Shown one piece after another: positions 1-64,000 of a stretch of 64,000 bases of DNA. A program made the position numbers and the translations under genes. How positions within the stretch are numbered: position 1 is the first letter of the stretch; the number at the start of each line of letters is the position of its first letter. The stretch is taken from NCBI RefSeq assembly GCF_900167375.1, contig NZ_FUWY01000005.1, positions 124,001-188,000 of the forward strand, in the 5' to 3' direction. Source of the DNA: Anaerorhabdus furcosa. GTDB lineage: Bacteria > Bacillota_I > Bacilli_A > Erysipelotrichales > Erysipelotrichaceae. Under the pieces are notes generated by a model, which made no database searches, was not told where the DNA came from, and saw only the letters and a list, made by a program, of their open reading frames with translations.

Positions 1-207
1 ATTTTCAAAGAAGCATTGCTACATTCCTCAAGTAAAATTCTACTTGTGCATAATCATCCATCCTCTGATATTGAACCATCCATTGCGGATATTGAAATGA
101 CACAACAAATTGTTGAATGTGGTGATATGATGGGCATTATTGTACTCGATCATATCATCGTATCAAATCATTCACATCTTAGTTTTAGAGCGAAAGGACT
201 ATTATGA
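1..207 (+). CDS. radC: RadC/JAMM-domain protein, C-terminal fragment
   Basis: Reading frame 1 is open from the first base and ends at a TGA at 205-207, so this is the last 68 codons of a gene that starts upstream of the window. The fragment carries the JAMM-type metal-site signature of the RadC family: HNHPS followed by a PS..D segment. RadC-family proteins were once linked to DNA repair, but their actual role is unsettled. A TTG at 16 could be read as a start but falls inside the conserved domain, so it is not used. Identification as RadC is firm for the domain; function is not claimed. Confidence 0.88.
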   Translation: MFKEALLHSSSKILLVHNHPSSDIEPSIADIEMTQQIVECGDMMGIIVLDHIIVSNHSHLSFRAKGLL

Positions 208-257
208 AATCTTTTAAATAAGATACAAGCATGGTATGATAATATAGGGAGATATCT

Positions 258-1358
258 ATGAAATGGGTTATTAATTTTAGGGACAAAATTCAAAATAATA
301 TATCATTAACAGCTATACTTAAAGTTGTAGCAATTTTATTAATTGTTTACTTACTTTCAGTAACATCCTATGTGTGGATGTCAATTGCTCATACGATACT
401 ACAAATTGCTTTACCATTTATTATTGGATTTATCATTGCTTATTTATTGCATCCATTAATTGAAAAAATGGAAAAATTTGGTATTAGCAGAAAATTGGTA
501 ATTCCTGTTTTGTTTGTAATCATTATTGTGGCACTAAGCACGCTCATCTTTACAATTAGTCCAACCATATACAATCGTGTGGTAAGTTTTATTAATAGCA
601 TTGGACAGGGTGTTAACTCTTTATTTGATATCTATAAAAATCTAAGTGAAAGTGATCCATCACCTTTACTTCAAGCGATGCTTCAACAATTTAACTTATT
701 GATGAATGAATCAAAAACATGGTTACCTAACTTTAGTACACTTATTCCGCAAGTATTTAACGGATTCATTGGATTTTTAACGAATATGATTTTAACGGTA
801 ATTATTTCATTTTATTTCTTATTTGATTATGAAAAGATTACATCTTATATTGATTATATGAGTGAAGGACTTAATCCTGATTTACCAAAAATATACAATT
901 TGATTGATAATCGAATTGGTGCCTATTTGCATGGTTTAGTTATTTTAATGATAATTAAATTTATCGAATATAGTATTCTTTATAATATGGTAGGACACAA
1001 AGATTGGATTATCATTGCATTGTTAACATCAATTGGTTTAATTATTCCATATTTTGGTGCAACTGTTGCGAATTTAATAGGTATATTAACTGCATTAACG
1101 CTACCAACAAGCAATGTCGTTATTCTTATTATCGGTATTTTGATTTTGTCTAACTTTGATGCTTATATTATTGGTCCATTAGTACATCTGAAAAACAGTC
1201 AAATACAGCCATTGTGGACGCTATTTAGCATAATCGCAGGGGGTATTTGTTTGGGGTCACTAGGTGTTATGATATCTGTACCGGTATTTATGATTTGTAA
1301 AGTACTCGTCAATTTTTATCGAGAAAAAAGTAATAATGAAGTCGTAGATGGAATGTGA
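258..1358 (+). CDS. AI-2E/PerM-family integral membrane protein
   Basis: A 366-residue polytopic membrane protein of the AI-2E transporter (PerM/YdbI/YtvI) family, usual length about 350-370. Hydrophobic helices lie near residues 20-75 and 85-105, then a soluble stretch to about 170, then several helices to 350. The IGLIIPYFGA segment and the NFDAYIIGPLVHLKNSQIQP-like end are typical of the family. Members are proposed exporters or ion-coupled transporters; AI-2 export was shown for one E. coli member only, so the substrate is unknown here. GGGAG lies about 7 bases before the ATG. It is followed after 29 bases by a lipoprotein gene on the same strand. Confidence 0.85.
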   Translation: MKWVINFRDKIQNNISLTAILKVVAILLIVYLLSVTSYVWMSIAHTILQIALPFIIGFIIAYLLHPLIEKMEKFGISRKLVIPVLFVIIIVALSTLIFTISPTIYNRVVSFINSIGQGVNSLFDIYKNLSESDPSPLLQAMLQQFNLLMNESKTWLPNFSTLIPQVFNGFIGFLTNMILTVIISFYFLFDYEKITSYIDYMSEGLNPDLPKIYNLIDNRIGAYLHGLVILMIIKFIEYSILYNMVGHKDWIIIALLTSIGLIIPYFGATVANLIGILTALTLPTSNVVILIIGILILSNFDAYIIGPLVHLKNSQIQPLWTLFSIIAGGICLGSLGVMISVPVFMICKVLVNFYREKSNNEVVDGM

Positions 1359-1387
1359 TATAATCTTGAAGAGAAAAGAGGAAGTAC

Positions 1388-2455
1388 ATGAAGAAAAAAA
1401 TATATCTTGTCCTAGCATTAGGATTACTTATAGCATCACTTTCGGGGTGTGCTGTTAAGAAAAATCAAGTTGCGTACACTGTCTATCCAGTTGGATATTT
1501 AGCGAATCGTATCATTGGTGATAAACTTCAAGTAGTTTCTATCCAAAATGATGAGATTGTACAACGTGCAACACTTGTGGATGACTATGAAAATCAATTA
1601 GAATTATCACAAAATCTATTTCATATCGGTACTTTGGAACCTTATTTAACAGTAAATAGTGAACAAATAAAGAAAACAAAAGTGGGTACAAATGATTTGT
1701 CTGTATTAAACGCAATTTATAAATTTCAACGTTATACACCAGTCAATGTTGATGGAACAACGACTTATATTGAATCTTCTTACTATAAAGGAGAAACATT
1801 TGAAACAATCGATTCCTATGAAAAAGATTTATATTTATGGATGGATCCTATTGCAATGTTGAGTATGGCAAAGGATATTACAAAATGGTTATCTACAAAT
1901 TATGAAGAAGATTCAAAGTATTTTAACGAAAACTTAGTGAATCTAGAGAAAGATTTAGTTCAATTGGATGCAGAGTATCAAAAATTAGCGACGAAGTTAG
2001 CAAATGAAGGAAAAGAAATCAAATTTGTATCGATGACTCCAAGTTTTGGAAACTGGCAAAAAGCGTATGGATTCCAAGTGTATCCAGTTGTTTTATCAAA
2101 GTTTGGTGCTTTACCAACAGATGAACAATTACAAGTTATTAAGAATCGTATTTTAGCAGATAATGTTCAATATATTGTTTATGAACCAAATTTACCTGAA
2201 GATATGATAGCTTTACTAGAACAATTAGAAACAGAATTAGGGTTAAAACGTGTAACAATGAATAATTTATCATCACTAACAACCACACAAAAAGAAGAAA
2301 ATAAAGATTATGTTTCTATTATGTATGAAAATTTATCAAGTCTAGAGTCGATGGCTACAACAATACCAGTTGTTACATCGACAAAAGTAACTGAGCAACT
2401 TGATGAAAAAACAGTTGAAAGTGGCAATCCACACGACGATATTGCAACAAACTAG
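1388..2455 (+). CDS. Lipoprotein related to zinc/manganese ABC binding proteins, metal ligands missing
   Basis: A 355-residue secreted lipoprotein: signal peptide with lipobox LSGC (Cys21). The fold pattern resembles cluster A-I metal-binding proteins (ZnuA/AdcA/TroA): an early TVYPVGYLANRI strand, GTLEPYL, then LWMDP near 150-154, a long central helix and VSMTPSFGNWQKAYG. Family members bind metal with three histidines plus an acidic residue. Here the DPHxWLDP-type motif reads DLYLWMDP and the central His is also absent. The mature protein has only two histidines (79 and near the C-terminus). No permease or ATPase gene is next to it. Function is therefore unclear; it may bind another ligand or act as a partner protein. 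A strong terminator follows. Confidence 0.7.
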   Translation: MKKKIYLVLALGLLIASLSGCAVKKNQVAYTVYPVGYLANRIIGDKLQVVSIQNDEIVQRATLVDDYENQLELSQNLFHIGTLEPYLTVNSEQIKKTKVGTNDLSVLNAIYKFQRYTPVNVDGTTTYIESSYYKGETFETIDSYEKDLYLWMDPIAMLSMAKDITKWLSTNYEEDSKYFNENLVNLEKDLVQLDAEYQKLATKLANEGKEIKFVSMTPSFGNWQKAYGFQVYPVVLSKFGALPTDEQLQVIKNRILADNVQYIVYEPNLPEDMIALLEQLETELGLKRVTMNNLSSLTTTQKEENKDYVSIMYENLSSLESMATTIPVVTSTKVTEQLDEKTVESGNPHDDIATN

Positions 2456-2456
2456 T

Positions 2457-2482
2457 GAGAGCAGCGTACTGCTCTCATTTTT
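2457..2482 (+). terminator. Rho-independent terminator after the lipoprotein gene
   Basis: Perfect 8-bp stem GAGAGCAG/CTGCTCTC with a four-base loop, followed by ATTTTT. It separates the lipoprotein gene from polA. Confidence 0.9.
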
Positions 2483-2528
2483 CTATAATTGAAGGGTGTT
2501 TCATGTTAAAATAAGAATGGAGGATTTT

Positions 2529-5132
2529 ATGAAAAAATTATTATTAGTAGATGGAAATTCTATGCTATTTAGAGCATATTATGCAACGATATATGGTAGA
2601 CCAATGACAACTTCAAAAGGAATACCCACAAACGCTATTTTTGGATTTGCTTCTATGTTTCAAAAAGCTTTGGACATTGTTCAACCAGATTCAGTTTTAG
2701 TAGCATTTGATTCAGGCAAACATACCTTTCGACATGACATATATGCTGAATATAAAGGTGGAAGAAAAGAAACACCTGAAGAGTTAATTGTTCAATTTAG
2801 TTTAATTCGTGATTATCTAGATGCTTTTCATATTACACGATTTGAAATACCTTCAATTGAAGCAGATGACATCATTGGATCAATGAGTAAGAAATACCCT
2901 GATTGGGATATCAATATTTTATCAAGTGATCGTGACTTACTTCAACTTGTGGATGATACAACTTCAGTGTGGTTAATGAAAAAAGGAATAAGCGATATTG
3001 AAGAAAACACAGTGGATTCTTTAAAAGAAACCATGGGTATTTCACCTGAGCAAATCATTGACTTAAAAGGATTAATGGGAGATGCTTCAGATAATATTCC
3101 AGGAATTCCTGGTGTTGGAGAAAAGACAGCACTTAAATTGTTAGCGGATTATGGAACTGTTGAAAATTTATTAGAACATAAAGAAGAATTAAAAGGTAAA
3201 CTTAAAGAAAAAGTTGTTGAGTTTGAAGATCAAGCAAGATTAAGTAAAACACTTGCGACAATTAAAATAGATGTGGACTTACCAATAACGGCAGATGATT
3301 GTAAGTATGATCCAAACTATCAAACCTTAGTTTCATTCTTTAATGAGATGGAAATGAGAAGTTTGGTAAAGAAATATGAACAACTTGTTACCAATGAACC
3401 TTCAGTAAATGAAGAAAAGAAGATGATGTATCAAGTAGTAGAAACATGTCCAAAGGAATTATTAAGTGACGATGTTGTAATCTCACTTGATTGTAGTAAT
3501 ACACATCCAGTTTATACAGAACTTTTTGGTATTGCATTACTTAAAGATAATCAATGTGTCTATATGGATATTGAACATATGAGGAAGGACCAGGATTTAT
3601 TAACTTGGTTAAAATCAGAGCATACTAAAATATGCTATGATTCAAAACTTGTATACCATACATTTGCATCAAGTAAGATTGATATTGAAGGAATCGCTTT
3701 TGATACAATGATTGCACCTTTCTTATGTGATAGTACATTAACTTCTTGGGAAAGAATTCGTACTGCTTATGACTTCAATGAAACACTTAGAAAAGAAGAA
3801 GTTTATGGAACAATTGTAAAACCAAAACTACCGGATTTTAATGAACAAGTTAAATTTACGTGTGAACAAGCTCATTTTTCAAAACAATTGAAAATGAATT
3901 GTAAACCATTAATTGAAGAGTATAAAATGAATGAATTGTTTTATGAACTTGAAATGCCATTGGCGAAGATTTTATTCAATATGGAACAAGAAGGTATATT
4001 GATTGATAGTCCAGTATTAGATGAAATCGCAAGTGATACACTTAAAAAAATAGAAGAATACTCAAAACGAATTATGGGCTATGTTGGGGAAGAATTTAAT
4101 TTGAATTCTCCAAAACAATTAGCTGAAGTTTTATTTGATAAGTTAGGATTACCAGGTAATAAAAAAAGAAGTACATCCGTCGATGTATTAGAAAAATTAC
4201 AAGGTTTTCATCCAATTGTAGATGACTTAATGGAATATCGTAAAGTTCAAAAATTATATAGTACTTATGCAGAAGGTTTAAAAAAATATATAGGACAAGA
4301 TAATCGTATTCATACAATTTATAATCAATGTGCTACTCAAACTGGTAGATTATCAAGTAGTGATCCAAATCTACAAAATATATCCGTTCGTGATGAACAA
4401 GCCCGCATTATACGTAAAGCATTTATTCCAAGTCCAAACAATGTATTGATTGCATCTGATTATTCGCAAGTTGAACTTAGAATGTTAGCACATATGGCGA
4501 ATGAAAAAGGATTGATTGATGCATTTAATTCGGATTTAGATATTCATACTAAAACAGCAATGGATGTTTTCAAAGTAAGTAAAGATGAAGTAACAAGTCA
4601 ATTACGTAGACAAGCGAAAGCAGTTAACTTTGGTATTGTGTATGGTATTTCAGATTTTGGTTTATCCCAACAATTAGGAATATCAAGAAAAGAAGCGCAA
4701 TCATTCATTGATAATTATTTTGAAGCATACCCAGGTATTCATGCGTATATGGATAAAGTTATTGAAGATTGTAAAGAGAATGGTTATGTTACAACTTTAT
4801 TGAATCGTCGAAGAGAAATTAAAGAGATTCATGATAAAAATCACATGGTTAGAGAATTTGGTAAAAGAGCTGCAATGAATGCACCAATTCAAGGCTCAGC
4901 AGCAGATTTGATTAAAATTGCAATGATTCACATTCAACGTGAAATGACCGAACAAAAAGTAAAATCTAAAATGATTTTGCAAGTACACGATGAACTTATT
5001 TTTGATGTTGTACAGGATGAAATTGAGTTAATGAAAAACTTGATTCAAACCGGTATGGAGAAAGCGATGGATTTAAGAGTTCCACTGGTTGCTGAATGCC
5101 AAGTGGGTTCTACCTGGTATGAGGCAAAATAA
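2529..5132 (+). CDS. polA: DNA polymerase I
   Basis: An 867-residue Pol I, which fills gaps in repair and removes RNA primers. The N-terminal 5'-nuclease domain (about 1-290) shows LLVDGNSMLFRAYYA and GLMGDASDNIPGIPGVGEKTA. The middle (about 300-460) is a degenerate 3'-5' exonuclease domain in which the usual catalytic acidic motifs are not evident, as in many Gram-positive enzymes. The C-terminal polymerase domain has DYSQVELR (motif A), RRQAKAVNFGIVYG (motif B) and LQVHDEL (motif C). The ATG at 2529 is chosen because GGAGG precedes it by 5-6 bases and the protein then begins with the standard MKKLLLVDG; an upstream GTG at 2496 has no support. The stop overlaps the mutM start. Confidence 0.97.
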   Translation: MKKLLLVDGNSMLFRAYYATIYGRPMTTSKGIPTNAIFGFASMFQKALDIVQPDSVLVAFDSGKHTFRHDIYAEYKGGRKETPEELIVQFSLIRDYLDAFHITRFEIPSIEADDIIGSMSKKYPDWDINILSSDRDLLQLVDDTTSVWLMKKGISDIEENTVDSLKETMGISPEQIIDLKGLMGDASDNIPGIPGVGEKTALKLLADYGTVENLLEHKEELKGKLKEKVVEFEDQARLSKTLATIKIDVDLPITADDCKYDPNYQTLVSFFNEMEMRSLVKKYEQLVTNEPSVNEEKKMMYQVVETCPKELLSDDVVISLDCSNTHPVYTELFGIALLKDNQCVYMDIEHMRKDQDLLTWLKSEHTKICYDSKLVYHTFASSKIDIEGIAFDTMIAPFLCDSTLTSWERIRTAYDFNETLRKEEVYGTIVKPKLPDFNEQVKFTCEQAHFSKQLKMNCKPLIEEYKMNELFYELEMPLAKILFNMEQEGILIDSPVLDEIASDTLKKIEEYSKRIMGYVGEEFNLNSPKQLAEVLFDKLGLPGNKKRSTSVDVLEKLQGFHPIVDDLMEYRKVQKLYSTYAEGLKKYIGQDNRIHTIYNQCATQTGRLSSSDPNLQNISVRDEQARIIRKAFIPSPNNVLIASDYSQVELRMLAHMANEKGLIDAFNSDLDIHTKTAMDVFKVSKDEVTSQLRRQAKAVNFGIVYGISDFGLSQQLGISRKEAQSFIDNYFEAYPGIHAYMDKVIEDCKENGYVTTLLNRRREIKEIHDKNHMVREFGKRAAMNAPIQGSAADLIKIAMIHIQREMTEQKVKSKMILQVHDELIFDVVQDEIELMKNLIQTGMEKAMDLRVPLVAECQVGSTWYEAK

Positions 5133-5947
5133 TGCCAGAACTTCCTGAGGTAGAAACTGTTCTTCGAACACTCGAATTCCAAATAAAGAATCAAGAAATA
5201 AAAGAGATTGAAGTCTTATGGAACAAAATTATTGTTGGTGATGTTGCTGAATTCAAAAAGAAATGTATAGGTCAGCACTTTAGAGACTTTAAGCGAAGAG
5301 GAAAATACTTACTATTTATTCTGGATGATTTCATCTTAGTTTCTCATCTTAGAATGGAAGGAAAATACTTTTACTCAACAAGCGATGAGGCAATAAATAA
5401 ACACATTCATGTGATATTTAAATTAAGTAATGGAATGGAATTAAGATATCAAGATACGCGTAAATTTGGTCGTATGGAAATTTTAAATAAAGAAATTGAT
5501 TTATCAAAGTTTAAAAACCTTGGACCTGAACCATGGGATGAGTCATTTACTCCAGCATATTGCAAACAATTCCTAAAGAAGAGAACAGGCCCAATCAAAG
5601 GAGCATTGTTGGATCAAAGTTTTGTAGCTGGAATTGGAAATATCTATGCGGATGAGATTTGTTTTAAGATGGGTGTTGATCCAAGAAAATCTTGTAAGAA
5701 GATAACGAATAAAAATTGTGAAGATTTAGTACAAGCAACAAGAGAAACATTATCACGAGCTATTGAATTGGGAGGTACAACGATTCGAAGCTATACATCA
5801 TCATTGGGAATTACAGGACGCTTTCAACTAGAAGTAAATGTACATGGACGACTTAAAGAGCATTGTCCACAATGTGATACAGAAATTGTGAAGATTAGAG
5901 TTGCAACAAGAGGAACCTATTATTGTCCTCATTGTCAAAAGAGGTAA
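5132..5947 (+). CDS. mutM: Formamidopyrimidine-DNA glycosylase
   Basis: A 271-residue Fpg/MutM that removes 8-oxoguanine and formamidopyrimidines in base excision repair. After Met removal the N-terminus is PELPEVETV, which contains the catalytic Pro and Glu. The helix-two-turns-helix region has DQSFVAGIGNIYADE. The C-terminal zinc finger has two CxxC pairs (HCPQCD and YCPHC) and an intervening GRFQL..VHGR block. The ATG shares one base with the polA stop codon, so the two are translationally coupled, the same arrangement as in many Bacilli. Confidence 0.97.
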   Translation: MPELPEVETVLRTLEFQIKNQEIKEIEVLWNKIIVGDVAEFKKKCIGQHFRDFKRRGKYLLFILDDFILVSHLRMEGKYFYSTSDEAINKHIHVIFKLSNGMELRYQDTRKFGRMEILNKEIDLSKFKNLGPEPWDESFTPAYCKQFLKKRTGPIKGALLDQSFVAGIGNIYADEICFKMGVDPRKSCKKITNKNCEDLVQATRETLSRAIELGGTTIRSYTSSLGITGRFQLEVNVHGRLKEHCPQCDTEIVKIRVATRGTYYCPHCQKR

Positions 5948-5948
5948 T

Positions 5949-6542
5949 ATGATTAAAATTGCGATAACTGGAACAATTGGATCTGGAAAAACAGAATGTA
6001 GCCGAATTATAGAAGATTTAGGTTATTCTGTTTTTAACTGTGATGAAAGAGTAAATCAACTTTATCTTGAAGATGATAAACGAATTCAAGAGCTAAAATC
6101 AATTTTTCCAACCAGTTATCAAAAGGGTAAGTGGAATAAAAAAGAAATCGCGAATGAAATATTTCAAGATTCATTGAAGAAAGAGAAACTTGAAACAATA
6201 ATATATCCAGTGCTACTTGAAGAAATGAAAGAAGCGATGGAAATAGAGAAGGATATTTTTATAGCAGAAGTACCTCTACTTTTTCAAATTGGTTGGGATA
6301 AGTATTTTGATGAAATACTTGTAGTGACTTGTGATGATGCGGTAGCAATACAACGGTTAGTTACAAAAAGAGGGATGAGTGAGTTGGATGCAAAAAGAAG
6401 ACTTCTTCATCAACAAAAAAATCCAATCAAAATTGAAAGAGCTACTAAAATAATTTATAATAATACTAATGTGTTAGATTTAAAGAAACAGATTGAAATG
6501 TGGTTAGATAAGGAGATAATCAAAGATGGAGTTAAGAGATAA
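5949..6542 (+). CDS. coaE: Dephospho-CoA kinase
   Basis: A 197-residue kinase catalysing the last step of coenzyme A synthesis (3'-phosphorylation of dephospho-CoA). The P-loop is GTIGSGKT near residue 8, followed by NCDE and a central EVPLLFQIGWDKYFD block that binds substrate. The ATG at 5949 starts one base after the mutM stop with AGAGG just upstream inside mutM; a longer reading from 5901 would overlap mutM and lacks a family match. The 3' end overlaps dnaB by 17 bases. Confidence 0.95.
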   Translation: MIKIAITGTIGSGKTECSRIIEDLGYSVFNCDERVNQLYLEDDKRIQELKSIFPTSYQKGKWNKKEIANEIFQDSLKKEKLETIIYPVLLEEMKEAMEIEKDIFIAEVPLLFQIGWDKYFDEILVVTCDDAVAIQRLVTKRGMSELDAKRRLLHQQKNPIKIERATKIIYNNTNVLDLKKQIEMWLDKEIIKDGVKR

Positions 6543-7728
6543 AGATACATATCGAGTAGAGCTTATCGAGAATATTAATTTTAATAGTTTGACATCTTTG
6601 GTTGCTTTGTATCAACCGATTTTAGGAAGAGATGCATTGAATTTTTACTTTACAATTTCTATTGAAGGAACCAATCAAAAAAGCTTAGAAAATCATCAAC
6701 GTCTATCTAAGATAATGAATATGGATATCCCTACAATGGAAAGAGCTAGAAAAAAATGTGAGCAGTTCTATTTAATGAGAACTTACTTCAAAGTAGATAA
6801 TGATAAAAGTACATACATCTATGTAGTAAATCCACCCTTATCAATACAAGCTTTTGTAAAACATGATTTATACTCAAGACTCTTACTAAAAGTTTTAGGT
6901 CAAAAGCAATATGAATTAACGATTGCAAAAGTATGTAGAGCTGAGACAAACAAGAATGGTTATGAAGATATATCTGATCAGTTTGATAAGAATTTACTTG
7001 CAAATTGGGATGCTGAAAACGAAGTGCAATTTACAAAAGTACAACCAAGTTTTAATTTTACAGATCATGAAAAACTAAATATAAATTTTAATTATGAAGA
7101 ATTATTTGATACAACATCTACCTTGGTGTTTCCAGTAGAAGCAAGAACAAAAGAGAACTTACAAATAATTGGTGAGTATGCAACGCTATATGGCTTATCT
7201 GCAAGTAAAGTTCGTATTTTAATTGGACGTTGTATGGATTTACCTACAAGTACATTAGATGTTGATAAATTCAAAAAGTTATGTTCAACACAAAATCCTG
7301 ATGCTGTAGTTACATCAAAAGATCCATATATGTTACCACCTGTATCTTTTTTACAAGCTCGTCAACATGGTGTGCCAGTTGCTTCTGTTGATCGTCGTTT
7401 ACTTGAATATTTAAATTTAGAATTAAAATTACCAGCTGAGGTTGTTAATGTCTTAGTTGATTATGTTTTGTCAGTAAATCAAAACCGTTTGACGAAACGC
7501 TTTGTTGAGGCAGTTGCATCAACTTGGGTAAGAGAAAATGTTACAACAAAAGAACAAGCCATTGCACAAACAAAGAAAAATCCAATAACAAAACAAGTGA
7601 CAAGGAAGAAGGATATATTACCAGCTTATTATGAAAAAATGAAAGCTGGTGAAGAAGAAGTAACTGAAACAATGACTGAGGAAGAAAAGTCAGAACTTTT
7701 AAGAAAATTAAAGGAGTTGGGTGAATAA
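6526..7728 (+). CDS. dnaB: Replication initiation protein DnaB (Bacillus-type helicase loader)
   Basis: A 400-residue protein of the Gram-positive DnaB/DnaD family, which helps load the replicative helicase and links initiation to the membrane. It is not the hexameric helicase that carries the same name in E. coli. The N-terminal half has a winged-helix-like region beginning LYQPILGRDALNFYFTI; the DnaB_2-type domain near 285-360 contains LLEYLNLELKLPAEVVNVLVDYVL and NQNRLTKRFVEAVASTW. The tail is charged. GGAG precedes the ATG inside coaE. Its position directly upstream of dnaI matches B. subtilis. Confidence 0.93.
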   Translation: MELRDKDTYRVELIENINFNSLTSLVALYQPILGRDALNFYFTISIEGTNQKSLENHQRLSKIMNMDIPTMERARKKCEQFYLMRTYFKVDNDKSTYIYVVNPPLSIQAFVKHDLYSRLLLKVLGQKQYELTIAKVCRAETNKNGYEDISDQFDKNLLANWDAENEVQFTKVQPSFNFTDHEKLNINFNYEELFDTTSTLVFPVEARTKENLQIIGEYATLYGLSASKVRILIGRCMDLPTSTLDVDKFKKLCSTQNPDAVVTSKDPYMLPPVSFLQARQHGVPVASVDRRLLEYLNLELKLPAEVVNVLVDYVLSVNQNRLTKRFVEAVASTWVRENVTTKEQAIAQTKKNPITKQVTRKKDILPAYYEKMKAGEEEVTETMTEEEKSELLRKLKELGE

Positions 7729-7729
7729 C

Positions 7730-8653
7730 ATGAAAAAAGCACAATTTGATATTCCAGCATTTACTAAAAATCAAAATAAACCACAAACCACTCTTTTAAT
7801 TGAGCAACTAAAGAAAAATGAACATGTATTGGAGTTTTTAAAGAAGAACAACTGTTCAATTGAATTAGTTGAGAAATATCCTATCAAATTCAATAAGTGG
7901 TTAGAAGTCATCATGAAATGTGAAAATTGTAAAGGTTTATCTACCTGTGGGCAACCTGTTAGAGGACAATTTACAGACTTAGAATGGAATGGACTTTTAA
8001 CTCCAATTTTAAGAACATGCAAGTATAAATTAGATAGTGATAAGGAAACTAATCACATCAAAAATTACATTGTTAATGATTTGCCTAGATCTTTTTATCC
8101 TATCAAAATTGAAGCAATTCAAATTACTGAAGATAATAAAACATATTATAATGCTTTACTCAATGTTGCGGCATGGATTAGAAACCCAAAAGAAAAGGGT
8201 TACTATATCTATGGTGGCGTGGGTATTGGAAAGTCATATTTAGCTGCTTGTGTCTCGAATTATTTTGCAAGGAGAAATATGAAAGTGGCTTTTATTAATG
8301 TGCCAGATTGGATTTCAAGAATGAAGAATAGTTTTGATGATCCCGCTGCTATGAGTAATGAATTAAGTAAGATTAAACGTGCTGATTTTGTTGTATTTGA
8401 TGATATTGGAGCTGAGAGTGTAACACCATGGGTAAGAGATGAATTGTTATTTCCTATCTTAAATAAGCGGATGGAAGATAAAAAAATGACATGGTTTACA
8501 TCAAATGAAGACTTTGCAAGTTTAGAAAATCATTTTAAAAATACCAAACAAAATGACCAAGAAGAAATGAAAGCGGTTCGAATTATGGAAAGAATACGAA
8601 CACTTAGTCAAGAATTCAAACTTCCGGGTAAAAATAGGCGCAATACAGTATAA
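7730..8653 (+). CDS. dnaI: Primosomal helicase loader DnaI
   Basis: A 307-residue AAA+ ATPase that loads the replicative helicase. The N-terminal domain has a cysteine cluster (CENCKGLSTCGQ and a later CKY) consistent with the zinc ribbon of DnaI. The AAA+ domain has Walker A GGVGIGKS near 164, Walker B VVFDDIGAE and a sensor-like WFTSNEDF. The ATG at 7730 is two bases past the dnaB stop and preceded by GGAG within dnaB; an upstream in-frame GTG adds three residues only. With dnaB it forms the primosome end of the polA-dnaI run. Confidence 0.95.
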   Translation: MKKAQFDIPAFTKNQNKPQTTLLIEQLKKNEHVLEFLKKNNCSIELVEKYPIKFNKWLEVIMKCENCKGLSTCGQPVRGQFTDLEWNGLLTPILRTCKYKLDSDKETNHIKNYIVNDLPRSFYPIKIEAIQITEDNKTYYNALLNVAAWIRNPKEKGYYIYGGVGIGKSYLAACVSNYFARRNMKVAFINVPDWISRMKNSFDDPAAMSNELSKIKRADFVVFDDIGAESVTPWVRDELLFPILNKRMEDKKMTWFTSNEDFASLENHFKNTKQNDQEEMKAVRIMERIRTLSQEFKLPGKNRRNTV

Positions 8654-8713
8654 ATTCATTTCACTTTGTAGGATAATAATGATAGAATTAATAAGGTTAA
8701 TTAGGAGGCAGTT

Positions 8714-9676
8714 ATGGTACGAAAAATTGGTATTTTAACATCAGGTGGTGATGCACCAGGAATGAATGCTGCAATTCGTGCGGTTACTCGTGTTGCTTTA
8801 GCTAATGGTATTGAAGTCGTGGGTATTCGTGATGGATATAGAGGATTAGTTGAAGGAACATTTGAAGCATATAGCAAAACCAGTGTATCTGACATTTTAG
8901 ATAGAGGTGGAACTAAATTAGGTTCTGCAAGACTTCCAGAATTTAAAGATCCAGAAGTTCAAGAGATGGCAGTAAATCAACTCAAGGCAAATGGCATTGA
9001 AGCGATTGTTGTTATTGGAGGAGATGGAAGCTATCGTGGAGCACAAGCTCTTACAAAGTTAGGAATCAATTGTATTGGAATTCCAGGAACGATTGACAAT
9101 GACATTCCAGGAACAGATTTTACAATTGGGTTTGATACAGCGCTTAGAACATGTGTGGATGCAGTCGATAAACTTCGAGATACATCGAGTTCACATCATC
9201 GTTGTTCAGTCGTAGAGGTAATGGGAAATCGCTGTGGTGACTTAGCAGTGTATACCGCAGTCTCTTGCGGAGCTGAAATTGTTGTAAGCCCAGAAACAGG
9301 ATATGATGAATTAGATATTTTAGAAAAATTACGATACTTAGATACAGCAGTGCATAAGAATCATGCAATTGTGATTATCTCAGAAAAAATTACTGATGCA
9401 GATGGATTAGCAAGAAAGATTTCTCAAAATACTGGGTTTTCTGGACGTGCTACTGTCTTAGGCCATATACAACGTGGAGGAAGTCCTTCTCCTACAGATC
9501 GTATTCTTGCTTCAAGAATGGGTGAAAAGGCAGTTGACTTACTGATGAATGATATTGGTGGTCATTGTGTAGGAATCATTGACAATAAGATTATCTCTAT
9601 GCCAATTGATGAAGCACTAAATAGACCTAAAGCTTCAAGAAAACATTTGTATCGATTATTTGATCGTCTAATATAA
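8714..9676 (+). CDS. pfkA: ATP-dependent 6-phosphofructokinase
   Basis: A 320-residue PfkA (usual 319-320) that converts fructose 6-phosphate to fructose 1,6-bisphosphate. It has the N-terminal TSGGDAPGMNAAIRA, the ATP-binding GGDGSYRGA (Gly after GGD favours ATP over pyrophosphate), the catalytic GTIDNDIPGTD, and EVMGNRCGDLA plus GHIQRGGSP in the substrate region. TTAGGAGG precedes the ATG. pyk follows 14 bases later, the classic pfkA-pyk pair. Confidence 0.97.
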   Translation: MVRKIGILTSGGDAPGMNAAIRAVTRVALANGIEVVGIRDGYRGLVEGTFEAYSKTSVSDILDRGGTKLGSARLPEFKDPEVQEMAVNQLKANGIEAIVVIGGDGSYRGAQALTKLGINCIGIPGTIDNDIPGTDFTIGFDTALRTCVDAVDKLRDTSSSHHRCSVVEVMGNRCGDLAVYTAVSCGAEIVVSPETGYDELDILEKLRYLDTAVHKNHAIVIISEKITDADGLARKISQNTGFSGRATVLGHIQRGGSPSPTDRILASRMGEKAVDLLMNDIGGHCVGIIDNKIISMPIDEALNRPKASRKHLYRLFDRLI

Positions 9677-9690
9677 GGAGGAGTAAGGAT

Positions 9691-11112
9691 ATGATCGGAA
9701 GAAAAACAAAGATAGTATGTACTATTGGACCAGCAAGTGAAACACCAGAAATGGTAGAAAAATTAGCACAATGTGGAATGAACATTGTTCGCTTTAATTT
9801 CTCTCATGACACTTATGAAGGACACAAACGTAGATTAGATATGGTGCGTGAAGTTTCAGACCGTATTGGAATTAACTTGGCATGTATGCTAGATACAAAA
9901 GGACCTGAAATTCGTTTAGGCGAATTTGAAGGTGGTGCTTGTCAATTTACTAAAGGGGATATCGTTAAAGTTTGTAAAAGGGAGTTGATGGGAAATCATG
10001 AACATTTCCATATTCAATGTCCTGAGTTATTTGATGATGTTAAAGAAGGAAATATTATACTTATTGATGATGGTAAGATGAAATTAACAGTACTTGGCAA
10101 TGATGGTGAAGAACTTACTTGCCGTGTTGAAGTATCTGGTCCTATCAAAACTAAAAAAGGTTGTAATGTACCAGGTGTTAAATTATCTATGCCATTTATT
10201 TCAGCAAAAGATGATTCAGATATTCGTTTTGGATGTGAAAATGACTATGACTTCATTGCAGCTTCATTTGTAAGACGTGCAGAAGATGTTCAAGCTATTC
10301 GTAAAATCTTAATTGAAATGGGTAAACCTACAATTAATATCATTGCAAAAATTGAAAACCAAGAAGGATTTGATAACCTTGAATCAATCTTAGAAGTTGC
10401 TGATGGTGTTATGGTTGCTCGTGGAGATTTAGGAGTAGAAGTTCAAACTCAATTTGTACCAATTTATCAAAAACAAATTATAAAAGTAGCAAATAAGATT
10501 GGTAAACCAGTTATTACAGCTACACATATGTTAGATTCAATGACAGCAAATCCACGTCCTACACGTGCTGAAGCAAGTGATGTTGCTAATGCAGTTTTGG
10601 ATGGTAGTGATGCAGTTATGTTATCGGCTGAAAGTGCTGCAGGTGAATATCCTGTTGAAGCATGTACTACGATGGCTACAATTGCTGAAGCAGTTGAAAA
10701 AATTATTCCTTATCGTGAAAAATTAGATTATTCTAAAATTTCAAGCAAGAAAACAGTTCAAGATGCAATTGGTATTGCGGTATCAGATGCTACATTAACT
10801 CTTGAAAATGTTGGTGCAGTTGTTGCCTTTACTCAAGGTGGTACAACAGCACGTCGTATTTCTAAATTCAGACCATGTGTACCTATCTTAGCAGTTACAT
10901 TTACTAAGAGTACACAAAGAAAACTTGAAAGCTATTGGGGGGTTACACCAATTCTTTCAGATATTCACAATGAATTAACAAACGATGACGAATTAGCATG
11001 CACAATCGCTAAAGCTCATGGAATCAAACCAGGACAACTTATTATCATTACTGCTGGTTACCCTACAGGTGAGGGATCAGCAAACATGATGAAAGTCATT
11101 GAAGTTAAATAA
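9691..11112 (+). CDS. pyk: Pyruvate kinase
   Basis: A 473-residue enzyme making pyruvate and ATP from phosphoenolpyruvate. It shows TKIVCTIGPAS at the N-terminus, MLDTKGPEIR, the catalytic-lysine motif IIAKIENQEG, VARGDLGVE and GKPVITATHMLDSM. The length shows that the extra C-terminal PEP-utiliser-like domain of Bacillus pyruvate kinase is absent. AAGGAGGAG lies before the ATG. Translated downstream of pfkA; a strong terminator ends the operon. Confidence 0.97.
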   Translation: MIGRKTKIVCTIGPASETPEMVEKLAQCGMNIVRFNFSHDTYEGHKRRLDMVREVSDRIGINLACMLDTKGPEIRLGEFEGGACQFTKGDIVKVCKRELMGNHEHFHIQCPELFDDVKEGNIILIDDGKMKLTVLGNDGEELTCRVEVSGPIKTKKGCNVPGVKLSMPFISAKDDSDIRFGCENDYDFIAASFVRRAEDVQAIRKILIEMGKPTINIIAKIENQEGFDNLESILEVADGVMVARGDLGVEVQTQFVPIYQKQIIKVANKIGKPVITATHMLDSMTANPRPTRAEASDVANAVLDGSDAVMLSAESAAGEYPVEACTTMATIAEAVEKIIPYREKLDYSKISSKKTVQDAIGIAVSDATLTLENVGAVVAFTQGGTTARRISKFRPCVPILAVTFTKSTQRKLESYWGVTPILSDIHNELTNDDELACTIAKAHGIKPGQLIIITAGYPTGEGSANMMKVIEVK

Positions 11113-11117
11113 CGAAT

Positions 11118-11154
11118 AAAAGCACCAGTTCACAATGAACTGATGCTTTTTTTT
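11118..11154 (+). terminator. Terminator of the pfkA-pyk operon
   Basis: Long stem AAAAGCA.CAGTTCA / TGAACTG.TGCTTTT with a three-base loop and one internal mismatch, running into eight Ts. Confidence 0.93.
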
Positions 11155-11174
11155 CATCTTGTATTGTCAATGCA

Positions 11175-11200
11175 TAAAAAAAAGAAGATTTCTCTTCTTT
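11175..11200 (-). terminator. Terminator of rpsT
   Basis: Read on the minus strand, an AAAGAAGA / TCTTCTTT stem with a four-base loop followed by a T run (A run on the plus strand at about 11176-11183). It lies 19 bases past the rpsT stop. Confidence 0.85.
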
Positions 11201-11218
11201 AGCTACAACATTATTGTC

Positions 11219-11485
11219 TTAAGCTTGAATTGAATTAACTGCTTTAGATAAACGAGCTTTTTGACGAGCAACATAATTACCATGTTTAATATGACTAGTA
11301 ATTGCTCTATCCAATAAAGAATTAGCTTTGTTTAAAGCAGTTGTTGCAGTTGCTTTATCATTAGCCGCTACAGCTGCAAGAACATCCTTAATTGCAGTTT
11401 TAAGTGCAGTTTTTTCCCCAGCCTTTGCAACGTTTCTCTTTAAGTTCGTAATCGCACGTTTCTTTTGAGATTTGATATTTGCCAT
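11219..11485 (-). CDS. rpsT: 30S ribosomal protein S20
   Basis: An 88-residue S20, lysine- and alanine-rich, beginning MANIKSQKKRAITNLKRN. It binds 16S rRNA early in 30S assembly. GGAGG (plus strand CCTCC at about 11493) precedes the ATG. It stands alone on the minus strand between pyk and fmt with its own promoter and terminator. Confidence 0.97.
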   Translation of the reverse strand: MANIKSQKKRAITNLKRNVAKAGEKTALKTAIKDVLAAVAANDKATATTALNKANSLLDRAITSHIKHGNYVARQKARLSKAVNSIQA

Positions 11486-11515
11486 TTGTACACCTCCTGT
11501 TATTTAACCTCTAGA

Positions 11516-11544
11516 ATTATAACAAAACATCGCTTAAAATGCAA
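11516..11544 (-). promoter_or_regulatory. rpsT promoter
   Basis: On the minus strand: -35 TTGCAT (plus 11539-11544), 17-base spacer, -10 TATAAT (plus 11516-11521) with a TG extension. It lies back to back with the fmt promoter. Confidence 0.85.
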
Positions 11545-11551
11545 ACAAACA

Positions 11552-11560
11552 TGTTATAAT
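11552..11560 (+). promoter_or_regulatory. fmt promoter, extended -10
   Basis: TGTTATAAT at 11552-11560 forms an extended -10 about 20 bases before the fmt start. The matching -35 region (about 11532-11537) is poor and overlaps the -35 of the divergent rpsT promoter. Confidence 0.7.
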
Positions 11561-11579
11561 CATGCAAGAGGTGAAGTTT

Positions 11580-12515
11580 ATGGAAAAACCAAGGGTAATA
11601 TTTATGGGGACACCACAATTTTCATGTGGGATTTTAGATACTTTGATGGAAATGGGTGAGAATGTAGTCGCTGTAGTTTCTCAACCCGATAGAAAAGTAG
11701 GTAGAAAACAAGAAATACAAGAAACACCAGTTAAAAAGGCTGCTTTGGCTTATGAATTACCAGTTATTCAACCTGAGAAGATAAAAGAAGCTGTAGAAGA
11801 CGTATTAGCGTATAAGCCAGATATTATTGTTACATGTGCTTATGGACAAATCATACCAGAATCTATTTTAAATGCACCTCGCTATCATTGTATTAATGTG
11901 CATGCCTCTTTGTTACCAAAGTATCGAGGAGGTGCACCCATTCATTGGGCACTGATCCATGGTGAAAAAGAAACAGGGATTACGATTATGTACATGGCCA
12001 AGAAAATGGATGCTGGCGATATATTAACGCAACAAAGTATAGCGATTGAAAATAATGATACAACTGAGACAATGTTTAATAAACTTGAGAAAGTAGGCAA
12101 AGACTTGTTGAAAAAAACACTACCACTTTTATATGAAGGAAAATGCACAGCGATTCCTCAAATTGAAGAGGAAGTAACTTTTGCTTGGAATATTACAAAA
12201 GAAGAAGAATTTGTTTCATTCAAACGTGACATTTGGACTGTATACAATCATATTCGTGGATTAATTAGTTGGCCAGTTGGGCATGGTATTATTGAAGGTA
12301 AGAAAATTAAGTTGCATAAAGTTCACTATGAAATTAAAGAACATCATGATGAATCGGGTAAATGTATCGGATTAATTGATGATTCATTTGTTGTTGCGTG
12401 CAATGGAGGTTATATCTATATAGATGAGCTTCAACTTGAAGGAAAAGCCAAAACAAAAGCAAAAGATTTCTATCATGGAAATGGCAAAAATTTAGTTGGA
12501 AAATTCTTTGACTAA
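11580..12515 (+). CDS. fmt: Methionyl-tRNA formyltransferase
   Basis: A 311-residue enzyme that formylates initiator Met-tRNA using 10-formyltetrahydrofolate. It has VIFMGTPQFSCGIL at the N-terminus, the catalytic region CINVHASLLPKYRGGAPIHWAL with Asn-His, and the conserved TGITIMYMAKKMDAGDIL. The C-terminal OB-like domain is present to residue 311. The ATG at 11580 follows AGAGGTG by 6 bases; a longer frame from 11562 would put the start before the ribosome binding site. Confidence 0.96.
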   Translation: MEKPRVIFMGTPQFSCGILDTLMEMGENVVAVVSQPDRKVGRKQEIQETPVKKAALAYELPVIQPEKIKEAVEDVLAYKPDIIVTCAYGQIIPESILNAPRYHCINVHASLLPKYRGGAPIHWALIHGEKETGITIMYMAKKMDAGDILTQQSIAIENNDTTETMFNKLEKVGKDLLKKTLPLLYEGKCTAIPQIEEEVTFAWNITKEEEFVSFKRDIWTVYNHIRGLISWPVGHGIIEGKKIKLHKVHYEIKEHHDESGKCIGLIDDSFVVACNGGYIYIDELQLEGKAKTKAKDFYHGNGKNLVGKFFD

Positions 12516-12517
12516 CA

Positions 12518-12546
12518 TTGACTTCAACTTAGAAATAGAGTATTAT
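12518..12546 (+). promoter_or_regulatory. Promoter of the symporter leader
   Basis: -35 TTGACT at 12518-12523, exact 17-base spacer, -10 TATTAT at 12541-12546, starting just after the fmt stop. Expected transcription start near 12553. Confidence 0.85.
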
Positions 12547-12552
12547 CTTCAA

Positions 12553-12674
12553 GGATACCTTTAAGATAGTACGAGATACTATGAAGGAAGCAAAGTAATG
12601 TTGAATTACGAGTCTTTTTACTTAAGGGTAAAAAGGCTCTTTTTTTCTATAGGTATCCATTATAGGAGGGTACA
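12553..12674 (+). promoter_or_regulatory. Structured mRNA leader with terminator; pyr-attenuator-like element
   Basis: About 120 bases of leader before the symporter. Visible elements in order are: GGATACCT (12553-12560), which can pair with AGGTATCC (12651-12658); a hairpin ATAGTA/TACTAT (12566-12571 and 12577-12582) that can be closed by CCTT/AAGG; a small hairpin GTAAT/ATTAC (12595-12609); and the terminator below. The outer pairing and the CCTT closing share bases 12558-12560, so they exclude each other, as expected of a switch. The second element recalls the PyrR-binding hairpin of pyrimidine leaders but the loop is not consensus. The ligand or protein is unknown. Confidence 0.55.
12610..12646 (+). 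terminator. Intrinsic terminator inside the symporter leader
   Basis: 12-bp stem, 12610-12621 with 12628-12639 (GAGTCTTTTTAC against GTAAAAAGGCTC, one G-U pair), then seven Ts. It lies between the promoter at 12518 and the gene at 12675, so expression needs readthrough. Confidence 0.88.
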
Positions 12675-14003
12675 ATGAAGAAAAATCAATTAGCAAGAAA
12701 CATGTTTATCGGTATGATTTGCGGATTAGTCGTAGGAGGGAGTTTCTTATTTTTAAGAGAAAATCTACTCGCTAATGGAAATGCAAGTTTATGGGCAACA
12801 ATCAATAATTTATTATTTCAAGATATAAGTCAAGAAGGGGCAACACAAGCAGTTGGTCTATTGTATATTGTTGGACAATTGTTTGTGAATGCATTACAAA
12901 TTATTATCGTTCCAATGGTATTTACATCAATCGTTATTGCGATGTGTCGTATTACAGATACAAAGAAATTAGGAAGAATATCCTATAAAACAATTGGAAT
13001 CTTTGCATTAACAGGTGTTATTGGAATTATCTTTGCAGGAATTATTGGAATGACAGTTTATGAGATGGGGCTATTCAATGTTTCAATTGATGGTGTTGCT
13101 GCTCAAGCAGGAACGACTGGAAGCAACCCATTAAATATCTTCTTAGGTATTATCCCTAATAATTTAATGACTGCCTTCTCTTCAAATGGAAAAGTATTAT
13201 CAGTTGTATTTATTGCAGTAGTTATTGGTTTCTGCATTAATGTATTGGATGGTAAAGTAACAATCTTAAAGAAAATATGTGAAGAAGTAAATGAAATCAT
13301 AACAACATTCTTAACATTTGTTGTTACAAAATTTGGTCCAATTGCTATCTTTGCATTACTTACAAGAACATTTGCAATCTATGGAATTGAACATTTAAGA
13401 CCAGCATTAACCTATGTTGTCACAACTGTATTTTGTTTATTAGCATATTTGATCTTTGGGTATGCTATCTATATTGCAACAATGGCAAAGTTAAATCCAA
13501 TTCCTTATTTAAAAAAGATTACAAAAGTATCGGTGTTTGGATTTTCAACTTCATCGAGTGCTGCAACACTACCGATGAATATTCAAACAACAGTTGAAGA
13601 ATTAGGTGTACAAGATGAAGTTGCTTCATTTGTATTACCACTAGGTATGACAGTGAATATGAATGGTACTGCAATTATGCAAGTTATCGCAACTATCTTT
13701 ATCGCTGCCTGTGCAGGATATGAGATTAACTTCATCAGTATCATGGTAATTGGTCTATTAGCACTTATTGCATCAGTAGGAACACCTGCAGCACCAGGTG
13801 CTGGGGCTGTCATCTTGTTTACAGTATTAAGTGGTATGGGCTTTACAAATGATGCTGCTATCCTCGCATATTCATTAATTCTTGCGATTAATCGTCCAAT
13901 TGAAATGCTTGTGACATCACTTAATGTAGTAGGAGATAGTACAACAGCGATCATCGTATCAAAAAGTGAAAATATGTTTGATGAAAGTATCTACAATGCA
14001 TAG
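12675..14003 (+). CDS. Dicarboxylate/amino acid:cation symporter (DAACS family), atypical substrate site
   Basis: A 442-residue sodium- or proton-coupled symporter of the GltP/GltT/DctA family. It has the serine-rich hairpin FSTSSSAATLP (about 295), the MTVNMNGTA motif where the family usually has NMDGT, a second hairpin GTPAAPGAGA and the C-terminal helix with NVVGD. In alignment without gaps to the known archaeal homologue GltPh, Asp390 is Asn406, Asp394 is Glu410 and the carboxylate-binding Arg397 is Val413, while Thr398, Asn401 and Asp405 are kept. This argues against a plain glutamate/aspartate carrier. TAGGAGGG precedes the ATG. Regulated by the leader upstream. Confidence 0.87.
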   Translation: MKKNQLARNMFIGMICGLVVGGSFLFLRENLLANGNASLWATINNLLFQDISQEGATQAVGLLYIVGQLFVNALQIIIVPMVFTSIVIAMCRITDTKKLGRISYKTIGIFALTGVIGIIFAGIIGMTVYEMGLFNVSIDGVAAQAGTTGSNPLNIFLGIIPNNLMTAFSSNGKVLSVVFIAVVIGFCINVLDGKVTILKKICEEVNEIITTFLTFVVTKFGPIAIFALLTRTFAIYGIEHLRPALTYVVTTVFCLLAYLIFGYAIYIATMAKLNPIPYLKKITKVSVFGFSTSSSAATLPMNIQTTVEELGVQDEVASFVLPLGMTVNMNGTAIMQVIATIFIAACAGYEINFISIMVIGLLALIASVGTPAAPGAGAVILFTVLSGMGFTNDAAILAYSLILAINRPIEMLVTSLNVVGDSTTAIIVSKSENMFDESIYNA

Positions 14004-14012
14004 ATGTTGATT

Positions 14013-14039
14013 AAAACAGTTGAAAATTCAACTGTTTTT
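14013..14039 (+). terminator. Terminator of the symporter gene
   Basis: 12-bp perfect stem AAAACAGTTGAA/TTCAACTGTTTT with a minimal loop, ending in Ts. Confidence 0.88.
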
Positions 14040-14060
14040 CTTTCTTGTTGACTCTAGTTT

Positions 14061-14069
14061 TGTTATAAT
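14061..14069 (+). promoter_or_regulatory. lepA promoter, extended -10
   Basis: TGTTATAAT is an extended -10 located about 30 bases before the lepA ATG; no convincing -35 is present at 16-18 bases. Confidence 0.65.
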
Positions 14070-14098
14070 AGTCTAGCACATGAATAGGAGGTGTTTTC

Positions 14099-15901
14099 AT
14101 GGATCAATCTAAAATCCGTAATTTTTCAATCATTGCCCATATTGACCATGGAAAGTCAACACTTGCTGACCGTATATTAGAGTTAACACAAACTGTTCAG
14201 TTACGTGATATGACAAACCAAATTCTTGATTCTCTTGATTTAGAAAGAGAAAGAGGAATTACAATAAAATTAAATGCAGTTCAACTTAAATACAAAGCAA
14301 AAGATGGGGAAGAATATTTATTTCATCTTATTGATACTCCAGGGCATGTTGACTTTACTTATGAAGTATCACGTTCTTTGGCAGCATGTGAGGGAGCTGT
14401 CTTAGTTGTAGATGCTGCTCAAGGAATTGAAGCACAAACACTTGCGAATGTATATTTAGCTTTAGATAACAATTTAGAAATTATTCCTGTTATTAATAAA
14501 ATTGATTTACCAAGTGCTGATCCAGAGAGAGTAAAACACGAGGTAGAAAATGTAATTGGTCTTGATTGTACAGATGCACCATTAATTTCTGCTAAAAGTG
14601 GACTTAATGTAGATCAAGTACTTGAAAGTATTGTGAAGCATGTACCAGCGCCTAAAGGAAATCCTGAGGCACCATTAAAAGCATTAATTTTTGATTCGAT
14701 TTATGATTCTTATCGTGGAGTCATTGTATTTGTTCGTGTTCAAGAGGGTATGCTAAAGGTTGGCGATAAGATTCGTTTTATGGCTGCAGGTGCTGAATAT
14801 GAAATTTTAGAATGTGGTGTAAGAAATCCAAAAGAAGTTAAACTTCAAGAATTATCTTGTGGAGTCGTTGGATGGTTTGCAGCTTCTATTAAATCAGTTC
14901 AAGATGTTCATGTTGGAGATACTGTTACCTCATGTAGTCACCCAGCAAGCGAACCATTACCAGGATATCGAAAAATGAATCCAATGGTCTATTGTGGATT
15001 GTATCCAACCGATGCTGCTAAATACAATGATTTAAGAGATGCGCTTGAAAAACTTAAACTAAATGATGCATCACTTCAATATGAAGCAGAAACATCACAA
15101 GCTCTAGGATTTGGTTTCCGTTGTGGTTTCTTAGGGTTACTACATATGGATGTTGTTCAAGAAAGACTTGAAAGAGAATACAATTTAACACTTATCGCAA
15201 CAGCTCCAAGTGTTATTTATCATGTTTATCTAACAGATGGATCAATGCTAACAATTGATAATCCAGCCCATATGCCGGAGGTACAACGAATTGAACGTAT
15301 CGAAGAGCCGTATGTTAAAGCTGAGATTATGGTACCAAATGATTATGTAGGCCCAGTAATGGAACTTTGTCAAAATAAACGTGGTGTCTATAAAGAAATG
15401 CACTATATTGATGATGGTAGAAATCAATTGGAATATGAAATTCCACTTGGTGAAATTGTTTTTGATTTCTTTGATCGATTGAAATCAGTAACGAAAGGAT
15501 ATGCATCATTTGATTATGAGTTAATTGGATATCAACCAGGCAAACTTCAAAAAATGGATATACTACTTAATGGAGAAATTATTGATGCATTGAGTATAAT
15601 CGTTCACAAAGATTTTGCTTACAATCGTGGTAATGCGATTACAGTTAAACTTAAAGATTTAATTCCGAAGCAACAGTTTGAAATTCCAATTCAAGCTGCA
15701 GTAAATGGTAAAGTAATTGCACGTACCAACATCAAATCACTTCGTAAAAATGTATTAGCGAAATGTTATGGTGGAGATATTACACGTAAGAAAAAATTAT
15801 TAGAAAAGCAAAAAGAAGGTAAGAAGCGAATGAAGGCAGTGGGGTCAGTTGAAATTCCACAAGAAGCATTCATGGCTGTACTTTCAATGGATGAAGATTA
15901 A
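14099..15901 (+). CDS. lepA: Elongation factor 4 (LepA)
   Basis: A 600-residue translational GTPase of usual length. G1 is AHIDHGKST near residue 13, G2 RERGITIK, G3 DTPGHVDF, G4 NKIDLP and G5 SAKSG. The LepA-specific C-terminal domain follows the EF-G-like domains, with [22 protein letters not shown] in the middle and [22 protein letters not shown] near the end (both partial quotes of longer blocks). It acts on ribosomes under stress and in 30S assembly. AGGAGGTG precedes the ATG. In many Bacillota hemW follows; here about 8.6 kb of other genes intervene. Confidence 0.97.
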
Positions 15902-15930
15902 GATTAGTGAAAAATCACTAATCTTTTATT
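15901..15930 (+). terminator. lepA terminator
   Basis: 10-bp perfect stem AGATTAGTGA/TCACTAATCT with an AAAA loop and trailing Ts; its first base is the last base of the lepA stop codon. Confidence 0.9.
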
Positions 15931-15935
15931 ATGTG

Positions 15936-15979
15936 TTGACAAAAATAACAATAGTGTATATATTGTATATATACACTAT
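15936..15979 (+). promoter_or_regulatory. gntR-ABC promoter with 12-bp inverted-repeat operator
   Basis: -35 TTGACA (15936-15941), 17-base spacer, -10 TATATT (15959-15964). A perfect inverted repeat ATAGTGTATATA / TATATACACTAT occupies 15951-15962 and 15968-15979 with a five-base centre, covering the -10. This is the expected place and form for autorepression by the GntR protein encoded just downstream. Confidence 0.85.
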
Positions 15980-15990
15980 GGAGGTGAATG

Positions 15991-16359
15991 ATGCAGATAC
16001 ATTTATACAAAGAAGATAAAGATCCATTTTATCTACAAATTGTGAAGCAAATCAAATTGCAGATATTGGATCATACACTCTCTGCAGGAGATGGCTTACC
16101 ATCAATGCGCATGCTGGCAAGTGATCTAAGAATTAGTGTAATAACGACAAAGAGGGCATATGAAGAATTAGAAAAAGAAGGATTTATTGTTACAGTTCTG
16201 GGCAAAGGAACATTTGTAACAGATAAAACAGTGAATGCAATTAGTGATGAACATCTACGAGAATTCAACAAAGCAGTAGATGAAGTATTAAATCATGGTA
16301 AAGCACTACAATATTCATTTGATGAAATTGTAGAAAAATTAAAGGAGAGAGGGAAATAA
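15991..16359 (+). CDS. GntR-family regulator, YtrA type
   Basis: A 122-residue repressor of the short YtrA branch: winged helix-turn-helix (about 10-75) with a brief C-terminal tail and no ligand domain. Conserved blocks include DPFYLQIVKQIK, GDGLPSMRMLASDL and GFIVTVLGKGTFV. Two adjacent ATGs exist at 15988 and 15991; the second is chosen because it sits 6 bases after GGAGG. YtrA proteins usually repress an adjacent ABC transporter and respond to cell-envelope antibiotics; here the ABC genes follow directly. The trigger is not known. Confidence 0.88.
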   Translation: MQIHLYKEDKDPFYLQIVKQIKLQILDHTLSAGDGLPSMRMLASDLRISVITTKRAYEELEKEGFIVTVLGKGTFVTDKTVNAISDEHLREFNKAVDEVLNHGKALQYSFDEIVEKLKERGK

Positions 16360-16360
16360 C

Positions 16361-17200
16361 ATGTTAGTGTGTGAAAATGTTAGAAAAGAATTTACAGGGT
16401 TTACACTAGACAATATAAGTATCAATATACCAGAAGGTTCCATTATGGGATTGATTGGTGAAAATGGTGCAGGTAAATCAACGCTCATATCTTGTATTCT
16501 TGGAAGTATGATAAAGACTTCAGGAACAGTGAAAATATTTAATAAAAATAGTGAAACATTAACGCGATTAGAAAAAGAAGATATAGGAGTTGTGCTAAGT
16601 GATTTTGCATTCAATGGTTTATTGAATTGTAAAGACATTAATACAATTATGAAAGCAATGTATACAAAATGGGATGAAACTTATTACATGAACTTTTGTA
16701 ATGAACATAACTTAACGATGAATAAAAAAATCAAGGATTTTTCAAAGGGTATGCAAATGAAGCTAAGTATTATAGTTGCTTTAGCTCATCACCCTAAATT
16801 ACTTATTCTTGATGAAGCAACGTCTGGACTCGATCCTGTTGCAAGAGATGAATTATTAGATATCTTCTTTGATTTTGTCAAAGAGGGAGATCACTCGATT
16901 TTAATCAGTTCTCACATTTTAAGTGATTTAGAAAAGATTTGTGATACGATTACTTTTATTTCAAAAGGAAAAGTAAAATTTAGCGAAACAAAAGATGATT
17001 TAGAATACAAATATTGCATTATTAAATGTGATGAAACAGTGTTCAGTACGATAGATAAAAAAGATATGATAGGGGTTAGAAAAAATCCTTATGGTATTGA
17101 AGTATGTATGCTTCGCAAGGCATGTCCTGAAGGAATGAAGAGTGACAATGCAAGCATGGAAGATATTATGGTGTTTGCTAGTAAGGGGGTAAATTTATGA
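16361..17200 (+). CDS. ABC transporter ATP-binding protein (YtrB/CcmA type)
   Basis: A 279-residue ATPase subunit. Walker A is GENGAGKST near residue 32, Walker B LLILDEATSGLD, and the H-loop SSHILSD. The signature is FSKGMQMKL, a common variant of LSGGQ in this subgroup. The C-terminal extension of about 70 residues has no recognised domain. It begins one base after the GntR stop with GGAG upstream and its 3' end overlaps the permease by 4 bases. Confidence 0.92.
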   Translation: MLVCENVRKEFTGFTLDNISINIPEGSIMGLIGENGAGKSTLISCILGSMIKTSGTVKIFNKNSETLTRLEKEDIGVVLSDFAFNGLLNCKDINTIMKAMYTKWDETYYMNFCNEHNLTMNKKIKDFSKGMQMKLSIIVALAHHPKLLILDEATSGLDPVARDELLDIFFDFVKEGDHSILISSHILSDLEKICDTITFISKGKVKFSETKDDLEYKYCIIKCDETVFSTIDKKDMIGVRKNPYGIEVCMLRKACPEGMKSDNASMEDIMVFASKGVNL

Positions 17201-17811
17201 AAGCAGCAATAATTAAAGATTTCTTATCATGTAGGCTTTATTTAAGAACATATGCAATCTTTGCACTTGTATTCATGGGTTTAGGATTTATATCTGCCAA
17301 TCCATTTTATGCATCAGGAATTTTCATGATATTACCTGTTATGTGTTTGGTATCAACATTTGCATTGGATGAAACTTCAAAATGGGAACGATTAGCACTT
17401 TGCTCATCACTAAATCGTAAAGATTTAGTGAGTTCAAAATACATTTTTGGTTCTATCTTAATTTTTATTGGGATTTTACTTAATTTTATTTCTATTCTTT
17501 TAGTAAATAAAGATTTCATTGATGCATTAATCACAAGTTCAACTTTTGGTTTTATCTCTATATTTTATCTCTGTTTTATGGCACCACTCATGTTTAAATT
17601 TGGTGCAGAGAAATCAAGAATTTATATGATGTTGATTCTTGTAATACCGGCAGGATTAATCCTTGGTATTTCATCATTAGGTTTTATTGATTTTAACGCT
17701 ATTGTTACTCATGTTGGTTTATTAACTGCAATAGTGGTTGTCTTATTTATTGTATTATTAATTGGATCCTATTTTCTTTCTATTAAAATAGTAAGTAAAA
17801 AAGATTACTAG
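17197..17811 (+). CDS. ABC-2-type membrane permease
   Basis: A 204-residue membrane protein with about six hydrophobic segments (near 15-35, 40-58, 82-105, 112-130, 142-162, 172-198). A single-permease partner for the ATPase upstream, as in GntR-ABC modules. ATGA overlap with the ATPase gene indicates coupling. Substrate unknown; envelope-antibiotic sensing or export is the usual role of such modules. Confidence 0.82.
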   Translation: MKAAIIKDFLSCRLYLRTYAIFALVFMGLGFISANPFYASGIFMILPVMCLVSTFALDETSKWERLALCSSLNRKDLVSSKYIFGSILIFIGILLNFISILLVNKDFIDALITSSTFGFISIFYLCFMAPLMFKFGAEKSRIYMMLILVIPAGLILGISSLGFIDFNAIVTHVGLLTAIVVVLFIVLLIGSYFLSIKIVSKKDY

Positions 17812-17840
17812 AAGTTGTTAAATTTAACAACTTCTTTTAT
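17811..17840 (+). terminator. Terminator of the gntR-ABC operon
   Basis: A 24-base palindrome, GAAGTTGTTAAA followed by TTTAACAACTTC, then TTTTATT. It starts at the last base of the permease stop. Confidence 0.85.
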
Positions 17841-17855
17841 TATCTTAAGTAATTT

Positions 17856-17898
17856 GTAAGAATTTAAGTAAGAATTTATTGTGTATATAGTTTAAAAT
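17856..17898 (+). promoter_or_regulatory. vanR promoter with candidate VanR boxes
   Basis: Two direct repeats of GTAAGAATTTA (17856-17866 and 17868-17878) with a 12-base period overlap where a -35 should be. A -10-like TTTAAAAT ends at 17898. OmpR/PhoB-type activators bind tandem repeats at this position. A similar pair (CGTAAG) lies before vanW. Assignment to VanR is inference. Confidence 0.6.
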
Positions 17899-17915
17899 AG
17901 AATGGAGGGATGAAT

Positions 17916-18611
17916 ATGGAAAAAGAAATAATTGTAGTTGTTGATGATGAAAAAGAAATTGCTGATTTAATTGAGGTTTACTTAAGTAATGAAAATTATG
18001 AAATCCATAAGTTTTATAATGGAAGTACAGCTCTTGAGTTTATTCAAGATAATCAAGTTGATTTAGCGCTACTTGATATTATGCTACCAGATATGGATGG
18101 CTTTTCATTATGTAAGAAAATACGTGAAAATTATTTGTTTCCCATTATGATGGTCACAGCTAAAATAGAAGATCTAGATAAAATTACAGGTCTTACACTC
18201 GGGGCTGATGATTATATCACTAAACCTTTTAATCCATTGGAGCTTGTTGCTAGGGTAAAAACACAATTACGTAGATACAATCGTTATAATCAAAATGATA
18301 AAGAAAAAGACAATAATGAAATTAGTATTAGAGCATTACAAATCTGTAAATCTAATAGGAAGTGTTATTTGAATAATAAAGAATTATCATTAACACCAAT
18401 TGAATTCGATATTCTTTGGTATCTTTCTGAAAGACAGGGCAAAGTAATTCCAACAGAAGAACTCTTTGAACAGGTATGGAAAGAAAAGTATTTCGATAGC
18501 AATAATACAGTTATGGCACATATTGCTAGACTTCGAGATAAAATGGATGAAACTACAAGAAAACCAAAATACGTTAAAACGGTATGGGGAGTGGGGTATA
18601 CAATTGAATAA
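17916..18611 (+). CDS. vanR: VanR-type response regulator (OmpR family)
   Basis: A 231-residue OmpR-family regulator. The receiver domain has the acidic pair DDE near residue 10, the phosphoacceptor Asp in LALLDIMLPDMDG, a conserved Thr in MVTAK and Lys in YITKPFNP. The winged-helix DNA-binding domain ends in VWGVGYTIE. The ATG at 17916 is preferred over the one at 17910 because GGAGG lies 7 bases upstream. Next to vanS and the vanG genes, so it is read as the activator of glycopeptide-inducible expression; sequence alone cannot exclude another stimulus. Confidence 0.87.
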   Translation: MEKEIIVVVDDEKEIADLIEVYLSNENYEIHKFYNGSTALEFIQDNQVDLALLDIMLPDMDGFSLCKKIRENYLFPIMMVTAKIEDLDKITGLTLGADDYITKPFNPLELVARVKTQLRRYNRYNQNDKEKDNNEISIRALQICKSNRKCYLNNKELSLTPIEFDILWYLSERQGKVIPTEELFEQVWKEKYFDSNNTVMAHIARLRDKMDETTRKPKYVKTVWGVGYTIE

Positions 18612-19689
18612 GAAAAATAGTCAACTTGCGAATCAAATAATACTTCATTATATCGTAACTCTTCTTGCTTTTATTTTAGGGATACCCTTGCTTATATTTA
18701 TTGCGATTGTCATTGCATCAAGCAAAGTGTGGTATGCAAATGATCCACTTTACCAATTGTTAAGAGGTTTACTTGATTATTTTGTTATTATCATTATTTT
18801 TGTTTATGCAATGGGAATCATTGGGATTACGGTTTATTATATGAAAAAACCAATTGATTATATGGGAGAAGTAGTTGATGCTGCAAGTACTTTAGTGAAT
18901 CCTACGGATGAAATTTTAAAACTATCTAAACCTTTAAAAAGTATTGAAGATGAATTGAATTTAGCCCGCGTTCAGGGTTTGCGTAATTCAATGGTTGCAA
19001 AAGAATCAGAGCAGCGTAAAAATGACCTTGTTATTTATTTAGCTCATGATTTAAAAACACCACTTACCAGTATCTTAGGGTATTTGTCTTTATTAAAGGA
19101 TGAACCTGATTTATCAGCTGATACACGTGCACGGTATACAAATATAGCACTTGATAAAGCAGAACGATTAGAATATCTAGTTAATGAATTCTTTGATATT
19201 ACTCGATTTAATCTAACAACTCAAATTTTGCAAAGTGAGAAGACAAATCTAAGTGTTATGATTGAACAAATTAGTTATGAGTTTTTACCAGTGTTAAAGG
19301 AGAAGAATTTGGAATTTGATTTACATATTGAACCTTTTGTTGAATACATTTGTGATGCAAACAAATTAGAAAGAGTTTTCGATAATTTGATTCGTAATGC
19401 AATTAATTATAGTTATCAAGATTCTAGTATACAGTTATATTTAAAAGAATATGAAACTAATATTGAAATAAAAGTTATAAATAAAGGAAAAACAATACCC
19501 AAAGAAATTCAATCACGTGTGTTTGAACAATTCTTTCGATTGGATTCATCGCGACAATCAACATCAGGGGGTACGGGACTTGGACTTGCAATTGCTAAAG
19601 AGATCGTAGAATTGCATCAAGGAACAATTGAACTTGAGAGTGAAAATGAAATGATTGAGTTCAAAGTTTCATTACCTAAGCAGGCGTAA
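18604..19689 (+). CDS. vanS: VanS-type sensor histidine kinase
   Basis: A 361-residue membrane kinase. Two membrane helices (about 12-38 and 55-80) flank a short extracellular loop, as in VanS proteins of VanB/VanG type. The HAMP-like region precedes the H-box HDLKTPLTS, then DITRFN, N-box NLIRNAINYS and G-box GGTGLGLAIA. The TTG at 18604 is chosen: it overlaps the vanR end by 8 bases and GGGGAGTGGGG lies upstream. A longer reading from 18466 would overlap vanR by about 145 bases and adds no family sequence. Confidence 0.87.
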   Translation: MNKKNSQLANQIILHYIVTLLAFILGIPLLIFIAIVIASSKVWYANDPLYQLLRGLLDYFVIIIIFVYAMGIIGITVYYMKKPIDYMGEVVDAASTLVNPTDEILKLSKPLKSIEDELNLARVQGLRNSMVAKESEQRKNDLVIYLAHDLKTPLTSILGYLSLLKDEPDLSADTRARYTNIALDKAERLEYLVNEFFDITRFNLTTQILQSEKTNLSVMIEQISYEFLPVLKEKNLEFDLHIEPFVEYICDANKLERVFDNLIRNAINYSYQDSSIQLYLKEYETNIEIKVINKGKTIPKEIQSRVFEQFFRLDSSRQSTSGGTGLGLAIAKEIVELHQGTIELESENEMIEFKVSLPKQA

Positions 19690-19740
19690 GGTTTTCGTAA
19701 GAATCTTGATAGATTTTCGTCAATAAGAGTCATAGATAAT
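19685..19740 (+). promoter_or_regulatory. vanW operon promoter region with candidate VanR boxes
   Basis: CGTAAGGTTTT (19685-19695) and CGTAAGAATCT (19696-19706) are direct 11-base repeats that begin over the vanS stop. A weaker unit CGTCAATAAGA falls at 19718-19728, two periods on. A -10-like GATAAT is at 19735-19740 with no good -35, which fits an activator-dependent promoter. Confidence 0.5.
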
Positions 19741-19751
19741 TTAAGTAGTTT

Positions 19752-19796
19752 AACCTCAATTTTTATACCATATAGGTAGAAAGTTGAGGTTTTTTT
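19752..19796 (+). terminator. Intrinsic terminator between vanS and vanW, possible attenuator
   Basis: AACCTCAA (19752-19759) pairs with TTGAGGTT (19784-19791), extended inside by TACC/GGTA around an ATAT loop, and is followed by seven Ts. It ends about 16 bases before vanW, leaving no space for another promoter. Either it ends the vanRS transcript and vanW depends on readthrough, or it works as an attenuator. Confidence 0.85.
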
Positions 19797-19812
19797 CCTC
19801 TTGAGGTGAATG

Positions 19813-20637
19813 ATGAGAAAACGACTAACACAAATATTTCCATTTTTATTACCTATCCGTAAGAAACAAAAACTCTTTTGCTTCTATACGAAAATGATAT
19901 TTGACTCTAAAACATATTCAAAAGAGTTTAGTGCAAATTATTTAAAGAATAAATACTATTCAACAAGTTCAACATTAATTAATGAGAATACTGGATTTGA
20001 TATCATCTATCAAGAAAATAAAGTATTTAATTTATTACTTGCTAGTGAATCAATCAATACCATTTTGATACATCCAAATGAAACATTTTCTTTGTGGAAC
20101 CTTATTCGCTTTGCAGATAAAGTAACACCTTATAAAGAAGGTTTAACTGTAGTCAATGGAGAAACAATACCAGCCTATGGTGGTGGTTTATGCCAATTAA
20201 GTAATTTATTGTTTTATTTATTTCTACATTCACCATTAACAATTACTGAAAGACATGGACATCGCATTAAAGAGTTTCCAGAGATTTCAAATGATGCATT
20301 AAAAGGTGTAGATGCAACAATTGCAGAGGGATGGTTGGATTTGAAAGTGTGTAATGATACAAATCGTACATTTCAAGTTGGGCTATCAATGGAAGAGGGT
20401 CAAATCATCGCTGCATTGTATTGTGATAAAGAAATAGAATTTGATTATGAAATTCAAAATGAGAATTTGAGGTATTACTACGCAAACAATCAATGTATAG
20501 AGGAAGTTGATGTTGTAAGAATAACCAGAGATCATAAATTGAAGTGTGTTTTGAGTAAAGAAAAACTCTACACAAACAAATGCATTATTGGATATGAATT
20601 ACCAAGTAATTTGGAAATAGAGGGGCAAAAAATATGA
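19813..20637 (+). CDS. vanW: VanW family protein
   Basis: A 274-residue VanW-family protein with the conserved GGGLCQLSNLL and NGETIPAYGGG blocks and a later ITERHGHR. No signal peptide or membrane helix is evident. VanW is an accessory gene of unknown biochemical function found in vanB and vanG clusters. Two adjacent ATGs occur at 19810 and 19813; the second is chosen because it leaves 4 bases after GAGGTG rather than 1. The last four bases (ATGA) overlap vanG. Confidence 0.9.
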   Translation: MRKRLTQIFPFLLPIRKKQKLFCFYTKMIFDSKTYSKEFSANYLKNKYYSTSSTLINENTGFDIIYQENKVFNLLLASESINTILIHPNETFSLWNLIRFADKVTPYKEGLTVVNGETIPAYGGGLCQLSNLLFYLFLHSPLTITERHGHRIKEFPEISNDALKGVDATIAEGWLDLKVCNDTNRTFQVGLSMEEGQIIAALYCDKEIEFDYEIQNENLRYYYANNQCIEEVDVVRITRDHKLKCVLSKEKLYTNKCIIGYELPSNLEIEGQKI

Positions 20638-21683
20638 AGAATATAGGTGTGATATTTGGTGGTAATTCACCAGAATACAAAGTATCTTTAGAATCAGTAT
20701 CATCTATTTTAAAAGAAATAGATAGAAACAAGTACAATCCCATAATGATTGGTATTACACAAGAGGGTACATGGTATTTGTATACAGGGAGTATTTCTAA
20801 TATTGAAAAAGATACATGGCACTTTACAAATGATTGTAGTAAAGCCATGCTGTCTCCTAATGCTAATGAGTTTAAATTAATTGTGTTTGGTCAAAATAGA
20901 ATGGAAACGATTCATTTAGATGGGATATTTCCAGTGATGCATGGTGCTTATGGAGAAGATGGGACAATACAAGGGTACATTCAACTTTCCAATATTCCTC
21001 TAATTGGTTGTGGTGTTTTAGCCTCTTCTTTGTGTATGGACAAATATCGTTCGCACTTGTTAGTGGAAGAAGCTGGAATTAAATGTGCTAAAGGGTGCGT
21101 ATTTACACAACGTGATAAACAAAAGATAAAGGAATTCTGTAATACAATTGGTTATCCATGCTTTATAAAACCACTACGTGCAGGTTCATCCTTTGGTATT
21201 ACAAAAGTTGAAAGTCCACTTAATTTAGATGAAGCGATAAATCTAGCTTTTGAATATGATCATGAACTACTCATAGAGGAATTTATTGATGGATTCGAAG
21301 TAGGTTGTGCAATTATGGGTACACAACATCTTGTAGTTGGTGAGGTAGATGAAATAGAACTATCGGATGGCTTCTTCAATTATGAAGAAAAATACACATT
21401 GAAATCTTCTAAGATTCATGTGCCTGCAAGAATAAATGAAAAGAAGGCAGAAGAAGTAAAAGAATTATCAAAAAAAATATATAAAATCTTAGGATGTAGT
21501 GGATTTGCAAGAGTAGATTGTTTTATTAATACAAAGGGTGAAGTCATATTCAATGAAGTGAATACTATACCAGGGTTTACAAGTCATAGTCGATTTCCAA
21601 CGATGTTAAAACATGTTGGGTATAGTTTCAAAGAAATTATTACAACCATTATTGAAGGAGCACTAACAAATGAAAACAATTAA
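20634..21683 (+). CDS. vanG: D-alanine--D-serine ligase, VanG type
   Basis: A 349-residue ATP-grasp ligase of the Ddl/Van family. It starts with IGVIFGGNSPEYKVSLESV, and has GAYGEDGTIQGY, KPLRAGSSFGI, EVNTIPGFT near the end. The omega-loop motif is NYEEKYTLKSS (EKY at 252-254), which matches D-Ala-D-Ser ligases of VanC/VanE/VanG type, and lacks the His found there in D-Ala-D-Lac ligases (VanA/VanB). It makes D-Ala-D-Ser so that peptidoglycan precursors bind vancomycin weakly. The ATGA overlap with vanW and a 14-base overlap with vanXY show one operon. Confidence 0.9.
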   Translation: MKNIGVIFGGNSPEYKVSLESVSSILKEIDRNKYNPIMIGITQEGTWYLYTGSISNIEKDTWHFTNDCSKAMLSPNANEFKLIVFGQNRMETIHLDGIFPVMHGAYGEDGTIQGYIQLSNIPLIGCGVLASSLCMDKYRSHLLVEEAGIKCAKGCVFTQRDKQKIKEFCNTIGYPCFIKPLRAGSSFGITKVESPLNLDEAINLAFEYDHELLIEEFIDGFEVGCAIMGTQHLVVGEVDEIELSDGFFNYEEKYTLKSSKIHVPARINEKKAEEVKELSKKIYKILGCSGFARVDCFINTKGEVIFNEVNTIPGFTSHSRFPTMLKHVGYSFKEIITTIIEGALTNENN

Positions 21684-22419
21684 GTTTACAAAGGATATGA
21701 TCCATGATGGTTATTTGATTTTGGTTAATCCAAATCATTATTTTCATGAGAATTCTAGTTTACTTGATTTAGTACAAGTAAATGACAATTCGATGATTTA
21801 TTTAAATAGCCAAACAAATGAAGCGTTGAATCAATTAATGAAAGAAATCGATGGTTGGAGCAAAATTCAAACAGTGAGTGGATATCGTTCCAAAAGTGAT
21901 CAGACACAGCTTTATAATCAATCTTTGATAGAGAATGGTCAAACGTTTACTGAAAGCTTTGTGGCATTACCTGGATGCAGTGAACACCAAACAGGACTCG
22001 CAATTGATTTAGCATTGAAATCAAATGATGTTGATTTCATTTGCCCGGATTTTCCTTATGAGGGAATCTGTCAAGCATTTAGAGAAATGGCACCTCACTA
22101 TGGATTTATTGAAAGATATGGGAAGAACAAGGAGAAGATTACATCAATATCGCATGAACCATGGCATTTCCGTTACGTGGGATTACCACATTCACTTTTA
22201 ATTTGTGAAAAGAATTTTTGTTTAGAAGAATACTGTGAATGGATAAAACAATTTAAGCAAAATGAGAATCCGCTTCACGTAATCTATAATGACAAAGAAT
22301 ATGAAGTTGGGACAATTAATTCTACATCAAACACAATTGAATTAGAGGTTGAAGAACATATGAAATGGTCATTATCTGGAGATAATGTTGAAGGTTTTAT
22401 TTATGCAAAATGGAAATAA
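21670..22419 (+). CDS. vanXY: VanXY-type D,D-dipeptidase/D,D-carboxypeptidase
   Basis: A 249-residue zinc peptidase of the VanY family. Zinc ligands and catalytic residues are visible: His106 and Asp113 in SEHQTGLAID, Glu163 and His166 in EPWH; GYRS (71-74) is the usual early motif. It has no signal peptide or membrane anchor, unlike VanY, and therefore fits the cytosolic VanXY enzymes that cleave both D-Ala-D-Ala and pentapeptide ends. A further 75 residues after EPWH are less conserved. Overlaps vanG by 14 bases and vanT by 17. Confidence 0.86.
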   Translation: MKTIKFTKDMIHDGYLILVNPNHYFHENSSLLDLVQVNDNSMIYLNSQTNEALNQLMKEIDGWSKIQTVSGYRSKSDQTQLYNQSLIENGQTFTESFVALPGCSEHQTGLAIDLALKSNDVDFICPDFPYEGICQAFREMAPHYGFIERYGKNKEKITSISHEPWHFRYVGLPHSLLICEKNFCLEEYCEWIKQFKQNENPLHVIYNDKEYEVGTINSTSNTIELEVEEHMKWSLSGDNVEGFIYAKWK

Positions 22420-24514
22420 TCAATATGGAGCATTGGATGTATTTAAATTCATTGCCGCTATTCTTGTTATTACGGTTCACATTGGACCTTTATTACAATT
22501 AAGCTCTCAACTTGATTTTGTATTGACAGGTATTATCGCAAGAATTGCAGTCCCATTTTTCTTTATGACCACTGGTTTCTTTGCTCTAGCACCTGTAATT
22601 AAGGGAGAAAAGAAATTAAGTTCATTATTGAAGAAATATGCATTTTATTATTTAATCGCGATCTTGATTTATTTACCTATCAATATTTATGCACATCAAT
22701 TACCTGGTATTAATTTTCTAGAGTGGATACGCTTTATCTTCATGGATGGTACATTTTATCATCTCTGGTATTTTCCAGCGCTAATCATTGGCTTGGTTAT
22801 TACTTATTGGATAAGTACTAAAACATCAATAAAAATGAGTTTAGCCATCAGTGTTCTTTTATTTGTAATTGGACTATTTGGAGATAGTTATTATGGTTAC
22901 ATTGCGAATCAAAATTTTATCTCATCGATTTATGATATTGGATTCAACTTATTTACCTATACTCGAAACGGTTTGTTTTTTGCACCACTATTTTTAATGC
23001 TAGGTGCTTATTCGAAACTGAGAAATAGAGAATCAGCACAACAACACAATTTGCTATTTTTCATAGTTTTTCTTTGTTGCATGATTATCGAAGGAATATA
23101 CTTGGAGAGCCAACAACTTACGCGTCACAACAGTATGTATATTTTATTACTTCCAACCATGTTTTTCTTATTTGAGTATTTGAAGAATATTAACATGAAT
23201 CAACATCAATTTTTGCGAGGAATGTCAACTTGGATTTATATTTTACATCCGATGGTTTTGATTGGGGTTCGAGGATTTGCGAAAGTTACTAGACTTACTG
23301 ATCATATAGTAGAAAATAACTTAAATTTATTTCTAGTCTGCACGGGTGTAACACTTATTATTTCTTCATGTATTACATACTTCACGAATTACAAATCAAA
23401 AAACAATAATCAATCGAGATCATGGATAGAAATCAGTAAAGAATCATTAGAACACAATGTAAAAGAATTGATTTTATCCCTACCTAAAGGTTGCGAACTT
23501 ATGCCAGTATTAAAAGCAGATGCTTATGGACATGATGCGGTGATGATTGCGAAGTGTTTACAAAAAATGAATATAAGAACATTCTGTGTCGCTACAATAG
23601 ATGAAGGTATTGAACTTCGAAAAGCATTTATACAAGGAGATATCTTAATACTGGGATACACTGCAATTGATAGAGTGGATGAATTAAAAAAGTATAGATT
23701 AACCCAAACGATTGTAGATTACATGTATGCAAAGCAATTAAATGCATTAAGGAAAAAGATAAAGATTCATCTTGCAATTGATACAGGGATGCATCGATTA
23801 GGAATTCCTTCAGATAAGATGGTAGAAATCATAGATGTGATAAATATGAAGAGTATTCAACTTCAAGGAATCTTTACTCATTTGTGCTGTGCAGATGAAA
23901 AAAGTGAAGAGGGAAAGGTATATACTGAACTTCAAATTAATCGTTTTAATCATTGTATGGAATTAATTAAGAATGAAGGAATTGAGTTACCTAAATTACA
24001 TGTTCAATCAAGTTATGGTTTATTAAATTATGAACTGAGTCAAATGAGTTATGCTCGCATAGGTATTGCACTCTATGGTGCAGTAGATAAGACAAAAAAA
24101 GAGATTGATTTAGAACCTGTATTATCTTTAAAATCAAGAGTTGTAGCAATTAAAAGATTAAAAAAGGGTGAAGGAGCTGGGTATGGACAACTCTTTAAAG
24201 CAAATCAAGATATGGATATCGCTATTGTTTCTATAGGTTATGCAGATGGGTTATCAAGGCAGTTATCATGTGGAAGAGGTAAAGTAATCTTACATGATAA
24301 AATGGTTTCAATCATTGGTAGAATTTGTATGGATCAATGTATGATTGATGTTTCGATGATACCGAATGTACAAGTAATGGATGAAGTGATTTTAATAGGA
24401 AAATCTGAAAATCATGAAATTACAGTCATGGATATTGCAAGAGAGACAGATACAATACCCAATGAAACTTTAGTGCAGTTAAAAGGGAGACTTCCACGAA
24501 TATTAATCGATTGA
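22403..24514 (+). CDS. vanT: VanT-type membrane serine racemase
   Basis: A 703-residue fusion. Residues 1-330 form an acyltransferase-3-like membrane domain with about ten helices; residues 345-703 are an alanine-racemase-fold domain. The PLP lysine is in PVLKADAYGHD, with SYARIGIALYGA, SIGYADG and CMDQCMID. In the C-terminal motif alanine racemases have INYEV; here it reads IPNET, placing Asn at the Tyr position, as reported for VanT serine racemases. Role: D-serine supply for vanG, the membrane domain probably taking up L-serine. The ATG at 22403 is preferred over 22385 because GAAGG lies 7-8 bases before it. Confidence 0.9.
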   Translation: MQNGNNQYGALDVFKFIAAILVITVHIGPLLQLSSQLDFVLTGIIARIAVPFFFMTTGFFALAPVIKGEKKLSSLLKKYAFYYLIAILIYLPINIYAHQLPGINFLEWIRFIFMDGTFYHLWYFPALIIGLVITYWISTKTSIKMSLAISVLLFVIGLFGDSYYGYIANQNFISSIYDIGFNLFTYTRNGLFFAPLFLMLGAYSKLRNRESAQQHNLLFFIVFLCCMIIEGIYLESQQLTRHNSMYILLLPTMFFLFEYLKNINMNQHQFLRGMSTWIYILHPMVLIGVRGFAKVTRLTDHIVENNLNLFLVCTGVTLIISSCITYFTNYKSKNNNQSRSWIEISKESLEHNVKELILSLPKGCELMPVLKADAYGHDAVMIAKCLQKMNIRTFCVATIDEGIELRKAFIQGDILILGYTAIDRVDELKKYRLTQTIVDYMYAKQLNALRKKIKIHLAIDTGMHRLGIPSDKMVEIIDVINMKSIQLQGIFTHLCCADEKSEEGKVYTELQINRFNHCMELIKNEGIELPKLHVQSSYGLLNYELSQMSYARIGIALYGAVDKTKKEIDLEPVLSLKSRVVAIKRLKKGEGAGYGQLFKANQDMDIAIVSIGYADGLSRQLSCGRGKVILHDKMVSIIGRICMDQCMIDVSMIPNVQVMDEVILIGKSENHEITVMDIARETDTIPNETLVQLKGRLPRILID

Positions 24515-24553
24515 CAGGTTGTTCTATGGTAAAATAATGTCGAGGTGTTATTG

Positions 24554-25648
24554 ATGAAGGCATTATATGTTCATGTACCATTTTGTGACTCTATTTGTGC
24601 ATACTGCGATTTTTGTAGAGTAAAGAGTAATCAAACCATCATAGATAAGTGGTTAGATGCTTTTGCTATTGAAGTTGAGGATCGTTTAATAAAAGATAAA
24701 TATGATACTGTCTATATTGGTGGTGGGACACCTACTTGTTTAAATGAAAAACAATTGGAAAAAATGTTATCACTTATCTATCCTTACACACGTAATGTCA
24801 TTGAATATACAATTGAAATAAATCCTGAATCTTTAAACGAAAAGAAATGCAGTATATTAAAAAAATATGGTATTAATCGTGCAAGTATTGGTGTTCAAAC
24901 GATAAGTGATAATTTATTGAAACTTATTGGTCGTAAGCATACAAAAGAAGATGTCATCCAATGTATCAAATGGTTAAAGAAAAAAGATATTACAAATATC
25001 TCGTGTGATTGTATGTATTCCTTACCAACACAAACGATTCAAGATGTTGAGGATACGTTATCTTTCATTTGTAGCTTGGATATACCTCATATTTCAATTT
25101 ATAGTTTGACGATTGAAGAAAACAGTCAGTTTAATCGAGATGGTTATCAAGCTTTAGATGATGAGATAGAAGCGGATATGTATGAATTCATCATTCAATA
25201 TTTAGAGAATCATTGGTTTATGCAATATGAAATAAGTAATTTCTCAAAGCCAGGATATCAATCTTTACACAATTTACATTATTGGCAATATGATGATTTT
25301 GTGGGGTTATCCTTAGGTGCAAGTGGGAAAGAAGAGAATTGTCGTTATGATTGTACAACCAATTTTGTGGAATACTTTCGACATAATTACTTTAAAGAAA
25401 TTATTCCTTTATCCAAAGGAGAACAAATGTTCGAATTTATCATGATGGGGTTAAGACTAAAAGATGGATTCAGTATGCAAGAATTTCAAAAGAAATTTGC
25501 CTACGATTTTAGTGAGGTATATAAAAATGAATTACAATTAGCTCAAGAGAAGGGCTATCTTGTAATTCATCAAGATCGAGTAAAATGCAGTGATATGGGT
25601 TATAGAATTTGTAATACAGTCATTGAAATGTTTATGAAAGACGGTTGA
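24554..25648 (+). CDS. hemW: Radical SAM heme chaperone HemW (coproporphyrinogen oxidase-like)
   Basis: A 364-residue radical SAM protein with the 4Fe-4S motif CDSICAYCDFC (CxxxCxxC) near residue 12 and GGGTPTCLN. The extra fourth Cys (CxxxCxxCxC) is usual in HemN/HemW proteins. The HemN-type C-terminal domain contains LHNLHYWQYDDFVGLSLGA. HemW inserts heme into respiratory proteins rather than oxidising coproporphyrinogen. The ATG at 24554 is preferred; an upstream TTG/ATG pair adds three residues. In many Bacillota this gene follows lepA. Confidence 0.92.
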   Translation: MKALYVHVPFCDSICAYCDFCRVKSNQTIIDKWLDAFAIEVEDRLIKDKYDTVYIGGGTPTCLNEKQLEKMLSLIYPYTRNVIEYTIEINPESLNEKKCSILKKYGINRASIGVQTISDNLLKLIGRKHTKEDVIQCIKWLKKKDITNISCDCMYSLPTQTIQDVEDTLSFICSLDIPHISIYSLTIEENSQFNRDGYQALDDEIEADMYEFIIQYLENHWFMQYEISNFSKPGYQSLHNLHYWQYDDFVGLSLGASGKEENCRYDCTTNFVEYFRHNYFKEIIPLSKGEQMFEFIMMGLRLKDGFSMQEFQKKFAYDFSEVYKNELQLAQEKGYLVIHQDRVKCSDMGYRICNTVIEMFMKDG

Positions 25649-25667
25649 TTAAATCAACCGTCTATTT
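25640..25667. terminator. Terminator between hemW and the convergent dehydrogenase gene
   Basis: Stem GACGGTTGAT/ATCAACCGTC with a TAA loop then TATTTTTC on the plus strand. It overlaps both gene ends; on the minus strand the T run is weaker. Confidence 0.82.
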
Positions 25668-26513
25668 TTCATATTGTTTGATGATAGCTTGAGTTCCAAG
25701 ATTCTCATCACCTTGAATCATCATATCTTGGTAAAGATCGCGTACAATTTTTAGGATGGGTAAATCAAGTTTTTCCTCATCAGCACATTGTATTGCGATG
25801 TTCATATCTTTTACAAAGTGTTTGATAAAGAAACCAGGATCATAGTCTTTAGAGATCATCTTAGGACCATTGTTACTCATTTGCCAACTACCGGCAGCAC
25901 CAGCACTAATTGCATTAAGCATGATTTGAGAATCAAGTCCCATTTTATTGGCATAAGCAATAGCCTCCGCTACACCACTTACAGTTCCTGCAATCGCAAT
26001 TTGATTTGCCATTTTTGTATGTTGACCACAACCTGCATGACCACAATAAACAATATTTTTTCCCATACATTCGAAGATGGGAAGACAAGCAGTAAATGCA
26101 TCTTGTTCTCCACCAACCATGATGGATAAAGTTCCATTTTTTGCTCCAATATCTCCACCAGAAACAGGAGCATCAAGAACAGCTATTCCCTTAGCAAGAC
26201 CTTCAGTTGTTAATTTCTCTGCAAGTTTTGGACTTGATGTTGTCATATCAATTAAAATAGCTCCAGTTTTTGCAAATTTAAATACTTGATTTGAAACTTC
26301 TTCTACATCACTAGGTAAACCAACAATCATGATAATCACATCACGCTCAGCAACGCATGCCTCAATCGTTTCGCAAAAAATTGCGCCATCTGTTTCAAGT
26401 GCTTTTGCTTTTGATACTGTGCGATTATATACGGTTACTTCATGATTGTTTTTTAGTAAGTTGCGTACCATGGATGCGCCCATCAAACCTGTTCCAATAA
26501 AACCAATTTTCAT
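25662..26513 (-). CDS. 3-hydroxyisobutyrate dehydrogenase-family reductase
   Basis: A 283-residue beta-hydroxyacid dehydrogenase. The Rossmann motif GFIGTGLMGASM is at the N-terminus, followed by VYNRT, DAPVSGGDIGAKNGTL (substrate loop) and the catalytic Lys in HTKMANQ. The family includes tartronate semialdehyde reductase (GarR), 3-hydroxyisobutyrate dehydrogenase and succinic semialdehyde reductases; the substrate cannot be told from sequence alone. The Tyr-Asn-Arg-Thr after the second strand favours NADP(H), a weak inference. AGGTGA precedes the ATG on the minus strand. Divergent from the monooxygenase gene. Confidence 0.87.
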   Translation of the reverse strand: MKIGFIGTGLMGASMVRNLLKNNHEVTVYNRTVSKAKALETDGAIFCETIEACVAERDVIIMIVGLPSDVEEVSNQVFKFAKTGAILIDMTTSSPKLAEKLTTEGLAKGIAVLDAPVSGGDIGAKNGTLSIMVGGEQDAFTACLPIFECMGKNIVYCGHAGCGQHTKMANQIAIAGTVSGVAEAIAYANKMGLDSQIMLNAISAGAAGSWQMSNNGPKMISKDYDPGFFIKHFVKDMNIAIQCADEEKLDLPILKIVRDLYQDMMIQGDENLGTQAIIKQYEK

Positions 26514-26615
26514 ATTTTGTCACCTCATCACTATTATACTGCATTTTAGGAGTAAATGAAGAGCTTGTTCTATAAGGTGACTATGGTATACTGTTTCATA
26601 AAAGGAGTACTAGGT

Positions 26616-26948
26616 ATGAGTGTTACAGTGAATATATATTATACAGGAATCAATGGTAATGCGAGAAAATTCGTTGAGGAAATGGAGAGTAGTGGAACTG
26701 CGTTAGCTATACGAAATGAAGAGGGTAACTTGAAGTATGAGTATTATTTTCCTTTTCATGATGAAGAAACGATATTGTTGATCGATAGTTGGCGTGATCA
26801 AGCTGCAATTGATGCACATCACAATACACCAATGATGGATACAATAACAGCTCTTAGAAGTAAATATGAATTACATATGAAAGTTGAGCGTTATCTAGAA
26901 GATGTGAATGGTGTAACTGAAAATGATAAGCAATTTATCATTGAATAG
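26616..26948 (+). CDS. Antibiotic biosynthesis monooxygenase (ABM) domain protein
   Basis: A 110-residue ferredoxin-like fold protein of the ABM/putative quinol monooxygenase family, with the usual ILLIDSWRDQAAIDAHHNTPMMD-like core (quoted in part) containing WRDQAAIDAHH. It probably acts as a dimer on quinones or reactive aldehydes; family members often have no proven substrate. The ATG at 26616 is preferred because AAAGGAG lies upstream; a longer frame from 26556 has no ribosome binding site. Confidence 0.82.
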   Translation: MSVTVNIYYTGINGNARKFVEEMESSGTALAIRNEEGNLKYEYYFPFHDEETILLIDSWRDQAAIDAHHNTPMMDTITALRSKYELHMKVERYLEDVNGVTENDKQFIIE

Positions 26949-26991
26949 TGATGTTAAAAACTACGAATTACGATAATTCAATTTTTAATGC

Positions 26992-27020
26992 TTGAACTTT
27001 CCGTGTTTAATAGATATAAT
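26992..27020 (+). promoter_or_regulatory. Promoter of the ABC-F leader
   Basis: -35 TTGAAC (26992-26997), 17-base spacer, consensus -10 TATAAT (27015-27020). Start of transcription expected near 27027, about 86 bases before the ABC-F ATG. Confidence 0.88.
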
Positions 27021-27040
27021 CAACACAGCGAGGTGAGAGC

Positions 27041-27061
27041 ATGAGCAATATACAAAAATAA
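27041..27061 (+). CDS. Six-codon leader peptide MSNIQK upstream of the ABC-F gene
   Basis: ATG at 27041 with a strong GAGGTGAG 5 bases upstream encodes MSNIQK and stops at TAA (27059-27061). Its last codons lie within the 5' arm of a hairpin, TACAAAAATAAG (27051-27062) pairing with CTTATTTTTGTA (27079-27090). Short translated leaders of this form control many antibiotic-resistance ABC-F and erm genes by ribosome stalling. Translation and stalling are inferred, not shown. Confidence 0.6.
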   Translation: MSNIQK

Positions 27062-27108
27062 GGAAAATTAAATAGTGCTTATTTTTGTAAACCTTCATTA
27101 GGAGGTGA
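27051..27108 (+). promoter_or_regulatory. Leader hairpins controlling the ABC-F gene
   Basis: A perfect 12-bp hairpin (27051-27062 with 27079-27090) overlaps the leader peptide codons. Downstream, ACCT (27092-27095) can pair with AGGT in the AGGAGGT ribosome binding site of the main gene. Pairing of the two hairpins could couple leader translation to main-gene initiation. There is no clean T run after the first hairpin, so translational control or a weak terminator are both possible. Confidence 0.5.
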
Positions 27109-27112
27109 TTTC

Positions 27113-28651
27113 ATGCTTGAACTAAAGAATTTAACTATCACAACACATAAAGATCGATGCTTACTAAAGAATTTTAGTTTTGTGTTAAATAAAAATGATA
27201 AAATTGCGATTATTGGAGAAGAAGGTAATGGTAAAAGTACGCTTCTTCAAGCAATCGTTAGTCTGAACTTAGTAAAAGATTATGTAAATGTCGAAGGTCA
27301 TATAAACAAAAATAATGCACAATGTGGTTACTTAGCACAATCACTTAGTCCTATATGGAATGAGTGTGATTTTTTTGAATTTCTTGTAAAAGAAAATCCA
27401 ATTGATGAACTTGAATTAGAACAATACAATGATTACCCAGAGTTAACACGATGTTTAGCCGAGGTTGATTTAAATGTTACATTTCTACAAGATAGTAAAT
27501 TAGTGAAAACATGCAGTGGTGGTGAAAAGGTAAAACTTCAACTTGCAAAGTTGTTGTATAAGAAACCCGATTTCCTTTTGTTGGATGAACCAACAAATGA
27601 TCTCGATTTGAAAACACTGATTTGGTTAGAAGAGTTCATCAAGAATCAACCCATGCCAATTTTATTTATTTCACATGATGAAACATTATTGGAGAATTGC
27701 GCTAATGGAATCATTCATTTGGAGCAATTGAAACGCAAAACAGAAAGTTCGTGGACAGTGGAACACATTGGCTATAGAGCGTATTGTGAAAAGAGAAGTT
27801 ATCATGTGGAACGCACAAATCGAATCGCATCAAAAGAAAAAGCAGAATACAATCAACAGTTAGAACGCTATCGTAAACTATATCAACGAGTTGATCATGA
27901 ATTAAATTCAGTTTCTAGGCAAAATCCACATGGTGGACAATTACTTAAAAAGAAAATGAAAAGTGTTAAAGCACTGGGTAGTCGTCTAGAAAATAAGGAA
28001 TTAACAAGTAAGGTAGAACCAGAAGAGGCGATTGATTTATTCTTTGAACCTATTTCACTCAATGCGAATAAAGTTATTCTAGATATACACCTAGATACTT
28101 TAGAAATGAAAAATAAGGTGTTGTGCAAAGATCTTGATTTGTATGTTAAGGGAAATGAACATATCGTCATCATTGGTCAAAATGGTACTGGGAAAACAAC
28201 ATTAATTAAGAAGATACTTGAAATACTAAAAATGCGTACGGATGTTAAAGTCGGTTATTGCCCACAGTATTATGGAGAACTTCTTCCAATGGATAAAACG
28301 CCAATTGAATTTTTACTTACAGATCTAGAGTACACAATGAAGTCAAAGATTCAAACTTATTTGGGTTCGTTAAAATTTACACCCGATGAAATGGAACATC
28401 CTTTACACAATTTGAGTTATGGCCAACGGTGTAAGGTATTGTTAGTGTATTTAGTGATACATCAATTTGATGTGCTTATTCTCGATGAGCCTACACGAAA
28501 TATGAGTGCTTTATCTACACCCGTCATACGTAAAATATTTAGTGAATTTAAGGGGTGTATCATTAGTGTGTCCCATGATCGTAAATTCATTGATGAAGTG
28601 TGTGATACAGTGTATGAAATTAAAGATTATCATCTAACAAAATTAGATTAG
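27113..28651 (+). CDS. ABC-F ribosome-associated ATPase, probable antibiotic-resistance type
   Basis: A 512-residue soluble protein with two ABC domains and no membrane segment. Domain 1: Walker A GEEGNGKS (35-42), signature CSGGEK (134-139), Walker B LLLDEPTNDLD, switch SHDE. Interdomain linker about 225-305, rich in Lys/Arg/Gln with SRQNPHGGQLLKKKM; this helical arm enters the ribosomal E site in ABC-F proteins. Domain 2: GQNGTGKT, variant signature LSYGQ, LILDEPTRN, SHD. The linker, low similarity to housekeeping EttA/Uup and the leader peptide upstream suggest a ribosome-protection (lincosamide/pleuromutilin/streptogramin) function; this is inference. AGGAGGTG precedes the ATG. Confidence 0.85.
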   Translation: MLELKNLTITTHKDRCLLKNFSFVLNKNDKIAIIGEEGNGKSTLLQAIVSLNLVKDYVNVEGHINKNNAQCGYLAQSLSPIWNECDFFEFLVKENPIDELELEQYNDYPELTRCLAEVDLNVTFLQDSKLVKTCSGGEKVKLQLAKLLYKKPDFLLLDEPTNDLDLKTLIWLEEFIKNQPMPILFISHDETLLENCANGIIHLEQLKRKTESSWTVEHIGYRAYCEKRSYHVERTNRIASKEKAEYNQQLERYRKLYQRVDHELNSVSRQNPHGGQLLKKKMKSVKALGSRLENKELTSKVEPEEAIDLFFEPISLNANKVILDIHLDTLEMKNKVLCKDLDLYVKGNEHIVIIGQNGTGKTTLIKKILEILKMRTDVKVGYCPQYYGELLPMDKTPIEFLLTDLEYTMKSKIQTYLGSLKFTPDEMEHPLHNLSYGQRCKVLLVYLVIHQFDVLILDEPTRNMSALSTPVIRKIFSEFKGCIISVSHDRKFIDEVCDTVYEIKDYHLTKLD

Positions 28652-28730
28652 GAAGATAAATATAAAAGTAAGTATCTTACAATATCCAAAGAATGATGAA
28701 CTATCAAGATAAGAATATCAGCGATAAGTC

Positions 28731-28759
28731 TTGCGTAAGAGGCTGATTCATGATATATT
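28731..28759 (+). promoter_or_regulatory. rpsO promoter
   Basis: -35 TTGCGT (28731-28736), 17-base spacer, -10 TATATT (28754-28759) with a TG extension. Expected start near 28766. Confidence 0.8.
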
Positions 28760-28765
28760 TATAAA

Positions 28766-28840
28766 GCTTTTGTACTGGGATACTAGACTCCTCGTCGATA
28801 CTCTCGGTTCATTAGGTCAGTGAAAATAGGAGGAAAAACA
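28766..28840 (+). promoter_or_regulatory. rpsO leader, possible S15 autoregulatory RNA
   Basis: A 75-base leader between the promoter and the S15 ATG contains repeated GATACT units (28780s and 28790s) and complementary ACTG/CAGT ends, so a compact fold is likely. rpsO leaders in several bacteria bind S15 and repress translation. I cannot assign it to a known structural class by eye. Confidence 0.35.
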
Positions 28841-29107
28841 ATGTTAACTAAAGCTGAAAAGACTCAAATCATGAAAGATTTTGCTCGTACTGAAGGTGAT
28901 ACAGGTTCTGTTGAAGTACAAGTAGCAGTATTAACTGCGCAAATCAACAAATTAACTGAACACTTGAAAGAACACAAAAAAGACTACCATTCAACTCGTG
29001 GATTAATGAAAATGGTTGGACGTAGAAAGAATTTCTTAGCTTATTTACGTGAAAATGATGTAAATCGTTACCGTGAATTAGTTCAACGCTTAGGATTAAG
29101 AAAATAA
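28841..29107 (+). CDS. rpsO: 30S ribosomal protein S15
   Basis: An 88-residue S15 with [19 protein letters not shown] and the C-terminal [12 protein letters not shown] and [12 protein letters not shown]. It binds the central domain of 16S rRNA. The ATG at 28841 lies 7 bases after AGGAGG; an upstream ATG at 28820 would place the ribosome binding site inside the gene. In B. subtilis rpsO is followed by pnp; here pnp is 8 kb away. Confidence 0.97.
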
Positions 29108-29113
29108 TCATTC

Positions 29114-29138
29114 AAAAGAAGCTTCGGCTTCTTTTTTT
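29114..29138 (+). terminator. rpsO terminator
   Basis: AAAAGAAGC/GCTTCTTTT stem closed by a TTCG tetraloop, then Ts. Confidence 0.93.
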
Positions 29139-29162
29139 CTTTGTTTTGTCGTATATGATTAA

Positions 29163-29185
29163 GCGATGTGTTCATCGTTTTTTTT
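29163..29185 (+). terminator. Second terminator-like hairpin after rpsO
   Basis: Short stem CGATG/CATCG with loop TGTT followed by eight Ts. Possibly a backup terminator. Confidence 0.55.
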
Positions 29186-29212
29186 ATTTATCTAGTTAAA
29201 AGAGCATATGTC

Positions 29213-29227
29213 TTGTAAATAATACAA
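29213..29227 (+). promoter_or_regulatory. Candidate PerR/Fur box upstream of catalase
   Basis: TTGTAAATAATACAA is a 15-base imperfect palindrome with five-base perfect arms; it matches the Per box TTATAATNATTATAA at about 10 of 14 positions. It lies 57 bases before the catalase gene, where PerR sites usually occur, and a perR-like gene follows catalase. Confidence 0.6.
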
Positions 29228-29283
29228 AGTATCGATAAAGTAAAGATACAAGATATCTAACAGATATCTAGAAGGAGACAAAT

Positions 29284-30789
29284 ATGTCAGATCATAAAAA
29301 GCTTACAAATGAAGTTGGAGCACCTGTTAGTGATAATAATCATTCACAAACAGTAGGAGAAAGAGGCCCAATTGTATTACAAGATAATTGGTTAATTGAA
29401 AAACTAGCACATTTTGACCGTGAGGTTATCCCTGAAAGAAGAATGCATGCAAAGGGAAGTGGAGCATTTGGAGTATTTAAAACTACTCATGATGTTTCAA
29501 AATACACAAAAGCAAAATTGTTTAAACAAGACAATGAAACACCTGTGTTTGTACGTTTTTCAACAGTGGCTGGAGAACGTGGAGCTGCAGATGCAGAAAG
29601 AGATATACGAGGTTTTGCAATTAAATTCTATACCGAAGAGGGAAACTGGGATTTAGTTGGAAACAATACACCCGTATTCTTCTTAAGAGACGCACTCAAT
29701 TTTCCGGATTTAAATCGTGCAGTAAAACGTGATCCTCGTACTAATATGCGTTCTGCACAAAATAACTGGGATTTCTGGACTTTATTACCAGAAGCATTCC
29801 ATCAAATCACAATTACTATGTCAGATCGTGGTATTCCTTATAGCTACCGTCACATGCATGGGTTTGGAAGTCATACTTATAGTTTACTTAATGAAGCAAA
29901 TGAAAGAATCTGGGTTAAGTTTCACTTTAAAACACAACAAGGCATTAAGAACTTAACAGATGAAGAAGCTGCACAAATCGTTGCCAATGATCGCGAAAGT
30001 CATCAACGTGACTTATACGAAAGTATTGAAAAGGGAGAGTATCCAAAATGGACATTGTACTTCCAAATCATGACAGAAGAACAAGCTAATAAACATCCTG
30101 AAAATCCATTTGATATCACAAAAGTTTGGAGTCAAAAAGAATTTCCATTAATTGAAGTAGGTGTTATGGAACTAAACAAAAATCCAGAAAATTACTTTGC
30201 TGAAGTTGAACAAGCAGCATTTAGTCCTGCACATCTTGTGCCAGGGATTGGATTGTCACCTGACAAATTACTTCAAGGACGTTTGTTCTCCTATGGAGAT
30301 ACACAACGTTATCGCTTAGGTGTAAACCATGATCAAATTCCTGTTAATAAAGCACGTGTAGATGTTCACAGTTCTCATCGTGATGGTGCTATGCGAGTGG
30401 ATGGAAATTATGGTTCAACAGTAGCATATCATCCAAATAGCATGGGTGTATGGGCTGATCAACCTTCTGTACGCGAACCTATGCAAGTAGCTCAAGGAGA
30501 AATCTATCATTACGATCCAAAGGATGATACGACAGATGATTGCTTCCATCAAGGAGGAGATTTATATCGCCTTATGAGTGAGGAACAAAAACAAGTTCTA
30601 ATTGAAAACACAAAAAATAATATCATGTCAGTAACTGAAAATATTAAATATCGTCATGCTGTACATTGCTATTTAGCAGATGAGGATTATGGAACAAGAT
30701 TTGTAAACGCATGTAATTTGGATTTAGATAAAGTCAAAGAGTTAAGCAAATTATCAAATGCAGAGCTAATTGAAGCCACTTGTAAATAG
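29284..30789 (+). CDS. katA: Heme catalase (clade 3 KatA type)
   Basis: A 501-residue monofunctional catalase that breaks down hydrogen peroxide. The distal His is in [12 protein letters not shown], the distal Asn in VGNNTPVFF, and the proximal heme Tyr in [27 protein letters not shown] is the active-site signature. The size places it with small-subunit catalases. AGAAGGAGA precedes the ATG. Controlled by the Per-like box and the Fur-family gene downstream. Two overlapping frames inside it are shadows. Confidence 0.97.
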
Positions 30790-30865
30790 TTCATATTACT
30801 TGAAAGAAAGTGAACTTCTCGTTATTATATGAATATACTTAGTGTTGAAAACGAGGTGATATTCT

Positions 30866-31261
30866 ATGAAAGAAGTTAGAAATACCAACCAAAAAGAAAT
30901 AATAAAACAAGTTATTATGAATAATAAAGATCATTTAACAGGTGATCAAATATATGAAATGGTAAAAGAGCACATGCCATCAATAAGCAGAGCTACGGTT
31001 TTTAGAAATCTAAAGAGGTTAGTAGAATTAGATGAAATAGGACATATTGAAATAGCAGATGGTGCAGATTGTTTCGATTACCGAAAACATGATCATTATC
31101 ATTTTAAATGCAATGAATGCCATAAGGTATTTGATACAAGTATTCCTTATGATAATGGATTGGATACTATTGATCCAGAATTCAAAGTTGATCACCATGT
31201 AACATTATTTTATGGGATATGTCCTGAATGTTTAAAAAAACATAATCATGAGATAGTTTAG
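30866..31261 (+). CDS. perR: Fur-family regulator, PerR-like
   Basis: A 131-residue Fur-family repressor. The N-terminal winged helix ends about residue 80; the dimer domain has the regulatory metal residues in DCFDYRKHDHYHF and the structural zinc cysteines CNEC and CPEC. The residue five places after the first CxxC pair is Asp, as in PerR (Asp104) where Fur usually has Glu, so peroxide sensing with iron is favoured. It sits 76 bases after catalase and GAGGTGAT precedes the ATG. Its own control is probably autoregulatory but no clear box was identified. Confidence 0.85.
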   Translation: MKEVRNTNQKEIIKQVIMNNKDHLTGDQIYEMVKEHMPSISRATVFRNLKRLVELDEIGHIEIADGADCFDYRKHDHYHFKCNECHKVFDTSIPYDNGLDTIDPEFKVDHHVTLFYGICPECLKKHNHEIV

Positions 31262-31278
31262 AAATAAACTATCTTTTT
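31251..31278 (+). terminator. perR terminator
   Basis: 10-bp stem AGATAGTTTA/TAAACTATCT with GAAA loop and Ts; the 5' arm includes part of the stop codon. Confidence 0.9.
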
Positions 31279-31415
31279 ATTTTGTGTTAACAATATAGTG
31301 GTGGTTAAAAAAGCATTATAAGAGCTGAATCTCTTAAAAATTAATTGAAATTAAACAATGAAGCAAATAAAAATTTCGTTAAATAAGTAGTATAGAAGAG
31401 TGAATAACAAATCAT

Positions 31416-31449
31416 AAAATCAAGATTTTAGTCTTGGTTTTATTTTTTT
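31416..31449 (+). terminator. Orphan terminator in the perR-tetR gap
   Basis: AAAATCAAGA pairs with TCTTGGTTTT (one G-U) around TTTTAG, followed by ATTTTTTT. No protein-coding gene lies between it and the perR terminator 140 bases upstream, so it may end a small RNA. Otherwise this 250-base gap holds only the tetR promoter. Confidence 0.7.
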
Positions 31450-31459
31450 AGTAATTATG

Positions 31460-31500
31460 TTGACAAATAATGAACGTGGGTTTACTATTTATTAGTGAAC
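31460..31500 (+). promoter_or_regulatory. tetR-ABC promoter and inverted-repeat operator
   Basis: -35 TTGACA (31460-31465), 17-base spacer, -10 TACTAT (31483-31488). An inverted repeat GTTTACTA / TAGTGAAC (31480-31487 and 31493-31500, 7 of 8 matched, five-base centre) covers the -10, as expected of an autoregulated TetR operator. Confidence 0.78.
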
Positions 31501-31512
31501 GGAGGTTTACTA

Positions 31513-32106
31513 ATGGCACAAGTACTTAAAGAAGAAGTAAGAAATAGTATTTTAAAATCTGCCGATGCTGAGATTATGGCGAATGGTATCCAAGGTATCC
31601 AAATGCGTCGAATTGCTGAGGGAGCAAATATGACGGTTGGAAATCTTTATCGTTACTTTGAAGACAAAGAAGCTTTAATCAATGCTATTGTTGAACCAGC
31701 GCTCTATGATTTGGACGAATTACTAAAAAGAATAAGTAATTCGCAAATATCCTTATTGAAAGAAACATCAGATCTAGATATGGATAAAATTTATTTAAAT
31801 TTAGAAATTTGTGCAATGGGCCTTGCTGATATTTTTAATCGTCATCAATGTGCAATGCTTTTAATCTCTAGTACAAATGAATTGAAAGCATTTTTAATTT
31901 GGATTAAAGAAGTTCTTCGAGTTGGATTAAGATTTAAAGAGTCAGATATGAGTGAAGAAGATTTAGATTTTCTATGTTCTTTGATCTCAATTTCAGTAGT
32001 AAAAGGAATGCAAGAGTGTTTTAGAATTGCTTTAGAGAGTCCTGAAAAAGCGAAAAACTTAGATCGAGTAATTTTAAAATATCTACAAATTGTATTATGG
32101 AAATGA
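31513..32106 (+). CDS. TetR-family transcriptional regulator
   Basis: A 197-residue repressor. The N-terminal helix-turn-helix reads IQMRRIAEGANMTVGNLYRYF with the usual YRYFEDKEAL end. The C-terminal ligand domain is not assignable to a subfamily. The ATG at 31513 follows GGAGG by 8 bases; the GTG at 31495 would lie inside the operator. It probably represses itself and the ABC exporter that follows 7 bases later. Confidence 0.9.
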   Translation: MAQVLKEEVRNSILKSADAEIMANGIQGIQMRRIAEGANMTVGNLYRYFEDKEALINAIVEPALYDLDELLKRISNSQISLLKETSDLDMDKIYLNLEICAMGLADIFNRHQCAMLLISSTNELKAFLIWIKEVLRVGLRFKESDMSEEDLDFLCSLISISVVKGMQECFRIALESPEKAKNLDRVILKYLQIVLWK

Positions 32107-32113
32107 GGAAAAT

Positions 32114-32815
32114 ATGAGTTATATTGAATTTAAAGGTGTAAAGAAAATATATCATGTTGGGGAAGTAGATATAGAAGCACTTGCAGGTGTTGATTTTTCA
32201 ATTGACAAAGGTGAGTTTGTGATTGTAGCAGGAGCATCAGGTGCAGGAAAGAGTACAATCTTAAATATCTTAGGTGGCATGGATACATGTTCAACTGGAG
32301 AGATAATTGTCGATGGTGCACGTGTTGATCAAATGAATGAAAAACAACTTACAGATTATCGAAGATATGATATTGGATTTGTGTTTCAATTCTATAATCT
32401 TGTACAAAATTTAACTGCTCTTGAAAATGTAGAACTAGCTACACAAATATGTAAAAATCCATTGGATGTTAATTTAACAGTGGAGCAAGTAGGACTACAA
32501 GATCGTAAGAATAACTTTCCATCTCAATTATCAGGTGGTGAACAACAACGTGTAGCAATAGCACGTGCTTTGGCTAAAAATCCAAAACTTTTGTTGTGCG
32601 ATGAGCCAACAGGAGCATTAGATTACAATACAGGAAAACAAGTATTAAAATTATTACAAGATACATGTCGTACACAGGGGATGACGGTTGTCATCATCAC
32701 ACATAACCTTGCACTATGTCCAATGGGGGATAAAGTAATTAAAGTTAAGAATGGAAAAATTTCATCAATCACTGTGAATGAAAATCCAGTAAATGTAGAA
32801 ATGATTGAATGGTAA
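32114..32815 (+). CDS. ABC transporter ATP-binding protein (MacB/LolD type)
   Basis: A 233-residue ATPase: Walker [10 protein letters not shown], signature [15 protein letters not shown], Walker [14 protein letters not shown]-loop VIITHN. This subfamily pairs with FtsX-like permeases, and such a gene follows one base later. The ATG at 32114 follows GAGGAAA; a longer frame from 32090 overlaps tetR. Confidence 0.93.
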
Positions 32816-32816
32816 T

Positions 32817-35800
32817 ATGTCAAAGAATTTATTAAAAGATACATTACGGACAATTCGTAAAACGTTCGCTAAATTTGTCACATTGTTTGCGATTGTAGCA
32901 CTAGGGGTAGCGTTCTTTGTTGGTGTATCAGCTGCGGCTCCAATTATGAGTGTAAGTGTTGATAAATACAATGATGAGAATTCATTTATGGATCTTCAAA
33001 TCTATTCAACATTTGGTTTTGAGGAAGGTGATATAGAAGCACTTGAAACTGTTGATGGAATTGAAGAAGTAGTTGGAACAAAGTTTGTCGATGTGATAGG
33101 GAAATATGAAAATAAGCTATGGGTTATTCGTGTGGAAAGCTATCAACCCAATCAAAATTTGAATAATTTTGTTTTAAAAGAAGGTAGAATGCCTAAAAAT
33201 AAAAATGAATGCCTTGCTGAAAAAGGTGGCTCATTAAGAACAGGAGTACCTTTGGGTGCAGTTATTGATGTTACACGTCCGGAAAATGATACAGATGATT
33301 ATTTGGATGTAAATCAATTAACAGTTGTTGGCCTTGTTGATACACCTGAATATGTTAATGAAGAAAAAGGTAATAGCACTTTAAGTAATCAAGCAATTCA
33401 AACTTTTTTATTTGTACCTGAAGAAAGTTTTAGTACAGATTATTATTCTTCAATAATTATAACTGTTGATGGTGCAAAAGAATTAAATGGATTCTCTCAA
33501 GCATATACTGATTTTATTGATCCAGTTCAAGAGAGAATAGAAACTTTAGCAACTACTCAATCGCAAGTAAGAAGAGATCGAATCTATCAAGAAGCGATGG
33601 AGGAGTACAATGATGGATTGCAAGAGTATGAAGATGGTAAAAAAGAATTCAATGATGAAATCGCAAAAGCACAAAGAGAAATCAATGATGCTAAACAAAA
33701 ACTTGTTGATGGTGAACAAGAAATCAAAGATAATGAAGAAAAATTAGAAACAGAGAGTGCAAAAGCGCTTCTTGATTTAGATAATGCTCAAAAAGATTTA
33801 GAAAAAGGATTGGTTGAATGGAAGGCTCAGAAGGCTAAGTTTGATGAAGAAACTAAACCGGCTTTACTTTCGCAAAAGAATAGTATTTTAGTACAAGTTG
33901 GAGTGAGTAGCCTTGATCAACTAAATGGATTGATAACACAAGTTCAAGGTAATGTTACTAACTTACAAACAAAGATAAATGATAAAAATACGCGACTTCA
34001 AGAAATTGAAGTATTGTTGAATACAACAACAGATCCAACTGAAATTGCAACCCTTAATGCAGAGAAACAAGCAATTAATGCAGAGTTACAAACTTTACAA
34101 ACAAATCTTGCTACTGCTACTGCTACCTTAGTGCCACTAACTCAGGCACGTGATGGCATCAATCAAATTGATGCTGGAATCGCAAGTGGTGAAGCACAAT
34201 TAACTAGTGCGAAGCAATTGCTTGATGAGGGGGCAGGAAAAGTTTGGGCAGGACGTTTAGAACTTGAAGAAACAAAGAAAGATGCTCTACAAAAAATTGC
34301 AGATGCAAAAGTTGAACTTGCTGATGGTAAGGTGGAGTTAGCTGATGCTGAAAAGAAATTTGCAGAAGAAAAAGAAAAAGGACAGAAAGAATTAGATGAT
34401 GGATGGGCAGACTTAGTCAAGGCAAAAGAAGACATTAGTAAAATTGAAAAAGCTGAATGGACTGTTCTTGATCGCGATATGAATTATTCGTCAAAGACAT
34501 TTAAAGATACAATTGCTCAAATGAGATCAATTGCTGCAGTATTCCCTGTTTTCTTCTTTCTTGTTGCAGCACTTGTGTGCTTGACAACAATGACAAGAAT
34601 GGTGGATGAGCAACGTGGACAAATCGGTGTATTAAGAGCATTGGGTTATGGTAAATTAGCGTGTGCATCTAAATATTTGATTTATGCAATTCTTGCGACT
34701 TTACTTGGTGGATTTGTAGGGACTATTTTTGGATTACTTATTTTCCCTGGGGTTGTTTATACAGCATGGGGTATGATGTATGTATTACCACCAATACAGC
34801 TCTTTGTTCCATGGGATTTGGTCATACTATCAAATGGTTTATTTGTATCGGTCATGGCGTTAACTACATGGTTTGCGGCTAGACAATCCATGAATGAAGT
34901 ACCTAGCCAACTACTTAGACCAAAATCACCACCAATGGGTAAGAAAATTATTCTTGAACGACTTCCTCTTATTTGGAATCGCTTCTCTTTCACATCAAAA
35001 GTAACTGCTAGAAATATTATTCGTTATAAGAAAAGATTCCTTATGACAGTTATTGGGATTGCGGGCTGTACAGCATTGCTTGTTGCAGGTTTTGGAATCA
35101 AAGATTCCATATCAACGATTGTTGATAAACAGTTTAATCAAATCTACCAATATGATGGACAAGTTGCTTTAGATGATGACTTGGTACAATCTAAAATAAA
35201 TGAAGTACAAACTGAAATAAACAATTTGGAAGGTGTTACCAATTCACTTCAACTCACAAGTTATCAAGCTAAAACTATGGTTAACAATGATGAACAAGTT
35301 GCGACTGTTTATGTTTATAAAAATGATGAAGAATTAAAATCAATGAACGATATTCGTCATCGTAAAGACTCAAAAGAAATTATCTTGGATGATAGTGGTG
35401 TTATTATCGATGAAAAACTTGCGGAATTATTGAATCTAAGTGTTGGTGATACGATTTCAATTGAAAGTGAAAATGAAATCATCAAAGATTTTGTTGTGAG
35501 TGATATCAATGAAATGTATGTAAATCATAGTGTGTTTATGACACCGACTGCTTATGAAAATGCATTTGGTATTAAACCAACCACAAATATACTTCAAGTT
35601 GTACTCGATTATGAAACAAGTGATTTTCTACAAAAGGTAAGCTATATTGATGGCGTTCAATCGGTTTCATTCTATGGCTCACTTATTGAAAACTTCAATA
35701 ATATGATTAATGGATTAAATGTCGTTGTTGTTGTATTGATTGTTTGCGCAGGATTATTGGCGTTTGTTGTACTAAGTAATTTAACAAATGTAAATATCAG

Positions 35801-36116
35801 TGAGCGTCAGCGAGAAATCGCTACCTTGAAGGTATTGGGATTTAATCGTAAAGAAGTAAATATGTATATTTATAAAGAGAATTTAATTCTCACATTTATT
35901 GGTTCAATCTTTGGTTTAGGCTTAGGTGTTGTTTTACATAAATTCATTATCTTAATGGTTGAGATGGATTATATTATGTTTGGGCGTGATGTAAGTGTAT
36001 TTAGTTTAATTCTATCTGTCTTAATTACTATGTTCTTTGCTCTAGTGGTTAATTTCTTTATGACATTTAAATTGAGAAAAATCCAAATGGTAGAATCACT
36101 GAAGAGTGTTGAATAA
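32817..36116 (+). CDS. Large FtsX-like ABC permease with coiled-coil extracellular domain
   Basis: A 1099-residue permease. One membrane helix is near 20-42; a long extracellular region (about 60-580) includes a charged, predicted coiled-coil stretch from about 250 to 550 with repeated LxDGxxEL heptads; an FtsX block of three helices (about 580-700), a fourth helix near 750 and a second FtsX block (about 960-1090) follow. Architecture fits MacB-like exporters acting on envelope substrates rather than small-molecule pumps. Under TetR control. Its stop shares a base with the next gene. Substrate unknown. Confidence 0.88.
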   Translation: MSKNLLKDTLRTIRKTFAKFVTLFAIVALGVAFFVGVSAAAPIMSVSVDKYNDENSFMDLQIYSTFGFEEGDIEALETVDGIEEVVGTKFVDVIGKYENKLWVIRVESYQPNQNLNNFVLKEGRMPKNKNECLAEKGGSLRTGVPLGAVIDVTRPENDTDDYLDVNQLTVVGLVDTPEYVNEEKGNSTLSNQAIQTFLFVPEESFSTDYYSSIIITVDGAKELNGFSQAYTDFIDPVQERIETLATTQSQVRRDRIYQEAMEEYNDGLQEYEDGKKEFNDEIAKAQREINDAKQKLVDGEQEIKDNEEKLETESAKALLDLDNAQKDLEKGLVEWKAQKAKFDEETKPALLSQKNSILVQVGVSSLDQLNGLITQVQGNVTNLQTKINDKNTRLQEIEVLLNTTTDPTEIATLNAEKQAINAELQTLQTNLATATATLVPLTQARDGINQIDAGIASGEAQLTSAKQLLDEGAGKVWAGRLELEETKKDALQKIADAKVELADGKVELADAEKKFAEEKEKGQKELDDGWADLVKAKEDISKIEKAEWTVLDRDMNYSSKTFKDTIAQMRSIAAVFPVFFFLVAALVCLTTMTRMVDEQRGQIGVLRALGYGKLACASKYLIYAILATLLGGFVGTIFGLLIFPGVVYTAWGMMYVLPPIQLFVPWDLVILSNGLFVSVMALTTWFAARQSMNEVPSQLLRPKSPPMGKKIILERLPLIWNRFSFTSKVTARNIIRYKKRFLMTVIGIAGCTALLVAGFGIKDSISTIVDKQFNQIYQYDGQVALDDDLVQSKINEVQTEINNLEGVTNSLQLTSYQAKTMVNNDEQVATVYVYKNDEELKSMNDIRHRKDSKEIILDDSGVIIDEKLAELLNLSVGDTISIESENEIIKDFVVSDINEMYVNHSVFMTPTAYENAFGIKPTTNILQVVLDYETSDFLQKVSYIDGVQSVSFYGSLIENFNNMINGLNVVVVVLIVCAGLLAFVVLSNLTNVNISERQREIATLKVLGFNRKEVNMYIYKENLILTFIGSIFGLGLGVVLHKFIILMVEMDYIMFGRDVSVFSLILSVLITMFFALVVNFFMTFKLRKIQMVESLKSVE

Positions 36117-36376
36117 TGAATTACGTTTATATCTTAGAATGTGGCAATGGTTCTTTTTATACAGGGTGGACCAATCATTTGGAGCATCGAGTTCAGGTAC
36201 ATAATGAAGGAAAAGGTGCTAAATATACCAAAGCACACTTACCAGTAAAATTAGTGTATGTGGAAGAATTTGAGGATAAAAGTGAAGCGCTGAGAAGAGA
36301 ATATGAAATTAAACAACTTACAAGAAGCGAAAAACTAATGTTGATAAGTGCAAATAACTTGAAAAGTAATGAATAA
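36116..36376 (+). CDS. GIY-YIG domain protein (UPF0213/YazA-like)
   Basis: An 86-residue GIY-YIG nuclease-fold protein: YVYILECGNGSFYTGWT contains the two conserved Tyr and Gly positions, then HNEGKGAKYTKAHLPV and a C-terminal EALRREYEIKQLTR. Members of this small stand-alone family are widespread and poorly characterised. The ATG shares one base with the permease stop codon. Confidence 0.9.
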   Translation: MNYVYILECGNGSFYTGWTNHLEHRVQVHNEGKGAKYTKAHLPVKLVYVEEFEDKSEALRREYEIKQLTRSEKLMLISANNLKSNE

Positions 36377-36407
36377 ACCGACATAATACAATTGAGGAGG
36401 GAATTTT

Positions 36408-36791
36408 ATGAAAAAAGAGCTAAAATTCTATATTTGTGAACATTGTCATAACGTAATCGTTAAATTGTCTGACGCTGGGGTACCTGTATCTTGTTGCGGG
36501 GAACCAATGAAGGAAATCATGCCTAATACGGTTGAAGCTTCTCAAGAAAAACATTTACCTGTTATTAACCGTTTAGAAAACAACAGAATTGAAGTACGTG
36601 TAGGAAGTGTTGATCATCCTATGGAAGAAAAACACTATATTGAATGGATCCTTTTGGAAACAGATGGTGGATTCCGTGTTCAACATTTAGCACCAGGTGA
36701 ACACAACTATGTTGAATTCCTAAATGATGAAAAAGTAATTGCAGTTTATGCATATTGCAATCTTCATGGTTTATGGAAAACTGAAGCATAA
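36408..36791 (+). CDS. dfx: Desulfoferrodoxin (superoxide reductase, 2Fe type)
   Basis: A 127-residue desulfoferrodoxin reducing superoxide to hydrogen peroxide without making oxygen. The N-terminal desulforedoxin domain has the Fe(Cys)4 site, CEHC at about 10-13 and VSCCGEPM at about 29-30. The catalytic domain has the Glu-Lys-His motif EKHLPVI, His in VDHPMEEKHYIEW, and Cys/His ligands in CNLHGLW. The peroxide it makes could be handled by the catalase at 29284. AGGAGGG precedes the ATG. Confidence 0.95.
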   Translation: MKKELKFYICEHCHNVIVKLSDAGVPVSCCGEPMKEIMPNTVEASQEKHLPVINRLENNRIEVRVGSVDHPMEEKHYIEWILLETDGGFRVQHLAPGEHNYVEFLNDEKVIAVYAYCNLHGLWKTEA

Positions 36792-36812
36792 TTAGATTAA
36801 AATGAGTAATTG

Positions 36813-36842
36813 AGTGGTTTTAAGTGATTAAAACCACTTTTT
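36813..36842 (+). terminator. Terminator of the superoxide reductase gene
   Basis: AGTGGTTTTA/TAAAACCACT stem with a six-base loop and five Ts. Confidence 0.9.
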
Positions 36843-36944
36843 CTTTGCCTTTTTGAAACGATTTGTATCTATTCCTTTTAGCGAGTTTGTGGTAAAATAA
36901 CTAAGTTAATATAGAGAGAGAAGAAAATAAGAAGAGGTAAAGAA

Positions 36945-39146
36945 ATGTCTAAAGAAATCTTTAGTATGGATTTCTGCGGTAGAAATTTAACCGTAGAAAC
37001 AGGAGAAATTGCGAAACAGGCTGGAGGGTCTGTCATCGTACGTTATGAGGATACAGTAGTATTGTCGGCTGCAACAGGAAATCATACACCGAAGGATACT
37101 GACTTTTTCCCACTAACAGTAACTTTTGAAGAAAAGTTATATTCAGTAGGTAAAATTCCAGGAGGATTTTTACGTAGAGAAGGAAGACCAAGTGAACATG
37201 CGACATTAACTGCTCGTATGATTGACCGTCCAATTCGTCCTTTGTTTCCAGAAGGGTTCAGAAATGAAGTTCAAGTTGTTAATACAGTGCTTTCAGTTGA
37301 TCAAGACTGTTCAGCTGATATGGCTGCAATGTTTGGAGCTTCATGTGCACTTTGTGTTTCTGATGTGCCATTTAATGGACCAATCGCTGGAGTAATCGTA
37401 GGGCGTATTGATGGGGAATATATTATTAATCCAACCGTTGAACAATTAGAAAAATCTGATATTCATTTAACTGTTGCAGGTACAAAAGATGCAATTAACA
37501 TGGTTGAAGCTAGTGCTAAAATTGTTTCGGAAGAAGCAATGTTAGGAGCATTATTATTCGGTCATGAACATATTAAAATGCTATGTGCATTCCAAGAAGA
37601 AATTCTTGCGAAAGTAGCTAAACAAAAAATGGAAGTTAAATTGTATGAAATTAATCCAGAAATCAAATCAATCATTGATGAACAAGGTAAGAAACGTTTA
37701 GAAGAAGCTGTTTCTATTAAATTAAAACTTGAACGTTATGGTAAAATTGATGACATTACAGATGAAATGGCAGCTATCTTTGAAGCTAAAGAATATGCAA
37801 ATGAAAAAGAAAAAGAGAAAACAGTTAAACAAGCTAGAGAATATTGTACAGAAATCGTTGCGAATGAAGTTCGTCGCTTAATTTCAGTAGAAAAGGTTCG
37901 TCCAGATGGTCGTCAACTAGATGAAGTTCGTCCACTAGATAGCCAAATTGACTTATTACCACGTGTTCATGGTTCTGCATTATTTACTCGTGGAGAAACT
38001 CAAGTATTGTCTGTGACAACACTTGGTGCTCTTGGTGATAATCAAATCATTGATGATTTAACTGAAGTTGAAGAAAAACGCTTTATGCACCACTATAATT
38101 TCCCTCCTTATTCAGTAGGGGAAACAGGACGTATGGGTAACCCAGGTCGTCGTGAAATTGGGCATGGTGCTTTAGGTGAAAAAGCTTTAGCTCAAGTTTT
38201 ACCAACAGTTGAAGAATTCCCTTATGCAATTCGTACTGTAGCAGAAGTTCTTGAATCAAATGGATCAAGTTCTCAAGCTAGTATTTGTGCAGGATCTATG
38301 TCATTAATGGCTGCAGGTGTTCCAATTAAGGCTCCAGTTGCAGGTGTTGCAATGGGATTAATTACATTTGGTGATCATTATTCAATCCTTACTGATATTC
38401 AAGGTATGGAAGATCATTATGGTGATATGGACTTTAAGGTAGCTGGTACTAAAGATGGTATCACTGCATTACAAATGGATATTAAAATTGATGGAATCAA
38501 TAAACAAATTTTAGAAGAAGCTCTTGAACAAGCACGTGTAGGACGTCTTCAAATCATGGAAAACATGTTGACTGCAATTAGTGCTCCAAGAGAAGATGTA
38601 TCAAAATACGCTCCAAAACTTGTATCAATGATGATTCCAACAGATAAGATTAGAGATGTTATTGGTACTGGTGGTAAGATGATTAATCAAATTATCGCAG
38701 AATGCAATGATGTTAAAGTGGATATCGAAGATGATGGACGTTGTGTAATTTATCACTTTGATAGAGAAATGTTAAACAAAGCGCAAGCAATGATTGAAAA
38801 TATTATTCGCGATGCTAAAGTTGGTGAAATCTATGAAGGAAAAGTAACACGTATTGAAAAATTCGGTGCTTTCGTAGAATTATTCCCTGGAACTGATGGT
38901 TTATTGCATGTATCTAAGATTTCTTACGATCGTGTTGAAAAACCAGAAGATGTATTAAAACTTGGCGATATCGTGAAAGTTGTTGTTACTGAAATCGATG
39001 ATAAAGGTCGTGTGAATGTATCAGCACGTGATTTACTAGAAAAACCTGAAGGATGGGATGAAGCTCAAAAAGCAAAGAAAGAGGCTTTTGATAAAAGAAG
39101 ACATGCTGAAGGCGGAGAAAGAAGAGTATTTAAAAAGAAAGACTAA
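36945..39146 (+). CDS. pnp: Polyribonucleotide nucleotidyltransferase (PNPase)
   Basis: A 733-residue phosphorolytic 3'-5' exoribonuclease for RNA turnover. First RNase PH domain from [16 protein letters not shown], with LSAATG and a FFPLTV block; second RNase PH domain with [12 protein letters not shown] and the catalytic Asp region [20 protein letters not shown] domain about 555-615 ([11 protein letters not shown]), S1 domain about 625-695 ([19 protein letters not shown]). Full length. AAGAGGTAAAG precedes the ATG. A TGGTAAAAT extended -10 lies near 36890. Confidence 0.97.
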
Positions 39147-39148
39147 GT

Positions 39149-39169
39149 AAAACCCCGTATGGGGTTTTT
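39149..39169 (+). terminator. pnp terminator
   Basis: AAAACCCC/GGGGTTTT stem with a GTAT loop and a final T. Confidence 0.9.
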
Positions 39170-39189
39170 CAAATCAAGGAGAATTTTAT

Positions 39190-39828
39190 ATGAGAATGAG
39201 GAAAAAATCTTGGGCTGAGCCATTTCTTATGGAGAATGATCATTTTGTAATTCAAGAACCACAAAATAATTCAGGACATTGGAAAGAAGTATTAAAATGT
39301 GATACATTGCATGTTGAAATTGGGTGTGGAAAAGGTGATTATTTCATACAAATGTCAACAATGGATCCAAGCGTTGGATGGATTGGCATTGAAAAAGATC
39401 GCAATGTTGCAGCGGTAGCTGCTAAGAAAGCATTAGAGGTAACTACATCAAATCGATGTATGATTGCACTTGATGCAGAACAAATTGATAGTTGGTTTAA
39501 GGAAGGTGAAATTGATACAATTCACTTGAATTTTTCTGACCCTTGGCCAAAAAGCGGATATAAAAAAAGAAGACTATCTCACGGTAATTTTTTAAATAAG
39601 TATAAAACACTGTTGAAAGATCATGGTCAAATTGTCATGAAAACTGATAATCAAGGACTTTTCGAGTTTTCTTTAGTCGAATTTAGCCAAAATGGATGGT
39701 TACTAGAAGATGTTAGTGTAGACTTTAGAAGAAATGAGCATCCAGAGGATGCGATTAGTGAATATGAGGCTAAATTTATGAGTTTAGGACAACCTATTTA
39801 TCGTGCTATTTTTGTTTGTAAAAAGTAG
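39190..39828 (+). CDS. trmB: tRNA (guanine-N7-)-methyltransferase
   Basis: A 212-residue SAM enzyme forming m7G46 in tRNA. It has the SAM site VEIGCGKGDYF, GIEKDRN, and the signature NFSDPWPKSGYKKRRL that carries the catalytic Asp. GGAG precedes the ATG. First gene of a block (trmB ... murC, ytxG, ytxH, ccpA, tyrS) that runs in the B. subtilis order. Confidence 0.96.
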   Translation: MRMRKKSWAEPFLMENDHFVIQEPQNNSGHWKEVLKCDTLHVEIGCGKGDYFIQMSTMDPSVGWIGIEKDRNVAAVAAKKALEVTTSNRCMIALDAEQIDSWFKEGEIDTIHLNFSDPWPKSGYKKRRLSHGNFLNKYKTLLKDHGQIVMKTDNQGLFEFSLVEFSQNGWLLEDVSVDFRRNEHPEDAISEYEAKFMSLGQPIYRAIFVCKK

Positions 39829-39878
39829 CAATCAAAAGATAGATTGTGGTAAACTATATAAAGAGTAGGAGGATGCAA

Positions 39879-40667
39879 ATGAAACGATTTTGTTTAATAC
39901 TTGTGGCATGCCTTTTATTTGGCTGTGCACAATCCACTCAACCACTAGAAGAAAGAATTCAAAGCGAATTTGAATTTGTTAATACTTTAAAGACAGTAGA
40001 TGGTGATAATAGAAAAGATTTTTATTCTTATTATATTGAACCAAGTGTAGGTAGAGTATCATCAAATCCAAGTAATAATATCTTTTTGAAAGATGGAGTT
40101 CAATTTGTCATGAACTTAAATGTTTCAAAGATTATTAGCGAGAAGTATTATACCGATGCACTTACGGGTAATGATGTTGCTACAAAAGATAATTTATTAT
40201 TTGAAATTGAAGGTCAGTATGATGATAGTTTATTGAATAGTTATGATTATCGTTGTCAAGTTTATCAATATGAAAATATGTATATGTTATTGCTAGAAAC
40301 ACAGTATATGAATTTCTATACTGTTGCAAATGCGAATCAATTACCGACCATTGCAGGAGAAATGTTGAAAATTGCACGTACAATTCGTGTAAATCAAGAA
40401 GAGATTATTTCTGCTTATTCTTCTAAGGAAGCTATACAGTATAAGAAAGAAGCATTGAACTTATTTGAAGTAGCTGTTCCTGAAAATGGTAGAGTTGATG
40501 AAATGATAACTGATAAAACAAATACGGGTGATAGTACGGGTGATAATGCAGGTGGTATGACAGATGATTTCTATCAATCGGATGATTTTGGAAGTAAGAT
40601 TCCTACTGCTTCACCAACACAAGATCCAAATGGAGATTATGCCTCAGATGATTTTGGAACTGAGTAA
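39879..40667 (+). CDS. Lipoprotein of unknown function with SDDFG repeats
   Basis: A 262-residue lipoprotein with lipobox LLFGC at Cys17. I do not recognise the family. The mature protein has a mixed alpha/beta globular region (about 20-200) and an acidic, disordered tail with two SDDFG motifs (near 232 and 257) and a run of Gly/Asp/Thr. Strong AGGAGG precedes the ATG at 39879; the upstream reading from 39846 would add 11 residues without a signal sequence. It occupies the place where B. subtilis has ytp genes between trmB and sftA. Confidence 0.75.
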   Translation: MKRFCLILVACLLFGCAQSTQPLEERIQSEFEFVNTLKTVDGDNRKDFYSYYIEPSVGRVSSNPSNNIFLKDGVQFVMNLNVSKIISEKYYTDALTGNDVATKDNLLFEIEGQYDDSLLNSYDYRCQVYQYENMYMLLLETQYMNFYTVANANQLPTIAGEMLKIARTIRVNQEEIISAYSSKEAIQYKKEALNLFEVAVPENGRVDEMITDKTNTGDSTGDNAGGMTDDFYQSDDFGSKIPTASPTQDPNGDYASDDFGTE

Positions 40668-40692
40668 TGAATAAATAAAAGGAGAAAACACT

Positions 40693-41433
40693 ATGAAAAA
40701 GTTAATGGGCTTATTATTTGAAGAGGAAGAAGTAGTTGAAGAGGAAGAAGTATTTGAAGAACAAATTTCGACACCTTTACCATTAAAAAGAGAAGAAAAG
40801 AAAGTTGTTCAACAACCTAAAAGACAAGTACAACCTCAAGCACAACAAGTTGTTCAACAACCTAAGCCTTTATTATCAAGTGAATCGGTAGATGGTTTAA
40901 ATATTCCTAATCCTCATGCTAGAGTATTAGTCGAAGAACCTAAGCCAGAATCAAAGAAAATTAGTATGACAATTGATGATTTAGTTGAAGTTAAACCAGT
41001 TGTAAAACAACATGAAGCACCAGCACAAGTATCTAAAAAGAAACAAATGCAAACGGGCTATGAATTTACACCTGTCATTAGTCCTATTTTTGGGGTGGAT
41101 GAAAAAGATGCTGAAGCAGTTATTCCAACAGCTCCTAAAAAGAAAATAGGAGATAGTCGCATTGGTACAATTATTTCACCAATGTATGGTGTGGATAAAA
41201 CAGCTGAGCCAGATACAACAAAATTAGAAACAAGCAAAACTCACAAAGCAACTGAAACTGAAATAAAAGCTGAAAGAGATGTGATCAATTTAACACTTGA
41301 TGATATTTTAGCTAGAACAGCAGCTTTATCGGGCAGAAAAAATGAGATGGAAGAAATTGAAGAAGTTGAATATACTGAGAAAAAAGTCATTAATAACCGC
41401 AATATGAGTTTATTTGATGATGGTGAAGAATAG
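40693..41433 (+). CDS. Disordered acidic protein with two ISP(I/M)(F/Y)GVD motifs, upstream of murC
   Basis: A 246-residue protein with no signal peptide or membrane helix and strong disorder. It has a Glu-rich N-terminus, two VVQQPK segments (38-43 and 53-58), TIDDL (93-97) and TLDDI (201-205) repeats, and two motifs ISPIFGVD (129-136) and ISPMYGVD (161-168). SPIYG-like motifs are, to my recollection, found in the disordered N-terminal region of the DNA translocase SftA of Bacilli, whose gene lies beside murC in B. subtilis. No FtsK-type ATPase is present here. A cell-division scaffold is a hypothesis only. It begins 25 bases after the lipoprotein and ends 12 bases before murC. Confidence 0.7.
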   Translation: MKKLMGLLFEEEEVVEEEEVFEEQISTPLPLKREEKKVVQQPKRQVQPQAQQVVQQPKPLLSSESVDGLNIPNPHARVLVEEPKPESKKISMTIDDLVEVKPVVKQHEAPAQVSKKKQMQTGYEFTPVISPIFGVDEKDAEAVIPTAPKKKIGDSRIGTIISPMYGVDKTAEPDTTKLETSKTHKATETEIKAERDVINLTLDDILARTAALSGRKNEMEEIEEVEYTEKKVINNRNMSLFDDGEE

Positions 41434-41445
41434 GAGAAATTGACT

Positions 41446-42753
41446 ATGATTTATTTTATAGGGATTAAAGGTACTGGAATGTCTGCATTAGCGTGTATTC
41501 TTCATGACTTAGGTGAAGAAGTAGCGGGAAGTGATTTATCGAAACATTTCTTTACCGAAGAACCTTTAATCGCTAGAAATATTCAAATCGATGAATTCAA
41601 TCAAAATAATATAAAGGATAATATGACAGTAATTATTGGAAATGCTTTTGGTGAAGACTTTGAAGAAGTTATCGCAGCTCGAAGTAATCCAACTATTACC
41701 TGTTATCGATATCATGAATATCTAGGTAGTTTAATGTCTAGATATATTTCAATTAGTGTAGCAGGAAGTCATGGTAAAACAACAACGACAGGGATGTTGT
41801 CTGCGATGATGGATACTGTGTTTCCAACAGGATACTTAATTGGTGATGGAACTGGAGTGATTCATGAAGATAGTAAATACTTGTGTGTTGAATCATGTGA
41901 ATATAGACGCCATTTCTTAGCATATAAACCTGATTATGCAATCATCACAAATGTTGAAATTGACCATGTCGATTACTTTAAATCGACAGAAGACTATCGC
42001 CTTGCTTATGAGCAGTTTTCAAATAACATCAAAAAAACATGCATGATCTATGGTGATGATGAAGAAGCTAGAAAGCTAGATTTAGCGTGTGATCACCTTT
42101 GGTATGGTGAGGGTGAAGATAATGATTTAAGAGCTATCAATGTTGTTGAAAGTACAACAGGTATTGAATTTGACGTAATCTTTAAAGGTGAATTTCAATA
42201 TCGTTATCAACTCCCTTTTGTTGGAAGACACTTGCTGTGGAATTCACTTGCGGTAATTGGTATTGGTATGTTAGAGGAATTAACACCTGAGCAAATAGAA
42301 AAGGGTCTTAGTTCATTTAAAGGAGTTAAACGTCGCTTTGTAGTTGAAGAAGTTGGGAATAATGTGTTTATCGATGATTATGCTCATCATCCAACAGAGG
42401 TTTCAATTACAATTGATGCAGCACGAAAAAGATATCCTAATAAAAAATTAATTGCGATTTTTAAACCTCATCGTGTATCTCGTGTTTTCCATTTTGCGGA
42501 TCAATTCGCTACTGCACTAGAAAAAGCGGATGAAGTTTATCTTTGTGATTTTACAAGTATTGATGATAAAGAAGATGGTATTGATATCAATATAAGCTAC
42601 CTTCAAAATAGAATTCCTGCATCAAAAATACTTACAGAAGATGATGCTGGTGCTAAAATTTTAGCTCAAGAGGAACCAGCAGTTTACCTATTTATGTCGA
42701 GTAAAGACATTTATGGATTAGCAAACAAAGTAAAGCGCTATCAAAATTCTTGA
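41446..42753 (+). CDS. murC: UDP-N-acetylmuramate--L-alanine ligase
   Basis: A 435-residue Mur ligase adding L-Ala to UDP-MurNAc. The Rossmann-like start is FIGIKGTGMSALA, the ATP site is AGSHGKTTTTGML, followed by NVEIDHVDYF and the C-terminal IDDYAHHPTE. The ATG at 41446 is chosen; the TTG at 41440 is only two codons upstream and lies closer to GGAG than usual. First committed step of the stem peptide that the van enzymes later modify. Confidence 0.95.
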   Translation: MIYFIGIKGTGMSALACILHDLGEEVAGSDLSKHFFTEEPLIARNIQIDEFNQNNIKDNMTVIIGNAFGEDFEEVIAARSNPTITCYRYHEYLGSLMSRYISISVAGSHGKTTTTGMLSAMMDTVFPTGYLIGDGTGVIHEDSKYLCVESCEYRRHFLAYKPDYAIITNVEIDHVDYFKSTEDYRLAYEQFSNNIKKTCMIYGDDEEARKLDLACDHLWYGEGEDNDLRAINVVESTTGIEFDVIFKGEFQYRYQLPFVGRHLLWNSLAVIGIGMLEELTPEQIEKGLSSFKGVKRRFVVEEVGNNVFIDDYAHHPTEVSITIDAARKRYPNKKLIAIFKPHRVSRVFHFADQFATALEKADEVYLCDFTSIDDKEDGIDINISYLQNRIPASKILTEDDAGAKILAQEEPAVYLFMSSKDIYGLANKVKRYQNS

Positions 42754-42777
42754 AAAATGTTACATTCTTGTTATAAT
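42750..42777 (+). promoter_or_regulatory. Promoter of ytxG-ytxH-ccpA
   Basis: TTGAAA (42750-42755), 16-base spacer, TATAAT (42772-42777) with a TG extension, overlapping the murC stop. Confidence 0.78.
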
Positions 42778-42799
42778 ATACATGTGAGGTGGACATTTT

Positions 42800-43183
42800 A
42801 TGAATGAATTTATAGAAGCAGCGCAAAACTTATCAGTTCAGTTGCTTCCTGTTTTAGGGATAATTGTACTGATTTTTCTTTGCGTTTTATTAGTAAAACT
42901 AATTAATTTTGTGAAAACACTTGATGGTTCTGTTAAAGATTTAAGTGGAACGATGAAGTTAGTCGATAAAAGTATAGAGAAGGTACAAGTACCATTAGAT
43001 ACTGCAGTTAAACTTAGCCATACTGTCGATGAAGTACATGACAAGAGTTATGCAGCAGTTAAACAAGCAGGCGAGTATGTATCTGAAAATATGGGCGTTG
43101 TAAAGAATTATATTAATGAAAAGTTAAATAAGAAAACAGGGAATCAAGAAGTTAAAGAAGACGATGATATCGTAAATTTCTAG
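42800..43183 (+). CDS. ytxG: YtxG/DUF948-like membrane protein
   Basis: A 127-residue protein with one N-terminal transmembrane helix (about 16-38) and a predicted helical cytoplasmic tail containing DGSVKDLSGTMKLVDKSIEKV, as in DUF948 proteins. Function is poorly known (general stress gene in B. subtilis). Identification rests mainly on the membrane-plus-helix form and on its place between murC and ccpA. GAGGTGG precedes the ATG. Confidence 0.75.
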   Translation: MNEFIEAAQNLSVQLLPVLGIIVLIFLCVLLVKLINFVKTLDGSVKDLSGTMKLVDKSIEKVQVPLDTAVKLSHTVDEVHDKSYAAVKQAGEYVSENMGVVKNYINEKLNKKTGNQEVKEDDDIVNF

Positions 43184-43193
43184 GAGGACACTT

Positions 43194-43862
43194 ATGGAAA
43201 ACAAAACAGTAGATTCTATTGAAAAGACAGTAGATGATTTGAAGAAGAAAATCGAAGAGATTGAAACTGCAGATAAAGATGAAAATTCTAATTTTGTAAT
43301 TCCTTTTGATATGGATAAAAATTCTAAAGAAAGAATTGAAACAATTCGTTCTAAGACATTGGAGTCATTGAAAAAAGCATATGAACAAGCAAAAGAAGCG
43401 CTAGAAAACATCCAAAATAGTGAAAAACTGAAAGAAACAATTCAAGGAATTAAGGATGGCGCTTTAAAAGTTTATGATGAAGCCGTTACAAAGATTGATG
43501 AAATCAAGAATAATGATAAATTGAAAGAAACAATTGAAAATGTAAAAGAATCAGCATCAGATTTAGGTCAAAAAATTACGGATGGCTTTGAAAAAGTCAT
43601 TGAAAATGAAAATGTCCATAAAGCTGTTGATTTTGTAGCGAAAGAAACAGATAAAGCTAAAAAAGCAGTTAATGATTTTGTTACATCACCGGAAGTAAAT
43701 GAAAAAATTGAAAAGGCAAAGGATGCAACAATTGATTTGGCAGATAAAGCTGCAGATAAAATTAGAGATTGGTTAAAACCTGAATCGAAGGTAGTACACA
43801 AGATTGAGGAGAATAATACAGAGGAGAAAGGAACTGAAGATGAAAAGAGTAACGATATATGA
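43194..43862 (+). CDS. Long helical (YtxH-position) protein
   Basis: A 222-residue, highly charged, probably all-helical protein with repeating KLKETIxxIKxxA-type units (KLKETIQGI near 80 and KLKETIENV near 108) that resemble late-embryogenesis/apolipoprotein-like repeats. No signal peptide or transmembrane helix, unlike typical YtxH, so the name is not transferred. It lies 10 bases after ytxG and overlaps ccpA by 23 bases. Envelope or stress association is inferred from context only. Confidence 0.7.
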   Translation: MENKTVDSIEKTVDDLKKKIEEIETADKDENSNFVIPFDMDKNSKERIETIRSKTLESLKKAYEQAKEALENIQNSEKLKETIQGIKDGALKVYDEAVTKIDEIKNNDKLKETIENVKESASDLGQKITDGFEKVIENENVHKAVDFVAKETDKAKKAVNDFVTSPEVNEKIEKAKDATIDLADKAADKIRDWLKPESKVVHKIEENNTEEKGTEDEKSNDI

Positions 43863-44829
43863 TGTTGCAAAAGATGCAGGTGTATCACTAGCGACAGTAT
43901 CTCGTGTAATCAATGGTTCTGATGTGGTGAAAGGTCCTACTCGTGATAAAGTAGAGGCAGCAATTGAAAAATTAGGTTATAAACCAAATGCGATAGCGCA
44001 AGGATTGGCGTTACAAAAAACAACGACAATTGGTTTAGTAATTCCAGAAGCGAGTTTTACGTATACTGGGCAAATTATCAATGGTGTGATTGCAGTTGCA
44101 GGCATGTATAACTACAATATTATGTTGCACACAACAACAGAAGGGGTTACCGATATTAGTGATATTATCGAAACAATTATTAAATCACACGTTGATGGAG
44201 TTGTTATTTATAATGACAAAATCTTAGTGGATGAAATGGACACATTATCTAAATACAATATTCCAATTGTCATTATTGGTAATAAAATGTCTGGACATAA
44301 TATTTGTTCAGTGTATGTGGATATTGAGAAAGCGGTATATGAGCTTTCAATGAAATATTTAAGTAATGGTAAGAAAGATATTGCAATCATTCAAGATAGA
44401 AAAAATGAATATGCAATTAGTCAAATGATAAAAGGTGTAACACGTGCGTATAAAGAAAAGGGAATGGAGTTTAATAACTACCTTGAAATTCCTGAATCTT
44501 ATCGTACATCTTACAATTATTTGAAAGATTATTTAAAAGATCATAAACATGATTTGATTATTGCTAATCGTGATTCACAAGCAATGGCTGTATGCAATGC
44601 AGCAAAGGAAAATGGAATTGAAATACCAAAAGAAATGGAAGTTGTATGTGTTATTGATACAAAATACAATTCAATGGTACGTCCTCAAATATCATCATTT
44701 GCGATACCTTCATATGATTTAGGGATGGTATCCATGCGTGTCATGACTAAAATGTTACAAAGTGATGAAATTGATGAAGATGAAATTGAGTTAAGTTATT
44801 TATTTACTCCACGTCAATCTACGAAGTAA
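43840..44829 (+). CDS. ccpA: LacI-family regulator, catabolite control protein A
   Basis: A 329-residue LacI/GalR protein. The N-terminal helix-turn-helix starts VTIYDVAKDAGVSLATVS and the hinge reads KLGYKPNAIAQGLA. The periplasmic-binding-like core ends in RPQISSFAIPSYDLGMVSMRV, where CcpA proteins carry their characteristic C-terminal segment. Length (CcpA about 330-335) and the neighbours ytxG, ytxH and tyrS support CcpA, the HPr-Ser-P-dependent carbon regulator. The ATG at 43840 is chosen: it begins the standard MKRVTIYDVA sequence and GGAGAAAGGA lies upstream. Confidence 0.87.
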   Translation: MKRVTIYDVAKDAGVSLATVSRVINGSDVVKGPTRDKVEAAIEKLGYKPNAIAQGLALQKTTTIGLVIPEASFTYTGQIINGVIAVAGMYNYNIMLHTTTEGVTDISDIIETIIKSHVDGVVIYNDKILVDEMDTLSKYNIPIVIIGNKMSGHNICSVYVDIEKAVYELSMKYLSNGKKDIAIIQDRKNEYAISQMIKGVTRAYKEKGMEFNNYLEIPESYRTSYNYLKDYLKDHKHDLIIANRDSQAMAVCNAAKENGIEIPKEMEVVCVIDTKYNSMVRPQISSFAIPSYDLGMVSMRVMTKMLQSDEIDEDEIELSYLFTPRQSTK

Positions 44830-44858
44830 TTGACACAAGAGGAGTAACTGATTATAAT
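44830..44858 (+). promoter_or_regulatory. tyrS T-box promoter
   Basis: TTGACA (44830-44835), 17-base spacer, TATAAT (44853-44858), one base after the ccpA stop. Transcription start near 44865. Confidence 0.92.
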
Positions 44859-44865
44859 TGTCACT

Positions 44866-45080
44866 ATAGCGATGATAAGAAAAGAGCTTAAACTGTTATA
44901 TCAAGAAAGGTTCTGGTAGATGTGAAGAACTTATAACACTTAAGAAATACACCTTGGAGCTTCTTATTGCAAAGATAAGACGTAACTCGCGTTAAGAGTT
45001 TAAAGTGCATAGAGCAATCTATGAATTAAGGTGGTACCGCGTTATTTAACGTCCTTTTGTATTAAGGACGTTTTTTTTAT
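44866..45080 (+). promoter_or_regulatory. Tyrosine-specific T-box riboswitch
   Basis: A 215-base leader with the T-box core AAGGTGGTACCGCG at 45028-45041, which pairs with the acceptor end of uncharged tRNA, and a terminator AACGTCCTT/AAGGACGTT (45049-45072) followed by Ts. A candidate specifier TAC (tyrosine) sits at 44948-44950 in GAAATACACC within the stem I region. It induces tyrS when tRNA-Tyr is uncharged. Confidence 0.92.
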
Positions 45081-45099
45081 TTTAATAGGAGGAAAGAAT

Positions 45100-46344
45100 A
45101 TGAATTTTTTAGAAGAGTTAAAGTGGAGAGGTTTAGTTAAAGATTGTACAGATTTACAAGGATTAGAAGAAAAGTTAAAACAACCAGTAACAGCTTATTG
45201 TGGATTTGATCCAACAGCGGATTCGTTGCATGTGGGTCATCTTCAACAAATCATGTTGTTGCGTCGTTATCAAAATGCAGGGCATCGTCCAATTGCATTG
45301 TGTGGTGGAGGAACAGGAATGATTGGTGATCCTCGTCCAACTACGGAAAGAAAACTACTTACAGTAGATGAACTCAACTACAATGTGGATTGCTTAAAAA
45401 AACAATTAGCACACTTTATTGATTTTGAAAGTGGTAAAGCAGTTTTATTAAACAACTATGATTGGTTAGGGAAACTATCATTACTAGAAGTGTTAAGAGA
45501 TTATGGTAAACACTTTAATGTAAGTTATATGTTGGCAAAGGATACAATTGCATCAAGACTTCAAACTGGAATTTCATTTACAGAATTTACTTATACTATT
45601 CTTCAAGCAATTGACTGGTTGAAATTATATACTGAACATCAATGTGAACTTCAAATTGGTGGTTCGGATCAATGGGGAAATCTTGTATCTGGAACTGATT
45701 TGATTCGTAAAATTTGTGGAGACAAAGCAAAAGTGTTTGGAATTACATCACCACTTATTACAAAATCAGATGGTTCAAAATTTGGTAAGAGTGAAGGAAA
45801 AAACATTTGGTTGGATCCTACTAAAACAAATGCATTTGAATTTTATCAATTCTGGGTTAATACAGCGGACAGTGATATCATAGATTACTTAAAACGTTTA
45901 TCACTTAAAACACCTGAAGAAATTATGGCATTGGAAAAATCAATGCAAGAGGCACCTCATTTAAGAGAAGCTCAAAAAGCACTTGCATGTGAATTGACTG
46001 AACTAGTGCATGGTGGAGATGGACTAGTTACTGCATTAAAAATTACAGATACATTATTTAAAGGTGATATTCGTGAATTGACAGCTACTGAAATTCGTCA
46101 AGGGTTAGCAGATGTACCTAAATTCAAAATTGAAAATGGTGTCCTTTTAATTGATGCATTAGTTGATTCTAAGATTTGCCAAAGTAAGCGTGAAGCAAGA
46201 GAATTAATTCAAGCTGGATCAATCCAAGTTAATGGAGAAAAAACAACTGACTTAGAAGCAATTCTTACTGTTGAAACTGCCATGAACTTAGAATTTACAA
46301 TTATTAAAAAAGGGAAAAAGAATTACTTTATTTGTGAGTTTTAG
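45100..46344 (+). CDS. tyrS: Tyrosyl-tRNA synthetase
   Basis: A 414-residue class I synthetase. HIGH-like motif HVGH near residue 47, KMSKS-like KFGKS near 229, tyrosine-site YCGFDPTADSLHVGHL, YTILQAIDW and QIGGSDQWGN, then an S4 RNA-binding domain in the last 65 residues (CQSKREARELIQAGSIQVN). The ATG at 45100 follows AGGAGG; the frame open from 45031 runs through the T-box and is not coding. Preceded by the tyrosine T-box. Confidence 0.97.
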   Translation: MNFLEELKWRGLVKDCTDLQGLEEKLKQPVTAYCGFDPTADSLHVGHLQQIMLLRRYQNAGHRPIALCGGGTGMIGDPRPTTERKLLTVDELNYNVDCLKKQLAHFIDFESGKAVLLNNYDWLGKLSLLEVLRDYGKHFNVSYMLAKDTIASRLQTGISFTEFTYTILQAIDWLKLYTEHQCELQIGGSDQWGNLVSGTDLIRKICGDKAKVFGITSPLITKSDGSKFGKSEGKNIWLDPTKTNAFEFYQFWVNTADSDIIDYLKRLSLKTPEEIMALEKSMQEAPHLREAQKALACELTELVHGGDGLVTALKITDTLFKGDIRELTATEIRQGLADVPKFKIENGVLLIDALVDSKICQSKREARELIQAGSIQVNGEKTTDLEAILTVETAMNLEFTIIKKGKKNYFICEF

Positions 46345-46370
46345 ATGCTGATGAGTCAGCATCTTTTTTT
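46344..46370 (+). terminator. tyrS terminator
   Basis: GATGCTGA/TCAGCATC stem, TGAG loop, seven Ts; starts at the last base of the stop codon. Confidence 0.93.
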
Positions 46371-46470
46371 ATCCAACATGAATTTAGTTCAAGTGAAATC
46401 TATGCTTTTAGACACTTGGTTTATATGAATTTAGTTTAAATTATGGTAAAATAGCACAAGAGGTGACTCC

Positions 46471-46989
46471 ATGAAACGTTTATTTATGATTTTATTTGTT
46501 TCGCTGCTTCTTTTAAGTGGTTGCTCAAGTAAAAATGACAATGAACTCGATACTAAGAAATTAGATGAATATAAATCAAATGTTGCAACTTTGCTTGCGA
46601 GTAATTCAACAGCTTTATCATCAAAATATTTTTCAATTAGTTATGAGATGAGTACATTACCAGATGGAACTCATCGCTATTATATTATTGTAGATAATGC
46701 TCTACAATGCATGTACAATGTTAAAATCATGTCATTAGATGTTGATAGTGAACCTTCGATAACGATGGCTCCATCAATTGGAATATTGGAAGATGAAAAA
46801 TATAACTTAATCCCTTCACAAGTATCAATTGAAGAAGGTTTTGCTAAGGGATTGGTCTTGAGTGGTGAAACAGATAAGGACGCTGTTGATGTAAAGTTAA
46901 TGGTTTCTTGGTCAGATGAAACAAATACAAAGCAGTATAAAGAATTTTTGTTACTTCATATTGAAGCAAACAATGGTAATGGGGAGTAA
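46471..46989 (+). CDS. Small lipoprotein of unknown function
   Basis: A 172-residue lipoprotein with lipobox LLSGC at Cys18. The mature part is predominantly beta-strand like (YYIIVDNALQCMYNVKIMSL) and of unknown family. Not recognised. AGAGGTGA precedes the ATG and ATGGTAAAAT, an extended -10, lies near 46443-46452. Followed by the flippase after 3 bases, so probably one operon. Confidence 0.75.
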   Translation: MKRLFMILFVSLLLLSGCSSKNDNELDTKKLDEYKSNVATLLASNSTALSSKYFSISYEMSTLPDGTHRYYIIVDNALQCMYNVKIMSLDVDSEPSITMAPSIGILEDEKYNLIPSQVSIEEGFAKGLVLSGETDKDAVDVKLMVSWSDETNTKQYKEFLLLHIEANNGNGE

Positions 46990-46992
46990 CGT

Positions 46993-48627
46993 ATGACACA
47001 AAGACAAAAGCAATCCTTTATGGCAGGTGCTTTAACGAGCTCTGTTGGAATATTTATATCAAAAGCTATTGGACTATTTTATATAGTTCCTTTTAGTGCG
47101 ATGGCTACATCAAGTAACATGGTTTTTTATAGTCAAGCATATACTTATTATGAATTATTGCTAAATATCTGTACTGCGGGATTTCCTTTTGCAATTGCTG
47201 CACTTGTTGCTCGATATGCCAACAAGAATGATTTTAAAACAGTAATGTTAGTTCGTAAGTTATCGATGTCCTTGATGTTAGCATCAGGATTTACAGTGGC
47301 AATTGTATTTGGCTTATTGGCATCACCACTTGCAAAGGCAAGTCTTGGTCCACAGGCTCCAATTGAGGACATTAAAATACTACAAACATGTTTTATTATT
47401 TTAACGCTTGCGATTGTATTGGTTCCGTTTTTAAGTGTATTTAGAGGTTTTTATCAAGGTCTAAAAGAATTAAAAGTATATGCAGTATCTCAAGTTATCG
47501 AACAAGTAACACGAGTTGGTACACTTTTAGGACTAGGTGCATTCTGTATTTATATTTTGAAAATGGATAGTATTTATGCAATTTATATGGCAGTTGTAGC
47601 TACATCGATTGCTGCATTAATTGCGATTGTTTATTATTATCGATTTGATCGTAAAAATATTGGTGATTTAAATCGTGCAGCACGTTACCAACAAGAACCA
47701 GCTGTTCCTGTAAAAGAATTACTTAAAGAATTATTAATGTTTGGATTACCTTATTTACTTGCTTCTGTATTGGGTAATAGTATGAGTATAGTAAATAATA
47801 TGTTTTTTATGAATGCTGTTAAGGCAACACCAGAAACTTATAACTACTTTACTGATGTTTTGGGAATTATGCAAACAAATTGTAATAAGTTGACATCGAT
47901 ACCGCAAGTACTTGCGATTGGATTTGGTGCGGGAATTGTACCTTATCTTACTATTTCACTAGAAAATAAAAATTGGAAAGAATTACAAAAAAATGTATTA
48001 GATTGTTTGGATACTGTTCTTTATATTGGGATGCCACTATTTATTTGTTTATTAGTACTTGCTGAACCAATTTATTATGTAATGTATGGTACAGATAATT
48101 TGGCAATTGGAACTGAAGTATTGAGATGGAGTAGTGCTATTTCAATTACAGGAACACTATCTCCAATATGTAGTTCAATGATGATGACATTACGTTTAAG
48201 AAGACAAAGTATATTTTATCTCTTTGTAGGATTTATTGTTAAGTTTGTATCGTTCTTTATATTAATTGATATGTTTGGATACTCAGGTGCTTTAACATCA
48301 AGTATTCTAACTTCATTTGTAGTTATCTTTTTAAATCTACAACTGATTCAAAATAAATATCATGTTCATTATGGTAGAACATTCAAACGATTCTTTAGAA
48401 TATGTCTTTGCTTATTTGCGATGAATGGATCTTTTGCATTACTTCAAATGACAGGATTAAATGCTGTTGGACAAGGCCGATTAATGGGAGTTCTTATCTT
48501 GGGAATCTATGGAATTGTAGGTATGGGTGTTTATTATTTTACAAGTGCATGTTTGGGATTACCAAAAGCGATTTTAGGATTAAATTTAACGCAAGTGATG
48601 AAGAAAATATTAAAGAAAGGTAAATAG
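46993..48627 (+). CDS. MurJ/YtgP-type lipid II flippase (MOP superfamily)
   Basis: A 544-residue membrane protein with about 14 helices of the polysaccharide transporter/SpoVB/YtgP branch. It begins with GALTSSVGIFISKAIGLFYIVPF, typical of the family, and contains SVFRGFYQGLKELKVYAVSQ. B. subtilis YtgP is a functional MurJ; several paralogues exist in Bacillota, so the substrate (lipid II or another undecaprenyl glycan) is a reasonable inference. rsuA is next, as ytzG is near ytgP in B. subtilis. Confidence 0.87.
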   Translation: MTQRQKQSFMAGALTSSVGIFISKAIGLFYIVPFSAMATSSNMVFYSQAYTYYELLLNICTAGFPFAIAALVARYANKNDFKTVMLVRKLSMSLMLASGFTVAIVFGLLASPLAKASLGPQAPIEDIKILQTCFIILTLAIVLVPFLSVFRGFYQGLKELKVYAVSQVIEQVTRVGTLLGLGAFCIYILKMDSIYAIYMAVVATSIAALIAIVYYYRFDRKNIGDLNRAARYQQEPAVPVKELLKELLMFGLPYLLASVLGNSMSIVNNMFFMNAVKATPETYNYFTDVLGIMQTNCNKLTSIPQVLAIGFGAGIVPYLTISLENKNWKELQKNVLDCLDTVLYIGMPLFICLLVLAEPIYYVMYGTDNLAIGTEVLRWSSAISITGTLSPICSSMMMTLRLRRQSIFYLFVGFIVKFVSFFILIDMFGYSGALTSSILTSFVVIFLNLQLIQNKYHVHYGRTFKRFFRICLCLFAMNGSFALLQMTGLNAVGQGRLMGVLILGIYGIVGMGVYYFTSACLGLPKAILGLNLTQVMKKILKKGK

Positions 48628-48629
48628 AA

Positions 48630-49325
48630 ATGATGAGATTAGATAAATGCTTATCCCATCTAGGATATGGTTCAAGAAAAGATGTAAAGAAAATAATAAG
48701 AAGTGGCGAAGTAAGTATCAATGGAATTGTATGCAAAAAAGAAGATACTAAGTTTGATGAAAATAAGGATGAACTAATGATTCAAGGAGTTGAAATTGTT
48801 TATCAAAAATTTGTTTATATCATGTTAAATAAGCCACAGGGAGTAATTAGTGCAACAGAAGATGGATTACATGAAACTGTATTGAATTGTATCCAGGATA
48901 CAACAAAAGGGCTCTTCCCAGTTGGAAGACTTGATATTGATACAGAGGGTTTATGTTTAATTACCAATGATGGTCAATTAGCACATGAATTGTTATCTCC
49001 AAAGAAACATGTTGATAAAACATATTATGTTGAGATAAGTAATCCACTAACAAAAGAAGCGTTACAAGAAATTGAAAAAGGAATAACTATTGATGGTGAT
49101 GAAAAATGCAAACCAGCAAAAGTTAAACAACTGGATGATCATGCAATAGAACTTACAATTACTGAAGGAAAATTTCATCAAGTCAAGCGAATGATGATTG
49201 CGTGTCAATCAGAAGTGACTTACTTAAAAAGAATCAGTATGGGTAATCTTAAACTTGATGAGGAATTGGAATTAGGCCAGTGGCGATACTTAACAGATGT
49301 TGAGTTAGAGAATTTAAGACAATAA
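48630..49325 (+). CDS. rsuA: 16S rRNA pseudouridine synthase, RsuA family
   Basis: A 231-residue synthase. The N-terminal S4 domain has RLDKCLSHLGYGSRKDVKKII; the catalytic domain has VGRLDIDTEGLCLITNDG with the catalytic Asp, KKHVDKTYYV and KFHQVKRMM. Small RsuA/RluB-type enzyme; position 516 of 16S rRNA is the classical target but is not provable here. Two ATGs (48630 and 48633) differ by one residue. Two bases separate it from the flippase. Confidence 0.91.
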   Translation: MMRLDKCLSHLGYGSRKDVKKIIRSGEVSINGIVCKKEDTKFDENKDELMIQGVEIVYQKFVYIMLNKPQGVISATEDGLHETVLNCIQDTTKGLFPVGRLDIDTEGLCLITNDGQLAHELLSPKKHVDKTYYVEISNPLTKEALQEIEKGITIDGDEKCKPAKVKQLDDHAIELTITEGKFHQVKRMMIACQSEVTYLKRISMGNLKLDEELELGQWRYLTDVELENLRQ

Positions 49326-49329
49326 AAAT

Positions 49330-49358
49330 AATGTTACTTCAAAAGTAGCATTTTTTTC
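49330..49358 (+). terminator. rsuA terminator
   Basis: Stem ATG.TACTT/AAGTA.CAT with a short loop then Ts. Confidence 0.8.
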
Positions 49359-49393
49359 TTTTTGTGTCATAATTTAAAAACAGGAGAATTGTT

Positions 49394-49813
49394 ATGAAAG
49401 AATTAACTATAAAAGAAGCAGAATTACTTGGAATTAAAATGAAAAACCATCAAATGGATAATGGAGAAAAAAGATTTCGTTTAATTCAAGATTCAGGTAG
49501 TTCATATATTTGTACAGTATCATCTGATGAATCTGGGTGGCAAAATAGCCATGTGCACAATAAGAAAAAAGAAGTTTACTTAGTTGAAAAGGGATGTATA
49601 CTAGTCGCTAAATTTATGAATGACAAAGTTGAAATTCAAAAATTATATCCTGATGAAATGGTATCTATGTCGATAGGTGTGCCTCATAATATTTATATGT
49701 GCGCAAATACTGTATTGCATACGATTAAGTATGGAACAAGTGAGGAGGATTGGAACGCTTGTGTTGAATTGGATGAGAAATTGATATTAATTAATTTAAG
49801 TAGCTATATGTAG
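49394..49813 (+). CDS. Cupin-fold protein
   Basis: A 139-residue single-domain cupin. The first metal motif is HVHNKKKEVYLVEKG (HxHx5-6E) and the second is PHNIY. Such small cupins include sugar-nucleotide epimerase-like and metal-dependent proteins; no specific activity can be named. GGAG precedes the ATG with a slightly long spacer. Flanked by rsuA and a membrane protein, with no obvious functional link. Confidence 0.8.
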   Translation: MKELTIKEAELLGIKMKNHQMDNGEKRFRLIQDSGSSYICTVSSDESGWQNSHVHNKKKEVYLVEKGCILVAKFMNDKVEIQKLYPDEMVSMSIGVPHNIYMCANTVLHTIKYGTSEEDWNACVELDEKLILINLSSYM

Positions 49814-49871
49814 TGTTGTTGACAAATAATCTGTATTAACTGATAATGAGACTAAAGAAAGAGGATGCATT

Positions 49872-50405
49872 ATGAAAATAAGTAGAAGAAGTATTTCGAT
49901 TGTTTATCTTGTGCTACTTGTCATTTGTTTAATGATTCTTGTTATTGGCTATCCAATTGCGATAGAACAGTCTTTGAAAAATTATGATATTAGATTTTCG
50001 CTATTTCTTTCCTGGATGATTATCCCATGTATCCTTGTATTGGTTGCGTCATTAATTACTGTAATTACAGGATTAAAATTTACATTACTTTCTAAAAAAT
50101 TGATGATTGGTATTCGCTTTGTATCGTTATTTATTTTAGTTATCTATATAACGATGGTTGTCTCCGCTTTGTTTTTTAAAGCAGGTAGTTTGATTGGTAA
50201 TTTTATTTTGATTATGATCTACTTTAAATCACTTTTTGTCTTAATAGGAATTGCATTTAATGCTACTTTTTCATTTGATGATAAGAAAAATAGGAGTGAA
50301 ACAGTAGTGATAAATGAAGATGTACCTGTGATGGATGCGATGATTGAAGAAGTTCAATCTGACAATGAAAAAGAATCATCAACTGATGATTCTTTAGTCC
50401 AATAG
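49872..50405 (+). CDS. Four-helix membrane protein of unknown function
   Basis: A 177-residue protein with four hydrophobic helices (about 10-32, 44-70, 80-104, 108-132) and an acidic disordered C-tail rich in Glu, Asp and Ser. Family not recognised. GAGGATG precedes the ATG. The 3' end overlaps the end of ispH on the other strand by 12 bases. Confidence 0.75.
   Translation: MKISRRSISIVYLVLLVICLMILVIGYPIAIEQSLKNYDIRFSLFLSWMIIPCILVLVASLITVITGLKFTLLSKKLMIGIRFVSLFILVIYITMVVSALFFKAGSLIGNFILIMIYFKSLFVLIGIAFNATFSFDDKKNRSETVVINEDVPVMDAMIEEVQSDNEKESSTDDSLVQ
50370..50395. terminator. Bidirectional terminator inside the 3' ends of convergent genes
   Basis: A perfect 12-bp stem, AAAGAATCATCA/TGATGATTCTTT with a two-base loop, lies inside the coding end of the membrane protein and just past the ispH stop. 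The T run is better on the minus strand, so it serves ispH most clearly. Confidence 0.75.
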
Positions 50406-51305
50406 GTGATCAATATCAATCGCAAGATGTAATAATTCATTTGTCTTGCTATAATGTTTTAATACTTCAATTACTTGGTTAGTTAGGTATGTTGGTGTGC
50501 TTGCACCCGATGTAATTGCGATTCGATCGCATCCTTCTAACCAATTTTTTTGTATCTCATTGGAAGTTTCAATGAGATGAACTTGAGGAATACCATTGAG
50601 TAGAGCAATCTCTTTTAGTTTGTTGGAGTTGTTTGATTTAGGGTCACCAACTACAAATAAACAATCTGTATCCGTTAACTTCTCAATCGCTTCTTGACGA
50701 ATACGAGTTGCGTTGCATATTTCATCCAATACGATAATGTTTGGATATTTTTCTTTGCAAGCTTCAATGAGTGTGTAGATTTCTTTAATACTCATTGTTG
50801 TTTGGTTTGTGATCATGACTTTTGAGAAAGTTGGTAGTTGTTGTATATCATCAAGAGTTTCTACAAAATGAACGTGTCTTGATATAGCAATCACTGCTTC
50901 TGCTTCAGGATGGAATTTCTTACCAATATAGATGACTTCATAATCTTGGTCTAAATATTCTTTCACAATCACTTGTGTTTTTGTTACATCATCGCAAGAT
51001 GCATTAACAACAATTAGATTTTTTTCAATCGCTTTTTGATAAACTTCGTCACTGATCCCATGCGCTGTAAAAATAACAACACCTGAATCAATCTTATCTA
51101 ATAACTCCAAACGAGTTTTTCCTTTTTCTTCTACGCATTGTATGCCAAGTTTTTCACATGCTTCTACAACGTACTTGTTGTGAACAATCATACCAAGCAT
51201 AGTTATCTTTTCATTCGGGTATTGTTTCGCTGTTTGTTTGGCAAGATTGATTGCTCGTACAACGCCTTTGCAATAACCTCGGGGTGTTACAGGGATAATT
51301 TCCAT
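50394..51305 (-). CDS. ispH: 4-Hydroxy-3-methylbut-2-enyl diphosphate reductase
   Basis: A 303-residue Fe-S enzyme, last step of the MEP pathway to isoprenoids. The three cluster cysteines are in PRGYCKGV, NASCDDVTK and LDEICNATRIRQ; HGI and the conserved SNNSNKL and SGASTP motifs are present. The ATG corresponding to plus position 51305 begins MEIIPVTPRGYC, with AAAGGA upstream; a longer frame to 51347 adds an unlikely hydrophobic lead. Pairs with ispG at 54468; isoprenoid carriers feed lipid II synthesis. Confidence 0.96.
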   Translation of the reverse strand: MEIIPVTPRGYCKGVVRAINLAKQTAKQYPNEKITMLGMIVHNKYVVEACEKLGIQCVEEKGKTRLELLDKIDSGVVIFTAHGISDEVYQKAIEKNLIVVNASCDDVTKTQVIVKEYLDQDYEVIYIGKKFHPEAEAVIAISRHVHFVETLDDIQQLPTFSKVMITNQTTMSIKEIYTLIEACKEKYPNIIVLDEICNATRIRQEAIEKLTDTDCLFVVGDPKSNNSNKLKEIALLNGIPQVHLIETSNEIQKNWLEGCDRIAITSGASTPTYLTNQVIEVLKHYSKTNELLHLAIDIDHLLD

Positions 51306-51335
51306 TTCACAATTCCTTTCTATGCTTAAAAATAG

Positions 51336-51341
51336 TATAAT
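51336..51341 (+). promoter_or_regulatory. DEAD-box promoter -10, overlapping the divergent ispH promoter
   Basis: TATAAT at 51336-51341, about 20 bases before the helicase ATG. On the other strand TATACT/TATTAT sequences in the same 57-base gap can serve ispH. -35 elements are not clear. Confidence 0.6.
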
Positions 51342-51361
51342 ACACATGGAAGGATGATTCT

Positions 51362-52729
51362 ATGAAAACATATCAAGATTTTAAATTTAATGAAAAGACA
51401 AAAGAGTTTATACGCCTAAACGGCTTTGTGGAACCAACTCCAATTCAAAATGCTGTTATTCCTATGGCTATCAAAGGGAAAGATATCGTTGCAATTTCTG
51501 ATACCGGTACAGGTAAAACCCATGCATTTTTAATTCCTTTAATGGAAAGAGTGGATACAAGTCAGCAAATAGTTCAAGCAGTTATTACTGCACCAACAAG
51601 AGAATTAGCAATGCAAATTTTTAAGAATGCAAAAGTAATGATGGAAGCTGATCCAACACTACGTGTTAAGCTAATTACAGGTGGTATTGAACGTAGTAAG
51701 ATGGCAGATTCAATTAAGCAACAACCACATATTGTTATTGGTACACCAGGTCGTATCAAAGACTTGTTCTTAGAACAATCAGTACTCCGCGTGGATACTG
51801 CTTCAATTTACGTTGTGGATGAAGCAGATATGACATTGGAATATGGCTTTTTGGATGATGTTGATGCAATTTGTGGCCGTATGAAAGATCATTTACAAAT
51901 GATGGCTTTTAGTGCGACAATTCCCAATGCATTAAAACCATTCTTAAAGAAATACATGAGTGCACCACAAACGATTCATATGAAAGATGCACATGCATCA
52001 AATCCAAAAATTGAGCATGTGTTAATCCCATGTAAACACAAGAGTTATGGTGAAACATTACTCGATATTATGCCAGGATTTATGCCTTATGTATGCTTAA
52101 TATTTGCGAACACTCGCGATGATGCCGGTGAGGTTGCTGCTTTACTTCGTAAGAATGGTAAAACCATTGTAGAAATCCATGGAGGTCTACAGGCACGTCA
52201 AAGAAAACAAGCAATGAAACAATTAGAAAGTTCTGAGCGCAGTTATGTTGTAGCGACAGATATTGCCGCTCGTGGACTGGATGTTGAAGGAATTACCCAT
52301 GTTGTTTCTCTAGGGTTCCCTAGTGAATTAGATTTCTATATTCATCGCTCTGGAAGAACAGGAAGAGCAGGAAAAGAAGGTACTTGTTTTGCCTTGTATA
52401 AAGAATCTGATGAAAAAGCGATTCGTACATTAAGAGAAAAAGGAATTCATTTCGAACATCGTAATTTTAAGAATGGCTCATGGCAAGAATTAAAACCATT
52501 TGGCCAAAAAATGATTACGAAGAATGATGTTCGTGAAAAAGAAATAGCTAAAACATTAACACGTAAGAATGAAAAAGTAAAACCTGGATATAAAAAGAAA
52601 AAGGCAGAAATGGTAAAGAAAATCAAACAAAAAGAACGTCGTGACCATATCCGCAATGAAATCAAAGAGCAAAGAAAAGAAAGATATAAAACTGCTCAAC
52701 GCCTAAAATCAAAAGGTATCATTGAATGA
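51362..52729 (+). CDS. DEAD-box RNA helicase
   Basis: A 455-residue ATP-dependent RNA helicase. Q motif near FVEPTPIQNAVI, Walker A SDTGTGKTH (motif I), PTRELAMQ (Ia), TPGR (Ib), VVDEADMTLE (DEAD-variant DEAD = VDEAD), SAT, and motif VI HRSGRTGRAGKEG. The C-terminal about 90 residues are Lys/Arg-rich, typical of CshB-like cold-shock helicases. AAGGATGA precedes the ATG. Overlaps nfo by ATGA. Confidence 0.95.
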   Translation: MKTYQDFKFNEKTKEFIRLNGFVEPTPIQNAVIPMAIKGKDIVAISDTGTGKTHAFLIPLMERVDTSQQIVQAVITAPTRELAMQIFKNAKVMMEADPTLRVKLITGGIERSKMADSIKQQPHIVIGTPGRIKDLFLEQSVLRVDTASIYVVDEADMTLEYGFLDDVDAICGRMKDHLQMMAFSATIPNALKPFLKKYMSAPQTIHMKDAHASNPKIEHVLIPCKHKSYGETLLDIMPGFMPYVCLIFANTRDDAGEVAALLRKNGKTIVEIHGGLQARQRKQAMKQLESSERSYVVATDIAARGLDVEGITHVVSLGFPSELDFYIHRSGRTGRAGKEGTCFALYKESDEKAIRTLREKGIHFEHRNFKNGSWQELKPFGQKMITKNDVREKEIAKTLTRKNEKVKPGYKKKKAEMVKKIKQKERRDHIRNEIKEQRKERYKTAQRLKSKGIIE

Positions 52730-53562
52730 TAATTGGATCACATGTTTCTATGAGTGCACCAGATTATCTTTTGGGATCAGTTAAAGAGGCTCTAAGCTAT
52801 GATGCAAATGCACTAATGGTTTATACTGGGGCACCACAAAATACAATTCGTAAAAGTGTTTCATCATTAAAAGTTGACGAAGCTAAGAAGTTAATGGAAG
52901 AGCACCATTTAACAATGGATAGAATGGTTATTCATGCTCCATACATAATTAATTTAGCTAATACAGTGAAACCAGAAACTTATGAATTAGCTGTATCATT
53001 TTTAAGACAAGAGATAGATCGTGTACAAGAAATTGGTGCTAAATATTTAGTACTACATCCAGGATCTTTTGTAGCAGCAACCCTTGAAGAGGGGATTGCT
53101 TCAATTATAAAAGGATTAAATGAAGTTGTGAAAGAAGATGATGATTTAGTTATTTGCCTTGAAACGATGTCTGGAAAAGGAAGCGAAGTTGGTTTTCTTT
53201 TTGAACACATTAATGAAATATTAGATCATGTTCATTTTCCTGCAAAATTTGGTGTATGCTTAGATACTTGCCATATTCATGATGCAGGTTATGATGTGTC
53301 TTCAATTGATGATGTATTGAAAGAATTCGATAAGATTATTGGTTTAGATAAACTTTATGTTATCCACTTGAATGATTCTAAGAATATCAAGGGTGCCAAA
53401 AAAGACCGACACGCAAATCTAGGTCAAGGTGAAATTGGTTTTGAAGAATTATATCGTGTTGCCCACCATCCATTGTTGGAAGATAAAATTAAAATTTTAG
53501 AAACACCTTGGATTGATGATCAACCACCTTATAAAGAAGAAATTGCATTATTACGTAAATAG
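52726..53562 (+). CDS. nfo: Endonuclease IV
   Basis: A 278-residue AP endonuclease with a TIM-barrel and trinuclear zinc site. Zinc ligands are in GSHVSM, VIHAPYIINLA, VLHPGSF, CLETMSGKGSEVG, VCLDTCHIHDAGYD and HLNDSK. It cleaves abasic DNA and completes the pathway that MutM begins. ATGA overlap with the helicase gene, same operon. Confidence 0.95.
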   Translation: MIIGSHVSMSAPDYLLGSVKEALSYDANALMVYTGAPQNTIRKSVSSLKVDEAKKLMEEHHLTMDRMVIHAPYIINLANTVKPETYELAVSFLRQEIDRVQEIGAKYLVLHPGSFVAATLEEGIASIIKGLNEVVKEDDDLVICLETMSGKGSEVGFLFEHINEILDHVHFPAKFGVCLDTCHIHDAGYDVSSIDDVLKEFDKIIGLDKLYVIHLNDSKNIKGAKKDRHANLGQGEIGFEELYRVAHHPLLEDKIKILETPWIDDQPPYKEEIALLRK

Positions 53563-53582
53563 ACACTTCGGTGTCTTTTTTT
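53562..53582 (+). terminator. nfo terminator
   Basis: GACAC/GTGTC stem with TTCG loop and eight Ts. Confidence 0.93.
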
Positions 53583-53607
53583 AATGCAGTAGAAGACAAT
53601 TAAACAT

Positions 53608-53630
53608 AAAAAAAGCAGGATATCCTGCTT
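53608..53630 (-). terminator. Terminator of the ispG-HAD operon
   Basis: An 18-base palindrome, AAGCAGGAT then ATCCTGCTT (53613-53630), followed on the minus strand by seven Ts. Confidence 0.85.
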
Positions 53631-54471
53631 ATAAGTTAAATAATTCTTTTAATTTCTTGGCAACGCCATCATTGATATTGGTATCAATAGTGCAGTGAGC
53701 AACTTTTTTTGGGTTTGGCATTGCATTACCCATGGCACAACTTAATCCAGCAATTTCTAACATGGATAAATCATTTTCACCATCTCCAAAGGCTACCATT
53801 TCTTTAACAGGGATTCCTGTCATTTTTTCTAAGTCATACATGGCTTGTCCTTTACTAATACCAATACGGACGATTTCAAGCCAAGCAGGGTTTACTAGAA
53901 AGGTATCATATTTTTGTAATTCTAGTAATTCATTGGCGAGAGCTTTAAGTGCTTCTGGTTTACCAAGGCAACAAATTTTAGGTAAATCAGGTAAGTCAAT
54001 CAAATCTGTTATAAAGTTCATCTTATAACGTTTGCTTTGATTAATTAGTGATTTTAGACTATAGACACCAGTTAGTAAGAGTGCAAATACAATATTTTTC
54101 TTAGGTAATAAAATATAGGCGTGAGTTTCATAGAATAATTCAGTAATTACACCATGTTGTTGTGCAATAGTACATAAGAGTTTGAAATCTTCTTGATTTA
54201 ACTTCTCTTTTTCAATAACTTGACCTGTAGCACAGTTACGAATATATTGCCCATTCATTCCTACGAAATATCCATTGTATTTTTCTAGTTCTAATTCTTC
54301 AATGAATTTAATGCAACCATAATAAGGTCTACCTGAACAAATAGAAAAACGGATTCCTTTTTTTTGAAGTTCAAGGACTGTGTTTTTTGTTTCTTCACTT
54401 ATTTGGCTAGAGCCATTTAATAATGTCCCATCTAAATCAGATAGAACTAATTTATACTGGTTGTCACTCAT
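53629..54471 (-). CDS. Cof-type HAD-family phosphatase
   Basis: A 280-residue HAD hydrolase of the Cof/YidA (class IIB) type. The nucleophile motif is DLDGTLLNG at residues 12-20, motif II is SGRP, and motif III/IV FGDGENDLSML near residue 220. Substrates are small sugar or nucleotide phosphates in this family; the natural one is unknown. GGAGATAAA precedes the ATG on the minus strand, which overlaps the ispG stop (ATGA). Confidence 0.93.
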   Translation of the reverse strand: MSDNQYKLVLSDLDGTLLNGSSQISEETKNTVLELQKKGIRFSICSGRPYYGCIKFIEELELEKYNGYFVGMNGQYIRNCATGQVIEKEKLNQEDFKLLCTIAQQHGVITELFYETHAYILLPKKNIVFALLLTGVYSLKSLINQSKRYKMNFITDLIDLPDLPKICCLGKPEALKALANELLELQKYDTFLVNPAWLEIVRIGISKGQAMYDLEKMTGIPVKEMVAFGDGENDLSMLEIAGLSCAMGNAMPNPKKVAHCTIDTNINDGVAKKLKELFNL

Positions 54472-55532
54472 TTTATCTCCTCGACCATGTTTAATATTTC
54501 TTCTTTTAGTGTTTTAACTAATTGGTCTTGAGGAACCGTTTTTATAATTTTACCTTTTTTGAATAGAATTGCACCATCTTTTCCTCCGGCAACCCCAATA
54601 TCAGCACGAGATGCTTCTTGAGGACCATTAACAGGACAACCCATGATAGCAACTTCGATGTTTGAATGAATTGTCATCAAGAATTCTTCAATCTCTTCAA
54701 CTATTGGGATCATATCATATTGAATACGACCACAGGTTGGGCAAGAGATTAAATTAGGCACTTTATCGATTAAATTGAATGCACGTAGCAGTTGTTTTCC
54801 AATAAATAATTCATTTACAGGATCACTACTTACCGAAATTCGAATTGTATCACCAATACCATCATGTAATAGGGCTCCAAGAGCAGCACTTGATTTTATG
54901 GCTGAAATATTAAATGAACCCGCTTCGGTAACTCCTAGGTGTAGTGGATAAGGGAATGTCTTGGCAGCTAATCGATAAGTATCGATTGTTAATGGAACAT
55001 TACTTGACTTAAATGATAAACATATATCATAGAATTCTAATTCTTCTAAAATTTCTACATGTTTTTTAGCACTTTCAATCATAGCTTCAGCACATGGTTT
55101 TCCATACTTTTCTAAGACTTCTTTTTCTAAAGATCCACTGTTGATACCAATACGAATAGGGACATGATGTTCTTTACACTTTTCTACTACTTTTCTTACG
55201 TTTTCTTTTGAACCAATATTTCCAGGATTAATGCGGATTTTATCAATCCCTTGTTCTATAGCAATAAGAGCAAAGTTGTAGTTAAAATGAATATCTGCAA
55301 CTAAAGGAATCGTGGTTAAAGACTTGATTTCACGTATTGCTAGGGCATCTTCTTCATCTAGAATAGCCATACGAACAATTTCACACCCTGCATCTTGTAG
55401 TGCATTGATTTGTTTAACTGTGGCTTTAACATCCTTTGTTTTTGTATTTGTCATTGATTGCAACAAGCATTTGTTTTGACCTCCAAGTTGTAAATTACCG
55501 ACATGGAGTACTCGAGTTTCATATCTTTTCAC
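54468..55532 (-). CDS. ispG: (E)-4-Hydroxy-3-methylbut-2-enyl-diphosphate synthase
   Basis: A 354-residue Fe-S enzyme of the MEP pathway. It has VGNLQLGGQNKCLLQSMTNT in the TIM-barrel start, the cluster cysteines in CPTCGRIQYDM and MGCPVNGP, and GVAGGKDGAILF. Supplies the substrate for ispH at 50394, so both late MEP steps occur in this window. Translationally coupled to the HAD gene downstream. Confidence 0.96.
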   Translation of the reverse strand: MKRYETRVLHVGNLQLGGQNKCLLQSMTNTKTKDVKATVKQINALQDAGCEIVRMAILDEEDALAIREIKSLTTIPLVADIHFNYNFALIAIEQGIDKIRINPGNIGSKENVRKVVEKCKEHHVPIRIGINSGSLEKEVLEKYGKPCAEAMIESAKKHVEILEELEFYDICLSFKSSNVPLTIDTYRLAAKTFPYPLHLGVTEAGSFNISAIKSSAALGALLHDGIGDTIRISVSSDPVNELFIGKQLLRAFNLIDKVPNLISCPTCGRIQYDMIPIVEEIEEFLMTIHSNIEVAIMGCPVNGPQEASRADIGVAGGKDGAILFKKGKIIKTVPQDQLVKTLKEEILNMVEEIK

Positions 55533-55602
55533 TCTTTATTCGCCTCGCTTTCGCTAATTATTATACCATGAAAATGACTAGAAAAAGGGTTTGAGGAAAT
55601 AC

Positions 55603-55631
55603 TTGGCTTTTTTTTTAAGATATGCTATACT
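55603..55631 (+). promoter_or_regulatory. rpmG promoter
   Basis: -35 TTGGCT (55603-55608), 17-base spacer, -10 TATACT (55626-55631) with TG extension, 27 bases before rpmG. Confidence 0.82.
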
Positions 55632-55657
55632 TGTAAAGCATTATTAGGAGGATTATC

Positions 55658-55810
55658 ATGCCAAGAGAGAATATTACTTTCAAGTGCTCTGAATGTGGTG
55701 AAGAAAACTATATTGGCACTAGAAACAAACGTAAACAAACAGAAAAAATGGAAATTCAAAAATACTGTTCAGTTTGTAGAAAAAAGACTTTACACAAGGA
55801 GAAAAAATAA
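55658..55810 (+). CDS. rpmG: 50S ribosomal protein L33 (zinc-binding form)
   Basis: A 50-codon ORF, MPRENITFKCSEC at the start, encoding L33 with two CxxC pairs (CSEC at 10-13 and CSVC at 37-40), the zinc-containing C+ form. Contains NYIGTRNKRKQ and EIQKYCSVCRKKTLHKE, diagnostic of L33. AGGAGG precedes the ATG at 55658 by 7 bases. Zinc-free paralogues often replace this form under zinc limitation; none is seen in this window. A terminator follows directly. Confidence 0.95.
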   Translation: MPRENITFKCSECGEENYIGTRNKRKQTEKMEIQKYCSVCRKKTLHKEKK

Positions 55811-55811
55811 G

Positions 55812-55838
55812 AAAAACCTTACTTTGAGGTTTTTTTTA
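55812..55838 (+). terminator. rpmG terminator
   Basis: AAAAACCT/AGGTTTTT stem with a seven-base loop and a T run. Confidence 0.88.
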
Positions 55839-55842
55839 TACT
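55837..55842 (+). promoter_or_regulatory. -10 element very close to the MBL-fold gene start
   Basis: TATACT at 55837-55842 would start transcription within about 0-4 bases of the ATG at 55852, giving an almost leaderless mRNA. No -35 consensus is visible. Confidence 0.4.
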
Positions 55843-55851
55843 GAAAAAACA

Positions 55852-56451
55852 ATGGAAAAAATACTTACAGCCGTAGTCGGCATTTATCAAACGAATTGCT
55901 ATTTATTAAAAGATAATGGACATGTTTGCATTATTGATCCAGGTAAAAAGGCAGAACGTATCATCAGTATGATTGATGAAAATGAAATTGTCGATGCAAT
56001 TTTATTAACGCATGGACATTTTGATCATATTGGTGCAGTAGATGATTTAGTAAAGCAATACAATTGTCCTGTCTATGTTCATGAAGCAGATAAAGAATTA
56101 TTAATAAATTCATCAATTAATACAGCATCAGGTATGATTGCAACTGTAAATAGTCCAGTTTTACTCTTTCATGAGGGGAAAATGGAAATTGGGCAATTTT
56201 GCTTTGATATTATTTTTGCACCTGGACATACTGAAGGATGTACATTGATTCAATACAAAAATCATTTATTTACTGGAGATGTCTTATTCTTTGAAGGAAT
56301 AGGGCGTACGGATTTATATGGTGGAAATATGAGTAAGATGAGACAAAGTTTGAGAATAATCCAAACAATGGATTCTGCACTTATTGTTTATCCAGGACAT
56401 GGTCCAACGTCAACAATTGAACATGAATTACAATGCAATCCATATTTTTGA
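55852..56451 (+). CDS. Metallo-beta-lactamase-fold hydrolase, glyoxalase II-like
   Basis: A 199-residue MBL-fold protein with zinc motif THGHFDH, CIIDPG at the start, PGHTEGC and FTGDVLFFEGIGRTDL, the pattern of YcbL/GloB-like hydrolases. Probable thioester hydrolase; the substrate is not clear. No Shine-Dalgarno sequence precedes the ATG (upstream is CTGAAAAAACA). The start is nonetheless at the family N-terminus. Confidence 0.85.
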   Translation: MEKILTAVVGIYQTNCYLLKDNGHVCIIDPGKKAERIISMIDENEIVDAILLTHGHFDHIGAVDDLVKQYNCPVYVHEADKELLINSSINTASGMIATVNSPVLLFHEGKMEIGQFCFDIIFAPGHTEGCTLIQYKNHLFTGDVLFFEGIGRTDLYGGNMSKMRQSLRIIQTMDSALIVYPGHGPTSTIEHELQCNPYF

Positions 56452-56478
56452 TGAAGTAGAAATACTTCATCTTTTTTT
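56450..56478 (+). terminator. Terminator after the MBL-fold gene
   Basis: GATGAAGTA/TACTTCATC with GAAA loop and seven Ts. Confidence 0.93.
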
Positions 56479-56522
56479 TAGGAATTTTTAGTATTTCTAG
56501 CAATATATAAGTAGGTGATGTC

Positions 56523-57500
56523 ATGGAAAAAAGATTGGAAGAGTTACTAACGATTGCGATTCATTATGGTACAAGTGATATTCATTTTTCAGTATTTGAT
56601 GAAGAAATAAAAATTGAATTTCGATACAAAGATAAGTTAGTTCAGTTAAAAAAACAAGAAGATGATTTACCTTTTTTTAGGTATTTACAATACAAGGCAA
56701 ATCTTGATTTAGGGAATTCATATTTACCTCAAACAGGAAGATTTGATGTCATGATTCAAAATGAAAGAGTATCACTTCGCTTTGCAGTGATGAAAAGTTA
56801 TCGCATGACAAGTGGGGTTTTACGTATATTAAATGCGCAAAATAGAATTGATTTATTAAGTTTAACATATGATCAAAATGTAATTCGAATATTCAAGTCT
56901 TTGGAGAATCATCGTAGTGGTTTGTTTGTGTTTAGTGGTCCAACAGGTTCAGGGAAAACAACAACACTCTACACCATCATGAATCAGATTAAGAATAAAA
57001 AGATATACACATTGGAAGATCCAATTGAAGTTTATAGTAAAAACTTTGTTCAACTACAGATCAATGAGAAACAAGATTTAGGTTATAGTCAAGGAATCAA
57101 ACAATTATTAAGACATGCACCAGATATTATTATGATTGGTGAAATTCGTGATGAAGAAGCAGCTAAAATGGCTTTGAGGTGTGCTCTAACAGGTCATTTA
57201 GTTTTAACTAGTATTCACTCAAGTAATTGCTTTTTAGCGATTGAGAGGCTAATAGAACTGGGTGTAAGCCGATATCAATTACTCGATGTATTAATTGGTA
57301 TTAGTAATCAAAGACTCTACTCATCAATTAAGAATCAATCCAAAGTAGGAATATATGAAATACTTACAAGAAAGGGGATAGGTGAATATTTTAAAAATGA
57401 AATACCCAAAGATTTTATACCCATTCAATATGCCATTAAACAAGCAATCCAAAAAGGACTCATCTCAAGTACAGAAGCCATCAAAGACTTGGATGAATGA
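56523..57500 (+). CDS. comGA: Competence pilus ATPase ComGA
   Basis: A 325-residue type II/IV secretion-type ATPase driving transformation pilus assembly. The Walker A is GPTGSGKTTTLY, Walker B IIMIGEIRDEEAAKMALR, with TGHLVLTSIHS (His box). Shorter than ComGA of B. subtilis (about 356), missing part of the N-terminal region. AGGTGATG precedes the ATG. It starts the comG operon. Confidence 0.94.
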   Translation: MEKRLEELLTIAIHYGTSDIHFSVFDEEIKIEFRYKDKLVQLKKQEDDLPFFRYLQYKANLDLGNSYLPQTGRFDVMIQNERVSLRFAVMKSYRMTSGVLRILNAQNRIDLLSLTYDQNVIRIFKSLENHRSGLFVFSGPTGSGKTTTLYTIMNQIKNKKIYTLEDPIEVYSKNFVQLQINEKQDLGYSQGIKQLLRHAPDIIMIGEIRDEEAAKMALRCALTGHLVLTSIHSSNCFLAIERLIELGVSRYQLLDVLIGISNQRLYSSIKNQSKVGIYEILTRKGIGEYFKNEIPKDFIPIQYAIKQAIQKGLISSTEAIKDLDE

Positions 57501-58464
57501 TCAAGACATTGAAGGACTATGTGTCCTTGTTAATTCTAACTTTTCATTTCAAGATGCTTTGCGTTTACTAAGAGATAATAGAAATGAAAAATGTTTTAAT
57601 GGCTTACTTTACCACTTAGAAAAAGGTGAAGAAATTGAGCAGTTTCTAGAATTGTACTTCCCAAAAAAATACTGCATTTACTTAAAACCATTTAGTTTAT
57701 TTCTACCATTTGTTAGAAGTCTTACACTTACACGAGGATGTATTCATGATGAAAAGGAGTATCGAGTAAACACTCTTAAAGAATTACTATATCCCTTGCT
57801 TTTATTTGTTGGAACATGGCTTGGTTTATCCGTATTTACTTTTCTTTGCTTTCCAACATTAATCTCGCTATTTCATAATTTTTCTATGGACTCAAATTTC
57901 TTATTGGTGATTCAGATTGTTTTCAAAGGTATCTGCATTTGTCTTTTCATTCTTATCATAAGTAGTTGTATTTTGGTATTGTTGTGTAGAAATAAACATT
58001 GTCAACTTATCTTCTATGATTTTATTTGTAAAGTATCGAAACATAATTTTATTAAGTTATATCAAAGTAGTTTATTTGCTAGGTTTTATAAACAATGCAT
58101 CGTAAGTGGGATTAGCACTAAAGAATCACTTCAATTGCTTCAAACAATAGAGCTGCATCCGATACTTAATTTGATATGCAAAACAGTTGAGAATGATTTA
58201 ATAAAAGGAATACAAATTGAAAAAGCATTGCAAAATAATTATCTTGATCGAACATTAATTCAATACATGAAAGTAGCGATTTACTCCTCTACCATGGATG
58301 AAATGTTGAATGGTTATATAAAAATAAATGAAGCAAAAATGAAAAGAAGTATAAAGCGATTTGCGAAAGGATGCCAACTTGTAAGTTATGGTTGTATTGG
58401 TTTCATCATAATTATTGTTTATCAAATATTGATTTTACCGCTTACACTGATGGCGCAGATGTGA
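57493..58464 (+). CDS. comGB: Competence pilus inner-membrane protein ComGB
   Basis: A 323-residue GspF/PilC-like protein with three hydrophobic stretches (about 85-115, 135-165, 300-320) and LQLLQTIELHPILN. The start is uncertain: the ATG at 57493 overlaps comGA by 8 bases but has a poor ribosome binding site; GTG 57382 or ATG 57397, with AGGGG/AGGTGA upstream, would add up to 37 basic residues overlapping comGA by over 100 bases. Confidence 0.85.
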   Translation: MNDQDIEGLCVLVNSNFSFQDALRLLRDNRNEKCFNGLLYHLEKGEEIEQFLELYFPKKYCIYLKPFSLFLPFVRSLTLTRGCIHDEKEYRVNTLKELLYPLLLFVGTWLGLSVFTFLCFPTLISLFHNFSMDSNFLLVIQIVFKGICICLFILIISSCILVLLCRNKHCQLIFYDFICKVSKHNFIKLYQSSLFARFYKQCIVSGISTKESLQLLQTIELHPILNLICKTVENDLIKGIQIEKALQNNYLDRTLIQYMKVAIYSSTMDEMLNGYIKINEAKMKRSIKRFAKGCQLVSYGCIGFIIIIVYQILILPLTLMAQM

Positions 58465-58471
58465 GGTAAAT

Positions 58472-58765
58472 ATGAAAAAAGGTTTTACATTATTAGAAAT
58501 GATTATTGTTGTTTCGGTTTTATCAATTCTATTTCTTTTGGCGGTTCCAAATATTCAAAAAGTAATGAAAATTGTGGATGATAAAGGATGCAATGCAATG
58601 CTAAAGGTAGTGGACTCTGCCATTCTTCAATATCGTTTAGATTATGAACAATATCCAAATGATATTTTTGATTTAGTAAATGCGGGTTTAATGAATGAAG
58701 AACAAATTCAATGTTCAACAACACAAAGTGTAGGCATATCCAATGGACAAGCAGTATTACAATAG
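58472..58765 (+). CDS. comGC: Major competence pseudopilin ComGC
   Basis: A 97-residue pseudopilin. The type IV prepilin site is KKGFTLLEM, with Gly-Phe for the prepilin peptidase and Glu at +5, then a hydrophobic helix of about 20 residues. It forms the shaft of the DNA-uptake pilus. No comC (prepilin peptidase) is in this window. Two Cys are present (near 40 and 81), consistent with a disulphide. GAGGTAAAT precedes the ATG. Confidence 0.95.
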   Translation: MKKGFTLLEMIIVVSVLSILFLLAVPNIQKVMKIVDDKGCNAMLKVVDSAILQYRLDYEQYPNDIFDLVNAGLMNEEQIQCSTTQSVGISNGQAVLQ

Positions 58766-59075
58766 AGGATTTACCATGGTAGAAATGATTTTGGTTTTAT
58801 TTATCATTTCTTCAGTATCCATCTTAGTCTTACCACTTTTACGACTGCCTAATATGGAAGATATGCAGTTTGCAAATGAATATTTAGTGCAACAATCAGA
58901 ATGCATTAAAATGAATAATCAACAAGAATATCAAAGTGAAATACAGGCTAATTATCCTTATCCCATAATCTTTAACTATAAAGGGAATGTTCAAATGGCA
59001 CAAACCATAACATTTCCAAGTAAGCATACTCAACTAGTAAGTCAATTAGGAGGTGGTCGAATTGAAATCAAATAA
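58743..59075 (+). CDS. comGD: Minor pseudopilin ComGD
   Basis: A 110-residue prepilin-like protein: RGFTMVEM processing site then a hydrophobic helix. Order in the operon matches ComGD. Overlaps comGC by 23 bases. Confidence 0.88.
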   Translation: MDKQYYNRGFTMVEMILVLFIISSVSILVLPLLRLPNMEDMQFANEYLVQQSECIKMNNQQEYQSEIQANYPYPIIFNYKGNVQMAQTITFPSKHTQLVSQLGGGRIEIK

Positions 59076-59289
59076 CGGTTTTATTTTGATTGAAGTTAGT
59101 TTGTGCATTACGATAACAATGATTATTGTTTGTTTGGTATTTGGTGTAAAGCAACTTGAAGTAATGCATCGATCTTCACTGGATTTATATAATGAAGAAG
59201 ATGAAAATCGATACATTCAAATTCTAAGAAATAGAAATGAGTGTGAAATAGAATGTACAACAAAAGAGGAAATACAACCGTTGACTTGA
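59062..59289 (+). CDS. comGE: Minor pseudopilin ComGE
   Basis: A 75-residue prepilin-like protein with NNGFILIEVSL processing motif. The TTG at 59062 is chosen because AGGAGGTG lies 6 bases upstream; the GTG at 59053 lies inside that sequence. Overlaps comGD and comGF. Sequence similarity to other ComGE proteins is expected to be low; position decides. Confidence 0.75.
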   Translation: MKSNNGFILIEVSLCITITMIIVCLVFGVKQLEVMHRSSLDLYNEEDENRYIQILRNRNECEIECTTKEEIQPLT

Positions 59290-59645
59290 TGATTGGATTA
59301 TTAGCAGCAACAATGTTGATTCCAATTATTTATACTTCATTTCGTCTGTTGACAACACATCAATACTTCAATGATGAAGCACAAGATGAAATAGCATTAA
59401 ACCAACTTAGAAGAACTACATTTCTTATGGAATCAAAAGAGGTAATCAATGGCATCTTGATTGGACAGTACAGTCAAGAAAATGTTGAGTTTATAACCAA
59501 AAATAACCACCTTTACATGACACCAGGAACACTTATTTTTTTTACAAATCTGGATGAAGGATATTTTATAAAAGAAAATGGTTTGATTTACTATGAATAT
59601 CTTAGAAAAGGAACAGTTAGAAAACGAGTGATAACCAATGAATAA
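59253..59645 (+). CDS. comGF: Minor pseudopilin ComGF
   Basis: A 130-residue protein with a short N-terminal leader, hydrophobic helix (LMIGLLAATMLIPIIYTSF) and C-terminal globular domain with YYEYLRKGTVRKRVI, a ComGF-like end. No perfect GF-E processing site; ComGF proteins in other species also deviate. Overlaps comGE by 37 bases and comGG by 8. Confidence 0.8.
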   Translation: MYNKRGNTTVDLMIGLLAATMLIPIIYTSFRLLTTHQYFNDEAQDEIALNQLRRTTFLMESKEVINGILIGQYSQENVEFITKNNHLYMTPGTLIFFTNLDEGYFIKENGLIYYEYLRKGTVRKRVITNE

Positions 59646-60024
59646 GAAAGGATTTATAAGTGCTATTTTTCTTTGGTATTTTGTTTTGATACTTACCCTT
59701 ATTGGATATATCGAATCACAATTTCAATCTCGTATTCAGGTATATCTAAATATGAAGGAAGCTAATTGTATGATGGATATTGAAGTTAAGATAATTGATT
59801 GGTTGCGTTGTGAAATTAAAAATAATCGATTTTTAGATGGAGATTACATTGTTGATGGAATTAGTTTTCAAGCAATCAAGAATCTAAATCGTATTGAAAT
59901 CTATCTACACCACAATACATTAACGTATTTAGAATATTCCTTAAATATGTTTGAAGCAGAAGTTCAGTGTGAAGTGGAGATTGCAAATAATGAACAACAG
60001 TCTTATCATAATGATGAGGTGTGA
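59638..60024 (+). CDS. comGG: Minor pseudopilin ComGG
   Basis: A 128-residue ComGG-like protein starting MNKKGFISAIFLW with a hydrophobic N-terminal helix and a mixed C-terminal domain. The KKGF motif is kept but the +5 Glu is missing. AAGGA is not obvious; coupling to comGF by an 8-base overlap is likely. Confidence 0.75.
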   Translation: MNKKGFISAIFLWYFVLILTLIGYIESQFQSRIQVYLNMKEANCMMDIEVKIIDWLRCEIKNNRFLDGDYIVDGISFQAIKNLNRIEIYLHHNTLTYLEYSLNMFEAEVQCEVEIANNEQQSYHNDEV

Positions 60025-60028
60025 GAAG

Positions 60029-61267
60029 ATGAAGAAAATAGTAGCCATATTATTTGTAGGAATGATGTTATTAACGACAGTAGGGTGTCAAAAGAAAGAA
60101 GAAAACATAACTTATCAAAGCCCAAGAGAAGAAGATTTGATAACAATGGTAAAGACATTGGATTCAAAACACAAAAATCTTTACGCTAAGATATCAAAAG
60201 AAGAGTTTCAAGTTGAAGTAGATAAAATCAAGGAAAATCTTGAGAAAATGAGTGAAGCAGAATTTTATTATTCATTGTGTCATTTATTAACACTTGTTGG
60301 TGATGCTCACACATCGATTGGATATTCTCAATCGAAATATAGTTATGAACAAGGGTTGCCATTTGCCATAGCTAAATTTGAAGATGGTTGGCGTGTGATG
60401 ATACTTGAAGAAGAATACAAAGATTATTTAGGGTATAAAGTTGTTGGAATTAATGATGTAACAATTGATGAAGTTTATGAAAAATCAAAGACAATTATTC
60501 CTCATGAAAATGATGCGTGGATTGATTCAAATTTTTCAAATACAATTAATTTTAAAGAAGCATTAGAATATTTGAAGATTGTACAAAAAGATGAGGATAT
60601 AATCTTAAAACTTAAAGGTGATGACCAACAAGAAATTCAGATTCCACTTAGAGGATTGACAGAGGAAGAAATAATGTCGATTCCTCTTGCAAGATTTGAA
60701 AGGGAACAAACACCAACGACTTATGTTACACAAGATATTTATCGTTTTTTACCATTGTCCAATGAGACTTTATTTATTCAATATAATTCTTGTCAAGAAG
60801 ATCCAAATTTATCCATGAAAGAATTTACTAAGCAAGTTAAAACAGAATTAGAAGCGAATCAATATAAAACCATTGTGATTGACTTAAGATACAATTCAGG
60901 AGGAAATTCTTCTGTAATTAATCCTTTATTGACTATGCTAAAGGATAAAGAGGTAACCTTTTATACATTAATCGGACCTAATACATTTTCATCAGGAATT
61001 ATGAATGCAATTGATACGCAAGAATCATTAAATAGTACGTTGGTAGGATTACAAACAGGCGGTAATGTGAATGGTTATGGGGAAATTAAATTTGTACAAA
61101 TGAAAAATGAGCCATTTAGTTATACTTATTCTACAAAGTATTTTGAGTTAATTAAGGGGTATGATAAAGATTCACTTTATCCAGATATTGATATTGCACA
61201 AAACTATGAGTCTTACCAAAAAGGTTTAGACGCAGAGGTAGAATGGATACTTGCGAATAACCAATAA
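60029..61267 (+). CDS. Lipoprotein of the S41 (C-terminal processing) peptidase family
   Basis: A 412-residue lipoprotein with lipobox TVGC (Cys20). A helical segment (about 35-85) is followed by a region without a canonical PDZ domain, then the peptidase fold with IDLRYNSGGNSSV and the nucleophile-type NTFSSGIMNA, VGLQTGGNVNGYG. These motifs match the S41-like family of extracellular lipoproteins in Bacillota, where the Lys general base is uncertain. The ATG at 60029 has GGTGTGAG upstream. It follows comGG by 4 bases, so it may be expressed with the competence operon. Confidence 0.82.
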   Translation: MKKIVAILFVGMMLLTTVGCQKKEENITYQSPREEDLITMVKTLDSKHKNLYAKISKEEFQVEVDKIKENLEKMSEAEFYYSLCHLLTLVGDAHTSIGYSQSKYSYEQGLPFAIAKFEDGWRVMILEEEYKDYLGYKVVGINDVTIDEVYEKSKTIIPHENDAWIDSNFSNTINFKEALEYLKIVQKDEDIILKLKGDDQQEIQIPLRGLTEEEIMSIPLARFEREQTPTTYVTQDIYRFLPLSNETLFIQYNSCQEDPNLSMKEFTKQVKTELEANQYKTIVIDLRYNSGGNSSVINPLLTMLKDKEVTFYTLIGPNTFSSGIMNAIDTQESLNSTLVGLQTGGNVNGYGEIKFVQMKNEPFSYTYSTKYFELIKGYDKDSLYPDIDIAQNYESYQKGLDAEVEWILANNQ

Positions 61268-61281
61268 TTTAAGGGTTTTCG

Positions 61282-61309
61282 TTGACAAAACGCTCTATTT
61301 CCTTACAAT
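61282..61309 (+). promoter_or_regulatory. efp promoter
   Basis: TTGACA (61282-61287), 16-base spacer, TACAAT (61304-61309), shortly after the S41 gene stop. Confidence 0.78.
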
Positions 61310-61332
61310 AGAAGGGTAGGAGTGTGAACAGT

Positions 61333-61893
61333 ATGATTATTGTAAACGATTTAAAACCAGGAACAACATTTGAAAACGAAGGTAATATATACGTAGTTAT
61401 TGATATTGCGCATAATAAAACTGCAATGCGTCAAATGATTGTAAAAGTAAAAGTTAGAAATTTAAGAACAGGTGTTATCAACGAATTATCCTTCACAGGT
61501 GGAGATAAAGTTGAACAAGCACATATTGAAAAGAAAGAAATGCAATATCTATATGATAGTGGTGATGCTTTAGTATTTATGGATACATCAACATATGATC
61601 AAATTGAAATTGCAAAAGATAAATTAGAATGGGAAATGAAATTCCTAAAAGCTAATGACAATGTAAATATTTCAATGTATGAAGGAGTTGAAATCTTAGG
61701 ATTAATTCTTCCTGATAAAGTTGAATTACGTATTGTTGAATGTGAACCAGCAGTAAAAGGAGATACAGCAACATCAGCATCAAAGAATGCTGTTGTAGAA
61801 ACTGGTCTTGAAATAAGAGTTCCATTGTTTATTGAACAAGATGAAATGGTACTTATTAATACATCTGACGGAAAATATTCAGGACGTGCATAA
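61333..61893 (+). CDS. efp: Translation elongation factor P, atypical tip loop
   Basis: A 186-residue EF-P with three beta-barrel domains; it rescues ribosomes stalled at polyproline. Domain I starts IIVNDLKPGTTFENEGN and the family motif RNLRTG is at about 41-46. The tip residues that are HVKPGKG in B. subtilis align without gaps to HNKTAMR (27-33), so the modified Lys32 is replaced by Met32 with Arg33 beside it. ATG 61333 gives the standard N-terminus; GTG 61324 lies too close to AGGAG. No epmA/epmB, earP or ymfI-like modifier is in the window. Confidence 0.93.
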   Translation: MIIVNDLKPGTTFENEGNIYVVIDIAHNKTAMRQMIVKVKVRNLRTGVINELSFTGGDKVEQAHIEKKEMQYLYDSGDALVFMDTSTYDQIEIAKDKLEWEMKFLKANDNVNISMYEGVEILGLILPDKVELRIVECEPAVKGDTATSASKNAVVETGLEIRVPLFIEQDEMVLINTSDGKYSGRA

Positions 61894-61898
61894 AACAG

Positions 61899-61927
61899 AA
61901 GACGAAGAAATTCGTCTTTTATTTTTT
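61899..61927 (+). terminator. efp terminator
   Basis: AAGACGAA/TTCGTCTT with GAAA loop, then TTATTTTTT. Confidence 0.9.
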
Positions 61928-61948
61928 CATTTTTTCGTTGTGAAAATG

Positions 61949-61976
61949 TTGACAATACTTTTTGTTTCTATATAAT
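61949..61976 (+). promoter_or_regulatory. Promoter of the flavinylated reductase gene
   Basis: TTGACA (61949-61954), 16-base spacer, TATAAT (61971-61976). Confidence 0.85.
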
Positions 61977-61998
61977 TGAAAAAGTATTGGAGGATATG

Positions 61999-63753
61999 AT
62001 GAAAAAATACATGAAGTTTTTGTTAACATTAGTGTTAGCATTTGGCATACTAACGGGGTGTGCAAAGAATGAATTCAAAGGTGGAACTTTTACAGGTGAA
62101 GAAAAAGGGTTCTCATCAACAATCAAAGTTGAAGTAACAATTTCTAATGACAAAACAATTGAAGCAATTAATATTGTTGAATCTGCAGAATCTGCAGATA
62201 TTGGAGAAGTTGCATTACCAATTATGATTGAAAAAGTTTTAGGATCACAAAGTGTTGATGTTGATGCAGTATCTACTGCAACAATTACATCAGATGCATT
62301 CTTAGTTGCAGTTACAAAAGCAATTGAATCATCAGGGTTAAAAGTATCAGATTTAAAAGCAAAAGAAGCTGGTGCTGTTGAAAAGAAAGAAGAAACATTA
62401 GATGCTGATGTTGTTATCATTGGTGCAGGTGGTGCAGGGATGACTGCTGCTATTACTGCTGCTAGTGAAGGGAAATCAGTAATCATTATTGAAAAAGCTC
62501 CTATTGTAGGTGGTAATACATCACGTGCAACAGGTGGTATGAATGCTGCTGAAACTAAATATCAAGAAACTGCTGGTATTGAAGATAGCGTTGAATTATT
62601 TGTAGAAGATACAATGAAAGGTGGCTATGAAAAGAACAATAAAGAATTAGTTCAAACTATGGCTGAACAATCTGCTTCTGCAATTGAATTCTTAGATTCA
62701 ATTGGAGCTCATTTAAGCGATGTAGGTAAAGCTGGTGGAGCAAGTACAAATCGTTCACACCGTCCAGTTGATGCAGAAGGAAAAATCTTATCTGTAGGAA
62801 GCTATTTAGTTCCAATTTTCGAACAAGCTGCAAAAGATAACAATGTAACATTCTATATGGAAACTGAAGCAACTGAAATCATGATGAATGAAGGAGCTGC
62901 AGTTGGAGTTAAAGCTAGTTCTGCTAATACAGACTATACAATTAATGCTAAAGCAGTTATCTTAGCAACAGGTGGTTTTGGTGGTAATCTTGAAATGGTT
63001 GAATCATATAAACCTGAACTTAAAGGTTATGTAACAACAAATGCTTCTACAATTACTGGAGATGGTATTAAAATGGCTGAGGCTGTTGGAGCTAATCTAG
63101 TTGATATGGCTGAAATTCAAATTCATCCAACTGTTGTTCAATCTAATGGTGCATTAATCACTGAAAGTTTACGTGGAGATGGTGCAATTTTAGTTAATAA
63201 TGAAGGCAAACGTTTTACAAATGAAGTATTAACTAGAGATGTTGTTAGTGCAAACATCATTGCTGAAGAAGGAAGTGCTGCTTGGTTAATCGTTGATCAA
63301 CAAATGTTTGATGATTCAAATGTAATTCAAGGTTATGTAAACAAAGGTTACATGATTCAAGGTGATACAATCGCAGACCTTGCTAAGGCAATGGAAGTTG
63401 ATGAAGCTACATTACAAGAAACTATTGATAACTGGGTAGGTATGGTTAAAGCTGGTGAAGATACAGACTTTGGACGTGATGACTTAGCTACAGTTAAATA
63501 TGACTTAAGCAAAGCTCCTTATTATGCTGTTAAAATTGCTCCAGGTGTTCACCATACAATGGGTGGTGTCGAAATTAACACAAATACTGAAGTAATCAAC
63601 AAAAATGGAGAAGTTATTCCTGGTTTATATGCTGCAGGTGAAGTTACTGGTGGTGTTCATGGTGGTAACCGTTTAGGTGGTAATGCTGTTGCAGATATTA
63701 TCGTATTTGGACGTATTGCTGGACAAAACGCTGCTACTTACGTAAGCAAATAG
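61999..63753 (+). CDS. Extracellular lipoprotein flavin reductase: FMN-binding plus fumarate-reductase-like domain
   Basis: A 584-residue lipoprotein (lipobox LTGC, Cys21). An FMN-binding domain (about 25-120) has the flavin-transferase target motif DAVSTAT (89-95), so Thr95 is expected to carry covalent FMN added by ApbE. The FAD domain (about 135-584) has GAGGAGMTAAITAASEG, VGGNTSRATGGMNA, SLRGDGAILVN and the C-terminal GGVHGGNRLGGNA of the FrdA/urocanate reductase family. It is a surface-located terminal reductase; the acceptor (fumarate, urocanate or another enoate) is not identifiable. The second ATG (61999) is chosen, with GGAGG 5 bases upstream. Confidence 0.88.
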   Translation: MKKYMKFLLTLVLAFGILTGCAKNEFKGGTFTGEEKGFSSTIKVEVTISNDKTIEAINIVESAESADIGEVALPIMIEKVLGSQSVDVDAVSTATITSDAFLVAVTKAIESSGLKVSDLKAKEAGAVEKKEETLDADVVIIGAGGAGMTAAITAASEGKSVIIIEKAPIVGGNTSRATGGMNAAETKYQETAGIEDSVELFVEDTMKGGYEKNNKELVQTMAEQSASAIEFLDSIGAHLSDVGKAGGASTNRSHRPVDAEGKILSVGSYLVPIFEQAAKDNNVTFYMETEATEIMMNEGAAVGVKASSANTDYTINAKAVILATGGFGGNLEMVESYKPELKGYVTTNASTITGDGIKMAEAVGANLVDMAEIQIHPTVVQSNGALITESLRGDGAILVNNEGKRFTNEVLTRDVVSANIIAEEGSAAWLIVDQQMFDDSNVIQGYVNKGYMIQGDTIADLAKAMEVDEATLQETIDNWVGMVKAGEDTDFGRDDLATVKYDLSKAPYYAVKIAPGVHHTMGGVEINTNTEVINKNGEVIPGLYAAGEVTGGVHGGNRLGGNAVADIIVFGRIAGQNAATYVSK

Positions 63754-63763
63754 TTTAATTATC

Positions 63764-63787
63764 AAGACTGGAGAAATCCAGTCTTTT
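63764..63787 (+). terminator. Terminator of the flavin reductase gene
   Basis: AAGACTGGA/TCCAGTCTT with GAAA loop and short T run. Confidence 0.9.
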
Positions 63788-63806
63788 AATTTACTTAGGG
63801 TAATAC

Positions 63807-63835
63807 TAGACAAATAATGGTCATTGTCTTACACT
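63807..63835 (+). promoter_or_regulatory. Candidate promoter of the FMN riboswitch transcript
   Basis: TAGACA (63807-63812), 17-base spacer, TACACT (63830-63835), about 10 bases before the riboswitch P1 stem. Confidence 0.55.
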
Positions 63836-63844
63836 ATAGATGAT

Positions 63845-63959
63845 AAAACTTCAGGGCAGGGTGTAATTCCCGACCGGCGGTAAACCCCGCGCGCCAATGA
63901 TTGGCATGAACTGGTGAAATTCCAGTGGCGACAGTAAAGTCTGGATGAAAGAAAGTTTT
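63845..63959 (+). promoter_or_regulatory. FMN riboswitch (RFN element)
   Basis: Conserved RFN blocks are visible: AGGGCAGGGTG, ATTCCCGACCGGCGGTA, CCCGCGCGCC, TGAACTGGTGAAATTCCAG and GGCGACAGTAAAGTCTGGATG. P1 can be closed by AAAACTT (63845-63851) with AAGTTTT (63953-63959). It turns off riboflavin synthesis or transport genes when FMN is high. The gene it controls lies outside the window (ribU or rib genes expected). Confidence 0.95.
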
Positions 63960-63980
63960 CTTCTTTTAGTTAGCCGTCCT

Positions 63981-64000
63981 AGGGTTTTGTTGAAAACCTT
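63981..64000 (+). terminator. Expression-platform terminator of the FMN riboswitch, cut by the window end
   Basis: AGGGTTTT (63981-63988) can pair with AAAACCTT (63993-64000); the T run would lie outside the window. Confidence 0.6.

Follow-up and report, generated by a model that had tools for sequence, protein, structure and literature searches.

A motor-less, disordered protein encoded beside murC in Anaerorhabdus furcosa is probably the detached N-terminal arm of an SftA-type translocase

The open reading frame (ORF) at positions 40693-41433 of the window, that is, of the whole 64,000-nucleotide stretch of Anaerorhabdus furcosa DNA that was analysed, very probably encodes the N-terminal arm of an SftA translocase, detached by loss of the motor and with its characteristic box duplicated. 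SftA (YtpS) is the soluble septum-associated FtsK-like translocase of Bacilli, and its chromosomal slot is the one in which the window protein is encoded. We favour this origin because the slot, the N-terminal helix followed by an acidic run and the extended SPxxG box are held in common, and because the genome lacks an SftA motor, the boxes are under purifying selection and a relative with a dead motor was found. The slot, the N-terminus, the box, the missing motor and the dead-motor relative also bear out the suggestion of the first-pass annotation that this was a detached SftA linker. That an SftA origin goes together with a general role as an adaptor of the Z-ring seems to us moderately likely.

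The ORF is on the forward strand and encodes 246 amino acids; direct reading of the sequence confirmed its coordinates, its ATG at 40693, its ribosome-binding site and its stop codon at 41431-41433. A GGAG upstream of murC overlaps this stop codon, suggesting that murC probably starts at ATG 41446 and not at the listed TTG 41440. The gene order, trmB-lipoprotein-ORF-murC-ytxG-like-ytxH-like-ccpA-tyrS, was as read in the first pass; the identities of trmB and murC were confirmed, and the ytxG- and ytxH-like ORFs, which had no Pfam match, are named from their position and look. The ORF product had no match in Pfam, NCBIfam, PHROGs or PADLOC, and neither the family profile nor box 1 found a match in the PDB. 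The features referred to below are the following:

40680..40684, + strand: AGGAG ribosome-binding site of the ORF (direct sequence reading)
40693..41433, + strand: disordered, motor-less, probably SftA-derived protein of 246 aa (family profile, model, synteny)
40693..40719, + strand: short amphipathic helix at the N-terminus, MKKLMGLLF, preceding an acidic run (alignment; model, helix at residues 2-8)
40969..40983, + strand: TIDDL box, residues 93-97 (alignment; moderately conserved)
41059..41094, + strand: box 1, YEFTPVISPIFG, residues 123-134, common to SftA, aromatic at -7
41158..41190, + strand: box 2, RIGTIISPMYG, residues 156-166, a second copy that has no aromatic at -7
41293..41337, + strand: TLDDILARTAALSGR, predicted helix at about residues 201-215 (alignment; pLDDT block mean 78, the most confident part of the model)
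41401..41421, + strand: C-terminal box NMSLFDD, residues 237-243, which in about half of the family takes a QxxLF form like the clamp motif
41446..42753, + strand: murC, its ribosome-binding site overlapping the stop codon of the ORF (identity confirmed)

The lipoprotein gene located upstream of the ORF (39846-40667) encodes two C-terminal SDDFG repeats and lies approximately where DUF1444 is found in Bacillales. Small lipoproteins like it are encoded before the SPxxG gene in further genomes of family f1 and in family f12.

The AlphaFold2 model, built with eleven relatives, had a mean pLDDT of 52 and helices only at residues 2-8 and 202-215, according to which the ORF product is a disordered protein. 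The two ISP(I/M)(F/Y)GVD motifs that had been pointed out are present (ISPIFGVD, residues 129-136, and ISPMYGVD, 161-168), as is the TIDDL/TLDDI pair (TLDDI at residues 201-205). The two VVQQPK copies also exist (residues 38-43 and 53-58), but the repeat is missing from the relatives and was therefore set aside. The conserved N-terminal amphipathic helix MKKLMGLLFEEEE and the C-terminal xxSLFD box had been overlooked. The family consensus consisted of an N-terminal MxKKLxxLLFEEEE, box 1 (YEFxPVISPIFG), box 2 (GTVISPIYG), an SLDDIL helix and a C-terminal SLFDD. Two SPxxG boxes were found in 49 of the 54 dissimilar relatives, whereas composition-preserving shuffles never had them (mean 0.00). 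Of 49 members, 47 had an aromatic Y or F at -7 of box 1. An SLDDL-type box occurred in 26 of the 54 (shuffled mean, 0.42).

A homologue was detected in 16 of 60 relatives with a single-sequence search, and with a 20-sequence profile in 244 of the 272 genomes of the same family, or 143 of the 152 of good quality. At least one of the genomes counted as negative (G012) carries a diverged copy between ytpR and murC. Other in-frame SP[IM][FY]G words in the A. furcosa genome fell within a membrane protein or within frames that were short or improbable, and no second disordered carrier was found among them.

When codon changes were counted in two sets of close relatives, with overlapping pairs summed, 3 of 59 changed codons inside the boxes were nonsynonymous versus 209 of 454 outside, showing that the boxes are under strong purifying selection. 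A decaying, functionless sftA pseudogene that persists inside the operon would agree with an alignment in which most of the protein length varies freely in sequence, and with a model in which no folded domain is left. However, this selection on the boxes, a reading frame that is intact in nearly all genomes of the family, and a second box that was duplicated and kept 32-39 residues after the first one make such decay a very improbable explanation.

The position of the ORF between ytpR/trmB and murC/ytxG is that of sftA. In Anoxybacillus and Listeria, whose loci were taken from chromosome-like segments of a plasmid collection, the order was thioredoxin, DUF1444, ytpR, sftA, murC and DUF948, with one extra gene separating sftA from murC in Anoxybacillus and further extra genes after murC in this comparison. 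Within the class of the window, sftA is directly upstream of murC in families f9 and f13, and in f1 a short motor-less protein occupies the sftA slot. The placement of the ORF at the sftA position in the first pass was supported by the synteny in Anoxybacillus and Listeria and in f9 and f13. In two other families a motor-less SPxxG protein is encoded between trmB-thioredoxin and acpS (f2) or between trmB-lipoprotein and ytxG-ytxH-tyrS (f12), with murC elsewhere in both, indicating that the slot is that of sftA rather than that of murC.

This bears on a different explanation, in which the protein, disordered and dedicated to MurC, would act as a tether and bring this cytoplasmic peptidoglycan-precursor ligase to the division site. 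The ORF adjoins murC and their translation signals overlap, and three assemblies from a single genus (G032, G577 and G578) have the arm and MurC joined in one reading frame, the complete fusions measuring 645 and 667 aa:

L145, 2910-4844: arm-MurC fusion
L143, 2739-4739: arm-MurC fusion
L144, 3265-4662: arm-MurC fusion, cut by the contig end

These fusions show that the arm can be joined to a different enzyme. Nevertheless, they are limited to that genus and have lost the C-terminal box, and the gene remains in its slot after murC has moved (G031, f2 and f12), so that linkage to murC is not constant, which argues against a MurC tether as the general function. The box is, moreover, retained in the SftA of families without a detectable MurC. 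We therefore consider a dedicated MurC partner improbable, and an SftA origin the preferred reading.

The feature shared most clearly with SftA is the box [YF]x4-hydrophobic-SP[IV][FY]G, which is present as a single copy near the N-terminus of soluble SftA-type translocases. An SPxxG box was located near the N-terminus in 29 of the 30 best SftA-type loci, whereas it was seen in none of the TM-type FtsKs examined nor in the SpoIIIE controls (Listeria, B. velezensis and Cytobacillus). SftA N-termini lacking such SPIYG-like motifs had been proposed as a refutation, and the result went the other way. In the class of the window, soluble SftA-type proteins of many families carry one F[IV]SP[IL]FG box, mostly near residue 45, with variants in f13 (SPI[ST]G) and f9 (SPMRG). 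The Bacillales form is PSPVYG and that of Listeria PSPVYA; the N-terminus and box region are MNWLKRLIRYFFQEE and RPFRPTEVPSPVYG in Anoxybacillus SftA, and MGWFKDFFFGDMDEE and RPFTATDVPSPVYA in Listeria SftA. The family HMM, run over whole genomes, matched exactly the SPxxG box in the SftA-type ORFs of four genomes (G200, G213, G177 and G079).

The likeness extends beyond the core of the motif. With windows cut around the motif, a choice that favours the core, the flanks matched those of SftA in a column permutation (p = 0.0005), driven by the -7 aromatic and the -1 hydrophobic residue, and hhalign gave 92.9% against SftA versus 0.1% against TM-FtsK linkers. Against just three Bacillales SftA sequences, the profile match was weak (16%). 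The -7 aromatic is found also in Bacillales SftA and in most SftA of the Acholeplasma-like type; because box 2 is devoid of it, the duplication probably started from box 1, with box 2 as the derived copy. Like SftA, the window protein has an N-terminal amphipathic helix with an acidic run, resembling the N-terminus of Anoxybacillus SftA, followed by the box and by a sequence of disordered linker character, and no TM helices were present in this N-terminal region. It differs from SftA in having no alpha, beta and gamma motor domains, two boxes instead of one, an extra TLDDIL helix and the C-terminal SLF box. As the box held in common spans only about 12 residues of disordered sequence, homology rests on synteny plus motif and not on fold, and convergence on a short motif at a single locus is formally an alternative to it.

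Neither PF01580 nor the alpha and gamma domains of the SftA motor were found in the ORF with Pfam and NCBIfam, in agreement with the earlier remark that it has no ATPase. The only PF01580 proteins of the A. furcosa genome were one TM FtsK and one EssC-like protein, so that an SftA motor was absent from it. This FtsK has 747 aa and 4 TM helices, and in a tree of 53 translocases it was placed in the TM clade, separated from soluble SftA by a split with 100/99 support. The 4-TM FtsK/SpoIIIE proteins share their superfamily with SftA and are likewise septal DNA translocases, but they form a different clade, and they differ from the window protein in their membrane domain as well as in the box. In one genome of family f13 (G112; L134, 1933-3633), an SftA-like protein encoded directly upstream of murC has retained the N-terminus and an SPISG box and has lost Walker A, Walker B and the alpha domain; this dead motor is one possible step towards a motor-less arm. 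The EssC-like protein (L002, on G000:C5) is a type VII secretion ATPase.

The septal localisation of B. subtilis SftA is reported to depend on FtsZ/SepF (PMC11790237, PMC5357621), and the first of these papers describes its recruitment to the Z-ring with the support of SepF and FtsA (PMC11790237). FtsZ was present in all 65 genomes surveyed, and SepF in every sampled motif-bearing genome except G032, an 84%-complete MAG. The FtsA model found nothing, or only frames of MreB or DnaK size, in eight families (f4, f6, f11, f14, f15, f17, f20 and f21) where SftA nonetheless has the box in most cases; this phylogenetic profile led us to reject FtsA as a general, universal docking partner. From co-occurrence, SepF is the favoured partner and FtsZ a possible one, although the co-occurrence of SepF is also explained by shared ancestry, and SepF-bearing families without the box were also found (f5, f7 and f10, with f18 examined in part). 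We give slightly less than an even chance to docking of the window protein on SepF or FtsZ. The role of septal scaffold or hub proposed in the first pass is consistent with the co-occurrence of SepF and with the published recruitment of SftA to the Z-ring (PMC11790237). Two SepF matches lie close together at G017:C9:9690-10370.

The C-terminal box raises the question of a second partner. QxxLF was present within the last 70 residues of 26 of the 54 dissimilar members, and Q.[STND]LF or its six-residue form in 31 of the 54, versus 0.34 in shuffles, with forms such as QISLFG, QFSLFGD, QLNLFDD and QNLSLFDD in many of them. QL[S/D]LF or QxxLF is the published sliding-clamp motif, which PolC carries at its C-terminus (PMC12309361), and in most cases the PolC of the same genomes had a C-terminal NQLSLF or NQMSLF, so that the [QN]xSLF of the family has nearly the same letters as this tail. 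It could be proposed that a C-terminal clamp-binding motif took the place of the DNA-contacting SftA motor, the arm reaching DnaN on newly replicated DNA near the septum and thereby tying the division ring to the replication clamp. Unlike PolC and other DnaN partners, however, the protein is not a polymerase or a repair enzyme, its box is followed by acidic residues, and the first position, which matters for binding (PMC12309361), is not always Q, being N in 12 members and E in 8. The window protein itself has NMSLF, which weakens the clamp reading for it, and neither the MurC fusions nor the f2 and f12 proteins have the box. We thus regard a clamp-binding replacement of the motor as rather unlikely, and hold as similarly doubtful the fuller proposal that a DNA motor once active at the septum was turned into an adaptor without a motor, with its two SPI[FY]G boxes on the division ring and a C-terminal QxxLF box on the replication sliding clamp. 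Such an adaptor, if real, would couple cytokinesis directly to replication in these bacteria by means of a protein.

Returning to the SftA arm, we propose that the alpha-beta-gamma motor would have been lost in ancestors of the family of the window, leaving the N-terminal arm at the sftA locus, and that the role of chromosome motor would remain with the 4-TM FtsK. From the comparisons above we infer a flexible adaptor of the division ring, localised at the septum, in which the N-terminal helix would touch the membrane, the SPI[FY]G boxes would dock on a Z-ring protein (most likely SepF, next FtsZ), having two of them would provide avidity, and the C-terminal segments (TLDDIL helix and SLF box) would hold a second partner, which in QxxLF members may be the clamp DnaN.

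How soluble SftA is targeted to the Z-ring is known as far as the support of SepF and FtsA; no docking motif appeared in the accessible portions of the literature searched, and a search for SPIYG returned nothing relevant. In these gut bacteria, of the Erysipelotrichaceae, the family would be a natural isolation of the flexible SftA docking arm, showing which residues are kept, and so a natural route to finding what this arm binds; it predicts a partner common to organisms without FtsA. It would also be a documented case in which an ATPase gene loses its motor and its disordered arm persists as a separate protein.

Two further motif-bearing proteins were observed. Family f12 (L068, L070 and L074) has, outside the trmB-tyrS slot, another SPxFG protein, whose N-terminus contains a membrane helix and whose C-terminal segment reads EIRKTNEFL..LKEL.KKLD. 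In a genome of family f5 (G184), whose FtsK has no box, a 361-aa protein with VISPLYG is encoded at L066, 2028-3110.
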